64,000 nucleotides of DNA from Bacteroides sp. (GTDB lineage: Bacteria; Bacteroidota; Bacteroidia; Bacteroidales; Bacteroidaceae). Made by a program: the position numbers and the translations under genes. The DNA lies in the NCBI GenBank assembly GCA_022648295.1, contig JALCME010000019.1, positions 1 to 64,000 of the forward strand, written 5' to 3'. Below, one piece after another: positions 1 to 64,000 of the stretch (positions are counted from its first letter, which is position 1; each line of letters begins with the position of its first letter). Under the pieces are notes generated by a model. That model saw only the letters and a program-made list of their open reading frames with translations, did no database searches and was not told where the DNA came from.

Positions 1-1400
1 GGCTCTTCCGGTTTGGTGGAAAAGTCGGCCTTGTGATGGTTCTTGCGGGCCTGTGCCGCCTGAACCTCCCATTCCTCCAACGCTTCCTGATAAGCCTTGC
101 GGGCGGCGTTCCCCTTGGAAGCGTAGTAGTCGTGAGTGGGTTGCGAGAGGTAGGATGCCAGAGTCACAATCCCCTTTCCCGTACCGGCATGGGAGACTCC
201 GGCAAAATAGAGATGGGGTGAATACTCCATTTGCTGATAGAGAAAATTCACTCCGGGCAGACAGGCACTCAAATGCGTCATGGCCCCCATCAGTAGCATA
301 TCCCTTTCACGAAAGGTTCCGGCTACTTGTACCACCCGTTTGAGAAATTCGGGAAGTCCCTTATAAACCTCATCGGGGAAATGGGGCATTTCGGCTCTCA
401 TTTGATTGGTTTTTCTTGACAATTCACGCTGTTCATCCTGCTCTTCTTCCACTGCGGCGGGACGCTTAAGTGACTGTTGACTGTTGACTGTTGGAAACGG
501 AGGTTTCGAAGAAAGTGGATTTTCACAAACAAACTGATAACCAGCATTTAAAGCTTTTCTGATTTCTTCCGAAGGAAAGTCAACTTCGGAAACCCGCTCT
601 TCAAAAACGCGTTCTAAAACGGCCAGATCCTCGGGCGAAAAGTTTTTACTTCTTGCCAGACGTCCCAACTTTAGCGTCAAGTCATGTCGCTGTCCTTTCA
701 CGAAAGCATTCCGTTGCAAAAAGTGGTTCAGGAAGCTCACAATCACTCCACACCCGTCGCCTTTCTCTTCATTCCCTGGCGCTCCTTGTGAGGCGGCAAT
801 CCGTTGCCGTTCTTCATCCTCACGACTCATCATCTCCTCCCCTTCTTTCCGCCAGGGAAACACTTCAGCAGCGGGGTTGTAATACACTTCAGGATCATAC
901 ACCAGCGAACAGTAGCGGGCAATGTCCTTACAGCTCTGGTCGCATTCCGCGCCCACAAGTTCCGATAGCGTACGGGCCATAATGGAATACGCAGTGGCGT
1001 ACTGCCGGGGATTATCCGCATCCACCCGTACAACCGCCTTCACCCCGCAGCCGGAAATACTGATCCATACCATACAGACATATGGCAGAGCCTTCAGTGC
1101 TTCTACGATTTTCGAGGTTTCCCCGTTGGTATCATCCCAGTCCAGCACTGCACACCCACTCAGCTCTTTAAGGTTCTTCGCCTCGCGTTTGGTGCGACAC
1201 ACGCCAGCCACAGTCACTCCCGGCATACCCAGTTTCACATCTTCGGCTTCTTTCGTCATTCCGGAAGTAATATAACGACGATAAGCCTCGGTCCGGACTT
1301 TCAATAATGGTCCGGTCATAACATCTGCAATTTCTTGAAATGAAATTTCTTTTTGAGGTTTCGTAGTCCAGATGTTAGGGAAATACGAGACCTTAAACAT
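1..1400 (-). CDS. VirE N-terminal (BT4734-like) / DUF3987 domain protein, truncated by window edge
   Basis: Open minus-strand frame from ATG at 1400 (MFKVSYFPNIWTTKPQKEISFQEIADVMTGPLLKVRTEAYRRYITSG...GCAVLDWDDT...) to the window edge without a stop; absent from the ORF track, presumably because it runs off the window. Family typical next to Bacteroides CPS loci. Confidence 0.8.
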   Translation of the reverse strand, partial: MFKVSYFPNIWTTKPQKEISFQEIADVMTGPLLKVRTEAYRRYITSGMTKEAEDVKLGMPGVTVAGVCRTKREAKNLKELSGCAVLDWDDTNGETSKIVEALKALPYVCMVWISISGCGVKAVVRVDADNPRQYATAYSIMARTLSELVGAECDQSCKDIARYCSLVYDPEVYYNPAAEVFPWRKEGEEMMSREDEERQRIAASQGAPGNEEKGDGCGVIVSFLNHFLQRNAFVKGQRHDLTLKLGRLARSKNFSPEDLAVLERVFEERVSEVDFPSEEIRKALNAGYQFVCENPLSSKPPFPTVNSQQSLKRPAAVEEEQDEQRELSRKTNQMRAEMPHFPDEVYKGLPEFLKRVVQVAGTFRERDMLLMGAMTHLSACLPGVNFLYQQMEYSPHLYFAGVSHAGTGKGIVTLASYLSQPTHDYYASKGNAARKAYQEALEEWEVQAAQARKNHHKADFSTKPEE

Positions 1401-1627
1401 TGTGTTTTTCACCACACTGTATTTATATAGATTAAAAAGGGCGTTATTGCCTTTTTTGTCTTACAAAAGTACTATATAGTAACTATTATTCAAAGATTTA
1501 AATCAATTATTTTATAAGATATTTTCTATTACATTATAAATCAATAATTTATATATTTCATTTTTATTGCATTTTAAGCCCATAAGCTATCTTATTTCTA
1601 TAAAAAACAATATTTTAATTACATTCA

Positions 1628-1658
1628 TTTGATATTAGTAAAATTATATATATCTTTG
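1628..1658 (+). promoter_or_regulatory. Putative Bacteroides-type promoter (TTTG ... TATCTTTG) for the upxY/CPS operon
   Basis: -33-like TTTG at 1628-1631 and -7-like TATCTTTG at 1651-1658, 19-nt spacing; matches TTTG/TAnnTTTG Bacteroides consensus. Confidence 0.55.
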
Positions 1659-1672
1659 CCACCAATAACACA

Positions 1673-1834
1673 ATGAGCTACACGGACCGTCAATCTGTTC
1701 CTCATGCCCCTGTAAAGGCAGAGGATGTGACAGGCGGCCGCGTAGCGCGCCCAAAAGGTTCCTATATATCCCAGACTAAGATATTAACGTACCTATATAC
1801 CTTCATTTGCCTCACAAGCCGGAAGGCTATATAG
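1673..1834 (+). CDS. Possible 53-codon leader ORF upstream of upxY
   Basis: ATG at 1673, TAG at 1832-1834: MSYTDRQSVPHAPVKAEDVTGGRVARPKGSYISQTKILTYLYTFICLTSRKAI; starts about 14 nt after the predicted -7 box; more GC-rich than its flanks. Too short for the supplied ORF track. Confidence 0.3.
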   Translation: MSYTDRQSVPHAPVKAEDVTGGRVARPKGSYISQTKILTYLYTFICLTSRKAI

Positions 1835-1905
1835 CAGTAAGTCTCCAAAGAGGATCGTGGGAAAAGACTCTTTGTCAAGACTTGCAAATTGTTTGTTTGT
1901 TGTTG

Positions 1906-1944
1906 TGTCCCGGCATTTTCAGAGCGCTGTATAATGGCGGGACA
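1906..1944 (+). promoter_or_regulatory. Leader hairpin upstream of upxY (possible pause/antitermination element)
   Basis: Inverted repeat TGTCCCGGCATT (1906-1917) / AATGGCGGGACA (1933-1944), 11/12 pairs, 15-nt loop; no U-tract after it. Confidence 0.5.
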
Positions 1945-1985
1945 CTTTAACGTAAATCCTCTAACATTATTATATATATAATAGT

Positions 1986-2495
1986 ATGATTGAAAAAAAC
2001 CGGCAATGGTTGGTAGCCTATGTGCAATCCTGTTTAGAGAAAAAGACAGCCGAGCGAATTACCGCCATGGGCGTTGAGTGCTACCTACCCATTCAGGAAG
2101 AAATCCGTCAATGGAGCGACCGCCGGAAAAAAGTGGAACGTCTGGTCATCCCGATGATGATCTTTGTCCACGTCACTCCCCAGGAACGTTCCCTCCCCCT
2201 CACCTTGCAAGCCGTCAACCGTTACATGGTTATGCGTGGAGAGCATGCTCCCGCTATCATCCCCGATGATCAAATGGAACGTTTTCGTTTCATGCTCGAT
2301 TATTCACCCGAAACGGTGGAAATCTGTCATGGCTCATTTATCGTCGGTGATAAAGTCCGCGTCATCAAAGGTCCGCTTACCGGACTGGAAGGCGAACTTG
2401 TGACGATTGAAGGAAAAAGCAAGATCGTGGTACGGATGGATGTGCTGGGTTGCGTGCATGTGGACATGCCGGTGGGATTTGTGGAAAAGAGATAA
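1986..2495 (+). CDS. UpxY-family transcription antitermination protein (NusG-like)
   Basis: NGN domain-like start (NRQWLVAYVQSCLEKKTAERITAMGVECYLPIQEEIRQWSDRRKKVERLVIPMMIFVHV) and KOW-like end (VGDKVRVIKGPLTGLEGELVTIEGKSKIVVRMDVLGCVHVDMP); first gene of the CPS locus. Confidence 0.92.
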   Translation: MIEKNRQWLVAYVQSCLEKKTAERITAMGVECYLPIQEEIRQWSDRRKKVERLVIPMMIFVHVTPQERSLPLTLQAVNRYMVMRGEHAPAIIPDDQMERFRFMLDYSPETVEICHGSFIVGDKVRVIKGPLTGLEGELVTIEGKSKIVVRMDVLGCVHVDMPVGFVEKR

Positions 2496-2569
2496 AAGAA
2501 TACAGGTTGCAATAGACCTAATGAAAGCCGATATTCAATTATTATAGAGAGCACTTTTTAAATAACAAA

Positions 2570-4105
2570 ATGACAGACACAGCACAGAACGATAAACGTA
2601 TTGCAAAAAACACACTGCTACTCTACTTCAGGATGCTCCTCATTATGGCCGTAAATCTTTACACGGTACGGGTTGTACTCAAAACACTAGGTGCAGTAGA
2701 CTACGGATTGTATAACGTAGTGGGAGGTATTGTTATGATGTTTGGCTTTCTAAGTGGAACGATGGCTTCAGCTTCGCAACGTTTTTTTGCTTTTGAATTA
2801 GGACGAAAAAATTATGTTCGCCTAAAACAAACTTTCAGCATGACTATGACTATCTATCTGATGATAGGCGCAATCATCTTGCTGCTAGCTGAAACCATAG
2901 GTTTGTATTTTTTAAACACACAGATGACTATTCCCCCCGAGCGAATGGAAGCAGCAAAATGGGTATATCAATTTTCTATTCTATCATTTATGATGACCAT
3001 GTTTACTGTCCCATACAACGCTTCTATCATAGCCCACGAGCGAATGAATGTCTATGCTTATGTAAGCATTATAGAAGCAGTATTAAAATTATTGATCGTT
3101 TATTTATTGGTCGCTTTCCTATTCGACAAACTCAAACTATATGCGATTTTAACATTTAGTGTAACAACTTTAGTAACATTCATTTATCGTACTTATTGTA
3201 ATCGTAAATTTGAAGAATGCCGTTTTTCCTTCTATTGGGAGAAAACCCTATTTAGAGAGATCGTAAGTTATTCCGGTTGGAATTTGTTTGGGGCATTGGC
3301 AAGTGTCTTCAATAACCAAGGAGTGGGCATTGTTTTAAACTTGTTTTTTGGTCCTTTAGTTAATGCCGCACAAGCAATAGCTTACCAAGTAAATAATGCA
3401 ATTAACCAGTTTGTGCAAAACTTTATGACGGCAGTGCGTCCACAAATCATTAAATATTATGCAGCCAATGAAAAAAAACAAATGCTGAAGTTAGTATTTC
3501 AAAGTTCCAAATTCTCATTCTTGTTATTATTCATTCTTACGATGCCAATATTACTTGAGACTAATTTTATCCTTGAAGTCTGGTTAAAGAATAGTCCCCA
3601 ATATGTAGTATTATTTACTCGTCTAATAATTGTATCTGCATTAATAGATTCCCTATCTTATCCCCTAATGACAGTAGTTCAGGCGACAGGGAAAGTGAAG
3701 AAGTATCAGTCCTCTGTTGGTGGTATGATGTTATTAAACTTACCTCTTTCCTATTTATTTCTAAAATTAGGCTACCCCGCACAAACGGTGTTTTACTTGG
3801 CAATTTTAAATTCTATAACTTGTCTATTCTTACGATTAATATTATTGCGTAAGATGATTGATTTCCCTATAATGAACTATATTCAGCAAACAATAATACC
3901 TTTGCTGTTAATTGCAGTTTTTTCCTACGCAATTCCATATTTATTGGTAACGGAAATGAATAAAGGTTTCATCCGTTTTTTCGTTGTAGGGTTAGTGGGA
4001 TTGATATCAACTGGTTTGTTTATCTATATCATGGGCTTATCAAAAGACGAAAAGCAGTATATTAATAGCTTCATTAAAAAAATAAAACATAAGTACTTAT
4101 TATGA
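2570..4105 (+). CDS. Wzx-like polysaccharide flippase (MATE/MVF-type)
   Basis: 511-aa multi-TM protein; MLLIMAVNLYTVRVVLKTLGAVDYGLYNVVGGIVMMFGFLSGTMASASQRF typical of CPS flippases. Confidence 0.9.
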   Translation: MTDTAQNDKRIAKNTLLLYFRMLLIMAVNLYTVRVVLKTLGAVDYGLYNVVGGIVMMFGFLSGTMASASQRFFAFELGRKNYVRLKQTFSMTMTIYLMIGAIILLLAETIGLYFLNTQMTIPPERMEAAKWVYQFSILSFMMTMFTVPYNASIIAHERMNVYAYVSIIEAVLKLLIVYLLVAFLFDKLKLYAILTFSVTTLVTFIYRTYCNRKFEECRFSFYWEKTLFREIVSYSGWNLFGALASVFNNQGVGIVLNLFFGPLVNAAQAIAYQVNNAINQFVQNFMTAVRPQIIKYYAANEKKQMLKLVFQSSKFSFLLLFILTMPILLETNFILEVWLKNSPQYVVLFTRLIIVSALIDSLSYPLMTVVQATGKVKKYQSSVGGMMLLNLPLSYLFLKLGYPAQTVFYLAILNSITCLFLRLILLRKMIDFPIMNYIQQTIIPLLLIAVFSYAIPYLLVTEMNKGFIRFFVVGLVGLISTGLFIYIMGLSKDEKQYINSFIKKIKHKYLL

Positions 4106-5136
4106 TAAGAAATATTTTAAAAAAGACAGCAAAACAAATTTTGCCGGTAGGGGTATACAGCAGTATTAAACAAAAATGGAATTATTGGGCTAGAAAAAAA
4201 AAGTTAAAAGCAGCTTATCGTTATGACCTAAAACGCTTCTCAAAGTATTCAGATACATTGAATACAGATTCATCTCAGAAGTTAGTAGGAAAAATTATTA
4301 GGGAATATCATGTTGTAGAAAAGGGGTTAACTATGCCAGAACCCCGTTTAGGCTTCGGAAGAGAAGTACTTATAACTTTGGCTGAGGACTGCATAGAATA
4401 CGTAAATAGGTATAATACCGATGAGCCGCAATTACTTCATGCAATCGGAGTTATTCTTGAATATGAGACATTTCACTCAGAACGAAAATTTCAATTAAGC
4501 GATGATATTCAATTGTGGATTAACAAAATTAAGCAACTAAAATTAGTTATTCCTGCATGTCCGCAAAAAGAGATCACAAAAGAAGATTTTTTTAAATATA
4601 CTGAGAGTACCTTTCCAGAGTTTGCCAAGTCCCGAGCAAGTGTTCGTAATTACTTGAATGAAGATATCCCATTAAAAAAAATCACACAGGCATTAGCAAT
4701 GGCTCAAACAACACCTTCACAATGTAATCGACAATGCTGGCGTTCTTACGTTTACACAGATAAGAACCAAATAGGTGCTATATTGCAAGCGCAAGGCGGA
4801 AATAGGGGATTTGGTCATTTAGCAAATAAATTAATAGTGATTACAAGCGAATTAGGTGTTTTTAATTATGAAGGAGAAAGAAATGGAGCATATATAGATG
4901 GTGGTATGTATGCAATGAATTTACTTTATGCCTTACACTACGAAAAAATAGCCGCTTGTATTTTAAATTGTAGCAATAGTATTGAAAAAGACATAAAACT
5001 GAGAGAGCTATGCAAAATAAAAAAAACAGAAGTTTTTATTGCAATGATCGTTTGTGGAATACCTCCAGAACAATTTAAAATTGCGACATCAAAGAGATAT
5101 GAAATAGATAAGACAAATACAATAGTAAACCATTGA
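4102..5136 (+). CDS. Nitroreductase-like family protein of the CPS locus
   Basis: C-terminal half SRASVRNYLNEDIPLKKITQALAMAQTTPSQCNRQCWRSYVYTD...GAYIDGGMYAMNLLYALHYEKIAACILN resembles nitroreductase FMN fold; 4-bp ATGA overlap with wzx. Confidence 0.75.
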   Translation: MIRNILKKTAKQILPVGVYSSIKQKWNYWARKKKLKAAYRYDLKRFSKYSDTLNTDSSQKLVGKIIREYHVVEKGLTMPEPRLGFGREVLITLAEDCIEYVNRYNTDEPQLLHAIGVILEYETFHSERKFQLSDDIQLWINKIKQLKLVIPACPQKEITKEDFFKYTESTFPEFAKSRASVRNYLNEDIPLKKITQALAMAQTTPSQCNRQCWRSYVYTDKNQIGAILQAQGGNRGFGHLANKLIVITSELGVFNYEGERNGAYIDGGMYAMNLLYALHYEKIAACILNCSNSIEKDIKLRELCKIKKTEVFIAMIVCGIPPEQFKIATSKRYEIDKTNTIVNH

Positions 5137-5174
5137 TTTCTAAATAATTTTTGTAAGCGTCTAAAAAAGACGTA

Positions 5175-5543
5175 TTGTATCACAACTCTAATGAATTTAT
5201 CTTTGCTAGCACAACTAATATCATTCGATTTATGTTCAGCAACAAAGATTTTGAAAAACTTTGGTTTTTATATCGGACCGAAGGTGAGCCTAAAAACATT
5301 TCCATTGAAACGTTTTGCTCCAAGAACGGCATTCCCTATGCCCAATTTAACACATGGTACAGGAATACGCACAAGCATATCGCTCCGGTTTCTATCATAG
5401 GTTCTCCGGAAATACCCTCAGATCAACCTGCTGCGGGAATATCATTATCCCTTCGTCTTTCGAATGGAATGGAGATCAGTCAGGAGCATTTGAATTATAC
5501 AGGTTTGAAAGAACTGGTGGAAAAATTGGAGGTACTATGTTAA
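5175..5543 (+). pseudogene. IS66 TnpA-like ORF
   Basis: FSNKDFEKLWFLYRTEGEPKNISIETFCSKNGIPYAQFNTWYRNTHKHIAPVSI; IS66 accessory ORF signature, inside the element. Confidence 0.6.
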
Positions 5544-5698
5544 CCATAACCGGCCTGAAGAATTTCTACTATATTCCCGGGGTAAGGGATATGTGCTGCG
5601 GCTATTCTCGTTTGCTGGAAATCGTAAAAAATAAATTTCATCGTGATCCCTATAATGGTGATGTGTTCATCTTCATGTCTAATCATACGCCGATATGA
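5539..5698 (+). pseudogene. Truncated IS66 TnpB-like ORF
   Basis: MLTITGLKNFYYIPGVRDMCCGYSRLLEIVKNKFHRDPYNGDVFIFMSNHTPI then stop; about half the normal TnpB length. Confidence 0.65.
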
Positions 5699-6929
5699 GT
5701 AGCGATGAAAAGTCTTCTTTCATAAAATTTCTGGTTGAACAAGTGGAATCCAAGGATGAACAGATTAAGTTGGTTCAGGAGAGACTTGAGCAGATCATTG
5801 AGCAATTACATAAGTCGGAAAAGAACCAGAACGGGTTGCAGGCTACTATTAATGCACTCAGTAAACAGTTACAGGAGACTTCGTTTGAGAATCAGAGACT
5901 TCATTTAAAGCTTGAGAAGAGTATCGCTGAGGGTGCGGTAGCTAAAAAGAATCTTTTTGGCTCAAAGAGTCAGAAGGGTATAAGCCCCAAAAAACAAGCC
6001 GATAACGGACGGGGGAAAGACAAAGATGAATTTGATGGAACGGGTGGTTCTCTGAACTCAGATATAACATCGGATACACTTCAATCCGAAACCCCGGGAA
6101 CAGCAACAGATCAGATGAACAGCTCATGCCCTACTACAGTAACCTTTAGTCGTAAAGGTTGGAATTTGGCTTTTAACAAGTATCAGATGGAAACGCCCTT
6201 GTATCGTGAGATTTCCGCCTGCTGAATGAAAGGATGCATATCAGCCGCATGACACTGACCAACTGGCTTGAAAAAGGTGCGGAATACCTGAAAGCCTTAT
6301 TGCCGGTCTTAAAAGAAACTGCTTTGGAGAAAGGTGCTGTGGTAAATTGTGACGAAACCTGGTGCAGGGTTAGAATGGAGTTCGGCTATCGTAAGAAATA
6401 CCTGTGGTGTCTGGTAAACAAGCATTCAAAAATCGTCATATTTTTCTATGATGACGGAAGCCGTGGTCGGAAAGTGTTGACCGAATTTCTTGGTGATGCG
6501 GAGCTTGCAGCTTTACAGTCGGATGGTTATAATGTTTATATGTATCTGGATAATGAATTGATAGACGTTGAACATTTGTGTTGTCTGGCGCATGCACGGG
6601 CCAAGTTTAAATATGCCTTTGAGCAGGGTCGGGATGAAAGGGCGAGATGTTTCCTTGAATGGATCGGACAGCTTTATGCATTTGAAGAAGAATATAAAAG
6701 AGAGCGTTTGTCTTTTGAAGAAATAAGGGAGCGAAGGATGGGAAGTCCGACGGCGGACGTTATGAACAGAATGAGTACCAGAATATCCGCCATCTATCAT
6801 ACCTTTATCGAAACCTGCAAGATGAATGGTATCTCTTCATTGGAATACTTTAAAAAGTTGTTCCGTGAGATTTTAACAGGCCGTAACGATTATGCCAATC
6901 TTTTACCGGCCACAATCGGAATCAAATAA
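5695..6929 (+). pseudogene. Disrupted IS66 TnpC transposase
   Basis: N-part 5695-6225 (coiled coil, Lys-rich) and middle 6234-6929 (NCDETWCRVRMEFGYRKKYLWCLVNKHSKIVIFFYDDGSRG...HARAKFKYAFEQG); stop between the parts and a further internal deletion before AIYHTFIETCKMNGIS. Confidence 0.8.
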
Positions 6930-7028
6930 AAATTAGTATTAAAAAATCAGTCCTACTTGGGGTAAATAAAGGCAAAAAGCTACCTAAAAGCAGCTTGATG
7001 CACATATACGCCTTTTTTGGACGCTTAC
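6785..7028 (+). repeat. Direct repeat copy 1 (IS66 3' tail)
   Basis: 244 bp aligning gaplessly with 14893-15136; about 9 mismatches counted by eye. Confidence 0.85.
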
Positions 7029-7102
7029 CGTAAAAGTCGCTTTATATCCATATGTACTTTTTAAGACTATTACTTTCTCTATTCAATTAACATGCACCAC
7101 AA

Positions 7103-8368
7103 ATGTCCAACATTTCTATTATATATTTAAATGCTATTTCTTTTACATTTATGTTTTTATTTTTATATTGGAAAAATAAAAATCTGACTATTGGAGTTTA
7201 CCTTCTAGCATGGTATACAGTATTCGCATGGTTTTCAGTTTTATATTTTAAAACTGATTTATTCCATTATTTTAGAGGATATGAAAAAATAAGGCTGTTG
7301 CCATTCTTATATTTAGTAGTTACCATTTTATTATATATGTATCCAATACTAAAATTTGATTCATCCAAAATCAAATATATTAAAGTCGCTGATCCACATA
7401 TATTATTCAAATTTATTATATTAATGTTGTTCATGCAAGCTCTAGTATATATTGGAACATTCCCCAGCGTATTAAAGGCAGCTCTATCTCCATCAATAGG
7501 CGACTTGCGAGATACGTTTTACGACGATGACAAAGGAATCGTATATTCCAACATCATATTTCAAAAATTAGCAGTTCTAAATAGTGGTATGGCTAATATA
7601 AATATTATTGTTTCCTCCTACTCATTAGTATTTATGAATATAAAAAGAAAATTAATTAAGCTTTACTTTATAAGTTCATTTTTACTACCACTATATATAT
7701 ATTTTGCTCTTGCAAACCGGTTTGTTATGATGATACAGCTTGGTTGGTCTATATTTATTTTTATTCTATTGCTCTCATTTATTTCACGAAAAGTCAAAAA
7801 GAAGTTCACTATTTATATTACAGGCATTTCAATTCCTATTCTAGCTTTATTTTTTTATATATCAAATTCACGTTTTGGAAATACCGCTTTATATATGTTT
7901 TATAAATATTGCGGCGAATCTTTTATAAATTACAATGCCGATTTTTTTTATGATCTTAAGGGGCAAACATCAGGAAGCGCCTATTTTACAGTATTTAGCA
8001 AATGGCTTGGACATAAGAACAATTTTACTACTCTAAGAGAAAAGTGGGCATATATTGATAATATAACAGGCATTGATTCTCATGTTTTTTACACTTTTGT
8101 AGGAGGATTTAACATCGAATTTGGATTCATAGCAACTATATTTATTGGGTTGTCTTCTTCTTTTTTGATTTATAAATACTTAAGGCCCTTTTCTATTCTA
8201 ACACTATCAAAAATGATTGTAATTGGAATGCTAGGACTTACTCTTCTAAAAGGAGTTTTTTTATTTCCTTTGCAAGGAGGAGGAAACATAGAATTATTAT
8301 TTACTATTATAGCAGCGCTCCTATTTAAAAGAATCGAAACAAGAGAAAAGATTCGAAAAGTTGAATAA
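7103..8368 (+). CDS. Wzy-like oligosaccharide repeat-unit polymerase
   Basis: 421-aa multi-TM protein in a CPS locus; length and hydrophobic pattern match oligosaccharide polymerases. Confidence 0.7.
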   Translation: MSNISIIYLNAISFTFMFLFLYWKNKNLTIGVYLLAWYTVFAWFSVLYFKTDLFHYFRGYEKIRLLPFLYLVVTILLYMYPILKFDSSKIKYIKVADPHILFKFIILMLFMQALVYIGTFPSVLKAALSPSIGDLRDTFYDDDKGIVYSNIIFQKLAVLNSGMANINIIVSSYSLVFMNIKRKLIKLYFISSFLLPLYIYFALANRFVMMIQLGWSIFIFILLLSFISRKVKKKFTIYITGISIPILALFFYISNSRFGNTALYMFYKYCGESFINYNADFFYDLKGQTSGSAYFTVFSKWLGHKNNFTTLREKWAYIDNITGIDSHVFYTFVGGFNIEFGFIATIFIGLSSSFLIYKYLRPFSILTLSKMIVIGMLGLTLLKGVFLFPLQGGGNIELLFTIIAALLFKRIETREKIRKVE

Positions 8369-8398
8369 GCATTTTGGAATATTAAATTATATGATATT

Positions 8399-9610
8399 AT
8401 GAAAATTGGTATACTTACATTCTATAAGGTAGCAAATTTTGGTGCAAATCTTCAGGCAATATCTACGTACTATTATCTTAAAAATAACGGATATATTCCT
8501 ATTTTTATTAACTATATGTCGGAGTATACGGAACAAGAATGGACTATGCAAAAGAGAAGCCTACAAGCACAGACCCACGCGAATTTTATCAATAATATTA
8601 TTAAAGAACAGACTACAATATGTCATACAACTGAAGAGATCAAAAAAGTAATTGAAGATCATAACATTGAAGCAATAATTGTCGGATCAGATGCTGTAGT
8701 CCAGCATCACCCCTTGCTTTCTAGAATAAAAATGGGAAAAAGAAAACCATTTTACATTTCCCATCCAAGGCCAGAAAGTATGTTTCCAAATCCATTTTGG
8801 GGAATAGATTTAGCCAGTGAGATACCTATGTCAATGATGTCTGTATCTTCACAAAATTCGGCATATAATTTATTCTCAGGTAAATTAAAACAAAGAATGA
8901 AGGAAACATTATCATTCTTTAAATATATATCAGTTCGTGATTCATGGACTAAAAAAATGATGGAAAACATTCTCAACAAACAAATCATTGAAATAACTCC
9001 AGACCCTGTATTTGCCTTTAATTACAACGCAAGTAATATTATACCTTCAGAAAAAGAAATAAGGAAGCGCTTCAACCTACCTAACTATTATGTATTAATA
9101 AGCCTTCACTCTCAATCATTAAGTTTAAACACCCTTAATGAGCTAAAAAGAGAATTCGAAAAAAAAGGAATAACTTGTGTAGCCTTACCCATGCCTTTTG
9201 GCTTTAAATTTAAACATCCATTTAACTATAAAATAAATACGCCTTTATCCCCTATAGACTGGTATGCACTCATCAAATATTCATATGCCTATATTGGCAG
9301 CAATATGCATCCTATTGTCGTATCTTTACATAATTCAGTTCCATGCTTTAGTATTGACCACTGGGGCACAAGGAATTTCTTTAACAGGTCTAAAAAAGAT
9401 GGTTCTAGCAAAGTAGCTCATATTCTTTCTGTTTACGGCCTACAATCAAATAGAAGGGAAATAGAAGGAAAACAGTGTATGGTAAATGCTTCAGAAATCG
9501 TAAATGCAATATATTCATTTCCCAAAGAGTATGTAACTTCTATCAGTAAAAAACAATATGAAGCATATTCTAATATGATGCAAAATATTCTTAATTCCTT
9601 GAAATCTTAA
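8399..9610 (+). CDS. Polysaccharide pyruvyl transferase family protein
   Basis: MKIGILTFYKVANFGANLQAISTYYYLKNNGY...VGSDAVVQ...SVRDSWTKKMMENIL...PDPVFAF...YIGSNMHPIVVSLHNSVP. Confidence 0.85.
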   Translation: MKIGILTFYKVANFGANLQAISTYYYLKNNGYIPIFINYMSEYTEQEWTMQKRSLQAQTHANFINNIIKEQTTICHTTEEIKKVIEDHNIEAIIVGSDAVVQHHPLLSRIKMGKRKPFYISHPRPESMFPNPFWGIDLASEIPMSMMSVSSQNSAYNLFSGKLKQRMKETLSFFKYISVRDSWTKKMMENILNKQIIEITPDPVFAFNYNASNIIPSEKEIRKRFNLPNYYVLISLHSQSLSLNTLNELKREFEKKGITCVALPMPFGFKFKHPFNYKINTPLSPIDWYALIKYSYAYIGSNMHPIVVSLHNSVPCFSIDHWGTRNFFNRSKKDGSSKVAHILSVYGLQSNRREIEGKQCMVNASEIVNAIYSFPKEYVTSISKKQYEAYSNMMQNILNSLKS

Positions 9611-9622
9611 CTCCATCACCTC

Positions 9623-10780
9623 ATGAATATTTTAATAGTATCCAAGTGTCCTACACATCCTACAACAGCAGGTAATAGAATGCTAATTCTTTCGTATGCA
9701 GAACTCTTGAAACGTCAAGGACACGATATTCATTTTTTGTTTGTCTCTTCAAGACCTCTATCTAAAATAAACGCAGCAAATGCTATAGAGTCACGTGAAA
9801 AAACGAGAAGCTATTGGAAAGATAGATTTCATGAATATAAATTAACTACTATAGAGAATATTCTCTATACACTAAGATATCAATATCGTAGACGATTTTG
9901 TAAATATTGGGGTGTAGATGACGAATACCCATCAGGGCTTGGAAAATTTACCGAGCGCTTACAACAGCAACAACATTTTGATGCCTGTATCGTTAATTAC
10001 ATTTACCTTTCAAAATTACTAAAATATATTACCATTCCAAAGGTTGCAATCTTCACACATGACTATTATACATTCAAGGATGTTTTGACCGATACACCCC
10101 ATTGCGATAAAGCATTGATGCCTAATGAGGAAGCTAAAGGATTAAAGCGTGCCAAGTATATTTTTGCAATGCAAGAAGACGAAGCAACTATTTTTCACGC
10201 TTTATCTCCTAAAAGCAAGATTTATATCAACTACAGCTATTATAATTACGTATCCCAACCTATTGCAAAAAATCATAACATAGTTTTTTTATCTGGCTCC
10301 AATAATTATAATATCAATGGGCTGCAATGGTTCATTGAAAATATTTGGCATACAGTAATAGATAAAGTTCCAGATGCAAAACTCCTTATCGGCGGAGCCA
10401 TCTGTAAAGCAATAACTAATGCCTCCAATCAGCCTGGCATAGAATTGCAAGGTCTTATAAATGACATATCAGCTTTCTATGCGCAAGGAAATATTGCTAT
10501 TAATCCAACCTATCAAGGTACTGGATTGAAAATTAAAACTTTTGAAGCTATTTCAATGAGTAAGGTTACGATAGTTCACCCGCATAGTACCATAGGCATT
10601 TACAAGAAAGATTCAGCCCCTTTGCTTTCATCAGCCAATCCAGAAGATTGGGTAAGTTTTATACTGAAAATATGGAAAAATCCTATATATATAGAAAAAA
10701 TCAAAAAAGAAGATGAACACTACATCGCTGAAATGAATACTTTTATTGAAAGTCAGTACCGCGCATTTCTCCAAGATTAA
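9623..10780 (+). CDS. Glycosyltransferase (GT-B, GT4-like)
   Basis: MNILIVSKCPTHPTTAGNRMLILSYAELLKRQGHDIHFLFVS...INPTYQGTGLKIKTFEAISMSKVTIVHP. Confidence 0.8.
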   Translation: MNILIVSKCPTHPTTAGNRMLILSYAELLKRQGHDIHFLFVSSRPLSKINAANAIESREKTRSYWKDRFHEYKLTTIENILYTLRYQYRRRFCKYWGVDDEYPSGLGKFTERLQQQQHFDACIVNYIYLSKLLKYITIPKVAIFTHDYYTFKDVLTDTPHCDKALMPNEEAKGLKRAKYIFAMQEDEATIFHALSPKSKIYINYSYYNYVSQPIAKNHNIVFLSGSNNYNINGLQWFIENIWHTVIDKVPDAKLLIGGAICKAITNASNQPGIELQGLINDISAFYAQGNIAINPTYQGTGLKIKTFEAISMSKVTIVHPHSTIGIYKKDSAPLLSSANPEDWVSFILKIWKNPIYIEKIKKEDEHYIAEMNTFIESQYRAFLQD

Positions 10781-11004
10781 TGTACTTTAAAATTCACAAA
10801 TGATAGCAAATTGACTTTAATAAATAAATATTCACTTTTCTATTTTTAGCTCTTTTTAAACTGTGAATATGACGATACTTAAAAGCAAAGAAATTGGTAA
10901 AAACAAAAATATGAATTGGATAGTTGTTATTTTTAAGTAGCGTTTATTATTCGAGAAAAAATAACTAACTACACATCATTAGTAATATTTTTCATAGACA
11001 AAAT

Positions 11005-12108
11005 ATGGATAAAATAACATGGATTACAGCAAACTGTTTTTTAGATGTTGATATACCAATCATAACTGAAATATCAAAATATTATAATATTGATTGGTAT
11101 ATATACATTCAAAAAGAAAATGAGATAAATTATCTACCTCTTATAAATAAGGTATCTAGAACAAACCTTACTAAGCAAATAATATATCTAAAAAACAGAA
11201 TAAGAAATCCCTTTTTACTTTACGAATATATCAATAGTATATATAAAATTAAAAAATCAAAGGCTAATATTTATTATATAGATTTAACAGGGGCACCTTA
11301 TTTTCTTCCATTATTTAAATTCATTATTGGAGATAAAAAAACAACAATTGCGATTCACAATATATCTACCCCCAAAGGTGCAATAAATAGTAGACTAGCA
11401 AATATATATACAAATTACTGCATCAAAGCATTTAAAAATATTCATGTATTTTCAAATAGCCAAAAGAGAATTTTAGAAAAAAAACAGAAAAACAAAAATA
11501 TTCTATTGGCTCCTTTAGCTTTAAAAGATTTTGGGAAAATTAGTATTAGCAATAAAGAGTCCATCGAAAAAAAAATAGAGTTTTTAAGTTTTGGATATAT
11601 ACGAACCTATAAGCGTATAGACGTTCTAATCGAAGCTGCCCAATTAGCCTATGAAGCAACAAAAATACCATTTTTAGTAAAGATTGCAGGTAGTTGTAAT
11701 GATTGGGATATATACCAAAAAAAAATAAAATATAATTTTTTGTTTGAGCTAAAAATTACAAGTATCCCTAATGAAGAAATTGCAGAAATATTTTCAACGG
11801 CAAATTACTTTGTGTTGCCATATCAAGATATAGCCCAAAGTGGAGCAATAACAGTTGCATTAAATTATAATGTTCCCGTTATAGCATCTAACTTAGAAGC
11901 ATTTAGAGAAATTATAAAAGATAAAGATACCGGATTTCTTTTCAAGGCAGCATCAATCAAAGACCTAAAAGAAATAATAATATATATATTAAAAAATCAC
12001 AAGGAAATTTATCCTCAATTAAAATTAAGACAAAAGATATACGTAGAGGAACATTATTCGAACCAAGTTATCGCTCAAAAATACTTAAACTTTTTCAACC
12101 AATTATAA
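11005..12108 (+). CDS. Glycosyltransferase family 4-like
   Basis: C-terminal FLSFGYIRTYKRIDVLIEAAQLAYEAT...STANYFVLPYQDIAQSGAITVALNYNVPVIASNLEAFREIIKDKDTGFLF. Confidence 0.85.
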   Translation: MDKITWITANCFLDVDIPIITEISKYYNIDWYIYIQKENEINYLPLINKVSRTNLTKQIIYLKNRIRNPFLLYEYINSIYKIKKSKANIYYIDLTGAPYFLPLFKFIIGDKKTTIAIHNISTPKGAINSRLANIYTNYCIKAFKNIHVFSNSQKRILEKKQKNKNILLAPLALKDFGKISISNKESIEKKIEFLSFGYIRTYKRIDVLIEAAQLAYEATKIPFLVKIAGSCNDWDIYQKKIKYNFLFELKITSIPNEEIAEIFSTANYFVLPYQDIAQSGAITVALNYNVPVIASNLEAFREIIKDKDTGFLFKAASIKDLKEIIIYILKNHKEIYPQLKLRQKIYVEEHYSNQVIAQKYLNFFNQL

Positions 12109-12109
12109 A

Positions 12110-13339
12110 ATGAATATTCAAAAAGTTATAAAAAAAGATCTTTGCTTAGGTTGTGGTATATGTTTATATGATTCTAACATCAATAAGATGGAGTATTCAT
12201 CGTCAAAAGGAATGTACATTCCTAAATTAGATCATAATAAGGATTATACACTGGCAAACGCGATATGTCCTGGAAAAGGCTACAATATTTACAAGAATGC
12301 GAAAGAATTATACAATAATAATTATACGATAGATCTAGGTTTTGTTGATTCTAAATATATAGCACATTCTAATATAGAGGAGGTGTTAAAAAATGCCTCT
12401 TCTGGAGGAATTATGTCACAAATACTGTTATATCTTCTTGAAGAAAAAATTGTAGATAAAGTAGCTGTAACAAAATTTATTTATACAACTAATGGGCCTA
12501 AAACTAAGACAATTATAACTAGCGATATTAAAGAAATTCTGAATAGCCAAGGCTCAAAATATTGCCCAGTAGATATATCATCTTTTATTAATGACTTAAA
12601 AAATTTCAAAGGGACACTTGCATATATTGGCACACCATGTCAAATTGCAGGGATAAGAAATATTCAAAAATTAGATTCACTATTTAAAGAAAAGATCAAG
12701 CTTACAATTGCTAATTTCTGCGGAGGATTCAAGAATTACAACAATATAAAAAAAATAGCAAAACATCATAATATAAGTTTTAAAAACATTACATATTTTC
12801 AATTTAGAGGGGGAGGACAGCCTGGCTCATTAAAAATGATAGATAAGCGTAATTATGTATTTCAGACGCCATATCCGAAGTACACATCTTTTACAGGGTA
12901 TTCAAAAATATTACGTTGCCATTTATGCATTGATGCAACTGGAGAACTAGCAGATATAGCTTGTGGAGACGCATGGTTAGATAAATGTTTAAATGATGAA
13001 AAAGCATGGTCTATCATCATTTGCAGGAGTAAAAATGCGACACAGATAATTCAAAACATGAAAGAGAAAAAAGTAATCACAACTGATTATATATCATATA
13101 AAGATATCTGTCATTCCCAAAGGATAAATTTAAAATCAAAAAAATATAGATATCTCTCAAGAAATAAATTATATCATTTTTTAGGATATACATTGCCAAT
13201 ATTTGACGGTGGATACCAACAATGTCATTATCCTAATAAAATTGAATTAAAAATATATATAACACATAAAATTAAAGAACTAATAGAAAAGATGGACTTA
13301 TATAAATATTGCAGAATACTAATGCGCAAAAAATATTAA
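12110..13339 (+). CDS. Coenzyme F420 hydrogenase/dehydrogenase beta-subunit (FrhB)-like protein
   Basis: KDLCLGCGICLYDS...SSGGIMSQILLYLLEEKIVDKVAVTKFI...QGSKYCPVDISSFI...YIGTPCQIAGIRNIQKL...TIANFCGG...CHLCIDATGELADIACGDAWL. Confidence 0.88.
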   Translation: MNIQKVIKKDLCLGCGICLYDSNINKMEYSSSKGMYIPKLDHNKDYTLANAICPGKGYNIYKNAKELYNNNYTIDLGFVDSKYIAHSNIEEVLKNASSGGIMSQILLYLLEEKIVDKVAVTKFIYTTNGPKTKTIITSDIKEILNSQGSKYCPVDISSFINDLKNFKGTLAYIGTPCQIAGIRNIQKLDSLFKEKIKLTIANFCGGFKNYNNIKKIAKHHNISFKNITYFQFRGGGQPGSLKMIDKRNYVFQTPYPKYTSFTGYSKILRCHLCIDATGELADIACGDAWLDKCLNDEKAWSIIICRSKNATQIIQNMKEKKVITTDYISYKDICHSQRINLKSKKYRYLSRNKLYHFLGYTLPIFDGGYQQCHYPNKIELKIYITHKIKELIEKMDLYKYCRILMRKKY

Positions 13340-13473
13340 CAAAAGAAGCAATCATTTAGGAAGGATGTATTGTATTAAAATTCATATGGATTTATCTGTA
13401 ACCATCCACATCTCCGCCTTGAGTAATGCACTTGATATCTTATTTTTGTTCCCTAAACATAAAACCAGAAAAA

Positions 13474-14775
13474 ATGGGAACAATAAACAAAGTAGATTAT
13501 GCAGCCGTTTATCGTCAGTTTGCCACTTATGGCAATGGTCGTTCACTAAAGCAATTTTGTACGGATGAAGATTTTGATTACAGCCGTCTTCGGCGTTATG
13601 CCACTAAAAGCTTTTGGAATCAACAAATGAATCAACCCAACTCTCGATTGCAATCAGAATCATTGATTCCTTTGAAAGTGGATTTCCGGGAAAGCCTATC
13701 GGAAGAAAAAGTCGAATCCCCGTCCACGAAGGAATCCATACTGATAAGTGATATAAACGTTCATTTATCCAACGGTCTGGAGTTACGTCTTCACGAAGGA
13801 AATATGGATGCCCTGATGGAGGTTTTACATAAAATATTAGCCTGATTATGAATACTGAGGTACAATTGCAATTGGCCAATATCCGTATAGCCCAATTATT
13901 AGATGAGTTATCGGAGCTCAGGAAGCATTCCGGTGCTTCCCATGAGACTGAATTGCGTGAGCAGTATTCCCGTGAGCGTGAGAGTGATCGTGCCTTCTAT
14001 CGTGATCAGTTGGCTTGTATGGAAGAGCGGCATAAACAGGAACTTGAAGCACTGAAAGAAAGTTATAAAGAATCCAATGCTCAATTGAAGAGACAACTGC
14101 AAAGTATGAGCGCACAGATCTCCACTCTTCAGAACAGCCTGAATGCAAGTTCGTTATCGGAAGCGGAATTGAAAGCTTTGGATCGTTGTCATCGTAGTCA
14201 GCGCTTTAAACGAAGTTCCGAACAGACGAGGCTACTGAAAAACAGGAAGGAAGTCTCCCGTTCGCAAGAGAAGGATGATTTTGACGGTGACGGTTCATCT
14301 CAATCTGCCCAGGATGTACCGGATCAGCACAATGCCTCACCTTCAAAAAACAATAATAGTGGAAAAGTAGAAAATATCGTCCATAAGATAATCGCTTACT
14401 TCCGTAGTAAGATGGCAGAGGTCTGGGAAAAAGAAATCCGGAAAGCTGATTACTGGATGATGGATGAAACACCCGGATGGTAGGTTGTATAAAGGAAGGA
14501 ACGAAGTCCTATCTTAACCGCTACTTCTCTGGGGAATCAGGGCAAAGGCCATGAAACGAATCTGGTTCTCCAGACACATCAAGATGAATTTAAAGAATTG
14601 CCTGAATATAGGCAGCGAAAGATCGGCAGTGGACACGGCTTTTATGTACTCCCTTGTTGAAAGCTGCCGTGCAAACAACATCTCTCCCGTACGATATATC
14701 CGTTTTCTTGTGGATAAATTATCGGATAAAACCGTGGATAGAACTACACTTTTGCCCTGTTATTGCGCCCTATAA
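13474..14775 (+). mobile_element. Remnant of a second, different IS66-family element (tnpA, truncated tnpC, tnpC C-terminal fragment; tnpB missing)
   Basis: 13474-13845 TnpA-like (MGTINKVDYAAVYRQFATYGNGRSLKQFCTDEDFDYSRLRRYA); 13848-14483 TnpC N-part ending ...YWMMDETPGW; 14551-14775 C-terminal tail (SLVESCRANNISPVRYIRFLVDKLSDKTVDRTTLLPCYCAL). Ends not resolved. Confidence 0.75.
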
Positions 14776-14892
14776 AGTTAAACTTATTTTTTAACAATAG
14801 ATAATTTGAATCATAAACCATTGATTTCTAACAGAATTTTAGCAATAGGCGGAAATGTGGATAGTTACTGGCAGTCACACAGGTGCGGAAAC

Positions 14893-15136
14893 ATCCGCCA
14901 TCTATCATACCTTTATCGAAACCTGCAAGATGAATGGCATCTCTTCATTGGAATACTTTAAAAAGTTATTCCGTGAGATTTTAACAGGCCGTAACGATTA
15001 TGCCAATCTTTTACCGGTCACAACCGGAATCAAATAAAAATTATTATTAAAAAATCAGTCCTACTTGGGGTAAATAAAGGCAAAGAGCTACCTAAAAACG
15101 GCTTGATGCACATATACGCCTTTTTGGGACGCTTAC
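14893..15136 (+). repeat. Direct repeat copy 2 (solo IS66 3' tail with right inverted repeat)
   Basis: Near-identical to 6785-7028; right IR CGCCTTTTTGGGACGCTTAC at 15117-15136. Confidence 0.85.
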
Positions 15137-15198
15137 AAAAATGACTTTATATCTCTAATAGCATCTTTTAGGAATACTTAAATTACGTAGATTCAAAA

Positions 15199-16368
15199 AT
15201 GAAAAGAATAGGAATATTAACATATTTTACAGATATACCATACTTTAATGATATCAATCCAGGTATGAATTTGCAGGCTTATGGCGTATATCAAATGTTA
15301 AAAGACCAATACCCTAATGATCAAATAGAATTCATCCGATACCATTCATGGTGGGCTTTTTGGCGCATATATATATCAAATATTACACTAGCATCCTTTA
15401 TTAAAGATTGTAAGCAATTCTATAAATACAAAAAATTTGCTCAATATTTTCCTCGTTCACAAAAAGCTTTAATTTGTTTAGACTATGAGAAATCATCTAA
15501 ATTTATAAATAATCTTAATTATGATGTAATCTATGTGGGCAGCGATACACTTTTAGAGTTAATACGTGCTCCTAAGAACGAAATAACCGCATATTGGTTA
15601 TCCCCGATTATCAAAGCAAAAAAGTTTATGATAGCCGCGTCGGCCCGTGATACATCTTATGATAAGTTAACACAACAGCAACGCGCTCGCATGAAGTTAT
15701 CTATTAATTCTTTTCTAGCAATGGGTGTCCGAGATCAAGCCACTTATGAACTAATAAACAACTTTCTGAAAGAAAACGATGAGAGATTAGAAATGGTTCC
15801 AGATCCAACATTTTATTATAATATAAACTATAGAGATGCCGATCTATACGCTCAAGAAAATGGGCTAGCCGGTTGTAAAAAACCGATTGTATGTTTTCAC
15901 CTGTTAAAGACCAACCAATGGGCAGATAAGTTGGCAGAGATATATCATAAACAAGGCTATCTAATTGCATCTTTACGACCTTATAAATATGCAGATTTTC
16001 TCTTAAAAGATTTATCCCCAACAGAGTTCGCTGGAATTTTTAAATACTTTAAGATAACTATTACACATCGCTTCCATGATACAGTATTTTGCATCAAGAA
16101 CATATCACCCGTTTTGATTTATCTCCCTTCTGCATCCTATAAAAATTTAGAAGGAAACTCTAAACAATCGTCCATAATGGAATCTTTTGATCTTAAAGGA
16201 ACTAATTATATTGATAATATCAATATGCTTACAGCTGAAGAAATTAAAGAAAAAGCAGACATTGCATACATCGCTTTTAACAAGAAAAAAGATAATATAA
16301 AAGAACTATTACTTCTTTATAAGAAACAATTAAAAGAATATATCAATAAAACTGCTGAAATATTATGA
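15199..16368 (+). CDS. Polysaccharide pyruvyl transferase family protein (second)
   Basis: MKRIGILTYFTDIPYFNDINPGMNLQAYGVYQML...YVGSDTLLELIRAPKNEITAYWLSPI...GVRDQATYELI...VPDPTFYYN...HRFHDTVFCIKNISPVLIY. Confidence 0.85.
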   Translation: MKRIGILTYFTDIPYFNDINPGMNLQAYGVYQMLKDQYPNDQIEFIRYHSWWAFWRIYISNITLASFIKDCKQFYKYKKFAQYFPRSQKALICLDYEKSSKFINNLNYDVIYVGSDTLLELIRAPKNEITAYWLSPIIKAKKFMIAASARDTSYDKLTQQQRARMKLSINSFLAMGVRDQATYELINNFLKENDERLEMVPDPTFYYNINYRDADLYAQENGLAGCKKPIVCFHLLKTNQWADKLAEIYHKQGYLIASLRPYKYADFLLKDLSPTEFAGIFKYFKITITHRFHDTVFCIKNISPVLIYLPSASYKNLEGNSKQSSIMESFDLKGTNYIDNINMLTAEEIKEKADIAYIAFNKKKDNIKELLLLYKKQLKEYINKTAEIL

Positions 16369-17474
16369 AAAAAACAAAAGTTTGTTTTCTTGTGTCATCC
16401 TTATGTAACGAAGGACCCACCAATGTAATGTATAATATTATAAAATATATAGACTATAATACATTTGATATATCAATCGTTACATTTATACCAGAGAAAC
16501 AAAACTCAAGAATAAAAGATTTTGAGTCATTGCCTATCAAAATAATTCAGCTATCTCCCAACAAATGCATCAATTTTCTGAAACTTTATCTGCGCCTAAA
16601 AAAAACAGTGAAAGAACTGGAACCAGAAATGTTTCACGCACATTGCCCTCGATCCTTATATCTAATGTCTTTTTTAGGGAAAAAGTATAAGAAAATCTAT
16701 ACCATACACAATTATCCAAATGAATTACAAAAAATACTTTATGGAAAAGCAAAGGGAAGCATAATAATTAAACTAAATAACTTCTTTACAAACAGGATTG
16801 ACATCCCCATATGTTGTGCTCCTAATATTCAAGAAAAGTATCTACATGAGAAAGGGTGGCATTTTCTTTGCATACACAATGGCACATCTATGCCAATATG
16901 GAATAGAGATCAGAAACGAAGAGCAAATATTCGTAAAAAATTAGAAATGAAAGAAAACATAAAATATTTTATATTCATCGGCCGTTTTTCGCCAGAAAAA
17001 AATCCAGATCTATTAGTTTATACATTTAAAGAGTTAGCTAATATGAATATAGGCCTTATAATGCTAGGTAATGGTCCTTTATGGAGTACTCTAAAGAGAG
17101 AAGAAACAGAAAATATAATAATTCCTGGTTTTCAGACTAACATTTATGATTATATAGTGGCTTCAGACTATTACATTTCTGCATCAGATACCGAAGGTTT
17201 GGCAAATACACTGCTAGAGAGTATGAGTGTTGGATTACCAATGTTACTTTCTAACATACCTTCTCACCAAGCTATAATGGCAGAATTCAAAACTAATGTA
17301 GGATATCTCTACAATCAACATAATAAAGACGAATTAAAAGAAAAGATCATAAAAGCCACACAAATTAACAAAGAAGAAGCAACAACAGAAATTCAATATA
17401 TATTTTCTCATAAATATACTGCTAAAATTATGTCTTCGAAATATCAGGACGTATACAAAAGTTTTAAAAATTAA
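16365..17474 (+). CDS. Glycosyltransferase family 4
   Basis: VCFLVSSLCNEGPTNVMYNIIKYID...FIFIGRFSPEKNPDLLVYTFKELANMNIGLIMLGNGPL...ISASDTEGLANTLLESMSVGLPMLLSNIPSHQAIM; overlaps preceding stop (ATGA). Confidence 0.92.
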   Translation: MKKTKVCFLVSSLCNEGPTNVMYNIIKYIDYNTFDISIVTFIPEKQNSRIKDFESLPIKIIQLSPNKCINFLKLYLRLKKTVKELEPEMFHAHCPRSLYLMSFLGKKYKKIYTIHNYPNELQKILYGKAKGSIIIKLNNFFTNRIDIPICCAPNIQEKYLHEKGWHFLCIHNGTSMPIWNRDQKRRANIRKKLEMKENIKYFIFIGRFSPEKNPDLLVYTFKELANMNIGLIMLGNGPLWSTLKREETENIIIPGFQTNIYDYIVASDYYISASDTEGLANTLLESMSVGLPMLLSNIPSHQAIMAEFKTNVGYLYNQHNKDELKEKIIKATQINKEEATTEIQYIFSHKYTAKIMSSKYQDVYKSFKN

Positions 17475-17485
17475 AGTCAAATTGA

Positions 17486-18454
17486 ATGAAAATGAAAATT
17501 CTAATAACAGGTGGTAATGGCTTCATTGGAACAAATTTGATCAACCATTTAATGAATAACAAAGAAATAGAAATACTAAATATTGATTTTAAAGAACCTA
17601 AAATTTCTGAACATAGAAATATATGGAGACAAATTGACATTAGAGAAAAGGGGCCCCTTTTGAAATCAGTAATCAATTTTAAACCAGATTATGTTATACA
17701 TTTGGCTGCAAAAACAGACTTGAATGGAAATGCATTAAAAGACTATAACGCAAACATACAAGGAGTATCCAATTTATTGGACGCCTTAGCACAAGTGAGT
17801 AATTTAAAAAGAGTGATTTTTACTTCCTCTATGTATGTATGTAAGCCTGGATATCATCCAAGAGACTTTGAAGATTATGCACCCCACACCTTATATGGAG
17901 AAAGTAAAGTAGAGACAGAAAAAAGAATAAAAGAAAGGGATCCACAATATATATGGTCAATAATTAGGCCTACTTCGATTTGGGGTCCTTGGTTTGGCGA
18001 ACCATATGACAAATTCTTCAAGATAGTTCTATCTCACTCTTATTTTCATTTAGGGAAACGGGCATGTAAAAAAACTTACGGATACATAGAGAATACCATT
18101 TATCAGATATTATCAATTTTAAATGCACCAGAAAAGAAAATAAATAAAAAAGTCTTCTATTTAGGTGATTATAAACCATATGATATAACAGAATGGGCTA
18201 ATGAGATTGCTAAGTATGTAAATATAAAAATACCAACTATCCCATATTTTCTATTTGTCTTAGCAGGATGGTTGGGAGATGGATTAAAAAAAATTGGTAT
18301 AACTTTTCCTATGACTAGTTTTCGGCTTAAAAATATGACAACAGATAATATTCAAGACTTAACCCCCATTGAAGAAATAGCCCCTAATCTCCCAATATCC
18401 AGATTAGAAGGAACGCATCTTACTATAGACTGGATACAAAACACGAAAAAATAA
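17486..18454 (+). CDS. NAD-dependent epimerase/dehydratase (extended SDR)
   Basis: MKILITGGNGFIGTNLINHL Rossmann motif; LYGESKVETEK (YxxxK). Confidence 0.9.
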   Translation: MKMKILITGGNGFIGTNLINHLMNNKEIEILNIDFKEPKISEHRNIWRQIDIREKGPLLKSVINFKPDYVIHLAAKTDLNGNALKDYNANIQGVSNLLDALAQVSNLKRVIFTSSMYVCKPGYHPRDFEDYAPHTLYGESKVETEKRIKERDPQYIWSIIRPTSIWGPWFGEPYDKFFKIVLSHSYFHLGKRACKKTYGYIENTIYQILSILNAPEKKINKKVFYLGDYKPYDITEWANEIAKYVNIKIPTIPYFLFVLAGWLGDGLKKIGITFPMTSFRLKNMTTDNIQDLTPIEEIAPNLPISRLEGTHLTIDWIQNTKK

Positions 18455-18465
18455 TTTATTCTCTT

Positions 18466-19239
18466 ATGAAAGTTTCTATTATTACTTCATGCTATAACAG
18501 AGAGGCTACAATTCGTAACGCTATAGAAAGTGTTTTAGCACAAGATTATCCTGATATAGAATATATTATAGTGGACGGAGCATCGAAAGATCATTCAATG
18601 GAAATAGTCAATGAATATCGTAATCGTATCTCAAAAATTATCAGCGAACCAGATCATGGTATGTATGAAGCGATAAACAAAGGAATCCGCATAGCAACAG
18701 GTGACATAATAGGCCTAGTACATTCAGACGACATGCTTTATGAAAAAAAGACAATATCACATGTAGTGGCTGAAATGGAACGCACTGCCGCTGATTTTTT
18801 ATATGGTAATGGAATATTCGTATCTTCACAGGATACTACTCAGATAATTAGGAACTGGCGAGGAGGTCATTATTCAAAAAGAAAAATTCAAAATGGATGG
18901 CTTCCATTACATCCAACGTGTTATATTAAAAAGAAATTTTTAATGAAATGGGGATTATACGATGAATCTTTTAAGATTGCCGCAGATACAGATTTATTAG
19001 TGAAGTTACTGTATAAAGAAAATTTAAGAGTTAGTTATTTGAAAGAATATATTGTACGTATGCGTATGGGTGGACTTTCTACTGACAGAAAAAAAATGAA
19101 AGAAAAATGGAATGAAGATATAAGGTTATATCGTAACCATGGCTTTAATCCTTATTGGGCATTAAGTTTGAAGATTGTGAGCAAAATTCCACAATTTATT
19201 CAAGCAAAGTTTATGAATAAGAAAAGACAATATTCTTAA
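18466..19239 (+). CDS. Glycosyltransferase family 2
   Basis: MKVSIITSCYNREATIRNAIESVLAQDYPDIEYIIVDGASKDHSMEIVNEY...DADxD-like GLVHSDDMLYE. Confidence 0.95.
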   Translation: MKVSIITSCYNREATIRNAIESVLAQDYPDIEYIIVDGASKDHSMEIVNEYRNRISKIISEPDHGMYEAINKGIRIATGDIIGLVHSDDMLYEKKTISHVVAEMERTAADFLYGNGIFVSSQDTTQIIRNWRGGHYSKRKIQNGWLPLHPTCYIKKKFLMKWGLYDESFKIAADTDLLVKLLYKENLRVSYLKEYIVRMRMGGLSTDRKKMKEKWNEDIRLYRNHGFNPYWALSLKIVSKIPQFIQAKFMNKKRQYS

Positions 19240-19250
19240 CTACACGATGC

Positions 19251-20054
19251 ATGAATAAACATTCCTTTTTGCTTCTCATTTTATTAGTTTTTGTCAATAT
19301 TGACCTTTTTGGACAATTTTCGTACGGAACAACCGGTTTACTGCACATGCCTACAGCAGATATGCAAAAAGATAAGACCTTCATGTTTGGTGGTGGCTTA
19401 TTAAACCCCGAAACCATGCCTTCGAAAGAATGGTGGGGTAACTATTATACATTGAACTATTATGTGAACATTACTATTTTCCCTTGGTTGGAAATAGGAT
19501 ATATGTGTATGTTGGTCAAGGCAAAACCTGGAGTTTACCATTGGGTCCCCTCCACTTATGGCAAATTTGTAAACCAAGATCGTTCTTTTCATGGTCGTAT
19601 AAGAGTCTGGAAGGAAGGATGGTGGAAAGAATGGACACCTCAAATTGTGATAGGAGCTAATGATCCTACTACCGGTAGTTGGAAAGGAGGAGTTTCGAGT
19701 GATGATGAACGATATAATGGCTTCTTTTGTCGATATTACGTAGCCTTAAGTAAACATTTTGAATTTGCTAATTACGGTACATTAGGTATCCATTCAGCAT
19801 ATGTTTTTAACAGAAAAGAAGTGAATCATCTGAATGGGCCAGCATTGGGAGCCAATTATCATTTTTCCTTACCCAAAACTTCATTTACTAACAAGTTATT
19901 AAACGGAGTTAATTTAATAGCTGAGTATGATTCCAAACGGATCAATATAGGAGGATATTATTCTTTCTGGAAAGATAAAATAAATATTTATGGAGATCTT
20001 TACCAATGTAAACATCCATCAGTAGGTTTAAATTTCAAAGTACATTTAAAATAA
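19251..20054 (+). CDS. YjbH-like outer-membrane protein
   Basis: Signal peptide then FSYGTTGLLHMPTADMQKDKTFMFGGG...; repeated amphipathic beta strands; LIAEYDSKRINIGGYYSF resembles YjbH domain. Confidence 0.6.
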   Translation: MNKHSFLLLILLVFVNIDLFGQFSYGTTGLLHMPTADMQKDKTFMFGGGLLNPETMPSKEWWGNYYTLNYYVNITIFPWLEIGYMCMLVKAKPGVYHWVPSTYGKFVNQDRSFHGRIRVWKEGWWKEWTPQIVIGANDPTTGSWKGGVSSDDERYNGFFCRYYVALSKHFEFANYGTLGIHSAYVFNRKEVNHLNGPALGANYHFSLPKTSFTNKLLNGVNLIAEYDSKRINIGGYYSFWKDKINIYGDLYQCKHPSVGLNFKVHLK

Positions 20055-20079
20055 AAAGAGATACACATAATAGCTTGAT

Positions 20080-21168
20080 ATGAAAAAGGTTGCACTAATT
20101 TCAGGAATCACAGGGCAGGACGGCTCTTTCTTAGCCGAGTTATTAATAGAAAAAGGATATGAGGTACACGGTATCCTTCGCCGTTCATCCTCTTTTAACA
20201 CAGCACGTATAGAGCATCTGTATTTGGATGAGTGGGTACGGGACATGAAGAAAGATCGTTTGATCAACTTACATTACGGGGATATGACGGATAGCAGTTC
20301 GCTTATCCGCATCATCCAACAGATACAGCCGGATGAGATTTACAACCTGGCTGCACAAAGTCATGTAAAGGTTTCGTTTGACGTACCTGAATATACGGCG
20401 GAAGCGGATGCGGTAGGGACCTTACGTATGCTGGAGGCTGTGCGCATTTTAGGCTTGGAAAAGAAGACAAAAATTTATCAAGCTTCTACTTCGGAGTTAT
20501 TCGGATTAGTACAGGAGGTACCTCAAAGAGAGACGACTCCTTTCTATCCGCGCAGTCCGTATGGAGTGGCTAAACAATATGGATTCTGGATCACAAAGAA
20601 TTACCGGGAGAGTTATGGTATGTTTGCCGTAAACGGCATCTTATTTAACCATGAGAGTGAACGACGGGGGGAGACTTTTGTGACCCGTAAGATTACGCTG
20701 GCTGCTGCACGTATTGCACAGGGATTTCAAGATAAGCTATACCTGGGGAACTTAAACTCTCTCCGTGACTGGGGGTATGCAAAGGATTATGTGGAATGCA
20801 TGTGGTTGATTCTTCAGCATGAGACACCGGAAGACTTCGTGATTGCCACCGGGGAATATCATACGGTACGTGAATTTACAACACTGGCATTCAGAGAGAT
20901 CGGAATTGAACTGGGATGGGAAGGTGAAGGAGTTGATGAAAAAGGGATTGACACCGCTACTGGTAAAGTTTTAGTGGAAGTGGACCCGAAATATTTCCGG
21001 CCATCCGAAGTGGAACAGTTACTGGGTGACCCGACAAAGGCCAGAACTTTGCTCGGATGGAATCCATGCAAAACATCGTTTGAAGAGTTGGTTAAGATTA
21101 TGATTACTCACGATATGAAGTTCGTGAAGAAGTTATACTTGAGGGGACAAGCAGAGAAAGACAACTAA
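20080..21168 (+). CDS. gmd: GDP-mannose 4,6-dehydratase
   Basis: [48 protein letters not shown]...[21 protein letters not shown]...[20 protein letters not shown]. Confidence 0.98.
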
Positions 21169-21191
21169 AACACAATAAACCTAACGAATGT

Positions 21192-22235
21192 ATGGAAACC
21201 CACATCGTTATCATGGCAGGCGGCATAGGAAGCCGGTTCTGGCCTATGAGCACACCGGAATATCCCAAACAGTTTATTGACGTGCTGGGATGTGGCAAAT
21301 CGTTGATTCAGCTGACGGTGGAACGCTTTGCACCGCTCTGCCCTATCACAAACTTCTGGGTGGTGACTAGTGCAAAGTACACGAACATCGTAAAGGAACA
21401 GTTACCGGAACTACCGGAAGCCAACATTCTGGCTGAACCGATGGCACGCAATACGGCACCGTGCATAGCGTACGCCTGCTGGAAAATAAAAAAACAGCAT
21501 CGGGATGCAAACATCATCGTGACGCCTTCGGATGCATTGGTGATAGATACTGCGGAATTCAGAAGAGTGGCCGGAGAGGCTCTGGATTTCACCGCTAAAA
21601 AGGATTCCATTGTAACCATAGGAATAAAACCAAGCCGACCGGAAACAGGATACGGCTATATCTGCGCTTCGGAGAGTATTGAGGATTCAACGATCTGCAA
21701 AGTGGAAGCTTTTAAAGAGAAACCTGACCTGAAAACAGCGGAGGAATACTTGGCAAAAGGGAATTATTACTGGAATTCGGGAATATTTATCTGGAATATA
21801 AATACCATTACAGAAGCGATAAGAAGGTTTACTCCGGCGTTGGCGGAAACAATGGATGAAATGGCGGAGGATTTCTATACTCCGCAGGAACAATGCACCG
21901 TGGAAAGGCTTTTCCCTATGTGTGAGAAGGTGTCGATTGACTATGCGGTAATGGAGAAAGCGGAATGTATTTATACGTTACCGGCGGAGTTCGGATGGAG
22001 CGATTTGGGGAGCTGGGGATCACTACGCAGCTTATTGCCGCAGGATAAAGACGGCAACGCCTGTGTGGGAAAGGGAATCAGCTTATATAATTGCCGCAAT
22101 TGCGTAGTGCACACGGCAGAGGAAAAAAAGGTGGTGGTGGAAGGTTTGGAAGGCTATATTATAGCCGAAAAGAATGGAGCTTTATTGATCTGTAGCCTGA
22201 AAGAAGAACAACGAATCAAGGAGTTTGCACAATAA
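21192..22235 (+). CDS. manC: Mannose-1-phosphate guanylyltransferase
   Basis: HIVIMAGGIGSRFWPMSTPEYPKQFIDVLG nucleotidyltransferase motif; FKEKPDLKTAEEYLAKGNYYWNSGIFIWN; SIDYAVMEKA. Confidence 0.95.
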   Translation: METHIVIMAGGIGSRFWPMSTPEYPKQFIDVLGCGKSLIQLTVERFAPLCPITNFWVVTSAKYTNIVKEQLPELPEANILAEPMARNTAPCIAYACWKIKKQHRDANIIVTPSDALVIDTAEFRRVAGEALDFTAKKDSIVTIGIKPSRPETGYGYICASESIEDSTICKVEAFKEKPDLKTAEEYLAKGNYYWNSGIFIWNINTITEAIRRFTPALAETMDEMAEDFYTPQEQCTVERLFPMCEKVSIDYAVMEKAECIYTLPAEFGWSDLGSWGSLRSLLPQDKDGNACVGKGISLYNCRNCVVHTAEEKKVVVEGLEGYIIAEKNGALLICSLKEEQRIKEFAQ

Positions 22236-22259
22236 TTAGGATATTGGTAAAATAATAAA

Positions 22260-23360
22260 ATGAAAATTCTTCTCTTTACTCCTTATATTGAGGAGAGCAC
22301 GGAATATAATTTTTCACTGGCCAAAGAGCTTGGAACATTGGTAGAGCTTCATGTGGCCTTCTTCAAAACAGAATATCCGGCTTATCGCAGAAACTGCACC
22401 GTACACTACATTTCATCGTCCATACTGCCCGGAAAGATGAAAAGGGAATGGATGGAGTTACTCAAGGAGATTGAGCCAGATGTTGTGCATATAGAGGACC
22501 GGGGAATGTATCAATCCACCCTTATTCAGAAATGTACACAACAGTTGGGTTATAAGGTGGTGGTGTCTCCACAGCATATGCTGAACCGTGGGGCGGGGCT
22601 ACGATTACTTTATCAAAAAAGAATGTTGGCCAGGGCTGATGCTATTGTTATAAACTCGAAAGCTGAATGGGCCATGCTATCCAAACGGGAATATAAAGAG
22701 AAAATGACGGTAATAGCTCATGGCGTGGAAATGGACCGGGTGAAGCTGAAAACCGATTGGGAAAGAAGAAAAAAGATCCTGGTGATTAACCGTATGGGCA
22801 CGGAAGATGAAATGGAAATGTTTATTGATACCGTGTCGTTATTGAAACAGGAATTAAGGGAATATCGCATTGCCATTATAGATGAAGGATCGCCTCTATA
22901 TAGTGCTCTGTTTAAAGAAACCGTAAAAGAAGCGGGAGTGGAACACTTATTTGATTTCTACGAGGAAATAGATAAGGAGAATAAATGGAGGTTGTATCGG
23001 GAATCGGCGTTATACGTTCTATTGGCTGGTCCGGGGGAAGCTGATCACACGGTACGTGAGGCATTGGCTAGCGGAACGCCGGTAGTGGCAACGCACGAAA
23101 CTAGTTGGGAGGAACTGGAGACCAATCACTGCGGATGGTGGGTGGAGGCAAGTACTGAAGCAATGGCAGAAGCCATAAAAGAGTATCTCCAGCTATCGGA
23201 AAAGGGATTGGACATTATGGGCAGGAACGGAAGGAAACTGGTTGAAGAGAAGTACAGTTGCTCCAAAGTGGCCGGACAATATCTGACACTATACTCCCAA
23301 ATGCAAGGAAACATCCAACCGGAAAAACAACAAACCAAATTTTCGTATATTTTTAATTAA
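22260..23360 (+). CDS. Glycosyltransferase (GT4-like)
   Basis: C-terminal YVLLAGPGEADHTVREALASGTPVVATHETSWEELETNHCGWWVEASTEAMAEAI. Confidence 0.88.
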   Translation: MKILLFTPYIEESTEYNFSLAKELGTLVELHVAFFKTEYPAYRRNCTVHYISSSILPGKMKREWMELLKEIEPDVVHIEDRGMYQSTLIQKCTQQLGYKVVVSPQHMLNRGAGLRLLYQKRMLARADAIVINSKAEWAMLSKREYKEKMTVIAHGVEMDRVKLKTDWERRKKILVINRMGTEDEMEMFIDTVSLLKQELREYRIAIIDEGSPLYSALFKETVKEAGVEHLFDFYEEIDKENKWRLYRESALYVLLAGPGEADHTVREALASGTPVVATHETSWEELETNHCGWWVEASTEAMAEAIKEYLQLSEKGLDIMGRNGRKLVEEKYSCSKVAGQYLTLYSQMQGNIQPEKQQTKFSYIFN

Positions 23361-23376
23361 CTGATGCAGAACAATT

Positions 23377-23802
23377 ATGATTATAGCCGTAGATTTTGAT
23401 GGAACCATTGTGGAACACCGTTACCCTAAAATCGGTGAGGAAATTCCCTTTGCAACCCAAACATTGAGGATGTTGATTGCAGAGAAGCATCAATTGATTC
23501 TATGGACGGTGCGTGAGGGTGATTTATTGAAGGAGGCTCTGGACTGGTGCAAAGAACGGGGAGTGGAATTTTATGCCGCCAACCGGGATTATCCGGAGGA
23601 GCTGGAGACTCATAAAGGCTTTTCCCGGAAAGTGAAAGCGGACATCTTTATTGATGACCGGAATCTGGGTGGATTGCCGGACTGGGGAACCATCTACCGG
23701 ATGATTAATGAACGGCTCTCGTTCGAAGCGGTTTACGCTTCGGACGGAAACACTCCCAAACAAAACCGGGGGGGATTCTGGAAAAACTTACTCAAAGGGT
23801 GA
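23377..23802 (+). CDS. HAD-like hydrolase domain protein (BT0820-like)
   Basis: MIIAVDFDGTIVEHRYPKIGEEIPFA...LILWTVREGD...KADIFIDDRNLGG. Confidence 0.85.
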   Translation: MIIAVDFDGTIVEHRYPKIGEEIPFATQTLRMLIAEKHQLILWTVREGDLLKEALDWCKERGVEFYAANRDYPEELETHKGFSRKVKADIFIDDRNLGGLPDWGTIYRMINERLSFEAVYASDGNTPKQNRGGFWKNLLKG

Positions 23803-23822
23803 CATGATAGTCACCTTTTTTT
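23798..23822 (+). terminator. Intrinsic terminator of the CPS operon
   Basis: GGTGAC-atgata-GTCACC followed by TTTTTTT; overlaps the last stop codon. Confidence 0.8.
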
Positions 23823-23844
23823 GTATTCAGGAATAAATTGATTA

Positions 23845-25596
23845 TTACTCTTCAACGAGTTCGCCTGAAGAGGACTGGATGAGTTTGCTGTCGCGCACAG
23901 CAGCTGGTTTTGTCCATGCCTCGGGAATAAACTTCCATTGATTCAAAGCGTGGGGAGTGATCACTTTTTTCCTCTCCATATATTGCATCAGGTAATAGCG
24001 CAGGTCTCTATCGGTGGAGAAAATGATACGCTTCTTCAATTCTTCCTTGGGGATACCGGCTCCTTTGGTCAGAAGTTCTCCTCCTCCATTGCCACGATAG
24101 GAATTAAGCGCTACTTTATAGATTTTATCAGGGCAGAAGGGGGTACCATCGGCCATACTGATGATATGAACTTTCTCTCCCTCGGGTTTGGTGACATCCA
24201 CGGTATAAATGATACCGGCGGCGGAATCAAAATTGAAACTGCTATTCACAAAGAGGGCTCGTTCCTGACTTCCCTGACGGGTTTTATTCAGTAGCAGTAA
24301 ATGATCTTTTTGGGAACGCATCTGGTTGGTCCAAAGTGCATAGGACATCTCAAGCGCCCCTTTTACTTCCCTACCCGACAGCTTCATCGTATAAAGCATA
24401 TTTTCGTATCGATAGAGGGCAAACATATCTCTCACCCGCACACACCCTTTTTGAATTTCAGCATCGTAGGCTATGGGAGCGGTAAAAGAAATATCAGCTT
24501 TGCCAATTTCCAATTGCAAGGAATGAATGAGATCGATAAAAGCGGAAGGACCGAAAAAAGCGGGACGAAGGGATACCGCCTTGGTGAATTTGCCTATTTT
24601 CTTGTTTGTGAATTGCTCTATAGCTTTATACTGGGGCGAAAAATGTGCAATGAAGGCCGGATCTGCTTCATAATCTTTCATTTCGGACAGTACTCCACTG
24701 ATCTTCTTACCCACAACCTTACCTTTAGCATTCAATTTCAAAGTAACATCCACATCGGAAACCACAAAACCATTATTAGCCGGATCCATAATCAAGACAG
24801 AGTCTCCCGCCACGTTCACAATTTTATCGCAGTAGCGGGTATGATCGTGTCCGATCAATACAACATCGAATCCGGGTACATTGCGTGCCACCCGACGTGA
24901 CGCATTTTCACGGTACTTCTCCCCCATTATCTGCTGTCCCTTACCTGAATGAAAAAGACCGATGATCAAATCGGGATTTTCTTTCCGGCGAATAATATTC
25001 ATCCACTTCCGGGCAGTTTCTTCCATATCGCCAAAACGCAAGCCACTCCACAGATTCTCAGCCAGCCACATGGGAATAGCCGGAGTAATCATGCCAAGCA
25101 CCACAATCTTAACTCCATCACGCTTAAAGGTGACATAAGGCTGAAAATAAGGTTCATTGGTAAGGGTATCAATGATATTAGCCCCTAAGATGGGAAAATG
25201 GCACTGTCTGGCCCAACGATCGAACACAGGATGTCCGGTTTCTACATCATGGTTTCCCATATTTCCGGCGTCATAACCCATGAAATTCATCATCTCTGCA
25301 GCCAGATGTGGTGAAACAGTATCAATGTAGTTATAATAATAGCTAGTGGGTTGCCCTTGTAAGATATCGCCATTATCCAATAAGATGAGATTATCCTTAT
25401 AGACATTACGTTTTTGTTGAACAAAGCTATAAATATTAGCTAACCCTCCTTCGTCTTTATGACGAAAAATAAAATCGTAAGGATAATAATTACCATGTAT
25501 ATCACTGGTTTCTACAATCTTCAACTTAACTTCCCTTTGGGCAAAAAGTGAAGCACTCACTACAAGCATCAGCACAATTGCGATCTGGTTTCTCAT
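23845..25596 (-). CDS. 5'-nucleotidase/2',3'-cyclic nucleotide phosphodiesterase-type metallophosphoesterase
   Basis: VETSDIHGNYYPYDF...LLDNGDILQGQP...NMGNHDVETG...IGHDHTRYCDK; 5'-nucleotidase C-terminal domain; signal peptide. Confidence 0.92.
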   Translation of the reverse strand: MRNQIAIVLMLVVSASLFAQREVKLKIVETSDIHGNYYPYDFIFRHKDEGGLANIYSFVQQKRNVYKDNLILLDNGDILQGQPTSYYYNYIDTVSPHLAAEMMNFMGYDAGNMGNHDVETGHPVFDRWARQCHFPILGANIIDTLTNEPYFQPYVTFKRDGVKIVVLGMITPAIPMWLAENLWSGLRFGDMEETARKWMNIIRRKENPDLIIGLFHSGKGQQIMGEKYRENASRRVARNVPGFDVVLIGHDHTRYCDKIVNVAGDSVLIMDPANNGFVVSDVDVTLKLNAKGKVVGKKISGVLSEMKDYEADPAFIAHFSPQYKAIEQFTNKKIGKFTKAVSLRPAFFGPSAFIDLIHSLQLEIGKADISFTAPIAYDAEIQKGCVRVRDMFALYRYENMLYTMKLSGREVKGALEMSYALWTNQMRSQKDHLLLLNKTRQGSQERALFVNSSFNFDSAAGIIYTVDVTKPEGEKVHIISMADGTPFCPDKIYKVALNSYRGNGGGELLTKGAGIPKEELKKRIIFSTDRDLRYYLMQYMERKKVITPHALNQWKFIPEAWTKPAAVRDSKLIQSSSGELVEE

Positions 25597-25609
25597 CTTG
25601 ATAAATACC

Positions 25610-27523
25610 TTATTCTATATCTAATGGAATAGTAAATAAAACCCTTGTTCCTCCGGTATATTGCGGATCAACCCATATCTTTCCTCCCCAATTCTCTACG
25701 GATAGCTTACAAATGGAGAGTCCCAAACCTGTACCCTGTACATATTCATTTAGCTTTTCAAAGCGTTCAAAGACAAGTTCCCGCTTATCAAGTGGAATGC
25801 CACACCCGCTATCTGTAACCGAAAAGACGGCAGATTTTCTGGCCTCGTCCACTTCCATGGCCAAAATAATAGATCCGTTCTCCGTAAATTTATCGGCGTT
25901 AGATAGCAAATTGGCAAGAACTTGTTGTAGACGCTGGATATCGGCAAACAATTCAAAACGGTAGAAACGGCTATCGAATGTATACTCATTATTCTTTCTA
26001 CAGGTTTGCTTCGCAGAAAGAATGGCATAGCGACATATGGCGACTACATCACACTTTTCATATTTAAACGTCACCTTACCTGATTCCAAGCGGGAAAGTT
26101 CCAACACATCGTCAATGAGGTGAAGTAGTAGATGGGAATTGGACTTGATAATATTGACATAACTATCTTTCTCTTCACCGGAGTAATCATCGGAAACCAG
26201 TACATCGGAAAAGCCAACAATAGCGTTCAACGGCGTACGGATCTCGTGACTTATATTAGCTAAAAAAGCACTTTTCAAGCGGTTGGATTCTTCGGCACGG
26301 TCTTTGGCTTCACGTAAAAATTGCTCTGACTCCTCCAACTCATCTTTCAACTTCTTTGTACGGTAATAAAAATAGAGAGAAACAAACAAACCAATGATCA
26401 GGAAACACAGAATCATGGAGATTCCCCATATAAAATATTTATAATGTGTATAAAAGGACTGGGATTCATTGACCATTTCAATAGGTCCCGAAATGGAGGA
26501 TATATCCAAATTCTTTGCCTTTACAACTTCACTGTCCATCACCACCTCATTAGGAATGATTTTCACATCTTTATCTTTCTTGTCCGGATGACTTAGCATA
26601 TAGGCAACCTTTTGCGCAATTTCTTTACCCAGAGGACGGTATGCAGGAACTACTCCGCCAATAGCCCAATATCCCAGACAAAGAGAAGTAATAGTGAATG
26701 CTGGCAAATTGCCTGCTGCTTCCATCATGGTGTAGGTGGCATTACGCATAAAATATCCATCGTTCATGTCTACACGCCACGTACCTATTAGTAAAGCCGT
26801 ATTTGGAGGTAGCGAATGAAGTTTATCACTGATGGTATAAATGGTATTGGTACGCCCGTCCAACAAAATAAGATCAAGATCCGGATATTTTTTCATATCT
26901 TCGACAACATGAGCTTGTAAAGCCACACCTCCGTAAGTATTATCGGAAACAAATGCAATATGACGGGTATGAGGATAGATTTTTTTTATTAAATCAATAT
27001 TGGCTTCCACATCATACTCATATACAAATCCGGCTTCTACATGTGAATGGGGAAAGTCATTAAAGAAGTCGACTGATTTCGGCATCCATGTCTTCAAATT
27101 GACGGAATCATCCGGAAGGATAATAGCATTACGGCTTGCTAGTGCTCCAAATACGGGAATGGAACCTTTAACAGAATCTTCCTGAGACAAATAAGAGGCC
27201 CATGCTTCCTGCCCAATGAGAATAATCAGCGAAGGAGATTGACCACCTGTATATTTGGAAAGCAATTGTTCCATCCTTGACTTCCACAACGGAGCTTCAG
27301 AGAAACTCTTACAATTCATATTTTCCATTGCAATAGGTTCAGTCTGACCTAACCGGCGGAACTCATCCATAAAATCGGAAATATTTCTGGATGTTTGATG
27401 TGAGTCGGGATTATAGGAACTAATAATCAGCACAGGATGATCTCCACTTTCAGCGTGTAATACAGAAAGAGGAACAGAAGCCAATAAAAGGCAGAAAAAA
27501 AACATTCTCCTAAAAAGACACAT
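25610..27523 (-). CDS. Membrane sensor histidine kinase with periplasmic binding-protein-like N-terminus
   Basis: Signal peptide, ABC substrate-binding-like region, TM, then LKSAFLANISHEIRTPLNAIVGFSDVL (H-box), QVLANLLSNADKF (N-box), DSGCGIPLDKRELVFERF, GTGLGLSICK. Confidence 0.92.
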   Translation of the reverse strand: MCLFRRMFFFCLLLASVPLSVLHAESGDHPVLIISSYNPDSHQTSRNISDFMDEFRRLGQTEPIAMENMNCKSFSEAPLWKSRMEQLLSKYTGGQSPSLIILIGQEAWASYLSQEDSVKGSIPVFGALASRNAIILPDDSVNLKTWMPKSVDFFNDFPHSHVEAGFVYEYDVEANIDLIKKIYPHTRHIAFVSDNTYGGVALQAHVVEDMKKYPDLDLILLDGRTNTIYTISDKLHSLPPNTALLIGTWRVDMNDGYFMRNATYTMMEAAGNLPAFTITSLCLGYWAIGGVVPAYRPLGKEIAQKVAYMLSHPDKKDKDVKIIPNEVVMDSEVVKAKNLDISSISGPIEMVNESQSFYTHYKYFIWGISMILCFLIIGLFVSLYFYYRTKKLKDELEESEQFLREAKDRAEESNRLKSAFLANISHEIRTPLNAIVGFSDVLVSDDYSGEEKDSYVNIIKSNSHLLLHLIDDVLELSRLESGKVTFKYEKCDVVAICRYAILSAKQTCRKNNEYTFDSRFYRFELFADIQRLQQVLANLLSNADKFTENGSIILAMEVDEARKSAVFSVTDSGCGIPLDKRELVFERFEKLNEYVQGTGLGLSICKLSVENWGGKIWVDPQYTGGTRVLFTIPLDIE

Positions 27524-27611
27524 CCCAACAGTTTATTTTTTCATGATGACAAATATACAATAAAGTTTGAGATTAAAAACTAAATAATAATATTTAAATA
27601 AAAAAATATAT

Positions 27612-28850
27612 TTACCAACCATACTTTGACAGTTCAAGAGCTGTGTACCACGCACAAGATTGATAGGCTTTTTGAACACTTTTTTGATTATCGGTAACAC
27701 TCAATGGAAGATAAATAGATACTCCAGATGTGCCTTCCATAGAGAAGGGACCTCCATAAGGATAATCAATGTAACTGGAAAAATTGGTAGGCGTTGTATT
27801 CCAATAAATGCAAGCAGCTTCAAAAGCTGACCTCCAAATAGTATAATCAGTAGCAGTAGCAAGGGATTTGAGCACATTATCCATATCGTAATATCCAACA
27901 TAGGATCTGGATAAGCTGGCTCTGTTATCATAATTAGCAATAGAACCGGATTCAACCAATGCATCGGCATCAATGGAAGAGGGTAATACATTCTTGGTCA
28001 CAGTAGCCAAATTTTCTAAAGCACTTGTTTTAAGAACACCGATAGAAACACCTGCGGTCCAATCACTGGTATCTCCAGACGGATTATTATAACTGAACTT
28101 TTCGTCATAATAATCAAAGTAAGCCGCTCCCATTTCTGTTGCTACGGTCTCCTCGTCATTAGAAACGAACATTTTAGGAACCACTTTATCATACGGAGCA
28201 CCAGGAGCAGGAATCTCCGTAGGAGAAGCTATAACATAATCAGTATAAGTACGCAATTCATAAGCGACTTCCACAGACTGCATGAAGCAGGCATCAAACA
28301 ATAGGAAATCAAGATGCGGACACCCCTCTAGTACAGTTGCAAAATCAGAAATATTCATCCGGGAATCAGTCCCATCGCCTGTGTCTTGCCCTACCCAACG
28401 GGTAGTGACCGGATAAGGAATCCATCCCTCACCATGAGACCAATACACCAGACCATAACTATCTGCAGGATAAGCATTAAATGATTGATTCACAATTCGT
28501 TTCATTACAGTAGCATCAGTGGATACCTGTTCTTCATAATGTTCCACTACCTCTTCTGCAACATTGCCTGACTTATCTTTTACCAAGTGATAAAGCGTCG
28601 GGGTAGACTTACCATCCACATATACCAAAAGATTATACAAGGAGGTATCCACCTGCTTCATGCCTTCCATCATCTCATTCACATCAGCTTCAGCAAAACT
28701 GCTTAAGGTGTTGTCCGCCACAATATAAACCAGTACTGTACGCGTTTTATTGGTGGAAACAGGAATAGGATCATTATCTCCTTCGCAAGAAACAAAGGAA
28801 AGAGTAAATACTGCTAATATTAAAAGCCAAAAACAAGACTCTTTTCTCAT
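27612..28850 (-). CDS. Clostripain-family (C11) cysteine peptidase, lipoprotein
   Basis: Lipobox VSCEGDND; VYIVADNTLSSFAEADVNEMMEG; YGLVYWSHGEGWIP (catalytic His); FLLFDACFMQSVEVAYEL (catalytic Cys). Confidence 0.93.
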   Translation of the reverse strand: MRKESCFWLLILAVFTLSFVSCEGDNDPIPVSTNKTRTVLVYIVADNTLSSFAEADVNEMMEGMKQVDTSLYNLLVYVDGKSTPTLYHLVKDKSGNVAEEVVEHYEEQVSTDATVMKRIVNQSFNAYPADSYGLVYWSHGEGWIPYPVTTRWVGQDTGDGTDSRMNISDFATVLEGCPHLDFLLFDACFMQSVEVAYELRTYTDYVIASPTEIPAPGAPYDKVVPKMFVSNDEETVATEMGAAYFDYYDEKFSYNNPSGDTSDWTAGVSIGVLKTSALENLATVTKNVLPSSIDADALVESGSIANYDNRASLSRSYVGYYDMDNVLKSLATATDYTIWRSAFEAACIYWNTTPTNFSSYIDYPYGGPFSMEGTSGVSIYLPLSVTDNQKSVQKAYQSCAWYTALELSKYGW

Positions 28851-28862
28851 ACTACTCTCTTC

Positions 28863-29279
28863 TTAATTATTCTCTTTGGGCTTCGTAAATTTAAAAGCTG
28901 TCGAATCAATCGGAACCAATACAAAGGACTTGGTGCTCTTATACTTATCCTTTACTTTAATTTCTTCTTTTTCCAATTTACTTTTATTTTTGGAAAAATA
29001 AATCATACAAGTATAATTCGGACTGCTCAAATTATATGCTAAATAATCTTTCAATTGACTTGTATATGCTTCCCGTCGAGGTAAAAAACCGTTTTTCCCA
29101 AGTTTCACACTATCCAATTTTTGAATTGAAGTGTAATATACCACGGTATCATTAAAAGAAGCGGCCATACCAAATGCATATACTTCCTTATCTTTTCCCG
29201 GTTTATGTTTAAAGGAAAAAGCCGAACAAAAAGAAAAGATCACAGCTACAGTGAGAAAGATTCGGATATATTTCATCAT
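28863..29279 (-). CDS. Hypothetical secreted protein
   Basis: 138-aa ORF with signal peptide, 12 bp upstream of the C11 peptidase gene. Confidence 0.7.
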   Translation of the reverse strand: MMKYIRIFLTVAVIFSFCSAFSFKHKPGKDKEVYAFGMAASFNDTVVYYTSIQKLDSVKLGKNGFLPRREAYTSQLKDYLAYNLSSPNYTCMIYFSKNKSKLEKEEIKVKDKYKSTKSFVLVPIDSTAFKFTKPKENN

Positions 29280-29322
29280 AATGTGTTGTTTTTAATTTGA
29301 TAGATGGCAGCAAAGATAACAA

Positions 29323-29358
29323 AAAAAACCGGCAGCAAAAATATGCCTACCGGTTTTT
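29323..29358 (-). terminator. rpoD terminator
   Basis: AAAAAACCGG...CCGGTTTTT hairpin downstream of rpoD stop. Confidence 0.7.
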
Positions 29359-29398
29359 CATTTTTTCTATTTGTCTGTCGGAAACTGATATTTCTTAT

Positions 29399-30259
29399 TT
29401 ATCCTAAATAAGATTTGAGCAATTTACTACGATTACTTTGTCTTAATCTTCTAATTGCTTTTTCTTTAATCTGACGCACACGTTCACGGGTTAATCCGAA
29501 TTTGTCGCCGATTTCTTCCAGTGTCATTTCCTGTTGTCCGATACCAAAAAACATCTGTATGATTTCTTTTTCCCTATCGGTTAACGTAGAAAGTGCCCTA
29601 TCAATTTCCCTCGCAAGAGACTCGTTCACAAGAGAGCGATCCGCCATAGGAGAGTCGTCATTGACCAACACATCCAGCAAGCTGTTGTCTTCTCCTTCTA
29701 CAAACGGGGCATCCACCGATATATGACGGCCGGATACCTTTAAGGTATCGGAGATCTTATCAACAGGGATCTCCAGCTCATCTGCCAGTTCTTCGGGCGA
29801 CGGACGACGCTCATTTTCCTGCTCGAATTTGGAAAAAGCCTTGCTAATTTTATTCAAGGACCCTACCTGATTCAAGGGAAGACGAACAATACGCGACTGT
29901 TCGGCCAAAGCCTGTAGAATAGACTGGCGTATCCACCATACTGCATAACTGATGAACTTGAATCCACGTGTTTCATCGAACTTTTCGGCAGCCTTAATCA
30001 GTCCTAAATTGCCTTCATTAATCAAATCAGGCAGACTCAAACCTTGGTTCTGGTACTGTTTGGCTACAGATACAACGAAACGCAGATTGGCACGTGTCAA
30101 TTTCTCCAATGCAACACGGTCACCCTTACGGATGCGTTGAGCGAGCTCTACTTCTTCCTCTACAGTAATTAGATCTTCACGACCTATTTCCTGCAAATAC
30201 TTGTCAAGAGAAGCGCTCTCTCTGTTTGTGATACTTTTTGTAATCTTTAGTTGTCTCAT
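29399..30259 (-). CDS. rpoD: Primary RNA polymerase sigma factor
   Basis: [47 protein letters not shown]...[37 protein letters not shown]...[31 protein letters not shown]-track start at 30316 is likely too far upstream; M20 preferred. Confidence 0.96.
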
Positions 30260-30361
30260 TCTTTTAAAACAAATTTGGGATGCAAATTTACGACATATTA
30301 TTGAGTTATACCTCATACAGCCTAAACTTTTTTATCTTATTTAGACTGATACACTATAAAC

Positions 30362-30404
30362 AAAAAAAGATGCCGAGAAGTTAGCCACCGGCATCTTTTT
30401 TTTT
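30362..30404. terminator. Intrinsic hairpin, A-rich on one side and T-rich on the other
   Basis: AAAAAAAGATGCCG...CGGCATCTTTTTTTTT between degQ and rpoD. Confidence 0.8.
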
Positions 30405-30468
30405 CATATTACTTGTTAAATTACAATCTTTTTACCTTAATAGACTAAACCTATATATACCGTTAACC

Positions 30469-32016
30469 TTAATTTTCTGAAAGATCTACCGCATAATTGG
30501 CTCGTTTGCCCGAAGGATAGATTCCGGTAATGAAGAGAACTTGCTCCGGAGTATTGACAGCTTTTCTCATGATAGTCCGAAGTTCATCGGCTGTATTCAC
30601 ATGTATGCCGTTAGCTTTCAATATAATAAATCCTTTACGAATACCCGCATCTTTCATCTTACCGTCAGAAACACCTGTTACTTCTAATCCGTAACCTAAA
30701 TTCAGTTGCTTCTTCAGTTCATTAGGAACAGGACGGAAAGCAGCACCTAGAATATCCATTCCGGCATTCTTAACCACCTTAGTCGTTCCCTGAGCATTTT
30801 TCAAAACAACTTCTACTGTTTTATCCTTCTTATCACGAATCAATTTGATCTTTACTTTATCACCCGGGCGTTTCTTTGCCAAAACCCCTTGCAAATCGGC
30901 CATCTTATGGACCGGAATATCATCAATGCCTATAATAACATCATTTTCCTTGATATCTGCACTAGCAGCAGAACCTCCATCAATAATCTTGGAGACTAGT
31001 ACACCATCGGCAGATTTAATACCCAGTTTATCAAGCATATCTTTCAATGTTGTTCCCTTTTCATCCATTTGATCATCTATCATACGTTCCCCAAGAGACA
31101 TTCCTTGAATACCTAACATAGCCCGTTGAACCGTACCATATTGTCTCAAATCGGAAATAACTTTCTTTACTTCATTGGAAGGAATAGCAAAGCCATATCC
31201 CGCATATGCACCTGTAGGCGAACTTAACACCGCATTGATGCCAATAAGTTCTCCACGAGTATTGACCAATGCGCCTCCACTATTTCCAGCATTAATAGCA
31301 GCATCGGTCTGGATGAAAGATTCAATTCCTCCATCCCCATAAATGCCCAAACTACGCGCTTTGGCACTAACGATGCCAGCTGTGACAGTAGAAGTAAGAT
31401 TAAACGGATTACCTACCGCTAACACCCATTCTCCAACTTTCATAGCATCGGAATCACCAAATGGTATAGTGGGAAAATCATCTCCCTCTATTTTAACTAA
31501 AGCCAAATCGGAACTGGCATCAGCTCCTATGACACGACCTTTAAATTCACGATTGTCATTCAGCTTAACAGTAATTTCATCGGCACCGTCAATAACATGG
31601 TTATTAGTTACGATATATCCATCTTTAGAAATAATAACTCCGGAACCAAAGCCTACCCGTTCGGGAGTCTGGACCTGACGTCTCTGTGCTCCTCCTCTCT
31701 GACCAAAGATCTGACCAAAGAAATCGGAAAAAGGATCTTGTACTTCAACTTCACGCACCTTAGATGCCTGAGTCGACTTGATATGTACCACAGCTTCAAC
31801 CGAACTCTTTGCAGCTGGGGTCAAGTCCACCGGCTGTGCAGTAATACCATTGTAAGAAGCCAACCTTGCATTACTATCAGGATTCTGCTCAAACAATTCA
31901 CTAAAGGCAGCCGGTCTCTCTTTCTGTAACACCTTATAGGTAGTAAAACCTGCCACTCCCGAACTAAGGAGTACTATAAACACGACTCCAAGGATGTTTT
32001 TCGTTCTCTGTTTCAT
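30469..32016 (-). CDS. DegQ/HtrA-type periplasmic serine protease (trypsin + PDZ)
   Basis: GFGSGVIISKDGYIVTNNHVIDGADEITVKL (His), ASSDLALVKIEG (Asp), IQTDAAINAGNSGGALVN (Ser), PDZ regions. Confidence 0.97.
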   Translation of the reverse strand: MKQRTKNILGVVFIVLLSSGVAGFTTYKVLQKERPAAFSELFEQNPDSNARLASYNGITAQPVDLTPAAKSSVEAVVHIKSTQASKVREVEVQDPFSDFFGQIFGQRGGAQRRQVQTPERVGFGSGVIISKDGYIVTNNHVIDGADEITVKLNDNREFKGRVIGADASSDLALVKIEGDDFPTIPFGDSDAMKVGEWVLAVGNPFNLTSTVTAGIVSAKARSLGIYGDGGIESFIQTDAAINAGNSGGALVNTRGELIGINAVLSSPTGAYAGYGFAIPSNEVKKVISDLRQYGTVQRAMLGIQGMSLGERMIDDQMDEKGTTLKDMLDKLGIKSADGVLVSKIIDGGSAASADIKENDVIIGIDDIPVHKMADLQGVLAKKRPGDKVKIKLIRDKKDKTVEVVLKNAQGTTKVVKNAGMDILGAAFRPVPNELKKQLNLGYGLEVTGVSDGKMKDAGIRKGFIILKANGIHVNTADELRTIMRKAVNTPEQVLFITGIYPSGKRANYAVDLSEN

Positions 32017-32250
32017 ACTATTTCTCTTTATTTAAAGTGTTAATATTTACGTTTCATTTAACATTACGACGTTAAAATAACGACAAAAAACGTTCTGTTA
32101 TTCCGCTTGTCATACTTTTTTGTTCTCTTTTAACAGTGAATATTCAGGGCTTAACAGCGGTTAACGGCAAAGACTGACATTTTTACATTTATGCACGATT
32201 GGGCAACAAAAAAGCTGTTAAACAAGTCATTAAGGAGATGCGCAAGTAAC

Positions 32251-32382
32251 AACCCAGGAGAACAAATGTCACAGCCCAGGGCTACAAGAGTAACAGCCCT
32301 GGGACATCACGCAAATTGCCCTGGGCTACAACAGCAATAGCCCCGGGGTTATTGAAACAAACCTCGGGGCTATAAATATAGG
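32251..32382. repeat. Six-unit tandem array, exact 22-bp period, of CCCNGGG-centred palindromic units
   Basis: Gapless units: aacccaggagaacaaatgtcac / agcccagggctacaagagtaac / agccctgggacatcacgcaaat / tgccctgggctacaacagcaat / agccccggggttattgaaacaa / acctcggggctataaatatagg. Confidence 0.85.
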
Positions 32383-32405
32383 TAATGATACAAATGCGAT
32401 CTAAA

Positions 32406-33740
32406 TCAATAGTTCAAATATTCTATATCCATGTGGTAATCCCACTTCGGGAAATAAAGGTTACCTCCCTCCCATTCCACTTCGCCACGTTGGAAATCAA
32501 CCGTCTCGCTACGTGGATATTTTTTTTGCGGAACCAAAGACCTGCCAAAATCATTATTCACCACCATACGCCAGGAATCTATGCCTCCAAGGAAGAAGTA
32601 CTCCTCATCGGCATTACGGGCAAAGGTAGGGATGCCAAACGATTGATCAGCCGGTACCCACCCGATACCCTGGAAATAGATTTCCGCCCAATCGTGGAGA
32701 TTCCATGCATTAGGATGCATCATAAATCCACTTTGGAAATGGGCGGGAATGCCACTAATACGGCAAAGTGTGATAAAGAGAAGGCTGACCTGCCCACAAT
32801 CTCCATGATGATTGTCCAACACATATTCCGGTATATTTTCAATAGTGGAATATTCACGCGCGGAAGCCCAGGGAAAATGATCGTTCACCCAACGGAAAAT
32901 ACGTTTGGCCTTCAAATAAGGATTTGTCTCACCGGCTGTCAATCTGGCAGCAAGTTGACGCAACCTGGAAGAAAAGATAATATGCTTTTCGCGCTCGGCT
33001 GTATATTCCTTATAAAGAGCAGCAGTCGTATCATAGGGCTGAATATCTTCCGCTTTTAAGTTATGCCATTCCGCATTGGAGGTGTATTCAAAGGTTTCGG
33101 AAAACACTGCCGGTTCATTATGGACCGCCCGCTTCTCCATATAAAGAGTACTGTGACAACAACTCTTAGGTGCAAGCGTATACTTCGGCTCGCTTGCGGA
33201 AATAAATTTCACATCTTGCTGACGCGCTACATCGGTACGTGGATAAGGAAGCCAGCAACGAATTATTTTTCCGGCCGGTACCTCGTTTGTATCTACCGTA
33301 AGTGTATAGGTTATCCGCATCCGTTTGGGAACCACAATATTCTTTCCCCCTTTTTTAACAGCCGCGATAACTTCCGGTAAGTTCTCCATATTCACCTTCT
33401 CACTACCACTTAAAGCAGCACCTTCTTTTGCCACCTTTATATTATAACAGGTGGAATCCACCCGGAATAAGTTAGGACCAGCATTGCGGAAATAGCGTTT
33501 TTCTCCGTCAATCACCATGCACTCCAACGCCTTTGATTTTTCCCACTCACGCATTTGGTCGTCAGTCACATCCGGTATATACTTTCGAATATAATCTTTA
33601 ACCTGAGATTCCGTCATGCAAAAGTCGGTTAATAACCGCTGATGCAAGTCACTTTCCCAGCTATATGGCTCTACTTTAGGCTTCGTACCACAAGACGATA
33701 TGATGAAAAGAGAGATAAACAGGTACAGTAATTTCTTCAT
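32406..33740 (-). CDS. Transglutaminase-domain lipoprotein
   Basis: Lipobox ISSCGTKP; LDNHHGDCGQVSLLFITLCRISGIPAHFQSGFM...NLHDWAEIYFQGIGWVPADQSFG. Confidence 0.9.
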   Translation of the reverse strand: MKKLLYLFISLFIISSCGTKPKVEPYSWESDLHQRLLTDFCMTESQVKDYIRKYIPDVTDDQMREWEKSKALECMVIDGEKRYFRNAGPNLFRVDSTCYNIKVAKEGAALSGSEKVNMENLPEVIAAVKKGGKNIVVPKRMRITYTLTVDTNEVPAGKIIRCWLPYPRTDVARQQDVKFISASEPKYTLAPKSCCHSTLYMEKRAVHNEPAVFSETFEYTSNAEWHNLKAEDIQPYDTTAALYKEYTAEREKHIIFSSRLRQLAARLTAGETNPYLKAKRIFRWVNDHFPWASAREYSTIENIPEYVLDNHHGDCGQVSLLFITLCRISGIPAHFQSGFMMHPNAWNLHDWAEIYFQGIGWVPADQSFGIPTFARNADEEYFFLGGIDSWRMVVNNDFGRSLVPQKKYPRSETVDFQRGEVEWEGGNLYFPKWDYHMDIEYLNY

Positions 33741-33788
33741 AACTCACTAAAGAATAAATGATAACCCTTTATAAATTTATATAATCTG

Positions 33789-34943
33789 TTAGAGCTTAAC
33801 AACGCCGATTCCGGGAAGATCGGGTAAGGTAATTTTTCCCTTAACAACTTCCATCCCCTTGAAACGATCGTTTGAAATCAGCAGGTTACCGTCTAAATCG
33901 GCAAAATCCACCAGCGGAGAGAATTGAGCGGCGGCAGAAACAGCACATGAAGTTTCCGTCATACAACCTACCATTACACGCATACCTAAAGCCCGTGCTA
34001 ATGTCACCATTTTCCAGGCTTCGCGCATACCAGTACATTTCATCAACTTAATATTTATTCCGGTGAAAGCATCTTTCAACTTCGCTACATCTTTAAGACG
34101 TTGTACGGATTCATCGGCAAAGATAGGCAACGGACTGCGTTGAGTCACCCACGCAATGTCATCAAGTTGTTCTTTGGGCATGGGCTGCTCTACCATGACA
34201 ATCCCCTTTTCTTTCAACCAATGAATCATATCGAGCGCATGATGTTTGTCTTTCCATCCCTGATTGATATCAACTGCAATAGGCAGATCTGTAACCGAAC
34301 GGATAGTCTCAATCATTTCCTTATCATTATCACGTCCCAGCTTGACTTTAAGGATATTGAATTTATCGGCACATTCTTTTGTCTTCTGACGGACAACATC
34401 CGGAGTATCAATGCCAATCGTAAAAGTAGTGGAAGGAGTCTTATCTCTGTCCAATCCCCAGATTTTATACCAAGGAGCACCTAACATCTTACCGACCAAA
34501 TCATGGAGAGCAATGTCTACCGCAGCCTTTGCAGCTGTATCTCCCGGAGAAAGACTATCTACATACGTCAAAATATCTTCTAACTGGAAAGGATCATTAA
34601 ACTGTTCCAAATTGACTTTCTTCAGGAAAGTCATTACAGTATCCACCGTCTGCCCCAGATAAGGAGGCATGGATGCTTCTCCATAACCCACGATACCGTC
34701 ATATTCTATTTCCACCTGCACATCAGGTGTTGTGGTACGCGAATAAGTTGCCACGGTAAAAACATGTTGCAACTTCAATTCGTAAGGGAAAAAACGCATT
34801 CTCATTTTGGGGGCATTGCCATGTTTATTAATTGAAAACGACTCGGGAATCCTGTTAACTCCGGCAAATACGTCATTGATCGCCATACCTGAACCCAGCG
34901 CTGCAAAAGCGGCTGTTTTGAGAAAATCTCTTCTATTCTGCAT
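33789..34943 (-). CDS. Dipeptide (L-Ala-D/L-Glu) epimerase, enolase superfamily
   Basis: Tat-like start QNRRDFLKTAAFAALGSGMA; FNILKVKLGRDNDKEMIETIR (KxK), IAVDINQGW, MVEQPM, IFADESV; NlpC/P60 neighbour. Confidence 0.93.
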   Translation of the reverse strand: MQNRRDFLKTAAFAALGSGMAINDVFAGVNRIPESFSINKHGNAPKMRMRFFPYELKLQHVFTVATYSRTTTPDVQVEIEYDGIVGYGEASMPPYLGQTVDTVMTFLKKVNLEQFNDPFQLEDILTYVDSLSPGDTAAKAAVDIALHDLVGKMLGAPWYKIWGLDRDKTPSTTFTIGIDTPDVVRQKTKECADKFNILKVKLGRDNDKEMIETIRSVTDLPIAVDINQGWKDKHHALDMIHWLKEKGIVMVEQPMPKEQLDDIAWVTQRSPLPIFADESVQRLKDVAKLKDAFTGINIKLMKCTGMREAWKMVTLARALGMRVMVGCMTETSCAVSAAAQFSPLVDFADLDGNLLISNDRFKGMEVVKGKITLPDLPGIGVVKL

Positions 34944-35005
34944 GATCTGCTTTATTTTTTATTTGATTTTAATAATTAAGCGATATAAAACACTCTTACC
35001 TACAA

Positions 35006-36250
35006 TTACCATTTATAATAAGGGTTGGTCAAAGTTGTATTTAATGGAGCTTCTTCATTAATATAAGGTAAAACGCGTGCAGCAAACAATAACCGCCCGA
35101 GATTGTATTCATCAAAAAGTTCGTCGGCGGGATCGAAGCTACTAATATGAACCCTACCCTGAGAATGAATAAAACGTTTATTACCAATGTACATCCCCAC
35201 ATGCACCACCCGCTCTTTACGATCAGCAGTAGCTTTGCGACCAAAGAAAATCAAATCACCCGGCTCCAGGTTACTAAAATCGGGAGCTATATCAATATGT
35301 TTACCCGTATAGGCCTGTTGGGAAGCGTCACGGGGAATGATGATATCATGCATAAAAAGAATGGTCCGCATAAAGCCACTACAATCCAATCCTTTAGATG
35401 AAGTGCCAGCCCAAAGATAAGGAACCCCTATCAGTGTACGAGCGGTAGCAATAATGCTAGCGGCATCTTGTTTTAAACCGGCTCTCCACTTGTCTTCGGG
35501 CATGGAAACAGATTTGAGTATATACCCTGTACGACCGTCGGGATAACCCACTTTATAAAAAGTACCTTTCGTACCCTCCCATTTTAAACGATCTCCGGCC
35601 ACAACATCAGATATGCTCTGGGAATGAGTATCCGGTTTGGAATATACAAAACTATAATGAGAGGTTACTATTATTTTTTCCGCGGTATTCCATGCATGTA
35701 ATTCATCTTTTGTCACCATATGAATACCATCCCTGTGTACCCATGCAATATAATTATCGGGAGTTTGAATACGATACCAGCCATCGTGTTGCAACACCCG
35801 CACCGGCATACCCATCAGTCCCTGCGTCGTCATTTCGGCTGAGAAATCAGGATCAACACGCAAGTTACATACAGATAGATTCACAATACCATAAGTCAAA
35901 TTCTTCAATTCAGCCTCATCGGGTAAGACTTTCAGGCAGTCCATAACTTCATAATTGGCTTTTGCAAGCCCTTTGAGCAATTCCGCTTTAGCCTCAGGAG
36001 AAGTAGTGACCCCTCTCAGCATCACTTTTTTCCCGGAAAAGGAATATGCAACGTCAAACAAAGCCACCCTCTTATCGGGAGCATAATGCTGTTTTAGACT
36101 AGCGGAAAGTTGTGCCACATCAGCGGGAATATCCTTATCCCCGATGACTTCAGAAGCCATTAAAGAAATTGAGGCAAAAAGGAACAAGGATAAAAGAGGA
36201 ATAAACTTTTTCATCTTTTGAACGAGTTTGGGGGTTATTAATGTTAGCAA
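35006..36250 (-). CDS. NlpC/P60 (C40) peptidase with SH3-like domains
   Basis: GVPYLWAGTSSKGLDCSGFMRTILF...LEPGDLIFFGRKA...ERVVHVGMYIGNKRFIHSQG. First in-frame M may be upstream of true start (MKKFIPLLSLFLFASISLMA signal peptide at codon 13). Confidence 0.94.
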   Translation of the reverse strand: MLTLITPKLVQKMKKFIPLLSLFLFASISLMASEVIGDKDIPADVAQLSASLKQHYAPDKRVALFDVAYSFSGKKVMLRGVTTSPEAKAELLKGLAKANYEVMDCLKVLPDEAELKNLTYGIVNLSVCNLRVDPDFSAEMTTQGLMGMPVRVLQHDGWYRIQTPDNYIAWVHRDGIHMVTKDELHAWNTAEKIIVTSHYSFVYSKPDTHSQSISDVVAGDRLKWEGTKGTFYKVGYPDGRTGYILKSVSMPEDKWRAGLKQDAASIIATARTLIGVPYLWAGTSSKGLDCSGFMRTILFMHDIIIPRDASQQAYTGKHIDIAPDFSNLEPGDLIFFGRKATADRKERVVHVGMYIGNKRFIHSQGRVHISSFDPADELFDEYNLGRLLFAARVLPYINEEAPLNTTLTNPYYKW

Positions 36251-36394
36251 AGTTAGAGAAATATTCTAATTGAGATACATTCTTTCAGTAATTTTAAGCA
36301 AATAGTTATCATACTTCTACATTATACCCCTTGCTTACTATACCGACCAGAAGTACGAGAACAATGATAAGCAAGAAGAATTATAGACAAAATA

Positions 36395-36425
36395 TTGGAA
36401 CTATACCATAAAAAGCCTACCTTTG
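36395..36425 (+). promoter_or_regulatory. Putative rnpB promoter
   Basis: TTGG-like -33 and TACCTTTG (36418-36425) just upstream of the RNase P RNA start. Confidence 0.5.
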
Positions 36426-36434
36426 TCTCCAGAT

Positions 36435-36795
36435 AGCAGCTGGTCGGTCTGTCGCTTGTGCCTATGGCATATGAGGAAAGTCCGGGCAACACAGAGTATC
36501 CTACTTCCTAACAGAAAGCTGTCCGTGAGGGTAGAGTAACGCAGAAGAAAATAACCGCCATCCTTCTGGATGGTAAGGGTGAGAAGGCAGGGTAAGAGCC
36601 TGCCAGTCTTATGGCAACATAAGGGCTGTGCGTCTTAGGAGTTGTAAGGTCATGTAAACCGACGATGAGGGTTACTCGCCCGATGTCGGAGGGTGGACCG
36701 CTAAAGCTGATATGGTGACATACAGCTCAGATAAATGACAGACACCTTAATATTTTAGCTAAGGAACAGAACCCGGCTTATAGACCAACTGCTTT
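36435..36795 (+). ncRNA. rnpB: RNase P RNA (class A)
   Basis: Universal motifs GAGGAAAGTCCGGGC and ACAGAACCCGGCTTATAGACC; P1 pairing agcagctggtc ... gaccaactgct. Ends approximate. Confidence 0.95.
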
Positions 36796-36819
36796 TTATT
36801 TATAGTTAAACTGCAAATT

Positions 36820-38145
36820 ATGCCCCGACGCATTACCACTCTCTGGAAATTTCTAACGTATGATATCTGGCGTATCACGGAAGATGAAGTTACCCGGACA
36901 ACTTTTTCTATTTATACTATTATTAAAACCATCTATCTTTGTATTAATCGTTTTACCAAGGATCGATTGATAAACAAAGCTTCTGCACTAACTTACAGTA
37001 CGCTACTCGCTATTGTTCCGATCTTGGCTATTCTATTTGCCATAGCACGTGGATTTGGTTTTAACAATCTGATGGAAAGCCAAATAAGAATGGGGTTAGG
37101 CATGCATAATGACACAACAGAAGTGATTCTACAGTTTGTCGACTCTTACCTATCGCAAACAAAAAGTGGGGTTTTCATTGGGATTGGTTTGATTATGTTA
37201 TTATGGACGGTACTCAATTTGATCGGTAACATTGAGACCACATTCAATAGGATATGGCAAGTGAAAAAAGCACGCAGTATGTATCGTAAGATAACCGACT
37301 ATTTTTCGATGTTTTTATTAATGCCAATCTTGATTGTTGTATCAAGTGGACTTTCCATCTTCATGAGCACAGCTTTAAAGAATATGGAAGACTTTGTATT
37401 GTTAGCCCCCATACTGAAATTCCTGATCCGACTTATTCCATTCGCATTGACTTGGCTGATGTTCACCGGCTTATATATCTTTATGCCAAATACCAAAGTT
37501 AAATTCAAACAGGCCTTCATATCCGGTGTTCTTGTGGGTACTGCCTACCAAGCCTTTCAAATGCTCTATATCAGCGGTCAGGTGTGGGTGTCACGTTATA
37601 ATGCCATATATGGTAGTTTCGCAGCATTACCTTTATTCCTGTTATGGTTGCAAACATCATGGACAATATGCCTATTCGGAGCTGAGCTGACCTATGCCGG
37701 ACAGAACATACGTAACTTCAGCTTTGATAAGGATACACAAAATATCAGCCGGCGTTACAGAGATTTTGTAGCTATACTTATCATGTCGCTCATTGCTAAG
37801 CAATTCGACAAGAATGATAAAGCTTATACAGCAGAAGAGATATCAGAGATCTGTCAAAGTCCCATACGGCTAACTCAACAAACACTTTACGAACTTCAGG
37901 AAATCAATTTAATCCATGAAGTGGTTTCAGACGAAAAGAGTGAAGACATTGGCTATCAGCCATCCATGGACACAAGCAAACTAAGTGTAGCCACAGTGCT
38001 GGAAAGATTGGATACCCATGGTTCGGAAGATTTTAAAATTGATAAAGAAGATGCCTTCAATGAACAGTGGAAGGCCTTGCTGCTTACTCGTGAAGAGTCT
38101 TTCAAGAAAGCCGGAACAATGCTATTGAAGGATCTCGTGATATAA
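36820..38145 (+). CDS. YihY/BrkB family membrane protein
   Basis: DRLINKASALTYSTLLAIVPILAILFAIARGFG...YNAIYGSFAALPLFLLWLQTSWTICLFGAELTYAGQN. Confidence 0.94.
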   Translation: MPRRITTLWKFLTYDIWRITEDEVTRTTFSIYTIIKTIYLCINRFTKDRLINKASALTYSTLLAIVPILAILFAIARGFGFNNLMESQIRMGLGMHNDTTEVILQFVDSYLSQTKSGVFIGIGLIMLLWTVLNLIGNIETTFNRIWQVKKARSMYRKITDYFSMFLLMPILIVVSSGLSIFMSTALKNMEDFVLLAPILKFLIRLIPFALTWLMFTGLYIFMPNTKVKFKQAFISGVLVGTAYQAFQMLYISGQVWVSRYNAIYGSFAALPLFLLWLQTSWTICLFGAELTYAGQNIRNFSFDKDTQNISRRYRDFVAILIMSLIAKQFDKNDKAYTAEEISEICQSPIRLTQQTLYELQEINLIHEVVSDEKSEDIGYQPSMDTSKLSVATVLERLDTHGSEDFKIDKEDAFNEQWKALLLTREESFKKAGTMLLKDLVI

Positions 38146-38183
38146 AGACCACTCTATCTTATAAATCAGAAAAGTCGTTGTAT

Positions 38184-38786
38184 TTACTGAAATTGTATCA
38201 TCCGGCTAATATATTTGCCAATGATATCAAATTCAAGATTTACAATACTCCCAATTTTAATATTGTGAAAATTAGTATATTCATAAGTATACGGAATGAT
38301 AGCTACCTGAAATGTGTCATTCGTAGGGTTGCAGACCGTCAAACTCACCCCATTTACTGTAACAGATCCCTTGTCCACCGTGATGTATCCACGTTTTGCC
38401 ATCTCGCGGTCAAGAGCATACTGAAAAGTATAATAATAACTACCATCAGCATCTTTCACATCCACACAGGTAGCTGTTTCGTCAACATGCCCCTGCACAA
38501 TATGGCCATCAAGCCGACCATTCATTAGCATGCTACGCTCTACGTTTACTTCGTCACCTACTTTTAACAAGCCCAGATTAGAGCGAAGCAGAGTTTCTTT
38601 CATGGCAGTCACCGTATAAGTATCATCTTTCAACTTAACTACCGTAAGGCATACCCCATTATGAGAAATGCTTTGATCTATTTTTAACTCTGCCACAAAA
38701 GAACATTTAAAGGTAAAATGAACATTCTCTTGTTCCTTTATCATAGCCACCAGCGTGGCACATTCTTCTACTATTCCGGAAAACAT
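38184..38786 (-). CDS. ribE: Riboflavin synthase alpha subunit
   Basis: MFSGIVEECATLVAM...ISHNGVCLTVVKL...RSNLGLLKVGDEVNVERSMLMNGRLDGHIVQGHVDETAT...GSVTVNGVSLTV. Confidence 0.97.
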   Translation of the reverse strand: MFSGIVEECATLVAMIKEQENVHFTFKCSFVAELKIDQSISHNGVCLTVVKLKDDTYTVTAMKETLLRSNLGLLKVGDEVNVERSMLMNGRLDGHIVQGHVDETATCVDVKDADGSYYYTFQYALDREMAKRGYITVDKGSVTVNGVSLTVCNPTNDTFQVAIIPYTYEYTNFHNIKIGSIVNLEFDIIGKYISRMIQFQ

Positions 38787-38818
38787 ATCAATAGGATTAA
38801 AATTACAAACTTTTGCTG

Positions 38819-38851
38819 CAAAGATACGAAATCAATAGAACTTGGCACAAA
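38819..38851 (-). promoter_or_regulatory. Putative ribE promoter
   Basis: Minus strand TTTG (38848-38851), 21-nt spacer, TATCTTTG (38819-38826). Confidence 0.5.
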
Positions 38852-38882
38852 AAAAGCGGGGCTTTTCACAAAGCCCCGCTTT
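38846..38882 (-). terminator. Strong intrinsic terminator
   Basis: AAAGCGGGGCTTT(38853-38865)-tcac-AAAGCCCCGCTTT(38870-38882); T-run on the minus strand. Confidence 0.9.
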
Positions 38883-38937
38883 TCAGTTTTCAATAGGTAT
38901 TAGTTTTTCTTAAGGTAAAAAGATTGTTTTCAGGATA
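38846..38937 (-). ncRNA. Putative intergenic sRNA with its own promoter and terminator
   Basis: Minus strand: TTTG (38973-38976), 21-nt spacer, TATATTTG (38944-38951), about 55 nt of non-coding sequence, then perfect 13-bp stem AAAGCGGGGCTTT/AAAGCCCCGCTTT with T7 tail. Confidence 0.45.
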
Positions 38938-39141
38938 ACGGCACAAATATAAGAGCTTTCCTCGATACTCACCAAATAAAAAAACATGTCTTATAACACA
39001 TTTTTGAAGTTTCTTTGGTTTTATTATCATTTCAAAGGAATTCTACCTATTTGTAGCCATTTCCGGAGACAAATATAGGACTATATTTAAATAAAATCTA
39101 AAATATCCCTAAAAAAGAGATTCACTCCTATCATTTTGGAA

Positions 39142-39816
39142 CTATTCTTCCGTATGGCCGCTATGCTTTAAAACCTTAGCATCAATAAAGAAAACGATCT
39201 CTTCTGCAATATTGTTAATATGGTCACCAGAGCGTTCCAATTTACGAAATACACTCACTAAATTCAAACTTGAAAGTACTGCATCTGAATGATTAGTGAT
39301 ATAATCCGCCAAGATAGTAGTTGCTTCAGCATTAATTTCATCAAGCAAATTATCTTTGGCAAATACAGAAGTAGCTATTTCCAAACTTTCTTCCTGAAGT
39401 GCCTTCTTGGCTAATTCCAACATGGACAACACTTGTTCCATCATTTCCTCCAAACGTAAATGTCGCAAAAGATCTGCATCCAGAGCCGGCTCATTACAAT
39501 TTAAAACAAAACGGGCTATGCCTTCAGCAAAGTCGCCCAAACGCTCCAAATTAGAATTAATCTTCAGCATGGCGAGAACGAAACGCAAATCAATGGCTAC
39601 AGGATTGTACAAAGCAATGATATCTTCCACGTCACTGTCTATTTTCAGTTCAAATGCGTTCACACGACGCTCGCGCACCAGCACTTGCTGAGCAAGCTCT
39701 TTATCAAAAGTGAGCACAGCCTCCCCTGCCCGATCTAATTGGCTATACACCAAATTCCACATTTCGTCTATCTCCTTTTTCAGCAAGACAAGTTCCGATT
39801 CGATAAATTTAACCAT
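39142..39816 (-). CDS. phoU: PhoU-family phosphate signalling regulator
   Basis: ELVLLKKEIDEMWNLVYSQLDRAGEAVLTFDKELAQQVLVRERRVNAFELKIDSDVEDIIALYNPVAIDLRFVLAMLKINSNLERLGDFAEGIARF. Confidence 0.92.
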   Translation of the reverse strand: MVKFIESELVLLKKEIDEMWNLVYSQLDRAGEAVLTFDKELAQQVLVRERRVNAFELKIDSDVEDIIALYNPVAIDLRFVLAMLKINSNLERLGDFAEGIARFVLNCNEPALDADLLRHLRLEEMMEQVLSMLELAKKALQEESLEIATSVFAKDNLLDEINAEATTILADYITNHSDAVLSSLNLVSVFRKLERSGDHINNIAEEIVFFIDAKVLKHSGHTEE

Positions 39817-40452
39817 ACACTTCTATTATTAAAATTATTATTCAATATACAATACACTATTCCATACCTCCATATACTTCAATAGTGAATAGACTTAGCG
39901 AGCATATTTGCCTCACCTACTATTATATAGGAGAATTTCATTTTTCAAAGATAATGAACCTATTCTATTTAGACCAAACACCTCGTAATATAATTTCCCT
40001 TCTCTTGATTAGTGAGTCTGCAAGCCGCATTTTCAATGCCATACCAATATACTTAAACAACTTACTCAACAACCACTTTTCCATAAAGGCCCATCGAAAT
40101 AAATTATACAAAGAAACATTACGGATATTAAGAGAATATGACTAATATTTGAAAGATGTATTTCAAATATGTTACAAACATGTTACAACAAAAAGATGCA
40201 CCTATCTGCATCCACTATACAACCATAAATACAACTGTATTCATGGTACAACTATTCACAACTAAACGCAAATAGACGCAAAAGATAGAGACATGGAAAA
40301 ATCAAAACAGGTAACACATCCGACCAAACTTACCTATTCAGTCACAAACCAAGATATTATAAAAAAGAACAGATATATTCCAAGCCAAATAGGGATAAAC
40401 GAAAAAATAGTCTTATTTTTGTAACCGAAAATATAAGATAAGATTAAGCATT

Positions 40453-42192
40453 ATGGCAGAAATGAAAGGTGAAGAAACAGGTGAAAAAAAAAGCCTGAAT
40501 TTCATAGAGCAGATTGTAGAGAACGATTTGAAGGAAGGTAGAAATGAAGGAAAAGTTCAGACCCGCTTTCCACCGGAGCCAAACGGTTATCTCCATATCG
40601 GACACGCCAAAGCCATTTGTCTGGATTTTGGTATTGCTGCTGCACACGGTGGCATCTGCAATTTACGCTTTGACGACACCAACCCCACGAAAGAAGATGT
40701 AGAATACGTAGAAGCCATTAAAGAAGATATCCAATGGTTAGGTTATCAATGGGGACATGAATACTACGCATCCGACTATTTCCAGCAGTTATGGGATTTC
40801 GCCATACGCCTCATAAAAGAAGGGAATGCTTATATTGATGAACAAACATCAGAACAAATAGCACAACAAAAAGGTACCCCTACCCAGCCGGGTATTGAGA
40901 GTCCATACCGTAATCGCCCGAAGGAAGAAAGCCTTGATCTTTTTCAAAAGATGAATAAGGGTGAAATCGTTGAAGGAGCCATGGTACTTCGTGCTAAAAT
41001 AGATATGGCCAGTCCGAATATGCATTTTCGCGATCCAATTATCTATCGGGTGGTAAATCACCCGCACCATCGTACAGGAACAAAATGGAAAGCATACCCG
41101 ATGTATGACTTTGCGCACGGACAAAGCGACTATTTCGAAGGAGTAACCCATTCTCTTTGTACCTTGGAGTTTGTCCCCCATCGTCCTCTCTATGATTTAT
41201 TTGTAGATTGGGTAAAAGAAGGAAAGGATCTGAATGATAACCGTCCTCACCAGATAGAGTTCAATAAGCTCAATCTAAGCTATACGCTCATGAGTAAGCG
41301 TAATCTGCTGATCTTGGTAAAAGAGGGCTTAGTCAATGGTTGGGATGATCCGCGTATGCCGACCATATGCGGTTTCCGGCGCCGGGGTTATTCTCCGGAA
41401 TCTATCCACAAATTTATAGATAAAATAGGTTATACCACATACGATGCTCTCAATGAGTTTGCATTATTGGAAAGCGCAGTACGTGAAGACTTGAATGTAC
41501 GGGCAACCCGCATATCCGCCGTTATCAATCCGGTAAAACTAATTATTACCAATTATCCCGAAGATGAAGTGGAGAATTTAGAAGCTATTAATAATCCGGA
41601 AAATCCGACAGAAGGCACCCATATCATAGAGTTTGGCCGTGAACTCTGGATGGAACGGGAAGATTTCATGGAAGATGCTCCAAAGAAATATTTCCGTATG
41701 ACTCCGGGACAAGAAGTACGTCTGAAAAATGCATATATCGTAAAATGCACCGGGTGCAAGAAAAACGAAGATGGTGAAATCACCGAAGTTTATTGCGAAT
41801 ATGATCCAAGGACTAAGAGTGGAATGCCAGAAGCAAACCGCAAAGTAAAAGGTACGCTTCACTGGGTAAGTTGCGCACACTGCTTTAAAGCTGAAGTAAG
41901 GCTTTATGATCGTTTATGGAAAGTAGAGAATCCTCGGGATGAATTAGCTGCTATTCGTGAAGTCAAGAACTGCGATGCTCTGGAGGCCATGAAAGATATC
42001 ATTAACCCTGATTCTTTACATATACTATCCCACTGCTATATTGAGAGGTATGCAGCAAATATGAAACCACTTTCCTATTTGCAATTTCAGCGTATCGGAT
42101 ACTTCAACGTAGATCCGGATTCTACTCCAGAGAAGATGGTGTTTAATAGAACTGTGGGACTAAAAGATACATGGGGAAAAATAAACAAATAA
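40453..42192 (+). CDS. glnS: Glutaminyl-tRNA synthetase
   Basis: RFPPEPNGYLHIGHAKAICLDFGIA; LRFDDTNPTKED; LSYTLMSKRNL (KMSKS-like). Confidence 0.98.
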   Translation: MAEMKGEETGEKKSLNFIEQIVENDLKEGRNEGKVQTRFPPEPNGYLHIGHAKAICLDFGIAAAHGGICNLRFDDTNPTKEDVEYVEAIKEDIQWLGYQWGHEYYASDYFQQLWDFAIRLIKEGNAYIDEQTSEQIAQQKGTPTQPGIESPYRNRPKEESLDLFQKMNKGEIVEGAMVLRAKIDMASPNMHFRDPIIYRVVNHPHHRTGTKWKAYPMYDFAHGQSDYFEGVTHSLCTLEFVPHRPLYDLFVDWVKEGKDLNDNRPHQIEFNKLNLSYTLMSKRNLLILVKEGLVNGWDDPRMPTICGFRRRGYSPESIHKFIDKIGYTTYDALNEFALLESAVREDLNVRATRISAVINPVKLIITNYPEDEVENLEAINNPENPTEGTHIIEFGRELWMEREDFMEDAPKKYFRMTPGQEVRLKNAYIVKCTGCKKNEDGEITEVYCEYDPRTKSGMPEANRKVKGTLHWVSCAHCFKAEVRLYDRLWKVENPRDELAAIREVKNCDALEAMKDIINPDSLHILSHCYIERYAANMKPLSYLQFQRIGYFNVDPDSTPEKMVFNRTVGLKDTWGKINK

Positions 42193-42218
42193 AGATTTTA
42201 ATAGGAGTAAAATAACTA

Positions 42219-43640
42219 ATGACTAATAAAAACTTGTTATCCGAAAGAGATAGGGAATTACAAGAATTTGCCGAACAATACGAAAAAGCAAAGGCAGAAA
42301 ACAAGCCTTATTATCTGGATGCAGATGATATGGCAGAACTGGCCAATTGGTACGGTTTAAAAAAAGAATTTGATAAAGCTCTTGATATAGCAGAATATGG
42401 AGTAAGATTGCATCCGGAAAGTACTGCACTACATGTTGAGCTAGCTTACTTACTTTTAGATAATGAACAGAAAGAAAGAGCATTCCAGATCACAGAAAAG
42501 ATCGAAGAAAAAGACTTACCGGAGGTAAAAGTGCTGCGCGCCCGTTTACTTCTAAGTATAGATAAAAAGGCCGACGCAGAGAAGTTACTCGATACCATTG
42601 AAGAAAAAGACAGTCTGGCAAATATGGTTGAAGTGGCATATATGTATCTTGATGCAGGATATCCAGATAGAGCATTAGAATGGTTGAGACCGGGTATAAA
42701 AAAATATGCTAACGACGAAGCTTATATGGCAGTCAGAGGAGATAGCTATTATGCCAAAGGTATGATAAAACCCGCGGCCGCCCTATACAATAAATTAATA
42801 GACCAAGATCCTTACTCCGCCCCTTACTGGTTTGGATTGGCAAAGTGTTATTTTGAACAAAAAAAATACGATAAGGCTATTGAAGCTTGTGACTATGCTT
42901 TAATCGGTGACGATGAATATGCAGATGTCTATGTCTTGAAAGGACATTGTTTCTATCAGTTAGGCAACGAAGAGGAAGCATTGAAGTGTTACCAACAGGC
43001 AAAAAAGTACAATGGGATAGGCCCTGATTTCATTTATACCTACATAGGGTTAGGTCATGTTACGAAAGGTGAATGGAAAGAGGGCTATGAGAATCTAGAA
43101 AAAGCAATCGAAACGAATACTGAAGGTGAAAGTAATCCCAACCTATCCAGTCTTTATGCCAATGCCGGACTTTGTCTTTCTAAAATGGGGAAAAAGAGGA
43201 AAGCTCACCAGTATTGTAAAAAAGCTCATCTATTATCACCAGAAGACCCAGGGTCTTACCTGATTGAGGGACGTATATATATAGAAGAAGGGGATTTTGA
43301 AAAAGGCTTGGAACAATGGACAAAAGCCATTAATTATTCCCCAAATGCAGATACATGGCACGAAATGGGAATGCATAGCATGGAAATAGGACAATTGGAC
43401 TATGCAAAAATGGCTTTTGAACAAGTGCGTAAACTAAATCCGAAGTTTGAGAGTATCAATGAAAAACTTACTATTGTTTATTTAGCACTACATGATAAAA
43501 AGAACTTTTTGAAATATAATAAAAAGTGTATTCATCCCATAAACATGGAAGAGTTGGAAATGATGCAACAAGTTCTAACCGATGAAAATCATGAAGAACT
43601 AGCCAGCTACATTCAAAAGATGCTCAAAACATTAAAATAA
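42219..43640 (+). CDS. Tetratricopeptide repeat protein
   Basis: Multiple TPR units (YDKAIEACDYALIGDDEYADVYVLKGHCFYQLGNEEEALKCYQQAKKYN). Confidence 0.92.
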   Translation: MTNKNLLSERDRELQEFAEQYEKAKAENKPYYLDADDMAELANWYGLKKEFDKALDIAEYGVRLHPESTALHVELAYLLLDNEQKERAFQITEKIEEKDLPEVKVLRARLLLSIDKKADAEKLLDTIEEKDSLANMVEVAYMYLDAGYPDRALEWLRPGIKKYANDEAYMAVRGDSYYAKGMIKPAAALYNKLIDQDPYSAPYWFGLAKCYFEQKKYDKAIEACDYALIGDDEYADVYVLKGHCFYQLGNEEEALKCYQQAKKYNGIGPDFIYTYIGLGHVTKGEWKEGYENLEKAIETNTEGESNPNLSSLYANAGLCLSKMGKKRKAHQYCKKAHLLSPEDPGSYLIEGRIYIEEGDFEKGLEQWTKAINYSPNADTWHEMGMHSMEIGQLDYAKMAFEQVRKLNPKFESINEKLTIVYLALHDKKNFLKYNKKCIHPINMEELEMMQQVLTDENHEELASYIQKMLKTLK

Positions 43641-43662
43641 TAATAACCATATTCTAAAATAA

Positions 43663-44319
43663 ATGGAATCAGTAGCCTTTATCCAATGGTGTCTTGACAA
43701 TCTTAACTATTGGACCATTACATTATTAATGGCCATAGAAAGTTCTTTTATTCCCTTTCCTTCGGAGATAGTAGTCCCCCCAGCTGCCTATAAAGCAGTT
43801 GTAAGCAACGAGATGAATGTATATCTCGTCATTCTATTTTCAACACTCGGAGCCAATATAGGAGCTTTAATCAATTACTATTTAGCCAAATGGCTAGGTC
43901 GCCCTATTGTGTATAAGTTTGCCAATAGCCGTATTGGGCATATGTGCCTCATTAACAAGGCTAAAGTTCAAAATGCAGAAAGCTATTTCGATAAGCATGG
44001 TGCCGTATCCACATTCATAGGACGTCTCATCCCTGCAATACGTCAACTGATATCTATCCCCGCAGGATTATCACGCATGAAGATAGGAACATTTCTGCTT
44101 TTTACCACATTAGGGGCACTTTTATGGAATTCAATCCTTGTTTTTATTGGATACCATTTGGCTTATGTACCAGGTATAGAAACAGAAGAACAGCTTTTGA
44201 AAAGAGTGACGGAATACAGCCATGAGATAGGATATATCTTCTTGGGTATCGGTCTCTTTGTTGTAATCTTCCTGGTGTACAAAGGCATGAAAAGAGAAAA
44301 AGGAGCAAAACAAAACTAA
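43663..44319 (+). CDS. DedA family membrane protein
   Basis: AIESSFIPFPSEIVVPPAAY...ANIGALINYYLAKWLGRP...FIGRLIPAIRQLISIPAGLSRM. Confidence 0.95.
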   Translation: MESVAFIQWCLDNLNYWTITLLMAIESSFIPFPSEIVVPPAAYKAVVSNEMNVYLVILFSTLGANIGALINYYLAKWLGRPIVYKFANSRIGHMCLINKAKVQNAESYFDKHGAVSTFIGRLIPAIRQLISIPAGLSRMKIGTFLLFTTLGALLWNSILVFIGYHLAYVPGIETEEQLLKRVTEYSHEIGYIFLGIGLFVVIFLVYKGMKREKGAKQN

Positions 44320-44345
44320 GAGAATCGGAACAGAACAAAAAATAG

Positions 44346-44381
44346 CGGTGAATAAAAACTCTTTAGGGCTTTTATTCACCG
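44346..44381. terminator. Bidirectional terminator between convergent dedA and tpx
   Basis: CGGTGAATAAAA (44346-44357) / TTTTATTCACCG (44370-44381), perfect 12-bp stem. Confidence 0.85.
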
Positions 44382-44416
44382 TTCTCCATTAAATTAATCC
44401 AAATTAATAGCTATTA

Positions 44417-44917
44417 TCACTTCACAGCGGCTAAAGCTTTATCGTAATCTGGTTCATGAGTAATTTCTGAAACCATTTCTGTATATTTCACTTTTCCATC
44501 CTTGCCCACAACGACAACCGCACGTGCCAATAAGCCTTTTAACGGACCGTCTGCCATTAGCAAACCGTAGTTATCAGCGAAATCGGAAACACGAAAATCT
44601 GATAGAGGAACCACATTTTCTATTCCCTCGGTAGAACAAAAGCGTCCATGAGCAAAAGGCAAATCTTTCGAGATAGCCAGTACAACAGTATCGGACAGAC
44701 CTGCTGCCAACTGATTAAACTTGCGCACCGAAGTAGCACAAACACTGGTATCCAAACTTGGGAAAATATTCAAAATAACATTTTTGCCTTTTAATTCCTT
44801 TAAAGAAAAGGAAGATAAATCAGTTTTTACTAATTCAAAATCCGGAGCAACAGCCCCTACTTGTACAAATTCGCCGATTACTTTCACCGGTTGTCCTTTA
44901 AAATTTGTTGTTGCCAT
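44417..44917 (-). CDS. tpx: Thiol peroxidase
   Basis: MATTNFKGQPVKVIGEFVQVGAVAPDFELVKTDLSSF...NIFPSLDTSVCATSVRKFNQLAAG. Start M10 of the ORF preferred. Confidence 0.96.
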   Translation of the reverse strand: MATTNFKGQPVKVIGEFVQVGAVAPDFELVKTDLSSFSLKELKGKNVILNIFPSLDTSVCATSVRKFNQLAAGLSDTVVLAISKDLPFAHGRFCSTEGIENVVPLSDFRVSDFADNYGLLMADGPLKGLLARAVVVVGKDGKVKYTEMVSEITHEPDYDKALAAVK

Positions 44918-45105
44918 AATATCTAAATTATTTTTATATGACATAAAACAAATCCAAATAAAAAAGGTTCAACCTAATTGCATCTATTATAACTCAGCCT
45001 AAAGCAAAGAGGAAAAACTCCTTTTTCCAACTATCATATTCCTAATTTTAGCTTATCTTTGTAGCTAGTTATACTAAAATATAAATCTTATTTAAAACAA
45101 AAGAG

Positions 45106-45570
45106 ATGGCAATGCATACATGGTTTGAGTGTAAAATCCGTTACGAGAAAGTGATGGAGAACGGAATGAACAAGAAAGTAACAGAACCCTATTTGGTTGA
45201 TGCACTCAGCTTTACAGAAGCGGAAGCACGAATTATTAAAGAAATGACTCCGTTTATTTCAGGAGAATTTACCGTATCGGATATAAAACGGGCAAACTAT
45301 AGTGAGCTGTTTCCAAGCGAAGAAGAAGCGGCAGATCGCTGGTTTAAATGCAAACTGGTATTTATCACATTGGATGAAAAAAGCGGAGCTGAAAAGAAGA
45401 CTTCCACACAAGTACTCGTACAGGCTTCCGACCTTCGCAATGCCGTAAGTAATCTGGATGAGGGAATGAAAGGGACTATGGCTGATTACCAAATTGCATC
45501 AGTTGCCGAAACAGCTATTATAGATGTGTACCCCTATGAAGCTGAACCAGACGAGAAGCCGGAAGTTTAA
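45106..45570 (+). CDS. DUF4494-like conserved protein
   Basis: HTWFECKIRYEKVMENGMNKKVTEPYLVDALSFTEAEARIIKEMTPFISGEFTVSDIKRANYSELF. Confidence 0.85.
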   Translation: MAMHTWFECKIRYEKVMENGMNKKVTEPYLVDALSFTEAEARIIKEMTPFISGEFTVSDIKRANYSELFPSEEEAADRWFKCKLVFITLDEKSGAEKKTSTQVLVQASDLRNAVSNLDEGMKGTMADYQIASVAETAIIDVYPYEAEPDEKPEV

Positions 45571-45673
45571 ATCAATAATGAAAAAGAGAATTGAAGAATA
45601 GACTATACTTCTAAAGAGCTATATCAATTGTCTATTTTAAGATTGAATTTAAGACTATATTTATCATATCATT

Positions 45674-46342
45674 ATGATTGCAGAAAACATAAAACAAGTA
45701 CTAAGCGAACTGCCAGCTGGGGTGCGACTGGTAGCTGTTTCAAAATATCACCCTAATGAAGCGATACTCGAAGCTTATCAGGCTGGCCAACGAGTATTCG
45801 GAGAAAGTAAGGTGCAGGAAATGACAGCTAAATACGAAAGCCTGCCCAAAAACATAGAATGGCATTTCATAGGACATCTGCAGACCAATAAAATAAAATA
45901 CATTGTACCTTATGTTGCCTTGATCCACAGCATTGATTCCTATAAACTATTGGTGGAAGTCAACAAACAAGCAGAAAAAACAGGCAAAGTGATAAACTGC
46001 CTGTTGCAATTGCATATTGCTGAAGAAGAGACTAAATTCGGTTTTAGTTTCAAGGAATGTGAAGACATGCTGGCAGAACAAAAATGGCAGGAATTGAGGA
46101 ATATACGGCTTTGTGGACTCATGGGAATGGCTACAAATACAGAGAATATCGAACAAATCAAAAAGGAGTTTTGTTCTTTAAGTAATTTCTTCAAAAAAAT
46201 TAAACGCACATGGTTTAGTGATACCGGAACTTTTCAAGAAGTGTCTATGGGCATGTCTCATGACTATAAATTAGCTATTACAGCAGGGAGTACATTAGTA
46301 CGTGTAGGAAGCAAAATTTTTGGAGAAAGGATATACAAATAA
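45674..46342 (+). CDS. YggS-type PLP-homeostasis protein
   Basis: VRLVAVSKYHPNEAILEAYQAGQRVFGESKVQEMTAKYESLPKNIEWHFIGHLQTNKIKYIVP; FQEVSMGMSHDYKLAITAGSTLVRVGSKIFG. Confidence 0.96.
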   Translation: MIAENIKQVLSELPAGVRLVAVSKYHPNEAILEAYQAGQRVFGESKVQEMTAKYESLPKNIEWHFIGHLQTNKIKYIVPYVALIHSIDSYKLLVEVNKQAEKTGKVINCLLQLHIAEEETKFGFSFKECEDMLAEQKWQELRNIRLCGLMGMATNTENIEQIKKEFCSLSNFFKKIKRTWFSDTGTFQEVSMGMSHDYKLAITAGSTLVRVGSKIFGERIYK

Positions 46343-46426
46343 TCTATGGAAAGTGTCTATAAATTCATGAAGTGAGCTACTATTTGTTTATTAAATATTG
46401 ATCATTAACTCAATAAATTTATTATC

Positions 46427-47407
46427 ATGGCAACATTAAAAACTACTTTTGCGGGGCTGGAATTGAAAAATCCCATCATCATCAGCAGTTCAGGGCTGAC
46501 TGACAGTGCAGAAAAGAACAAAAAGTTTTACGAGGCGGGTGCAGGTGCTATTGTACTGAAATCTCTTTTTGAAGAACAAATCATGCAAGAAGCTGATTGG
46601 CTGGGAGATCCAAATATGTATCCGGAAGGTAGTGACTACCTGGTAGAATACATTCGCCATTATAAATTGTCAGAATATCTGGCACTCATTAAAGAAAGCA
46701 AAAAAGTATGCCCTGATATTCCAGTCATAGCTAGCATCAATTGTTATCAAGATGCCCAGTGGGTGGATTTTGCGCAAGAGATAGAAGCAGCTGGAGCTGA
46801 TGCCATAGAAATCAATATCCTAGCATTGCAAACAAGCGCCAAGTATGTTTATGGTTCTTTTGAACAGCGGCATATCGATATCCTCAGACACATTAAAAGC
46901 AATACGCACATCCCCGTTATTATGAAATTAGGGGAAAATCTCACCAATCCGGTAGCTTTAATCGATCAACTATATGCCAATGGTGCAGGTGCAGTGGTAC
47001 TATTCAACCGCTTTTACCAACCAGACATCAACATTGAACGACTAAAACATGGTGCAGGAGAAGTTTTCAGCACTGAAGCGGATTTAGCAAATACACTTCG
47101 TTGGATAGGTATCGCATCGGCTGCAGTAGACAAACTGAATTATGCTGCCTCAGGAGGTGTCCACACGTATGCCGATATTATAAAAGCCATACTTGCAGGA
47201 GCATCTGCCGTAGAAATATGCAGTGCCTTTTATCAGGGTACTTACGACTTAGTTCAGGAATATACCACATCATTGACGAAATGGATGGACGAAAAGGGCA
47301 TGGAAAATATCGCCCAATTTAAAGGTATGTTGAATGTGAAAGACTTAAAAGGCGTAAATACGTTTGAGCGTACACAATTCATGAAATACTTTTCTTTCAG
47401 AAAATAA
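46427..47407 (+). CDS. Dihydroorotate dehydrogenase-like protein
   Basis: LKTTFAGLELKNPIIISSSGLTDSAEKNKKFYEAGAGAIVLKSLFEEQI; PVIMKLGENLTNPVALIDQLYANGAGAVVLFNRFYQPDINIE. Confidence 0.93.
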   Translation: MATLKTTFAGLELKNPIIISSSGLTDSAEKNKKFYEAGAGAIVLKSLFEEQIMQEADWLGDPNMYPEGSDYLVEYIRHYKLSEYLALIKESKKVCPDIPVIASINCYQDAQWVDFAQEIEAAGADAIEINILALQTSAKYVYGSFEQRHIDILRHIKSNTHIPVIMKLGENLTNPVALIDQLYANGAGAVVLFNRFYQPDINIERLKHGAGEVFSTEADLANTLRWIGIASAAVDKLNYAASGGVHTYADIIKAILAGASAVEICSAFYQGTYDLVQEYTTSLTKWMDEKGMENIAQFKGMLNVKDLKGVNTFERTQFMKYFSFRK

Positions 47408-47457
47408 GCGAAGGATTACTTTCAATCTGAAATTTAGCTATTTATAATCAGCAAAAG

Positions 47458-47500
47458 AAGCCATATCATTACTCAGAATAGAGATCGATATGGCTTTTTT
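47458..47500 (+). terminator. Intrinsic terminator after dihydroorotate dehydrogenase-like gene
   Basis: AAGCCATATC (47458-47467) / GATATGGCTT (47487-47496) followed by T-run. Confidence 0.8.
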
Positions 47501-47669
47501 ATGTATAGAAGCTGCATTAAGTGCCAAGTAAAAAAAAGAAAAACAATGCAAAAATGATTATGTTGGCGAAAAGGACGAAGCTATCAGTTCCGAAATGATA
47601 ATTAAAGGAGGGCATAATAAAAATGATTCTACGAAACAATATATTGTTAAACCATAAAAACAGATATAC

Positions 47670-48104
47670 ATGAAAACAATTCATACTTTAAAGTATTTAA
47701 TCTTATTATCTATTTGTACGTTGGCACTTTTACCAACAACGATGTGTGCTCAAAAGATATCTGATCTCCCCGAAAAAGAAAGAAATGAAAAGCTAATTAA
47801 AATAGCAAGAACTATTTTCAAAAATCAAAAATTCAAAGAGGCGTATAGAGAATACGGTACTCCTACCATCAGAACTTATAATATAGACACTACTAAGATC
47901 AATAGAAATCCTAAAAGTATTGGATACGGTAAAGATCTAGGATCATTAGTATATATAGTAACATTTCCATACGATAAAAGCAAAGAAAAAATGGAATGGT
48001 ATGATTTTGCAGCAGAAGTTTATATATCAGACAAACAGAGCAAAGCATATACTATCATTTTAGGCAATGGATATGGCTATGATACATATAATTTGAATCA
48101 ATAA
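47670..48104 (+). CDS. Hypothetical secreted protein
   Basis: Signal peptide MKTIHTLKYLILLSICTLALLPTTMCAQ; 144 aa. Confidence 0.75.
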   Translation: MKTIHTLKYLILLSICTLALLPTTMCAQKISDLPEKERNEKLIKIARTIFKNQKFKEAYREYGTPTIRTYNIDTTKINRNPKSIGYGKDLGSLVYIVTFPYDKSKEKMEWYDFAAEVYISDKQSKAYTIILGNGYGYDTYNLNQ

Positions 48105-48293
48105 AACTGCACTCTTGAAATGAAACTATAACATCTCAAGATTTTATAATATCCAACAATACTCAGTTTACCGACAAGCTGTGCATGGGTTTAGCATCAA
48201 CACCCGGGGAATACCAAGTCAGAGATATTTAATCTCCTCAGGAAACTCATGCCCATATATACTAGGGTTTATCCTAAAAAGAGTTGAAATATA

Positions 48294-48343
48294 AAAAACA
48301 AAGAGTCATGTCAAATATTCATAAGACATCACTCTTTGTTTTT
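48294..48343. terminator. Bidirectional terminator
   Basis: AAAAACAAAGAGT (48294-48306) / ACTCTTTGTTTTT (48331-48343) with inner ATGTC/GACAT pairing. Confidence 0.85.
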
Positions 48344-48385
48344 AGGAATTTAAGATATTTACTAAATATCCCAAGCTAGTATTTA

Positions 48386-49717
48386 TTACATCAAATTACT
48401 AGCCAATTCACTCAACAGACTTCGTTCACCCTTCAGCAAATTGACATGGGCAAAAAGACTTTGATCCTTCATGCGATCAATCATATAAACAAGCCCGTTA
48501 GACTGACTATCCAAATAGGGCTGGTCTATTTGTTGAATATCGCCGGTAAACACCATTTTGGTACCCTCCCCTGCGCGGGTGATGACGGTCTTTATTTCAT
48601 GAGGGGTCAAATTCTGTGCCTCATCAATAATACAAAAAGTCTCACTCAAACTTCGGCCCCGGATAAAAGCAAGTGCTTCAATCACCAACTGATTACTCTT
48701 CTGCATGTCATCTACGCGCTTCACTTCACTAGAATTGGAAGGAAACTGATTTTTTATCACGTTTAAATTATCGAATAACGGCTGCATGTACGGAGCAACC
48801 TTTTCTTGTGCATCACCAGGTAAGAAACCAATATCCTTATTGGATAATGCCACTATTGGACGAGCCAAAAGAATTTGTTTATAATCATTCATCTGACTAA
48901 GTGCAGCAGCCAGAGCCAATAACGTTTTACCGGTTCCCGCTTTACCTGTTAAAGCCACCAACTTGATGTCCGGGTCAGCCAAAACTTCAAAGGCGAAACT
49001 CTGCTCGGCATTACGAGGTTCTATTCCATAGTTCTTATTTTTATTCACCCGGCAGACCACATGTCTAAAGGGGTTATAACGTGCCAAAACACTATTCCGG
49101 TCACTCTTCAATACAAAACAATCATTTGGATGAAGTATATCCTTAAAATCGAATTCCCCTACATCTATGCCCTCCTTTGAAGAATAAATACGATCTATGA
49201 GAGAAGGATTAATATTCTCAAAGATCTCATTCGATTTCTCAAATATATCTGCATTTACCACTTTATCCGTGATATAGTCTTCACAAAGTAAACCTATGGA
49301 CCGGGCCTTCATGCGTAGATTTACATCTTTCGTAACTAAAATAGTCTTCACTTTAGGTTGCTTCGTTGTCAACCAGTCGACCACGGACAAAATTAAATGA
49401 TCGGGAATACGCTCAGGAAAAGAATCATGGACCCTTGGAGAATCCACACTACCGGCAATAATAAACAAACGCCCTAGTCCTTCGCCCAAAGAAGCCCCCT
49501 TGGTAAAGAGATGATCGTCGGTAAGAAGATCTAATTCGCGAACAAATTCACGCGCATTAAAGTTAATTTGCTCGTTTCCTTTTTTGAACTTATCCAATTC
49601 TTCAAGTACAACAATAGGAAGGTAAATATCATTCTCTTGAAAATTTTTCAAACAATTATAATCGTGAAGAATTACATTTGTGTCAATCACGAAATTTTTC
49701 TTTGCTCCCATATTCAA
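48386..49717 (-). CDS. PhoH-family ATPase with N-terminal PIN domain
   Basis: NFVIDTNVILHDYNCLKNF (PIN); LVALTGKAGTGKTLLALAAAL (Walker A); FCIIDEAQNLTPHEIKTVITRAGEGTKMVFTGDIQQID. Confidence 0.96.
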   Translation of the reverse strand: MNMGAKKNFVIDTNVILHDYNCLKNFQENDIYLPIVVLEELDKFKKGNEQINFNAREFVRELDLLTDDHLFTKGASLGEGLGRLFIIAGSVDSPRVHDSFPERIPDHLILSVVDWLTTKQPKVKTILVTKDVNLRMKARSIGLLCEDYITDKVVNADIFEKSNEIFENINPSLIDRIYSSKEGIDVGEFDFKDILHPNDCFVLKSDRNSVLARYNPFRHVVCRVNKNKNYGIEPRNAEQSFAFEVLADPDIKLVALTGKAGTGKTLLALAAALSQMNDYKQILLARPIVALSNKDIGFLPGDAQEKVAPYMQPLFDNLNVIKNQFPSNSSEVKRVDDMQKSNQLVIEALAFIRGRSLSETFCIIDEAQNLTPHEIKTVITRAGEGTKMVFTGDIQQIDQPYLDSQSNGLVYMIDRMKDQSLFAHVNLLKGERSLLSELASNLM

Positions 49718-49806
49718 TAGATTTAAATTGTTAATACCTTTGCACTATCTAAGATAACAATAAAAAGACAGGGAAAGAATGATTATCCTGTTAAATATTT
49801 AAAAAG

Positions 49807-51060
49807 ATGGATTATCAAGCAACTTTATCATACTTATATGACAGTGTACCCATGTTTCAGCAAGTAGGAAGCACTGCATATAAAGAAGGTTTGGAAAATA
49901 CGATAGCACTGGACGAACACTTTGAGCATCCACACCTGCATTTCCGTAGCATTCACATTGGAGGAACAAACGGTAAAGGATCTTGCTCACATACTCTTGC
50001 CGCTATTCTGCAAGAAGCGGGGTACCGTGTGGGGCTGTATACTTCACCCCACTTAATAGATTTTCGTGAACGTATCCGCATAAATGGTCAACCGATCCCA
50101 GAGGAATATGTTATCCGTTTTATTGAAGATAATAAAAACTTCTTCGAGCCCCTTTACCCTTCCTTTTTCGAATTGACCACGGCGATGGCATTCCGCTATT
50201 TTGCCGATGAACAAATAGACGTGGCCATAGTGGAAGTAGGCCTTGGAGGACGTTTGGATTGTACGAACATCATACGTCCTGATTTAAGTATCATTACCAA
50301 CATCAGCCTTGATCATACTCAATTCTTAGGAGATACATTAGAAAAGATAGCCAGGGAAAAAGCTGGCATTATCAAAACAGAGATACCCGTAGTGATAGGA
50401 GAAACAACGCGAGAAACCAGACCGGTATTTCTACAAAAAGCCAAAGAAATGCGTGCTCCCATTTACTTTGCAGAAGAGAATAAGCGAAACGATTATCCGG
50501 AACTGGAATGTGAGTTAAAAGGCTTATATCAAGTACGGAATACCCAAACTTTACTCACTGCCCTCCCACTCCTTCAACAAGCTGGCTATCGGCTTAACGA
50601 ACAGGCAGTCCGTAACGGTTTTGCGCATGTCTGTGAGTTAACCGGACTTATGGGAAGGTGGCAGAAACTACAGAATGCTCCAACGTTGATCTGTGATACA
50701 GGGCATAATGTAGGGGGAATAACTTACATTGTAGAACAGCTTAAACAGCAACGGTACCGAAAATTACATATGATAATAGGAATGGTCAGTGATAAGGACG
50801 TTCGGGGGGTATTGTCCCTGCTTCCTCACAACGCCGAATATTATTTCACTAAAGCCAGCGTAAAACGGGCATTACCGGAAAAACGACTGGCAGAACTCGC
50901 TACTCAAATCGGCCTGCAAGGAGAATGTTACCCGGATGTGCCATCTGCAGTACGGGCTGCACAAGAAAAAAGCCTCCCCGAAGATTTTATTTTCGTAGGA
51001 GGCAGTAGTTTTATTGTAGCAGATCTTTTAACGAATCGCAATACACTCAATCTCCACTAA
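49807..51060 (+). CDS. folC: Bifunctional folylpolyglutamate/dihydrofolate synthase
   Basis: HIGGTNGKGSCSHTLAAILQEAGYRVGLYTSPHLIDFRERIRINGQPI; EVGLGGRLDCTNIIRP; DTGHNVGGI. Confidence 0.97.
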   Translation: MDYQATLSYLYDSVPMFQQVGSTAYKEGLENTIALDEHFEHPHLHFRSIHIGGTNGKGSCSHTLAAILQEAGYRVGLYTSPHLIDFRERIRINGQPIPEEYVIRFIEDNKNFFEPLYPSFFELTTAMAFRYFADEQIDVAIVEVGLGGRLDCTNIIRPDLSIITNISLDHTQFLGDTLEKIAREKAGIIKTEIPVVIGETTRETRPVFLQKAKEMRAPIYFAEENKRNDYPELECELKGLYQVRNTQTLLTALPLLQQAGYRLNEQAVRNGFAHVCELTGLMGRWQKLQNAPTLICDTGHNVGGITYIVEQLKQQRYRKLHMIIGMVSDKDVRGVLSLLPHNAEYYFTKASVKRALPEKRLAELATQIGLQGECYPDVPSAVRAAQEKSLPEDFIFVGGSSFIVADLLTNRNTLNLH

Positions 51061-51402
51061 AGCATTTTTAGGCAAAGCTTTTACTGCCACGGCAGAACGG
51101 GCAGGAAAGGCTTCGCTAAAATAAGTAGCATATACCTTATTCATCTCTGCAAACAATGACATGTCTGCTAAGAAGACTGTTGTCTTGACTACGTTGCCCA
51201 TAGACAATCCCGCTTCCTCGAGAATATACTTCATATTAGCCAATGACTGAGTTGCCTGAGCTTCAATGCCGTCCGGCATATTACCACTAACAGCATCAAT
51301 AGGCAACTGTCCTGAAACAAACACCATATTATTTACTTCAACAGCTTGGCTATAAGGGCCAATGGCACCCGGAGCCTTCGAACTAGAAACGACTTTTTTC
51401 AT
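51028..51402 (-). CDS. ridA: RidA family reactive intermediate deaminase
   Basis: KAPGAIGPYSQAVEVNNMVFVSGQLPID...ANMKYILEEAGLSMGNVVKTTVFLADM...AFPARSAVAVKALPKNALVEIECIAI. Confidence 0.97.
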   Translation of the reverse strand: MKKVVSSSKAPGAIGPYSQAVEVNNMVFVSGQLPIDAVSGNMPDGIEAQATQSLANMKYILEEAGLSMGNVVKTTVFLADMSLFAEMNKVYATYFSEAFPARSAVAVKALPKNALVEIECIAIR

Positions 51403-51619
51403 TGCGATACAGAATTAATTATAATAAATCATCATGCCATGCAGTATTCTGCAAAGCCACGCATTTGTTTTAATATATACACATTGGATAATTGCACTCA
51501 TACTTATTTAACAGTTTAAACCTAGGCCTAGCTACATCGTCGATGCGGGATTTCCCCGGCAAAGGCTCTACTTCCGAAAGAAGAGGGCCTTTGTTTATTC
51601 CAGCAAACCAACTAAAGCC

Positions 51620-53323
51620 CTATTTACAATGCTTTTTAATTAAAGCATCCACGTTAGGATCACCCAACTCCTTGGCTTTGGCAAAACTTGCACATGCTTC
51701 ACTATCCTGTTTCAATTGTAGCTGAGCTATTCCCATCAAACGATAAGCTTCTCCATATTTAGGATCAATTTCCAACGCTTTCTTTAATACATTAATAGCC
51801 TCTTCATTTCGACCGACACGAATATTAATCACAGCCAGTTCCGCACGATATGTTAAATCTTTAGGATTTACGCTAATAGCTTTTGCCATATCGTCCAATG
51901 CCAATTGAAACTGCTTTGCCTGAAGAGCAGCTTGTTCACGATAATAATAAAACAAATCGTTTACATTACCGTTTACAGCATTGAAATAGTCATTATAATC
52001 AGCTACCGCCTCACGTGCCAGTCCGGCATTCATACGAGCTTGGGCACGCTCTAATAAATAAGGTGCAGCCGACTCGGTATAAGGCTGAATACAATGCGCT
52101 ACACAACTATCCATCAAAGCCAAAATCTCAGCGGAAGATGCTTTCATTAGCTCTTTAGTTTTTGCAGCACTAAAGAATGTAGCAGGCGAAACCAGATTTG
52201 TTTTATTCACTTTCTCATAATCAGCAAGAGCAGCTGCATAATCTTGTTTGGCAAATTGAATATCTCCTTCCAATTGAATGTACATAGGAAGAGCTTGTAT
52301 TTCTATAGCTTTCTGGATTTCTCCCAAGGCCCTATCATACGTCCAGTCTTTATAGATGGAGCTTGGCTTGCTCAACTGATAACCATAAATCATTTTAGCG
52401 CGATTGTAATAAACGTCATCTTTCTTTTTTGTAACCTCAAGCGCTTTATCGATATCAGCTTCCACTTTATCCATTGACACTGATTCATTTGAAACGGCAA
52501 GTTGGTTAAACGCCCTGCGGAGATAACCGTCCGCACTATCAGGAAATTTAAGAATAAAACGATCAAGCAATTTAGCATATTCCGCCGGGGACAATTGGGA
52601 AGAAGCCATATAAAGAAGAACCAATGCCTGCTCTTCGGTATCAGGTAAAGCTTTTGGAATGCCAATTCCTTTTAGCGCCCAATCATTATATGAAAGGGCA
52701 TTGATATTTTGAGCCATAGCGAAATCCGCACCTATACCATAACACACCGTGGCAGTATCTTGTCCGGATGACTTCTGAGCAAGAGCAAAGACCTCCCCTT
52801 CGGCAGAAGTCAGCGGGCAGCTAACCATCTTATCATCCAAATGCATGTTAAGAGTATAGTAAGCGTATTTTTCCACTACTTTAGTAATGTCTTTCACTTG
52901 CCCTGCTGTATACGAGCGATCTTTTTGTGTGGAATAAGGCAACAGATAAACATCACTGCCAACCGCCGGAGAAGTAGCCGCAACTTTTAACGCCACTACT
53001 TTTTTACCAGAGACAGTAACATGGAATTTTACGACATCATACATATCATTCGCGCCCATGATGTCCTCAACAGGCATTTTCTCACCTTCGTAGTTGATAA
53101 CAACAGCCCGTTGAGCTCCCTTGAATAAACCATAATCGGACAATGCTATTCCATCTTCAGAAACAAAAAAGCCATTCCCCGTATTAAGAATTTTGTCGTT
53201 CTTATCGTAAGTTATAATCGAAAAGACGGCACGTTTGGCCTTTTCCACCCACTTAGGTGCTTGAGCCATACTCCACTGAGCCAATAAACAGAGGCTAAGC
53301 GTTAACAATACTTTTTTATTCAT
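51620..53323 (-). CDS. Trypsin-like plus TPR secreted protein
   Basis: Signal peptide; N-terminal trypsin-like fold GNGFFVSEDGIALSDYGLFKGA; C-terminal TPRs. Confidence 0.85.
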   Translation of the reverse strand: MNKKVLLTLSLCLLAQWSMAQAPKWVEKAKRAVFSIITYDKNDKILNTGNGFFVSEDGIALSDYGLFKGAQRAVVINYEGEKMPVEDIMGANDMYDVVKFHVTVSGKKVVALKVAATSPAVGSDVYLLPYSTQKDRSYTAGQVKDITKVVEKYAYYTLNMHLDDKMVSCPLTSAEGEVFALAQKSSGQDTATVCYGIGADFAMAQNINALSYNDWALKGIGIPKALPDTEEQALVLLYMASSQLSPAEYAKLLDRFILKFPDSADGYLRRAFNQLAVSNESVSMDKVEADIDKALEVTKKKDDVYYNRAKMIYGYQLSKPSSIYKDWTYDRALGEIQKAIEIQALPMYIQLEGDIQFAKQDYAAALADYEKVNKTNLVSPATFFSAAKTKELMKASSAEILALMDSCVAHCIQPYTESAAPYLLERAQARMNAGLAREAVADYNDYFNAVNGNVNDLFYYYREQAALQAKQFQLALDDMAKAISVNPKDLTYRAELAVINIRVGRNEEAINVLKKALEIDPKYGEAYRLMGIAQLQLKQDSEACASFAKAKELGDPNVDALIKKHCK

Positions 53324-53326
53324 ATA

Positions 53327-54067
53327 TCAATTTATTCTTTGTTTCACTGCCTCATAAATCAAGATTCCCGCTGCAACAGAAACATTAAGCGACTCAATGC
53401 TTCCTAACATAGGAATCTTTACCCATTCGTCACAAAGGGACAAATTATCATAAGAAACTCCTTTGTCTTCAGCCCCCATAACAATGCATACCGGACCGCT
53501 GTAATCCGCTTTAGTATAATCATAATCGCCCTTCTCTGTAGCCGCCACAATCCGAAACCCGCTATCTTTAAGGAAATGCAATGCTTCTTTCAGACTTTGT
53601 TCACGACACACCGGCAACGTATGCAATGCGCCGGCAGATGTCTTTACCGCATCCGCATTCACCGAAACACTCCCACGTGCCGGAATAATAATGGCATCAA
53701 CTGCAGCACACTCACATGTACGGGAGATCGCTCCAAAGTTACGAACGTCCGTAATGCCATCCAACATAACAAAGAACGGATTCTTACCTTGTTCAAAAAG
53801 AAAAGGCACCAGATCTTCTATTTTTTGGTAAGTGACAGAAGAGATAAAAGCTACCACTCCCTGGTGGTTCTTACGCGTTATCCGGTTGATGCGCTCTACC
53901 GGGACGCGTTGTATTGGAATTAAAGTTCCCTTTAAAGCAGTAAAAAGTTCTTTCGACAAATCACTTTGGATATCTTTTTTCACCAATATCTTATCAATCT
54001 CTCTCCCTGCCTGTACAGCCTCTATCACGGCTCGAACGCCAAAAATCATTTCAGTCTTATCAATCAT
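53327..54067 (-). CDS. rlmB: 23S rRNA (guanosine-2'-O-)-methyltransferase, SpoU family
   Basis: IFGVRAVIEAVQAGREIDKILVKK...LDGITDVRNFGAISRTCECAAVDAII...VMGAEDKGVSYDNLSLCDEWVKIPMLGSIESLNVSVAAGILIYE. Confidence 0.95.
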   Translation of the reverse strand: MIDKTEMIFGVRAVIEAVQAGREIDKILVKKDIQSDLSKELFTALKGTLIPIQRVPVERINRITRKNHQGVVAFISSVTYQKIEDLVPFLFEQGKNPFFVMLDGITDVRNFGAISRTCECAAVDAIIIPARGSVSVNADAVKTSAGALHTLPVCREQSLKEALHFLKDSGFRIVAATEKGDYDYTKADYSGPVCIVMGAEDKGVSYDNLSLCDEWVKIPMLGSIESLNVSVAAGILIYEAVKQRIN

Positions 54068-54103
54068 CTATTCATTCAGTATTTAAATAAAAACAAAAAA
54101 CAG

Positions 54104-55768
54104 CTATTCTTTGATACCAAGCAACGATTTCGCATTGTTCAAAGCCGCTTCAGTTAAAGTTGATCCACTTAGCATATGAGCAACCTCCTCCACTCTTTCT
54201 TTGTCTGTCAGTCGACAAATATAACTATTCGTTTCTGTCGCAGTATCCTGTTTATAAACTTTATAGTGAACCCTTCCACGCGAAGCTATTTGGGGTAAAT
54301 GGGTAATGCTAATGACTTGGCGATTATGCTCCCCCATCTCCTCCATAATATCAGCCATGCGGTCTGCTATTTCACCCGAGACCCCTGTATCTATCTCATC
54401 AAACAGAATTGTCGGCAATTTTACCGCACCGGCTATCATAGCCTTTAAGGACAACATGACCCTGGCTATTTCACCGCCGGAAGCAACAGAAGAGATATTC
54501 TGCAGAACGCCATTTTTGTTTGCAGAGAAGAGAAAGTTTACCGTATCCACCCCATGTATTCCGGGCTCTTTACGTATGCCAATTTCTACTTGAAAACGCA
54601 CGTGGGGCATCCCCAAAGGTACTAAACGCGTTGCCATTTGTTTTTCCACTTCCCGGGCAGTCTTCGTACGTGACTGAGTTAAAATAGCAGCTTGTTTTTC
54701 TACTTTCACACGCAAATCTTCGCTATGCTTCTTCAAACTATTAATCTGCTCATCATAAGATGTAATTGCAGACAGCTTATCGCTATATTCTTGTTGAAGA
54801 GACAATAATTCTATTACACTTGACACCCGGTGCTTCTGCTGCAAAGTATAAATCAGATTTAATCTATCATTAACTTCTTCCAGACGAACCGGATTAAATT
54901 CAATGTTTTCTTCTTTAGAAGAAATTTCCTGTGAAATATCTTTTAGCTCAATATATGCACTCTCCAAACGGTCTGCTAGCTCGGATGACACGGAATAGAC
55001 TTTCTTTAACCCGGATATGGCATTCAGGCTCTCTTTCAATGCAGGAAGTATGCCATTTTCATCAGCTATTAGAAGCTGTTCCGAACGATACAGTCCGGCT
55101 TTTATTTCTTCTGCATGACTCAACATTTCAGCTTCCTGTTCCAGTTCCTCTTGTTCTTCCGATGACAAATGAGCTTCTTCCAGTTGCTCAAATTGGAAAC
55201 GAACATAATCTTCATCAGCTTTATTTTCTTCCGCACGAATCATCAGTTCCTTTAATTCCTCCTGCACCTGCTTCCACGATTTATACAAACCCTGATATGC
55301 AGAAAGCAATTCTTCATTATGAGCCAAAATATCGAGTACATTAAGCTGAAAGCCTTCTTGATTCAATAAAAGGTTTTGATGTTGGGAGTGAACATCTATT
55401 AATTGTTCTCCCAACTCTTTCATTTGCACCAGTGAAGCGGGAGTATCATTAATAAAAGCCCGGCTTTTACCGGAAGCTTGCACCTCACGTCTGAGAATAC
55501 ACTCATCTTCATATTCCAACTCATTCTCTTTAAAGAACGGTTGCATTCCATACGCGGAAATATCAAAATGAGCCTCAATAACACACCTGGAAGCCCCCTG
55601 GCGAATAGCCTTCACATCAGCGCGCTGTCCTAACAACAATCCAATGGCACCTAGAATTATAGATTTTCCAGCTCCAGTCTCTCCCGTAATAACAGAAAAT
55701 CCTGCACTGAAATCAATATCCAATTTTTCTATTAGTGCATAATTTTGTATATGAAGTGAACGTAGCAT
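54104..55768 (-). CDS. recN: DNA repair protein RecN
   Basis: MLRSLHIQNYALIEKLDIDFSAGFSVITGETGAGKSIILGAIGLLLGQRAD; LFDEIDTGVSGEIADRMADIM. Confidence 0.98.
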   Translation of the reverse strand: MLRSLHIQNYALIEKLDIDFSAGFSVITGETGAGKSIILGAIGLLLGQRADVKAIRQGASRCVIEAHFDISAYGMQPFFKENELEYEDECILRREVQASGKSRAFINDTPASLVQMKELGEQLIDVHSQHQNLLLNQEGFQLNVLDILAHNEELLSAYQGLYKSWKQVQEELKELMIRAEENKADEDYVRFQFEQLEEAHLSSEEQEELEQEAEMLSHAEEIKAGLYRSEQLLIADENGILPALKESLNAISGLKKVYSVSSELADRLESAYIELKDISQEISSKEENIEFNPVRLEEVNDRLNLIYTLQQKHRVSSVIELLSLQQEYSDKLSAITSYDEQINSLKKHSEDLRVKVEKQAAILTQSRTKTAREVEKQMATRLVPLGMPHVRFQVEIGIRKEPGIHGVDTVNFLFSANKNGVLQNISSVASGGEIARVMLSLKAMIAGAVKLPTILFDEIDTGVSGEIADRMADIMEEMGEHNRQVISITHLPQIASRGRVHYKVYKQDTATETNSYICRLTDKERVEEVAHMLSGSTLTEAALNNAKSLLGIKE

Positions 55769-55796
55769 TATTCTTAGTCGTTACAAAAAACAATCA

Positions 55797-57020
55797 TTAC
55801 TTCTTTCGCAATTCTTTCACCAACCGATCTACAATATCCACAGCAACTTCAGCTTTTGATTTCAAAGGATAATCATTGCGTCCATCTTTATCAATAATGC
55901 TGATTTTATTGGTATCACATTGGAAACCGGCACCGTTATCCTGCAATGAATTTAAAACAATAAAATCCAGATTTTTACGTTTCAATTTATCTTCTGCATG
56001 TTGTTGACCTTCATCTGTTTCAAGGGCAAAACCCACCGAAACTAGTCCCGGATACATTGTTTTTAGTCCACCCACATAAGCGGCAATATCCTTTGTAGGC
56101 TTTAAGTGCAAGGTCAAATCACCTCTTTCCTCTCGCTTAATCTTTGTACTGTTCTCTTGTTCCGGAGAAAAGTCTGCTACTGCAGCCGAAAGAATAACAG
56201 CATCCAAATTTCCTAATAACCCACTTACACTGCCATACATCTGTTCCGCTGATTCAACATCAAAACGCTGGATATTGGCATATTTAGTTCTTAATTGAAC
56301 CGGACCAGTAATCAAAATAACCTTTGCTCCTCTGCTTGCACACTCATCGGCAATGGCAAACCCCATTTTACCGGAGGAATAATTTCCGATAAAACGTACC
56401 GGATCAATTTTTTCGTAAGTAGGACCGGCAGTGATCATTATCGTCCTGCCGCATAAATCACCTTCCTCATAAGCAAAAAAATCAGCTAAATATTGAATTA
56501 TCGCCTCTGGCTCTTCCATACGTCCTTTCCCGACCAAGTGACTGGCAAGTTCGCCGGTAGCAGGTTCTATTATATGATTTCCAAATGACCGGAGAATATT
56601 CAGATTCTTTTGTGTAGAAGAATGTGCATACATATCCAAGTCCATAGCAGGTGCTACAAAAACAGGCGCTTTAGCCGACAGATAAGTTGTAATCAACATA
56701 TTATCAGCTATTCCGTTTGCCATTTTACCAATAGTAGAAGCAGTAGCAGGGGCAATCAACATGGCATCAGCCCACAAGCCAAGATCCACATGGCTATTCC
56801 AAGTGCCATCACGCTGAGCAAAAAAATCACTGATAACGGGTTTCCCGGTTAGAGCGGAAAGAGTTACAGGTGTAATAAATTCTTTCCCCGACGGTGTAAT
56901 AACTACCTGAACTTCTGCACCTTGCTTAATTAAACCACGAATAATATAGCATGCTTTATAAGCAGCAATACTTCCCGTAATTCCTAATATTATTTTTTTC
57001 CCGTCAAGTGTACTAGCCAT
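55797..57020 (-). CDS. coaBC: Phosphopantothenoylcysteine decarboxylase/synthase
   Basis: KKIILGITGSIAAYKACYIIRGLIKQGAEVQVVITPSGKEFITPVT; TAGPTYEKIDPVRFIGNYSSGKMGFAIADE. Confidence 0.98.
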   Translation of the reverse strand: MASTLDGKKIILGITGSIAAYKACYIIRGLIKQGAEVQVVITPSGKEFITPVTLSALTGKPVISDFFAQRDGTWNSHVDLGLWADAMLIAPATASTIGKMANGIADNMLITTYLSAKAPVFVAPAMDLDMYAHSSTQKNLNILRSFGNHIIEPATGELASHLVGKGRMEEPEAIIQYLADFFAYEEGDLCGRTIMITAGPTYEKIDPVRFIGNYSSGKMGFAIADECASRGAKVILITGPVQLRTKYANIQRFDVESAEQMYGSVSGLLGNLDAVILSAAVADFSPEQENSTKIKREERGDLTLHLKPTKDIAAYVGGLKTMYPGLVSVGFALETDEGQQHAEDKLKRKNLDFIVLNSLQDNGAGFQCDTNKISIIDKDGRNDYPLKSKAEVAVDIVDRLVKELRKK

Positions 57021-57024
57021 AGTC

Positions 57025-57798
57025 TTATCGTTTTTCTGTCATTTCACGTAAACGAATCTTTGTAAGCATAGCCTTTGTATTTAAAGTAAAATCACTATTA
57101 AGTATCCAGCTATAATAACCAGGATCTTTTTTCAAGACTTCTGCAACCGACATTCCTCTATATTTTCCAAAATTAAATACTTCCACCCCATTATTATCAT
57201 AGACCATACGCCCCGCAAAATCTACGTTTTTATTAAAGCTGGAATAATCCGAAAGATAAGCAATATCATTTTTCAAGTCAGCATAACGATCAAGCTGCGC
57301 CATAAGTACTTCATAGGTGGCACGAGTATCAGCTTCAGCCGTGTGAGCATCTTCCAAATTTCTACCGCAATAAAATTTATAAGCAGCCGAAAGCGTACGC
57401 TGCTCCATTTTATGGAAAATAACCTGTACATCCACAAACTTACGACGGCTCAAATCAATATCCACTCCGGCACGAAGGAACTCCTCCGCCAATACCGGAA
57501 TATCAAAACGATTGGAATTAAAACCGGCTAAATCACATCCTTCTATTGCATTGGCTATACTACGGGCAACTCCTTTAAAAGTAGGACATTCCGCAATATC
57601 CGCATCATAAATGCCATGAATGGCCGAAGCCTCTTCAGGAATATGCATTTCCGGATTAATACGCATTGTTTTAGCTTCTTCGTTACCATTAGGAAAGACT
57701 TTAAGATAGCACATTTCGACAATACGATCTACATTGATATTTGTACCTGTGGTTTCCAAATCAAAAAACACTATAGGATTTTTGAGATTTAATTTCAT
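57025..57798 (-). CDS. DnaQ-like 3'-5' exonuclease
   Basis: PIVFFDLETTGTNINVDRIVEMCYLKV; AGFNSNRFDIPVLAEEFLRAG; DAHTAEADTRATYEV. Confidence 0.94.
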   Translation of the reverse strand: MKLNLKNPIVFFDLETTGTNINVDRIVEMCYLKVFPNGNEEAKTMRINPEMHIPEEASAIHGIYDADIAECPTFKGVARSIANAIEGCDLAGFNSNRFDIPVLAEEFLRAGVDIDLSRRKFVDVQVIFHKMEQRTLSAAYKFYCGRNLEDAHTAEADTRATYEVLMAQLDRYADLKNDIAYLSDYSSFNKNVDFAGRMVYDNNGVEVFNFGKYRGMSVAEVLKKDPGYYSWILNSDFTLNTKAMLTKIRLREMTEKR

Positions 57799-57909
57799 TG
57801 ATTTATATATTAAGTGAAAGGAGACAAGTTAACGCAGATACAAGGTTACTCTAAAAACTAACCTCATTAACAACCCGCTAACTTGTCCCCCTTATTAAAT
57901 TGGTTTCTT

Positions 57910-59034
57910 TCAGTCGTTTAACATCATGGGCATTAGTAACATCAATAAATCTTCATTTTCCTCCTGTTCAACCGGAATTATAACTCCCGCGCGTGAAGGA
58001 TCAGCCAATTCTATAATTATTTCATCGGCAGATATATTATTTAAAATATCAATTAAAAAAGTAGATTTAAACCCTATGCTCATAGGATTACCATCATATT
58101 GACAAGTCAATGTTTCCTCCGCGGAAGTGGAGAAGTCAATATCTTGAGCCGAAACGACCACCTGATTAGCCAGTAAGCGCAATTTTATCAAGCTGCTTGC
58201 CTGAGATGAAAAGATAGAAACACGCCTCAATGCTCCAATTAACAACATCCTGTCCATGGTGACTTTATAAGGATTGTTCTGCGGAATAACAGAATTATAA
58301 TTGGGATAACGTCCTTCAATAAGACGGCAGAACATACGGAACTTGTTCAAAGTAAACACGGCATTACGTTCGTCAAACTCAATCAATACCGAATTTTGCT
58401 CCTTCAATAACAAATTTTTGATTAATAACGCAGGCTTCTTGGGTAAAATAAAAGCAGCACGTTCACTTCCTTTCGTAGTCAAAGTCTTACAGCGTACTAA
58501 CTTATGACCATCAGAAGCCACCATCGTTATATCTTCAGTAGTTATATCGAAATAAATACCATTCATCACCGGACGAAGCTCATCATCTGCCGTTGCAAAC
58601 ACAGATCTATTAATACCAGCTAATAGTACTTGTGCATCTATATCTACACGTACCGCATTATCGCCCAAAGCTGCTGATTTAGGAAATTCATCGGCATTCT
58701 GTCCCATTAAACCATATTTTCCATTCTGATATAGCACCTTTATTTCCAATGAATTCACATCCACCTCAAACGTTAAAGGCTGATCTGGTAATTCTTTAAG
58801 TGCATCCAAGATGGTTCTGGCGGCAACACAAAAGCGACCATTAGAATCACTTTCATTCACTTCAATAGTAGTCACCATTGTTGTTTCACTATCCGAAGCA
58901 GTCACAGACAAGGTTCCATCCTCCAATTCAAATAAAAAATAGTCTAAAATTGGTAACGTGTTTTTTGAATTAATCACACGGCTGATAGCTTGTAAATGAT
59001 TGGAGAGTACAGTACTCGAAACGATAAATTTCAT
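57910..59034 (-). CDS. dnaN: DNA polymerase III beta subunit (sliding clamp)
   Basis: MKFIVSSTVLSNHLQAISRVINSKNTLPILDYFLFELEDGTLSVTASDSETTM; C-terminal LLMLLMPMMLND. Start M15 of the ORF preferred. Confidence 0.97.
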   Translation of the reverse strand: MKFIVSSTVLSNHLQAISRVINSKNTLPILDYFLFELEDGTLSVTASDSETTMVTTIEVNESDSNGRFCVAARTILDALKELPDQPLTFEVDVNSLEIKVLYQNGKYGLMGQNADEFPKSAALGDNAVRVDIDAQVLLAGINRSVFATADDELRPVMNGIYFDITTEDITMVASDGHKLVRCKTLTTKGSERAAFILPKKPALLIKNLLLKEQNSVLIEFDERNAVFTLNKFRMFCRLIEGRYPNYNSVIPQNNPYKVTMDRMLLIGALRRVSIFSSQASSLIKLRLLANQVVVSAQDIDFSTSAEETLTCQYDGNPMSIGFKSTFLIDILNNISADEIIIELADPSRAGVIIPVEQEENEDLLMLLMPMMLND

Positions 59035-59209
59035 ATATTCTGTGTATTTAAGTTTTATATTAATCCAATTTATCACTGACTGATATAGTATCGGACAAAG
59101 TTACAAAAAAAGATTTTCCAACCGCTATGTTTCTTTAGAAAAACATCCCCAATATCGTCGAATATTCCTAAAAAATTGTAACTTCGCACCGTCATTTAAA
59201 CAAAGAACA

Positions 59210-59584
59210 ATGGAATTTACAGGAAAAATCATTGCTATACTCCCGGCAAGAGGTGGAGTGTCAAAATCAGGCAACGAATGGAAAGCACAAGAATATGTTA
59301 TAGAAGATCACGGACAGTATCCAAAGCGAATGTGCTTCGACATCTTTGGAACTGATAAAATAGAATCTTTCAACATTCAAATGGGGGAGGAATTAACTGT
59401 CTCTTTTGATATTGATGCCCGTCAATGGCAAGACAGATGGTTTAACAGTATACGCGCATGGAAGATTGACCGCGTAAATGCCACGGCTGCGGCACAAGCA
59501 CCAGGTGCTCCGGTTCCCCCTCCAACACCATCACCAGTTCCTGAATTTCTTGCAGGAGATGCAAAAGATGATCTTCCTTTTTAA
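59210..59584 (+). CDS. DUF3127-like OB-fold protein
   Basis: MEFTGKIIAILPARGGVSKSGNEWKAQEYVIEDHGQYPKRMCFDIFGTDKIESFNIQMGEELTVSFDIDARQWQDRWFNSIRAWKI; acidic/DLPF SSB-like tail. Confidence 0.9.
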   Translation: MEFTGKIIAILPARGGVSKSGNEWKAQEYVIEDHGQYPKRMCFDIFGTDKIESFNIQMGEELTVSFDIDARQWQDRWFNSIRAWKIDRVNATAAAQAPGAPVPPPTPSPVPEFLAGDAKDDLPF

Positions 59585-59611
59585 TATACTTATATTTACA
59601 CGATATAAACT

Positions 59612-61243
59612 CTATTCTTTGTTATAAAGTAACACGATATTAGGATAAACAACTCCATTATTACATGTAAATTGTATGCAAAGAATAAAATGGCGGAAAA
59701 AAGAAGACTGTCGAAAGAAGAAATTGGGGATCAGTCTTGCATAAGCTTCCGGCTGATAGGACATTTTTTTCATATCTGCCATTATCATAAAATTATATAA
59801 AGGGGACAAACTTCCTATACCCTCTTCATAGGATGGCGTCCCCTTTAAAATATTATTTTCTTCCATAGCTTCAACATACTCCATCAAGCTATCTACATCA
59901 AGGGCTATCAACAAATCACCATGATAGAAACATGCATATGAAGTAGCCTGCTGGGTGATGCCCGTTAATTGAGTAAGTAGAGCATTACCAATCAACGAGT
60001 ATAAATGACAGCCTGTCTTCTTAAAAAAAGAGTCGGATTTTACCAAATGTTGTGATGCTGGCAAATGTCCATTACTAGAAGTAGAATTGAGTAAGATCCG
60101 TAAATAAATTTCCGCCTGTTTTGCATTTTTCATAGGAATACTCAAAATAGCACAAGGATCTGCTTTCAACGTATCTTTGGATTGAAATAGGCACGAAACA
60201 ATCTGCTTTCCTCCATAAGACTTTAAAAAACTGATCCACTCCCTATCCTTTGTTTTAACATCATCAGAATAATTAGCCTTTACATAGGCCTGTTTTGCTG
60301 TAAACTCCAGCATAGTATCCATATCAGAAACAGCCCAGCAATCATAGAAGAATGTAGAAGCAGGTAATTTTTCGCCAAAGAAGCCTTCTACCGGTTCCTG
60401 ATTCCGTACTGCCTTTGAAAAAGTCATCGCAGTATCTGCATCATAGCTTATTCCTGAACAATATATGGCATTTTCATTTAATTTCAATTCAAATTCAGTC
60501 CAACTCCCCAAATATGACTGTAAGCAAAGGCTGCCTGTTTTTTTCCCCATATTCACCGCATTCATACGAACATAAATCAGAGCTTCAGCATTAGCGACCT
60601 TCCCTTTATGTATAATATTACGGAAAGAAGACAGATCTATTAATGATCTTTTAGCATATTGAGCATCAATCACCTGCTCTACCAAACGCTTTTGAAAACT
60701 GACTACCAAAAATCGGGAAGTAAGATAGGATGCAAGAAACCGCCCGTCAGACATAGAATATATTTTAATTTCTTTCCCTTTATAATCAAAAATCTTCACA
60801 GGAAAAGTATTAGAACAATATTTTTTTATAAAATTCTCTACCAGCTCATAATCACCGGAACCTAAACTACAGTATAATACTTGATTCAATGGATTATCCG
60901 GCTCATGAAAACTAATGATCATTTTACTCATCTGCCGGCTTAGTCCATGAGGTGTCTCGTCCAACAAAGTATGCAGATAGCTTTTTAAAGCAACAAATAT
61001 ATCTGAAACATATAGAAAATGATTATCCTGACTACATTTCAAATGCTTAATTCTTTGTATCAATTCCGCCATATGATCTGTTTCAACAACAGCTATGGCA
61101 TTCTGCGGGACTAACGAATATAGGTTAAAGTCTTTTTGCCTTTCAACAGCATTCAATCGGAAAAATGAATATACGCCAAATCCCGTGCATAATAATGCTA
61201 CGGATATTATAACAGCTATTTTTATCAGGGAACGTATCTTCAT
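59612..61243 (-). CDS. Conserved hypothetical membrane-anchored protein
   Basis: 543-aa ORF with one N-terminal TM segment (LIKIAVIISVALLCTGFGVYSFF). Confidence 0.85.
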   Translation of the reverse strand: MKIRSLIKIAVIISVALLCTGFGVYSFFRLNAVERQKDFNLYSLVPQNAIAVVETDHMAELIQRIKHLKCSQDNHFLYVSDIFVALKSYLHTLLDETPHGLSRQMSKMIISFHEPDNPLNQVLYCSLGSGDYELVENFIKKYCSNTFPVKIFDYKGKEIKIYSMSDGRFLASYLTSRFLVVSFQKRLVEQVIDAQYAKRSLIDLSSFRNIIHKGKVANAEALIYVRMNAVNMGKKTGSLCLQSYLGSWTEFELKLNENAIYCSGISYDADTAMTFSKAVRNQEPVEGFFGEKLPASTFFYDCWAVSDMDTMLEFTAKQAYVKANYSDDVKTKDREWISFLKSYGGKQIVSCLFQSKDTLKADPCAILSIPMKNAKQAEIYLRILLNSTSSNGHLPASQHLVKSDSFFKKTGCHLYSLIGNALLTQLTGITQQATSYACFYHGDLLIALDVDSLMEYVEAMEENNILKGTPSYEEGIGSLSPLYNFMIMADMKKMSYQPEAYARLIPNFFFRQSSFFRHFILCIQFTCNNGVVYPNIVLLYNKE

Positions 61244-61337
61244 AGCCTTTCAAACATCAAGTTTTGGCAAAAATAGCAATTATCACTAATAAAACAAAAC
61301 AAATGTTTAAAAATGCATATAAAAACGCAAATATCTT

Positions 61338-62102
61338 TTATAATTCAATAGTTAATCCATCAAAGGCTAAGTGAACATGAGGAGGAAGAGTCTTTTCTGT
61401 TTCCGCGTGTAAACCAGCCTGATGACTCATATGGACAAAATAAGTTTCACGGGCATCAATGCGCTTAGCTGCAATTAACGCCTCTGAGATATTTTGATGA
61501 GTAGCATGGGATTGAGGACGTAAGGCATTCATTATTAAAATATCCAGATTATGCAATTGTTTATAAGACTCATCCGGCATGGTCAACATATCAGTAATAT
61601 AAGCTATGCGACCGCCAATACGATAGCCTAATATGGGTAACTTACCATGCATTACAAGAAAAGGTAAGATTTCAGTGTGATTAATGTAGAAAGCCTTCCC
61701 CGGCTCAACTTCCTGCAAAGAAATCTGAGGAGCGCCCGGATACCGATGTTCAGTAAAACAATAGGGCATTCTCACTCGTAAATGGGCAGCAGTATATGAA
61801 TTTAGAAATATCGGAATCTCGCCAAAACGACAAAAGGGACGTAAATCATCCAAGCCTCCCACATGATCATAATGCTCATGAGTAATAAGCACTCCGTCAA
61901 TCTTTTCAAATGAAGAGATTCGTAACATTTGTTCACGAAAATCCGGTCCACAGTCAATCAAAATAGTTGTATCATCAGTATGCACCAATGAAGAAGTGCG
62001 TAACCGATTGTCTCGCGGATCAACAGATGTACATACCGGACATTTACACCCAATCTCCGGAACTCCCGTCGACGTTCCGCTACCTAATATTCTTATCTTC
62101 AT
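61338..62102 (-). CDS. MBL-fold metallohydrolase (PhnP-like)
   Basis: MKIRILGSGTSTGVPEIGCKCPVCTS; THEHYDHVGGLDDLRPF. Confidence 0.94.
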   Translation of the reverse strand: MKIRILGSGTSTGVPEIGCKCPVCTSVDPRDNRLRTSSLVHTDDTTILIDCGPDFREQMLRISSFEKIDGVLITHEHYDHVGGLDDLRPFCRFGEIPIFLNSYTAAHLRVRMPYCFTEHRYPGAPQISLQEVEPGKAFYINHTEILPFLVMHGKLPILGYRIGGRIAYITDMLTMPDESYKQLHNLDILIMNALRPQSHATHQNISEALIAAKRIDARETYFVHMSHQAGLHAETEKTLPPHVHLAFDGLTIEL

Positions 62103-62128
62103 ATCGTATATCTTTTCACCTTTACCTT

Positions 62129-63142
62129 CTAACTTACAAAATTAACTTCCGGATATATATCAATGCCAAATTTGACCCGGACGGAATTTTGTATTGCCTC
62201 CGAAAGAGCTACAACATCCGCTCCCGTAGCTCCCCCCTTATTTACCAATACCAATGCTTGCTTATCATATACAGCAACCGGACCAAGTGATTTCCCTTTC
62301 CATCCGCACTGCTCTATTAACCACCCTGCGGGAATTTTCACTTGTTCGGAATTTAGTTTATAATGAGGTATATCCTTATATACCTTTTGCAAAGCCCCAA
62401 ATTGTGCATTGGGCACAATAGGATTTATAAAGAAACTACCTGCATTACCGAGCTCTTCAGGGTCAGGCAATTTTTTTCTACGGATATCAATGATTAATTG
62501 CCGGACTGTTTTTAAAGTTATAGAGGGATATTTTTCTATTTCCTGACGAATAGTACCGTAATCAAGACAATAATGTGCTTTCTTACTCAAGCTATAATTG
62601 ACATAAGTAACAAATGTTTGTTTCATTTCCGGACGTTTGAAAAGACTGCCTCTATAAACATATTCACACTCATTAGTCCTAAAAACACATTCTTTTCCAG
62701 AAAGGTTTATTGTTTCTACAGAAGAAATCAAATCTTTTACCTCAACTCCATAAGCACCTATATTTTGCACCGCACTGGCGCCAACTTCACCAGGGATAAG
62801 TGAGAGGTTTTCTGCACCATACCATCCATGTTCCACACAATAAGCGACAAAATCATCCCATACTACTCCTGAACCGACACGTACCGAAACTACCTCGTCA
62901 TCTTCACCAATCACTTCAATTCCCTTAATACAAGAATGCAGTATCGTTCCTTTATAATCAGAGGTGAATAAGAGATTACTTCCCGCTCCAATATGCAAAC
63001 ATGGAGTAGTTATAGTCCCATTTAATATTAAGTCTTTTAATTCCTTTACCGAGTTATACTCCACAAAAATGGCAGCCTTGGCATCCACACCAAATGTATT
63101 CCGCGCTTTTAGAGAATAATCTTTATATACTTGTATCTTCAT
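62129..63142 (-). CDS. murB: UDP-N-acetylmuramate dehydrogenase
   Basis: [78 protein letters not shown]. Start M21 of the ORF preferred. Confidence 0.97.
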
Positions 63143-63971
63143 ATTTATACAGTTCCCATTCCCCTCCCCGTTTCCGGAAATAGAAAACATTGGAATACCC
63201 ATTTCCTATTCCATTTACCTTCAAAATTTTATTATTTGACTGATCCTCATTTTTCTGCCCATAATTGATATTGGACAATCTATCTACAGGCAGTACAGGC
63301 CGAAAAGCATACCATTGATTCAAACTCATTGTCGTTTCCAAAATAGAAAATTCGTCATCAGGATCAATAGTTATATATTGCAAAGGATCACAGATTCGTT
63401 TACTCTGAAAAATGCTATCAGTTACAAAGCGTGTATAAAAATCCACAAAATCTTCGTTTTCACTCTTCTCTATCGGACGAAGTTTAATAGCCTCCAACAT
63501 CCATGCTCCCTTTATGCGCTTGAAATAATATTTCTTCACCATTCGGGTTTTTAGAAAGAGCCATTCCACTTGCACCGAAGTTAGGGAAGTATCCCCGACC
63601 AAATCCATATCATTTTCATTATCAAAAAGTAAAGTATAAAAACTTTGCTTCGAAAATAAATAATCATGCTTCCAATACTTTTCTTCTATTTTAGAAGAAG
63701 CATCGCCATTAAAATAAGGCAAAGGGAACTTTGTCCGTTGTAATTGTAATGCGTCATCTGACGCGTAATTATAAATAAAATCATCAAAGGATTCATCAGC
63801 CTCTATCGGTTTAGGCTCTTCCTTCGCTTTAGTATGCTGTACAGTATCCACTTTATGAGTAGCAGAATCCACCATACTGGTTATCGTCACAAAAGGATCA
63901 ATCTTTGTCTTCTTGTTTTCACAAGAAAGCAAAAAAGCAAGTAAACATAGCATCCATCCTATCTGTTTCAT
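63123..63971 (-). CDS. DUF4348-like lipoprotein
   Basis: Lipobox LLSCENKK; 282 aa; overlaps murB start by about 20 bp. Confidence 0.75.
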
Positions 63972-64000
63972 CTTTTTTGAGGCCTTACGGTCACTTATTA

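Follow-up and report, generated by a model that had tools for sequence, protein, structure and literature searches.

What kind of element lies between the transglutaminase and htrA genes of this Bacteroides genome, and what holds its repeats at 22 bp? The window (the whole stretch of 64,000 nucleotides that was analysed) contains at 32251-32382 an intergenic array that a sequence-only reading had described as six gapless 22-bp units. This description was confirmed, with unit starts at 32251, 32273, 32295, 32317, 32339, and 32361, an exact period, and no indels; TRF likewise detected the array. The features of the region are as follows.

30469..32016, minus strand: gene for an HtrA/DegP-like serine protease with PDZ domains, on the downstream side of the array
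32251..32272, no strand: unit 1, AACCCAGGAGAACAAATGTCAC, degenerate core
32273..32294, no strand: unit 2, AGCCCAGGGCTACAAGAGTAAC
32295..32316, no strand: unit 3, AGCCCTGGGACATCACGCAAAT; pairing partner, unit 2
32317..32338, no strand: unit 4, TGCCCTGGGCTACAACAGCAAT; pairing partner, unit 1 or 2
32339..32360, no strand: unit 5, AGCCCCGGGGTTATTGAAACAA; left arm of the 12-bp stem
32361..32382, no strand: unit 6, ACCTCGGGGCTATAAATATAGG; right arm of the 12-bp stem
32406..33740, minus strand: transglutaminase-like gene (PF01841), 3' end toward the array

Both flanking genes are on the minus strand: the near end of the array is approximately 24 bp from the transglutaminase stop codon (32406), and the far end lies approximately 235 bp upstream of the start codon of htrA (32016). 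In unit order, the cores are CCCAGGag, CCCAGGG, CCCTGGG, CCCTGGG, CCCCGGGG, and CCtCGGGG, those of units 1 and 6 being imperfect. Competing hairpins between units had been proposed, and reading of the sequence supported them: the stems 32275-32283/32295-32303 and 32273-32281/32319-32327 are both perfect 9-mers. The alternative pairings proposed for 32339-32347 stood in part, as this segment has one mismatch with 32319-32327, whereas the arm at 32361-32372 is a better partner (12 bp with one G-U). One weak terminator-like site (32287-32269) was found in the array. A search of Rfam with the array returned nothing above the gathering threshold; the best candidates all scored below it, among them Acido-Lenti-1 with 19.2 of 37 bits. 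The view that the repeat belongs to no named family was upheld; nor was this class of arrays described in the open-access literature searched, which is not proof of novelty. A CRISPR array, with its long, near-identical direct repeats and unrelated spacers, was considered and rejected, only approximately 7-11 bp being conserved here and neighbouring units pairing in inverse.

The pattern CCCNGGG-N15-CCCNGGG (up to one mismatch) occurred five times in the window, all within the array, against 0.02 expected, and 24 times per strand in the whole genome with none in the reversed control. When the gap was left free (CCCAGGGN{2,32}CCCNGGG), 14 of 14 genome-wide matches had a gap of 15, that is, a period of 22. 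Together with the empty reversed control, this result excluded a chance origin of the array. The CCCwGGG family was found at seven further loci in the source genome, with the period of 22 at every one (arrays on contigs 5, 10, 16, 17 (two), 21, and 26); contigs 2 and 15 carry isolated one-mismatch CCCNGGG matches that are not arrays.

To examine the period independently of any motif, each sequence was compared with itself at every lag, and intergenic arrays were counted. The sample of 1.66 Mb covered the source genome, 11 further species of the same genus, and 10 more genera within the family, taken as 20-kb stretches with one genome per species and genes called as longest ORFs. In the pooled sample, 56 intergenic arrays were counted at lag 22 against a mean of 1.4 for the other lags (Poisson, 5e-68), followed by 10 arrays at lag 23 and 9 at lag 14. 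In 464 kb of the source genome and 400 kb of genome G157, the intergenic counts peaked at lag 22 and its double, and the lag-22 peak was also present in 10 more species of the genus and in the 10 other genera. The expectation that such arrays occur in other Bacteroidales was thus borne out throughout the sampled Bacteroidaceae; no lag-22 peak appeared in sequence sampled from the order's other families or from elsewhere in the phylum. Intergenic repeats of period 14 were also in secondary excess in G157 (stretches L182-L201). A separate scan of contigs for triple cores, which fixes the period at 22 by design and is therefore unusable as evidence of period outside the family, gave matches in Planctomycetota, Streptomyces, Lujinxingia, and others. 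Long near-identical 22-bp CCCwGGG arrays were observed, in this period-fixed search, in Prevotellaceae, Rhodopirellula, Lujinxingia, and Reinekea (L045, L072, L060, L065, L115, and L114).

Comparison of consensus units placed 57 analysed arrays in approximately 33-37 sequence clusters; clustering by shared 10-mers had chained arrays spuriously. Two families recur in several species, one being TCCAACGCGTTGGA with TATATA and the other AACAGAYSRTCTGTT. The general feature is the 22-bp period, and the sequence varies by locus and species, and the idea of a single CCCNGGG family was upheld as far as that family is real and recurs in the genome but not as a description of the whole class. By simple proportion, we estimate that the source genome holds approximately 120 arrays, which are short, fast-changing, and mostly dyad-symmetric.

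The symmetry of the arrays and the pairing among their units were then evaluated statistically. Against a column-permutation null, 67% of the arrays had dyad symmetry at p ≤ 0.05, and one third were without significance. The arrays folded better than controls in which the columns were shuffled among units (n = 42, Wilcoxon 8e-8), although only 14 of the 42 beat the shuffle individually; the overall result indicates complementarity between specific units. Of the cells in eight orthologous arrays, 94% pair, and changes on both sides were found in 20 cells compared with 8.4 in shuffles and none with a slid partner. Unit complementarity exceeds what shared periodicity explains, and compensatory changes are present. 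Sense and antisense strands folded equally well (21 arrays, p = 0.79), so that no strand-biased selection on RNA was seen by this comparison. Neither was there a clear preference for gene ends after control for length: the gene-arrangement classes agreed with the length-matched null, and 29% of the arrays lie in divergent intergenic regions. Specialisation of the class as 3'-UTR structures, which the sequence-only reading had suggested, was accordingly not upheld. Equal folding of both strands and the lack of confinement to gene ends point to the DNA level rather than to a function in RNA.

Orthologous sites differed among relatives, and orthologous arrays differed by whole units. The nearest relative found, G096, lacks an array between htrA and the transglutaminase gene; in other relatives this site is likewise without one, or is occupied by another array with a period of 22 or 21 bp or by a large inverted repeat of unrelated sequence. 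In one close group, orthologous intergenic regions measured 285, 307, 351, and 373, which differ by steps of 22, 44, and 66. T-runs follow several of the orthologous arrays. The 21-bp arrays were seen in three related species (L147, L150, and L151) and are of the AAAGACTTAAGTCTTT type; the unrelated large inverted repeats, which are near-perfect (CACCACAGAGGACACAGAGG..., GAATGAAGAATGAAGAAT..., GGAGTTATCGGGAGTTAG...), take the place of a 22-bp array in G090, G087, and G113 (L141, L145, and L148).

Inverted segments were observed in a single species, G278, which belongs to another genus of the same family. One array family in this genome gave 69 forward and 66 reverse matches, corresponding on our reading to about 35 loci, copy numbers that are lower bounds because the repeat breaks assemblies; it had no match in 10 other genomes tested. 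The array forms the centre of a dispersed repeat of approximately 620 bp. Among 11 distinct copies with their flanks oriented alike, both the inner and the outer inter-core segments occurred in both orientations, giving the configurations A C A', A' C' A, A' C A, and A C' A', which are visible in the alignment too. Flipping could also be the work of a site-specific recombinase that recognises the palindromic cores, but segments of 22 bp would be too short to loop easily. Many assembly contigs of G278 (contigs 14, 41, 54, 66, 71, 91, and 108) end inside the 22-bp array element.

Based on these observations, we propose that the array in the window represents a class of quasi-palindromic minisatellites that occupy intergenic sites across Bacteroidaceae and are remodelled in whole units by template switching of replication between inverted units; our confidence in this proposal is evenly balanced. 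The changes would be events in the DNA itself, taking place when replication moves from one inverted unit to another as its template. Such switching would copy one arm onto another, yielding compensatory changes, and would invert the stretch between them; whole units could be gained or lost by it as well. We propose it because its described outcomes match the patterns here. In published descriptions of quasipalindrome correction and short-range template switching, the arms of an inverted repeat become homogenised and the sequence that separates them is inverted (PMC8604942), and hairpins are both created and maintained (PMC8794818). Both hallmarks, arm homogenisation and inversion of the inter-arm segment, were found in the arrays as patterns among the sequences compared. 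To our knowledge, template switching has been described at single inverted repeats and not at arrays with a fixed 22-bp step, and by itself it does not explain that step. A binding protein that tolerates diverse sequences and has a 22-bp footprint is a possible alternative and counts as a point against template switching. Further points against it are the third of the arrays without significant dyad symmetry, the fact that most arrays taken singly did not beat the column shuffle, and the restriction of the observed inversion to G278. Two turns of an A-form helix span 22 bp and two B-form turns approximately 21 bp; the agreement of the A-form length with the step is suggestive only. A dedicated, sequence-tolerant Bacteroidaceae machinery, either an enzyme or a nucleoprotein assembly, which would measure 22 bp and build, trim, and flip intergenic palindromic units at about 100 or more arrays per genome, appears doubtful to us.

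Other explanations give the arrays a function of their own or a passive role. A dimeric or filament-forming protein might bind palindromes presented on one face of the DNA, with selection holding the 22-bp phase. The strict period despite diverged spacers, the dyad symmetry, and the occurrence of arrays in divergent intergenic regions all agree with this idea, and the spacing is indeed close to two helical turns, as had been claimed. However, 33-37 unrelated cores would need a sequence-blind protein or many proteins, each 22-bp unit departs from two turns of B-DNA by approximately 34 degrees, and the units covary beyond their shared periodic profile, which independent sites do not need. The earlier notion of phased independent protein sites thus keeps its spacing but is weakened by this covariation, and we consider arrays of binding sites unlikely. 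We regard as quite unlikely that the arrays are RNA-level elements, namely 3'-UTR hairpins whose competing arms serve as bidirectional terminators or mRNA stabilisers. Their strong folding and compensatory pairs, the terminator-like site within the array, its position directly past the transglutaminase stop, and the T-runs after orthologous arrays would suit such elements, and intrinsic terminators resemble the arrays in having hairpins near gene ends with T-runs after some. The arrays are nevertheless repeated, strand-symmetric units present in all intergenic classes. They are equally stable in sense and antisense, show no gene-end bias after length control, and lie in divergent regions in 29% of cases; the array of the window is lacking in the nearest relative, and a hairpin could function without a period of exactly 22 nt. 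With template switching as the preferred reading, effects on RNA are regarded as secondary: the array in the window is probably transcribed, past the transglutaminase stop, and where transcribed, such arrays would form stable hairpins and may affect transcript ends.

Mobility was considered as a further explanation, in which the arrays would belong to MITE-like elements moved by a transposase in trans, with the internal minisatellite as passive cargo. Dispersed non-coding repeats of approximately 620-780 bp with an array inside are present in G278 and the source genome, and BrickBuilt, the closest known relative of these arrays, shares their layout. BrickBuilt elements of Porphyromonas gingivalis are MITE minisatellites with imperfect 23-nt tandem units between leader and tail segments; they form one sequence family without BLASTn matches outside the species, and terminal inverted repeats have been reported for them (PMC4596501). 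Both are intergenic and dispersed, occur in the same bacterial order, and have imperfect tandem units, variable copy number, and stem-loop potential. The arrays examined here differ in their 22-bp unit, in comprising many unrelated families that share one period across a bacterial family, in the inversion of inter-core segments, and in the terminal inverted repeats, which a comparison of the element ends did not reveal (the best match there was 7 bp, E 0.61). Leader- and tail-like repeats flank the array in G278 and in part of the copies of the source genome, whereas the copy in the window has no repeated flanks. No clear target-site duplication was found at the elements. The failure to find terminal inverted repeats or a clear target-site duplication, the unrepeated flanks of the window copy, and the single period shared by unrelated sequence families make a MITE-like origin very unlikely in our view, although the dispersed repeats probably spread some of the arrays. 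One composite non-coding repeat of approximately 750 bp (L017:2664-3408, L022:2733-3441, and L018 reversed; 83% identity) contains three 22-bp array families in series. It had 18 full or partial matches in the source genome and one short weak match in each of 2 of 30 relatives, and it had no match in plasmid and phage collections.

REP and BIME sequences associated with RAYT are likewise short, palindromic, intergenic, and often clustered; the arrays differ in their exact 22-bp tandem period and many unrelated cores. The suggested link to a RAYT transposase was rejected for the source genome, where the Y1_Tnp domain (PF01797) gave 0 matches in an assembly that is 92% complete.

A constant spacing combined with free sequence across a bacterial family points to an unnamed physical or enzymatic ruler. 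The arrays are numerous and fast-changing, lie in the regulatory space of common gut bacteria, and may alter gene ends and promoters; they could serve as strain markers and provide many natural replicates for the study of template switching.

Two other loci of the source genome were also observed. On contig 17, one array (L020:2927-3058) lies, as judged by eye, between two minus-strand phage- or mobile-element-like genes (primase/helicase-like protein). On contig 10, a very long composite (L018:2740-3183 and L180:4098-4536) runs from CCAACGCGTTGG-type cores, in 22-bp register, into at least 12 CCC-type units.
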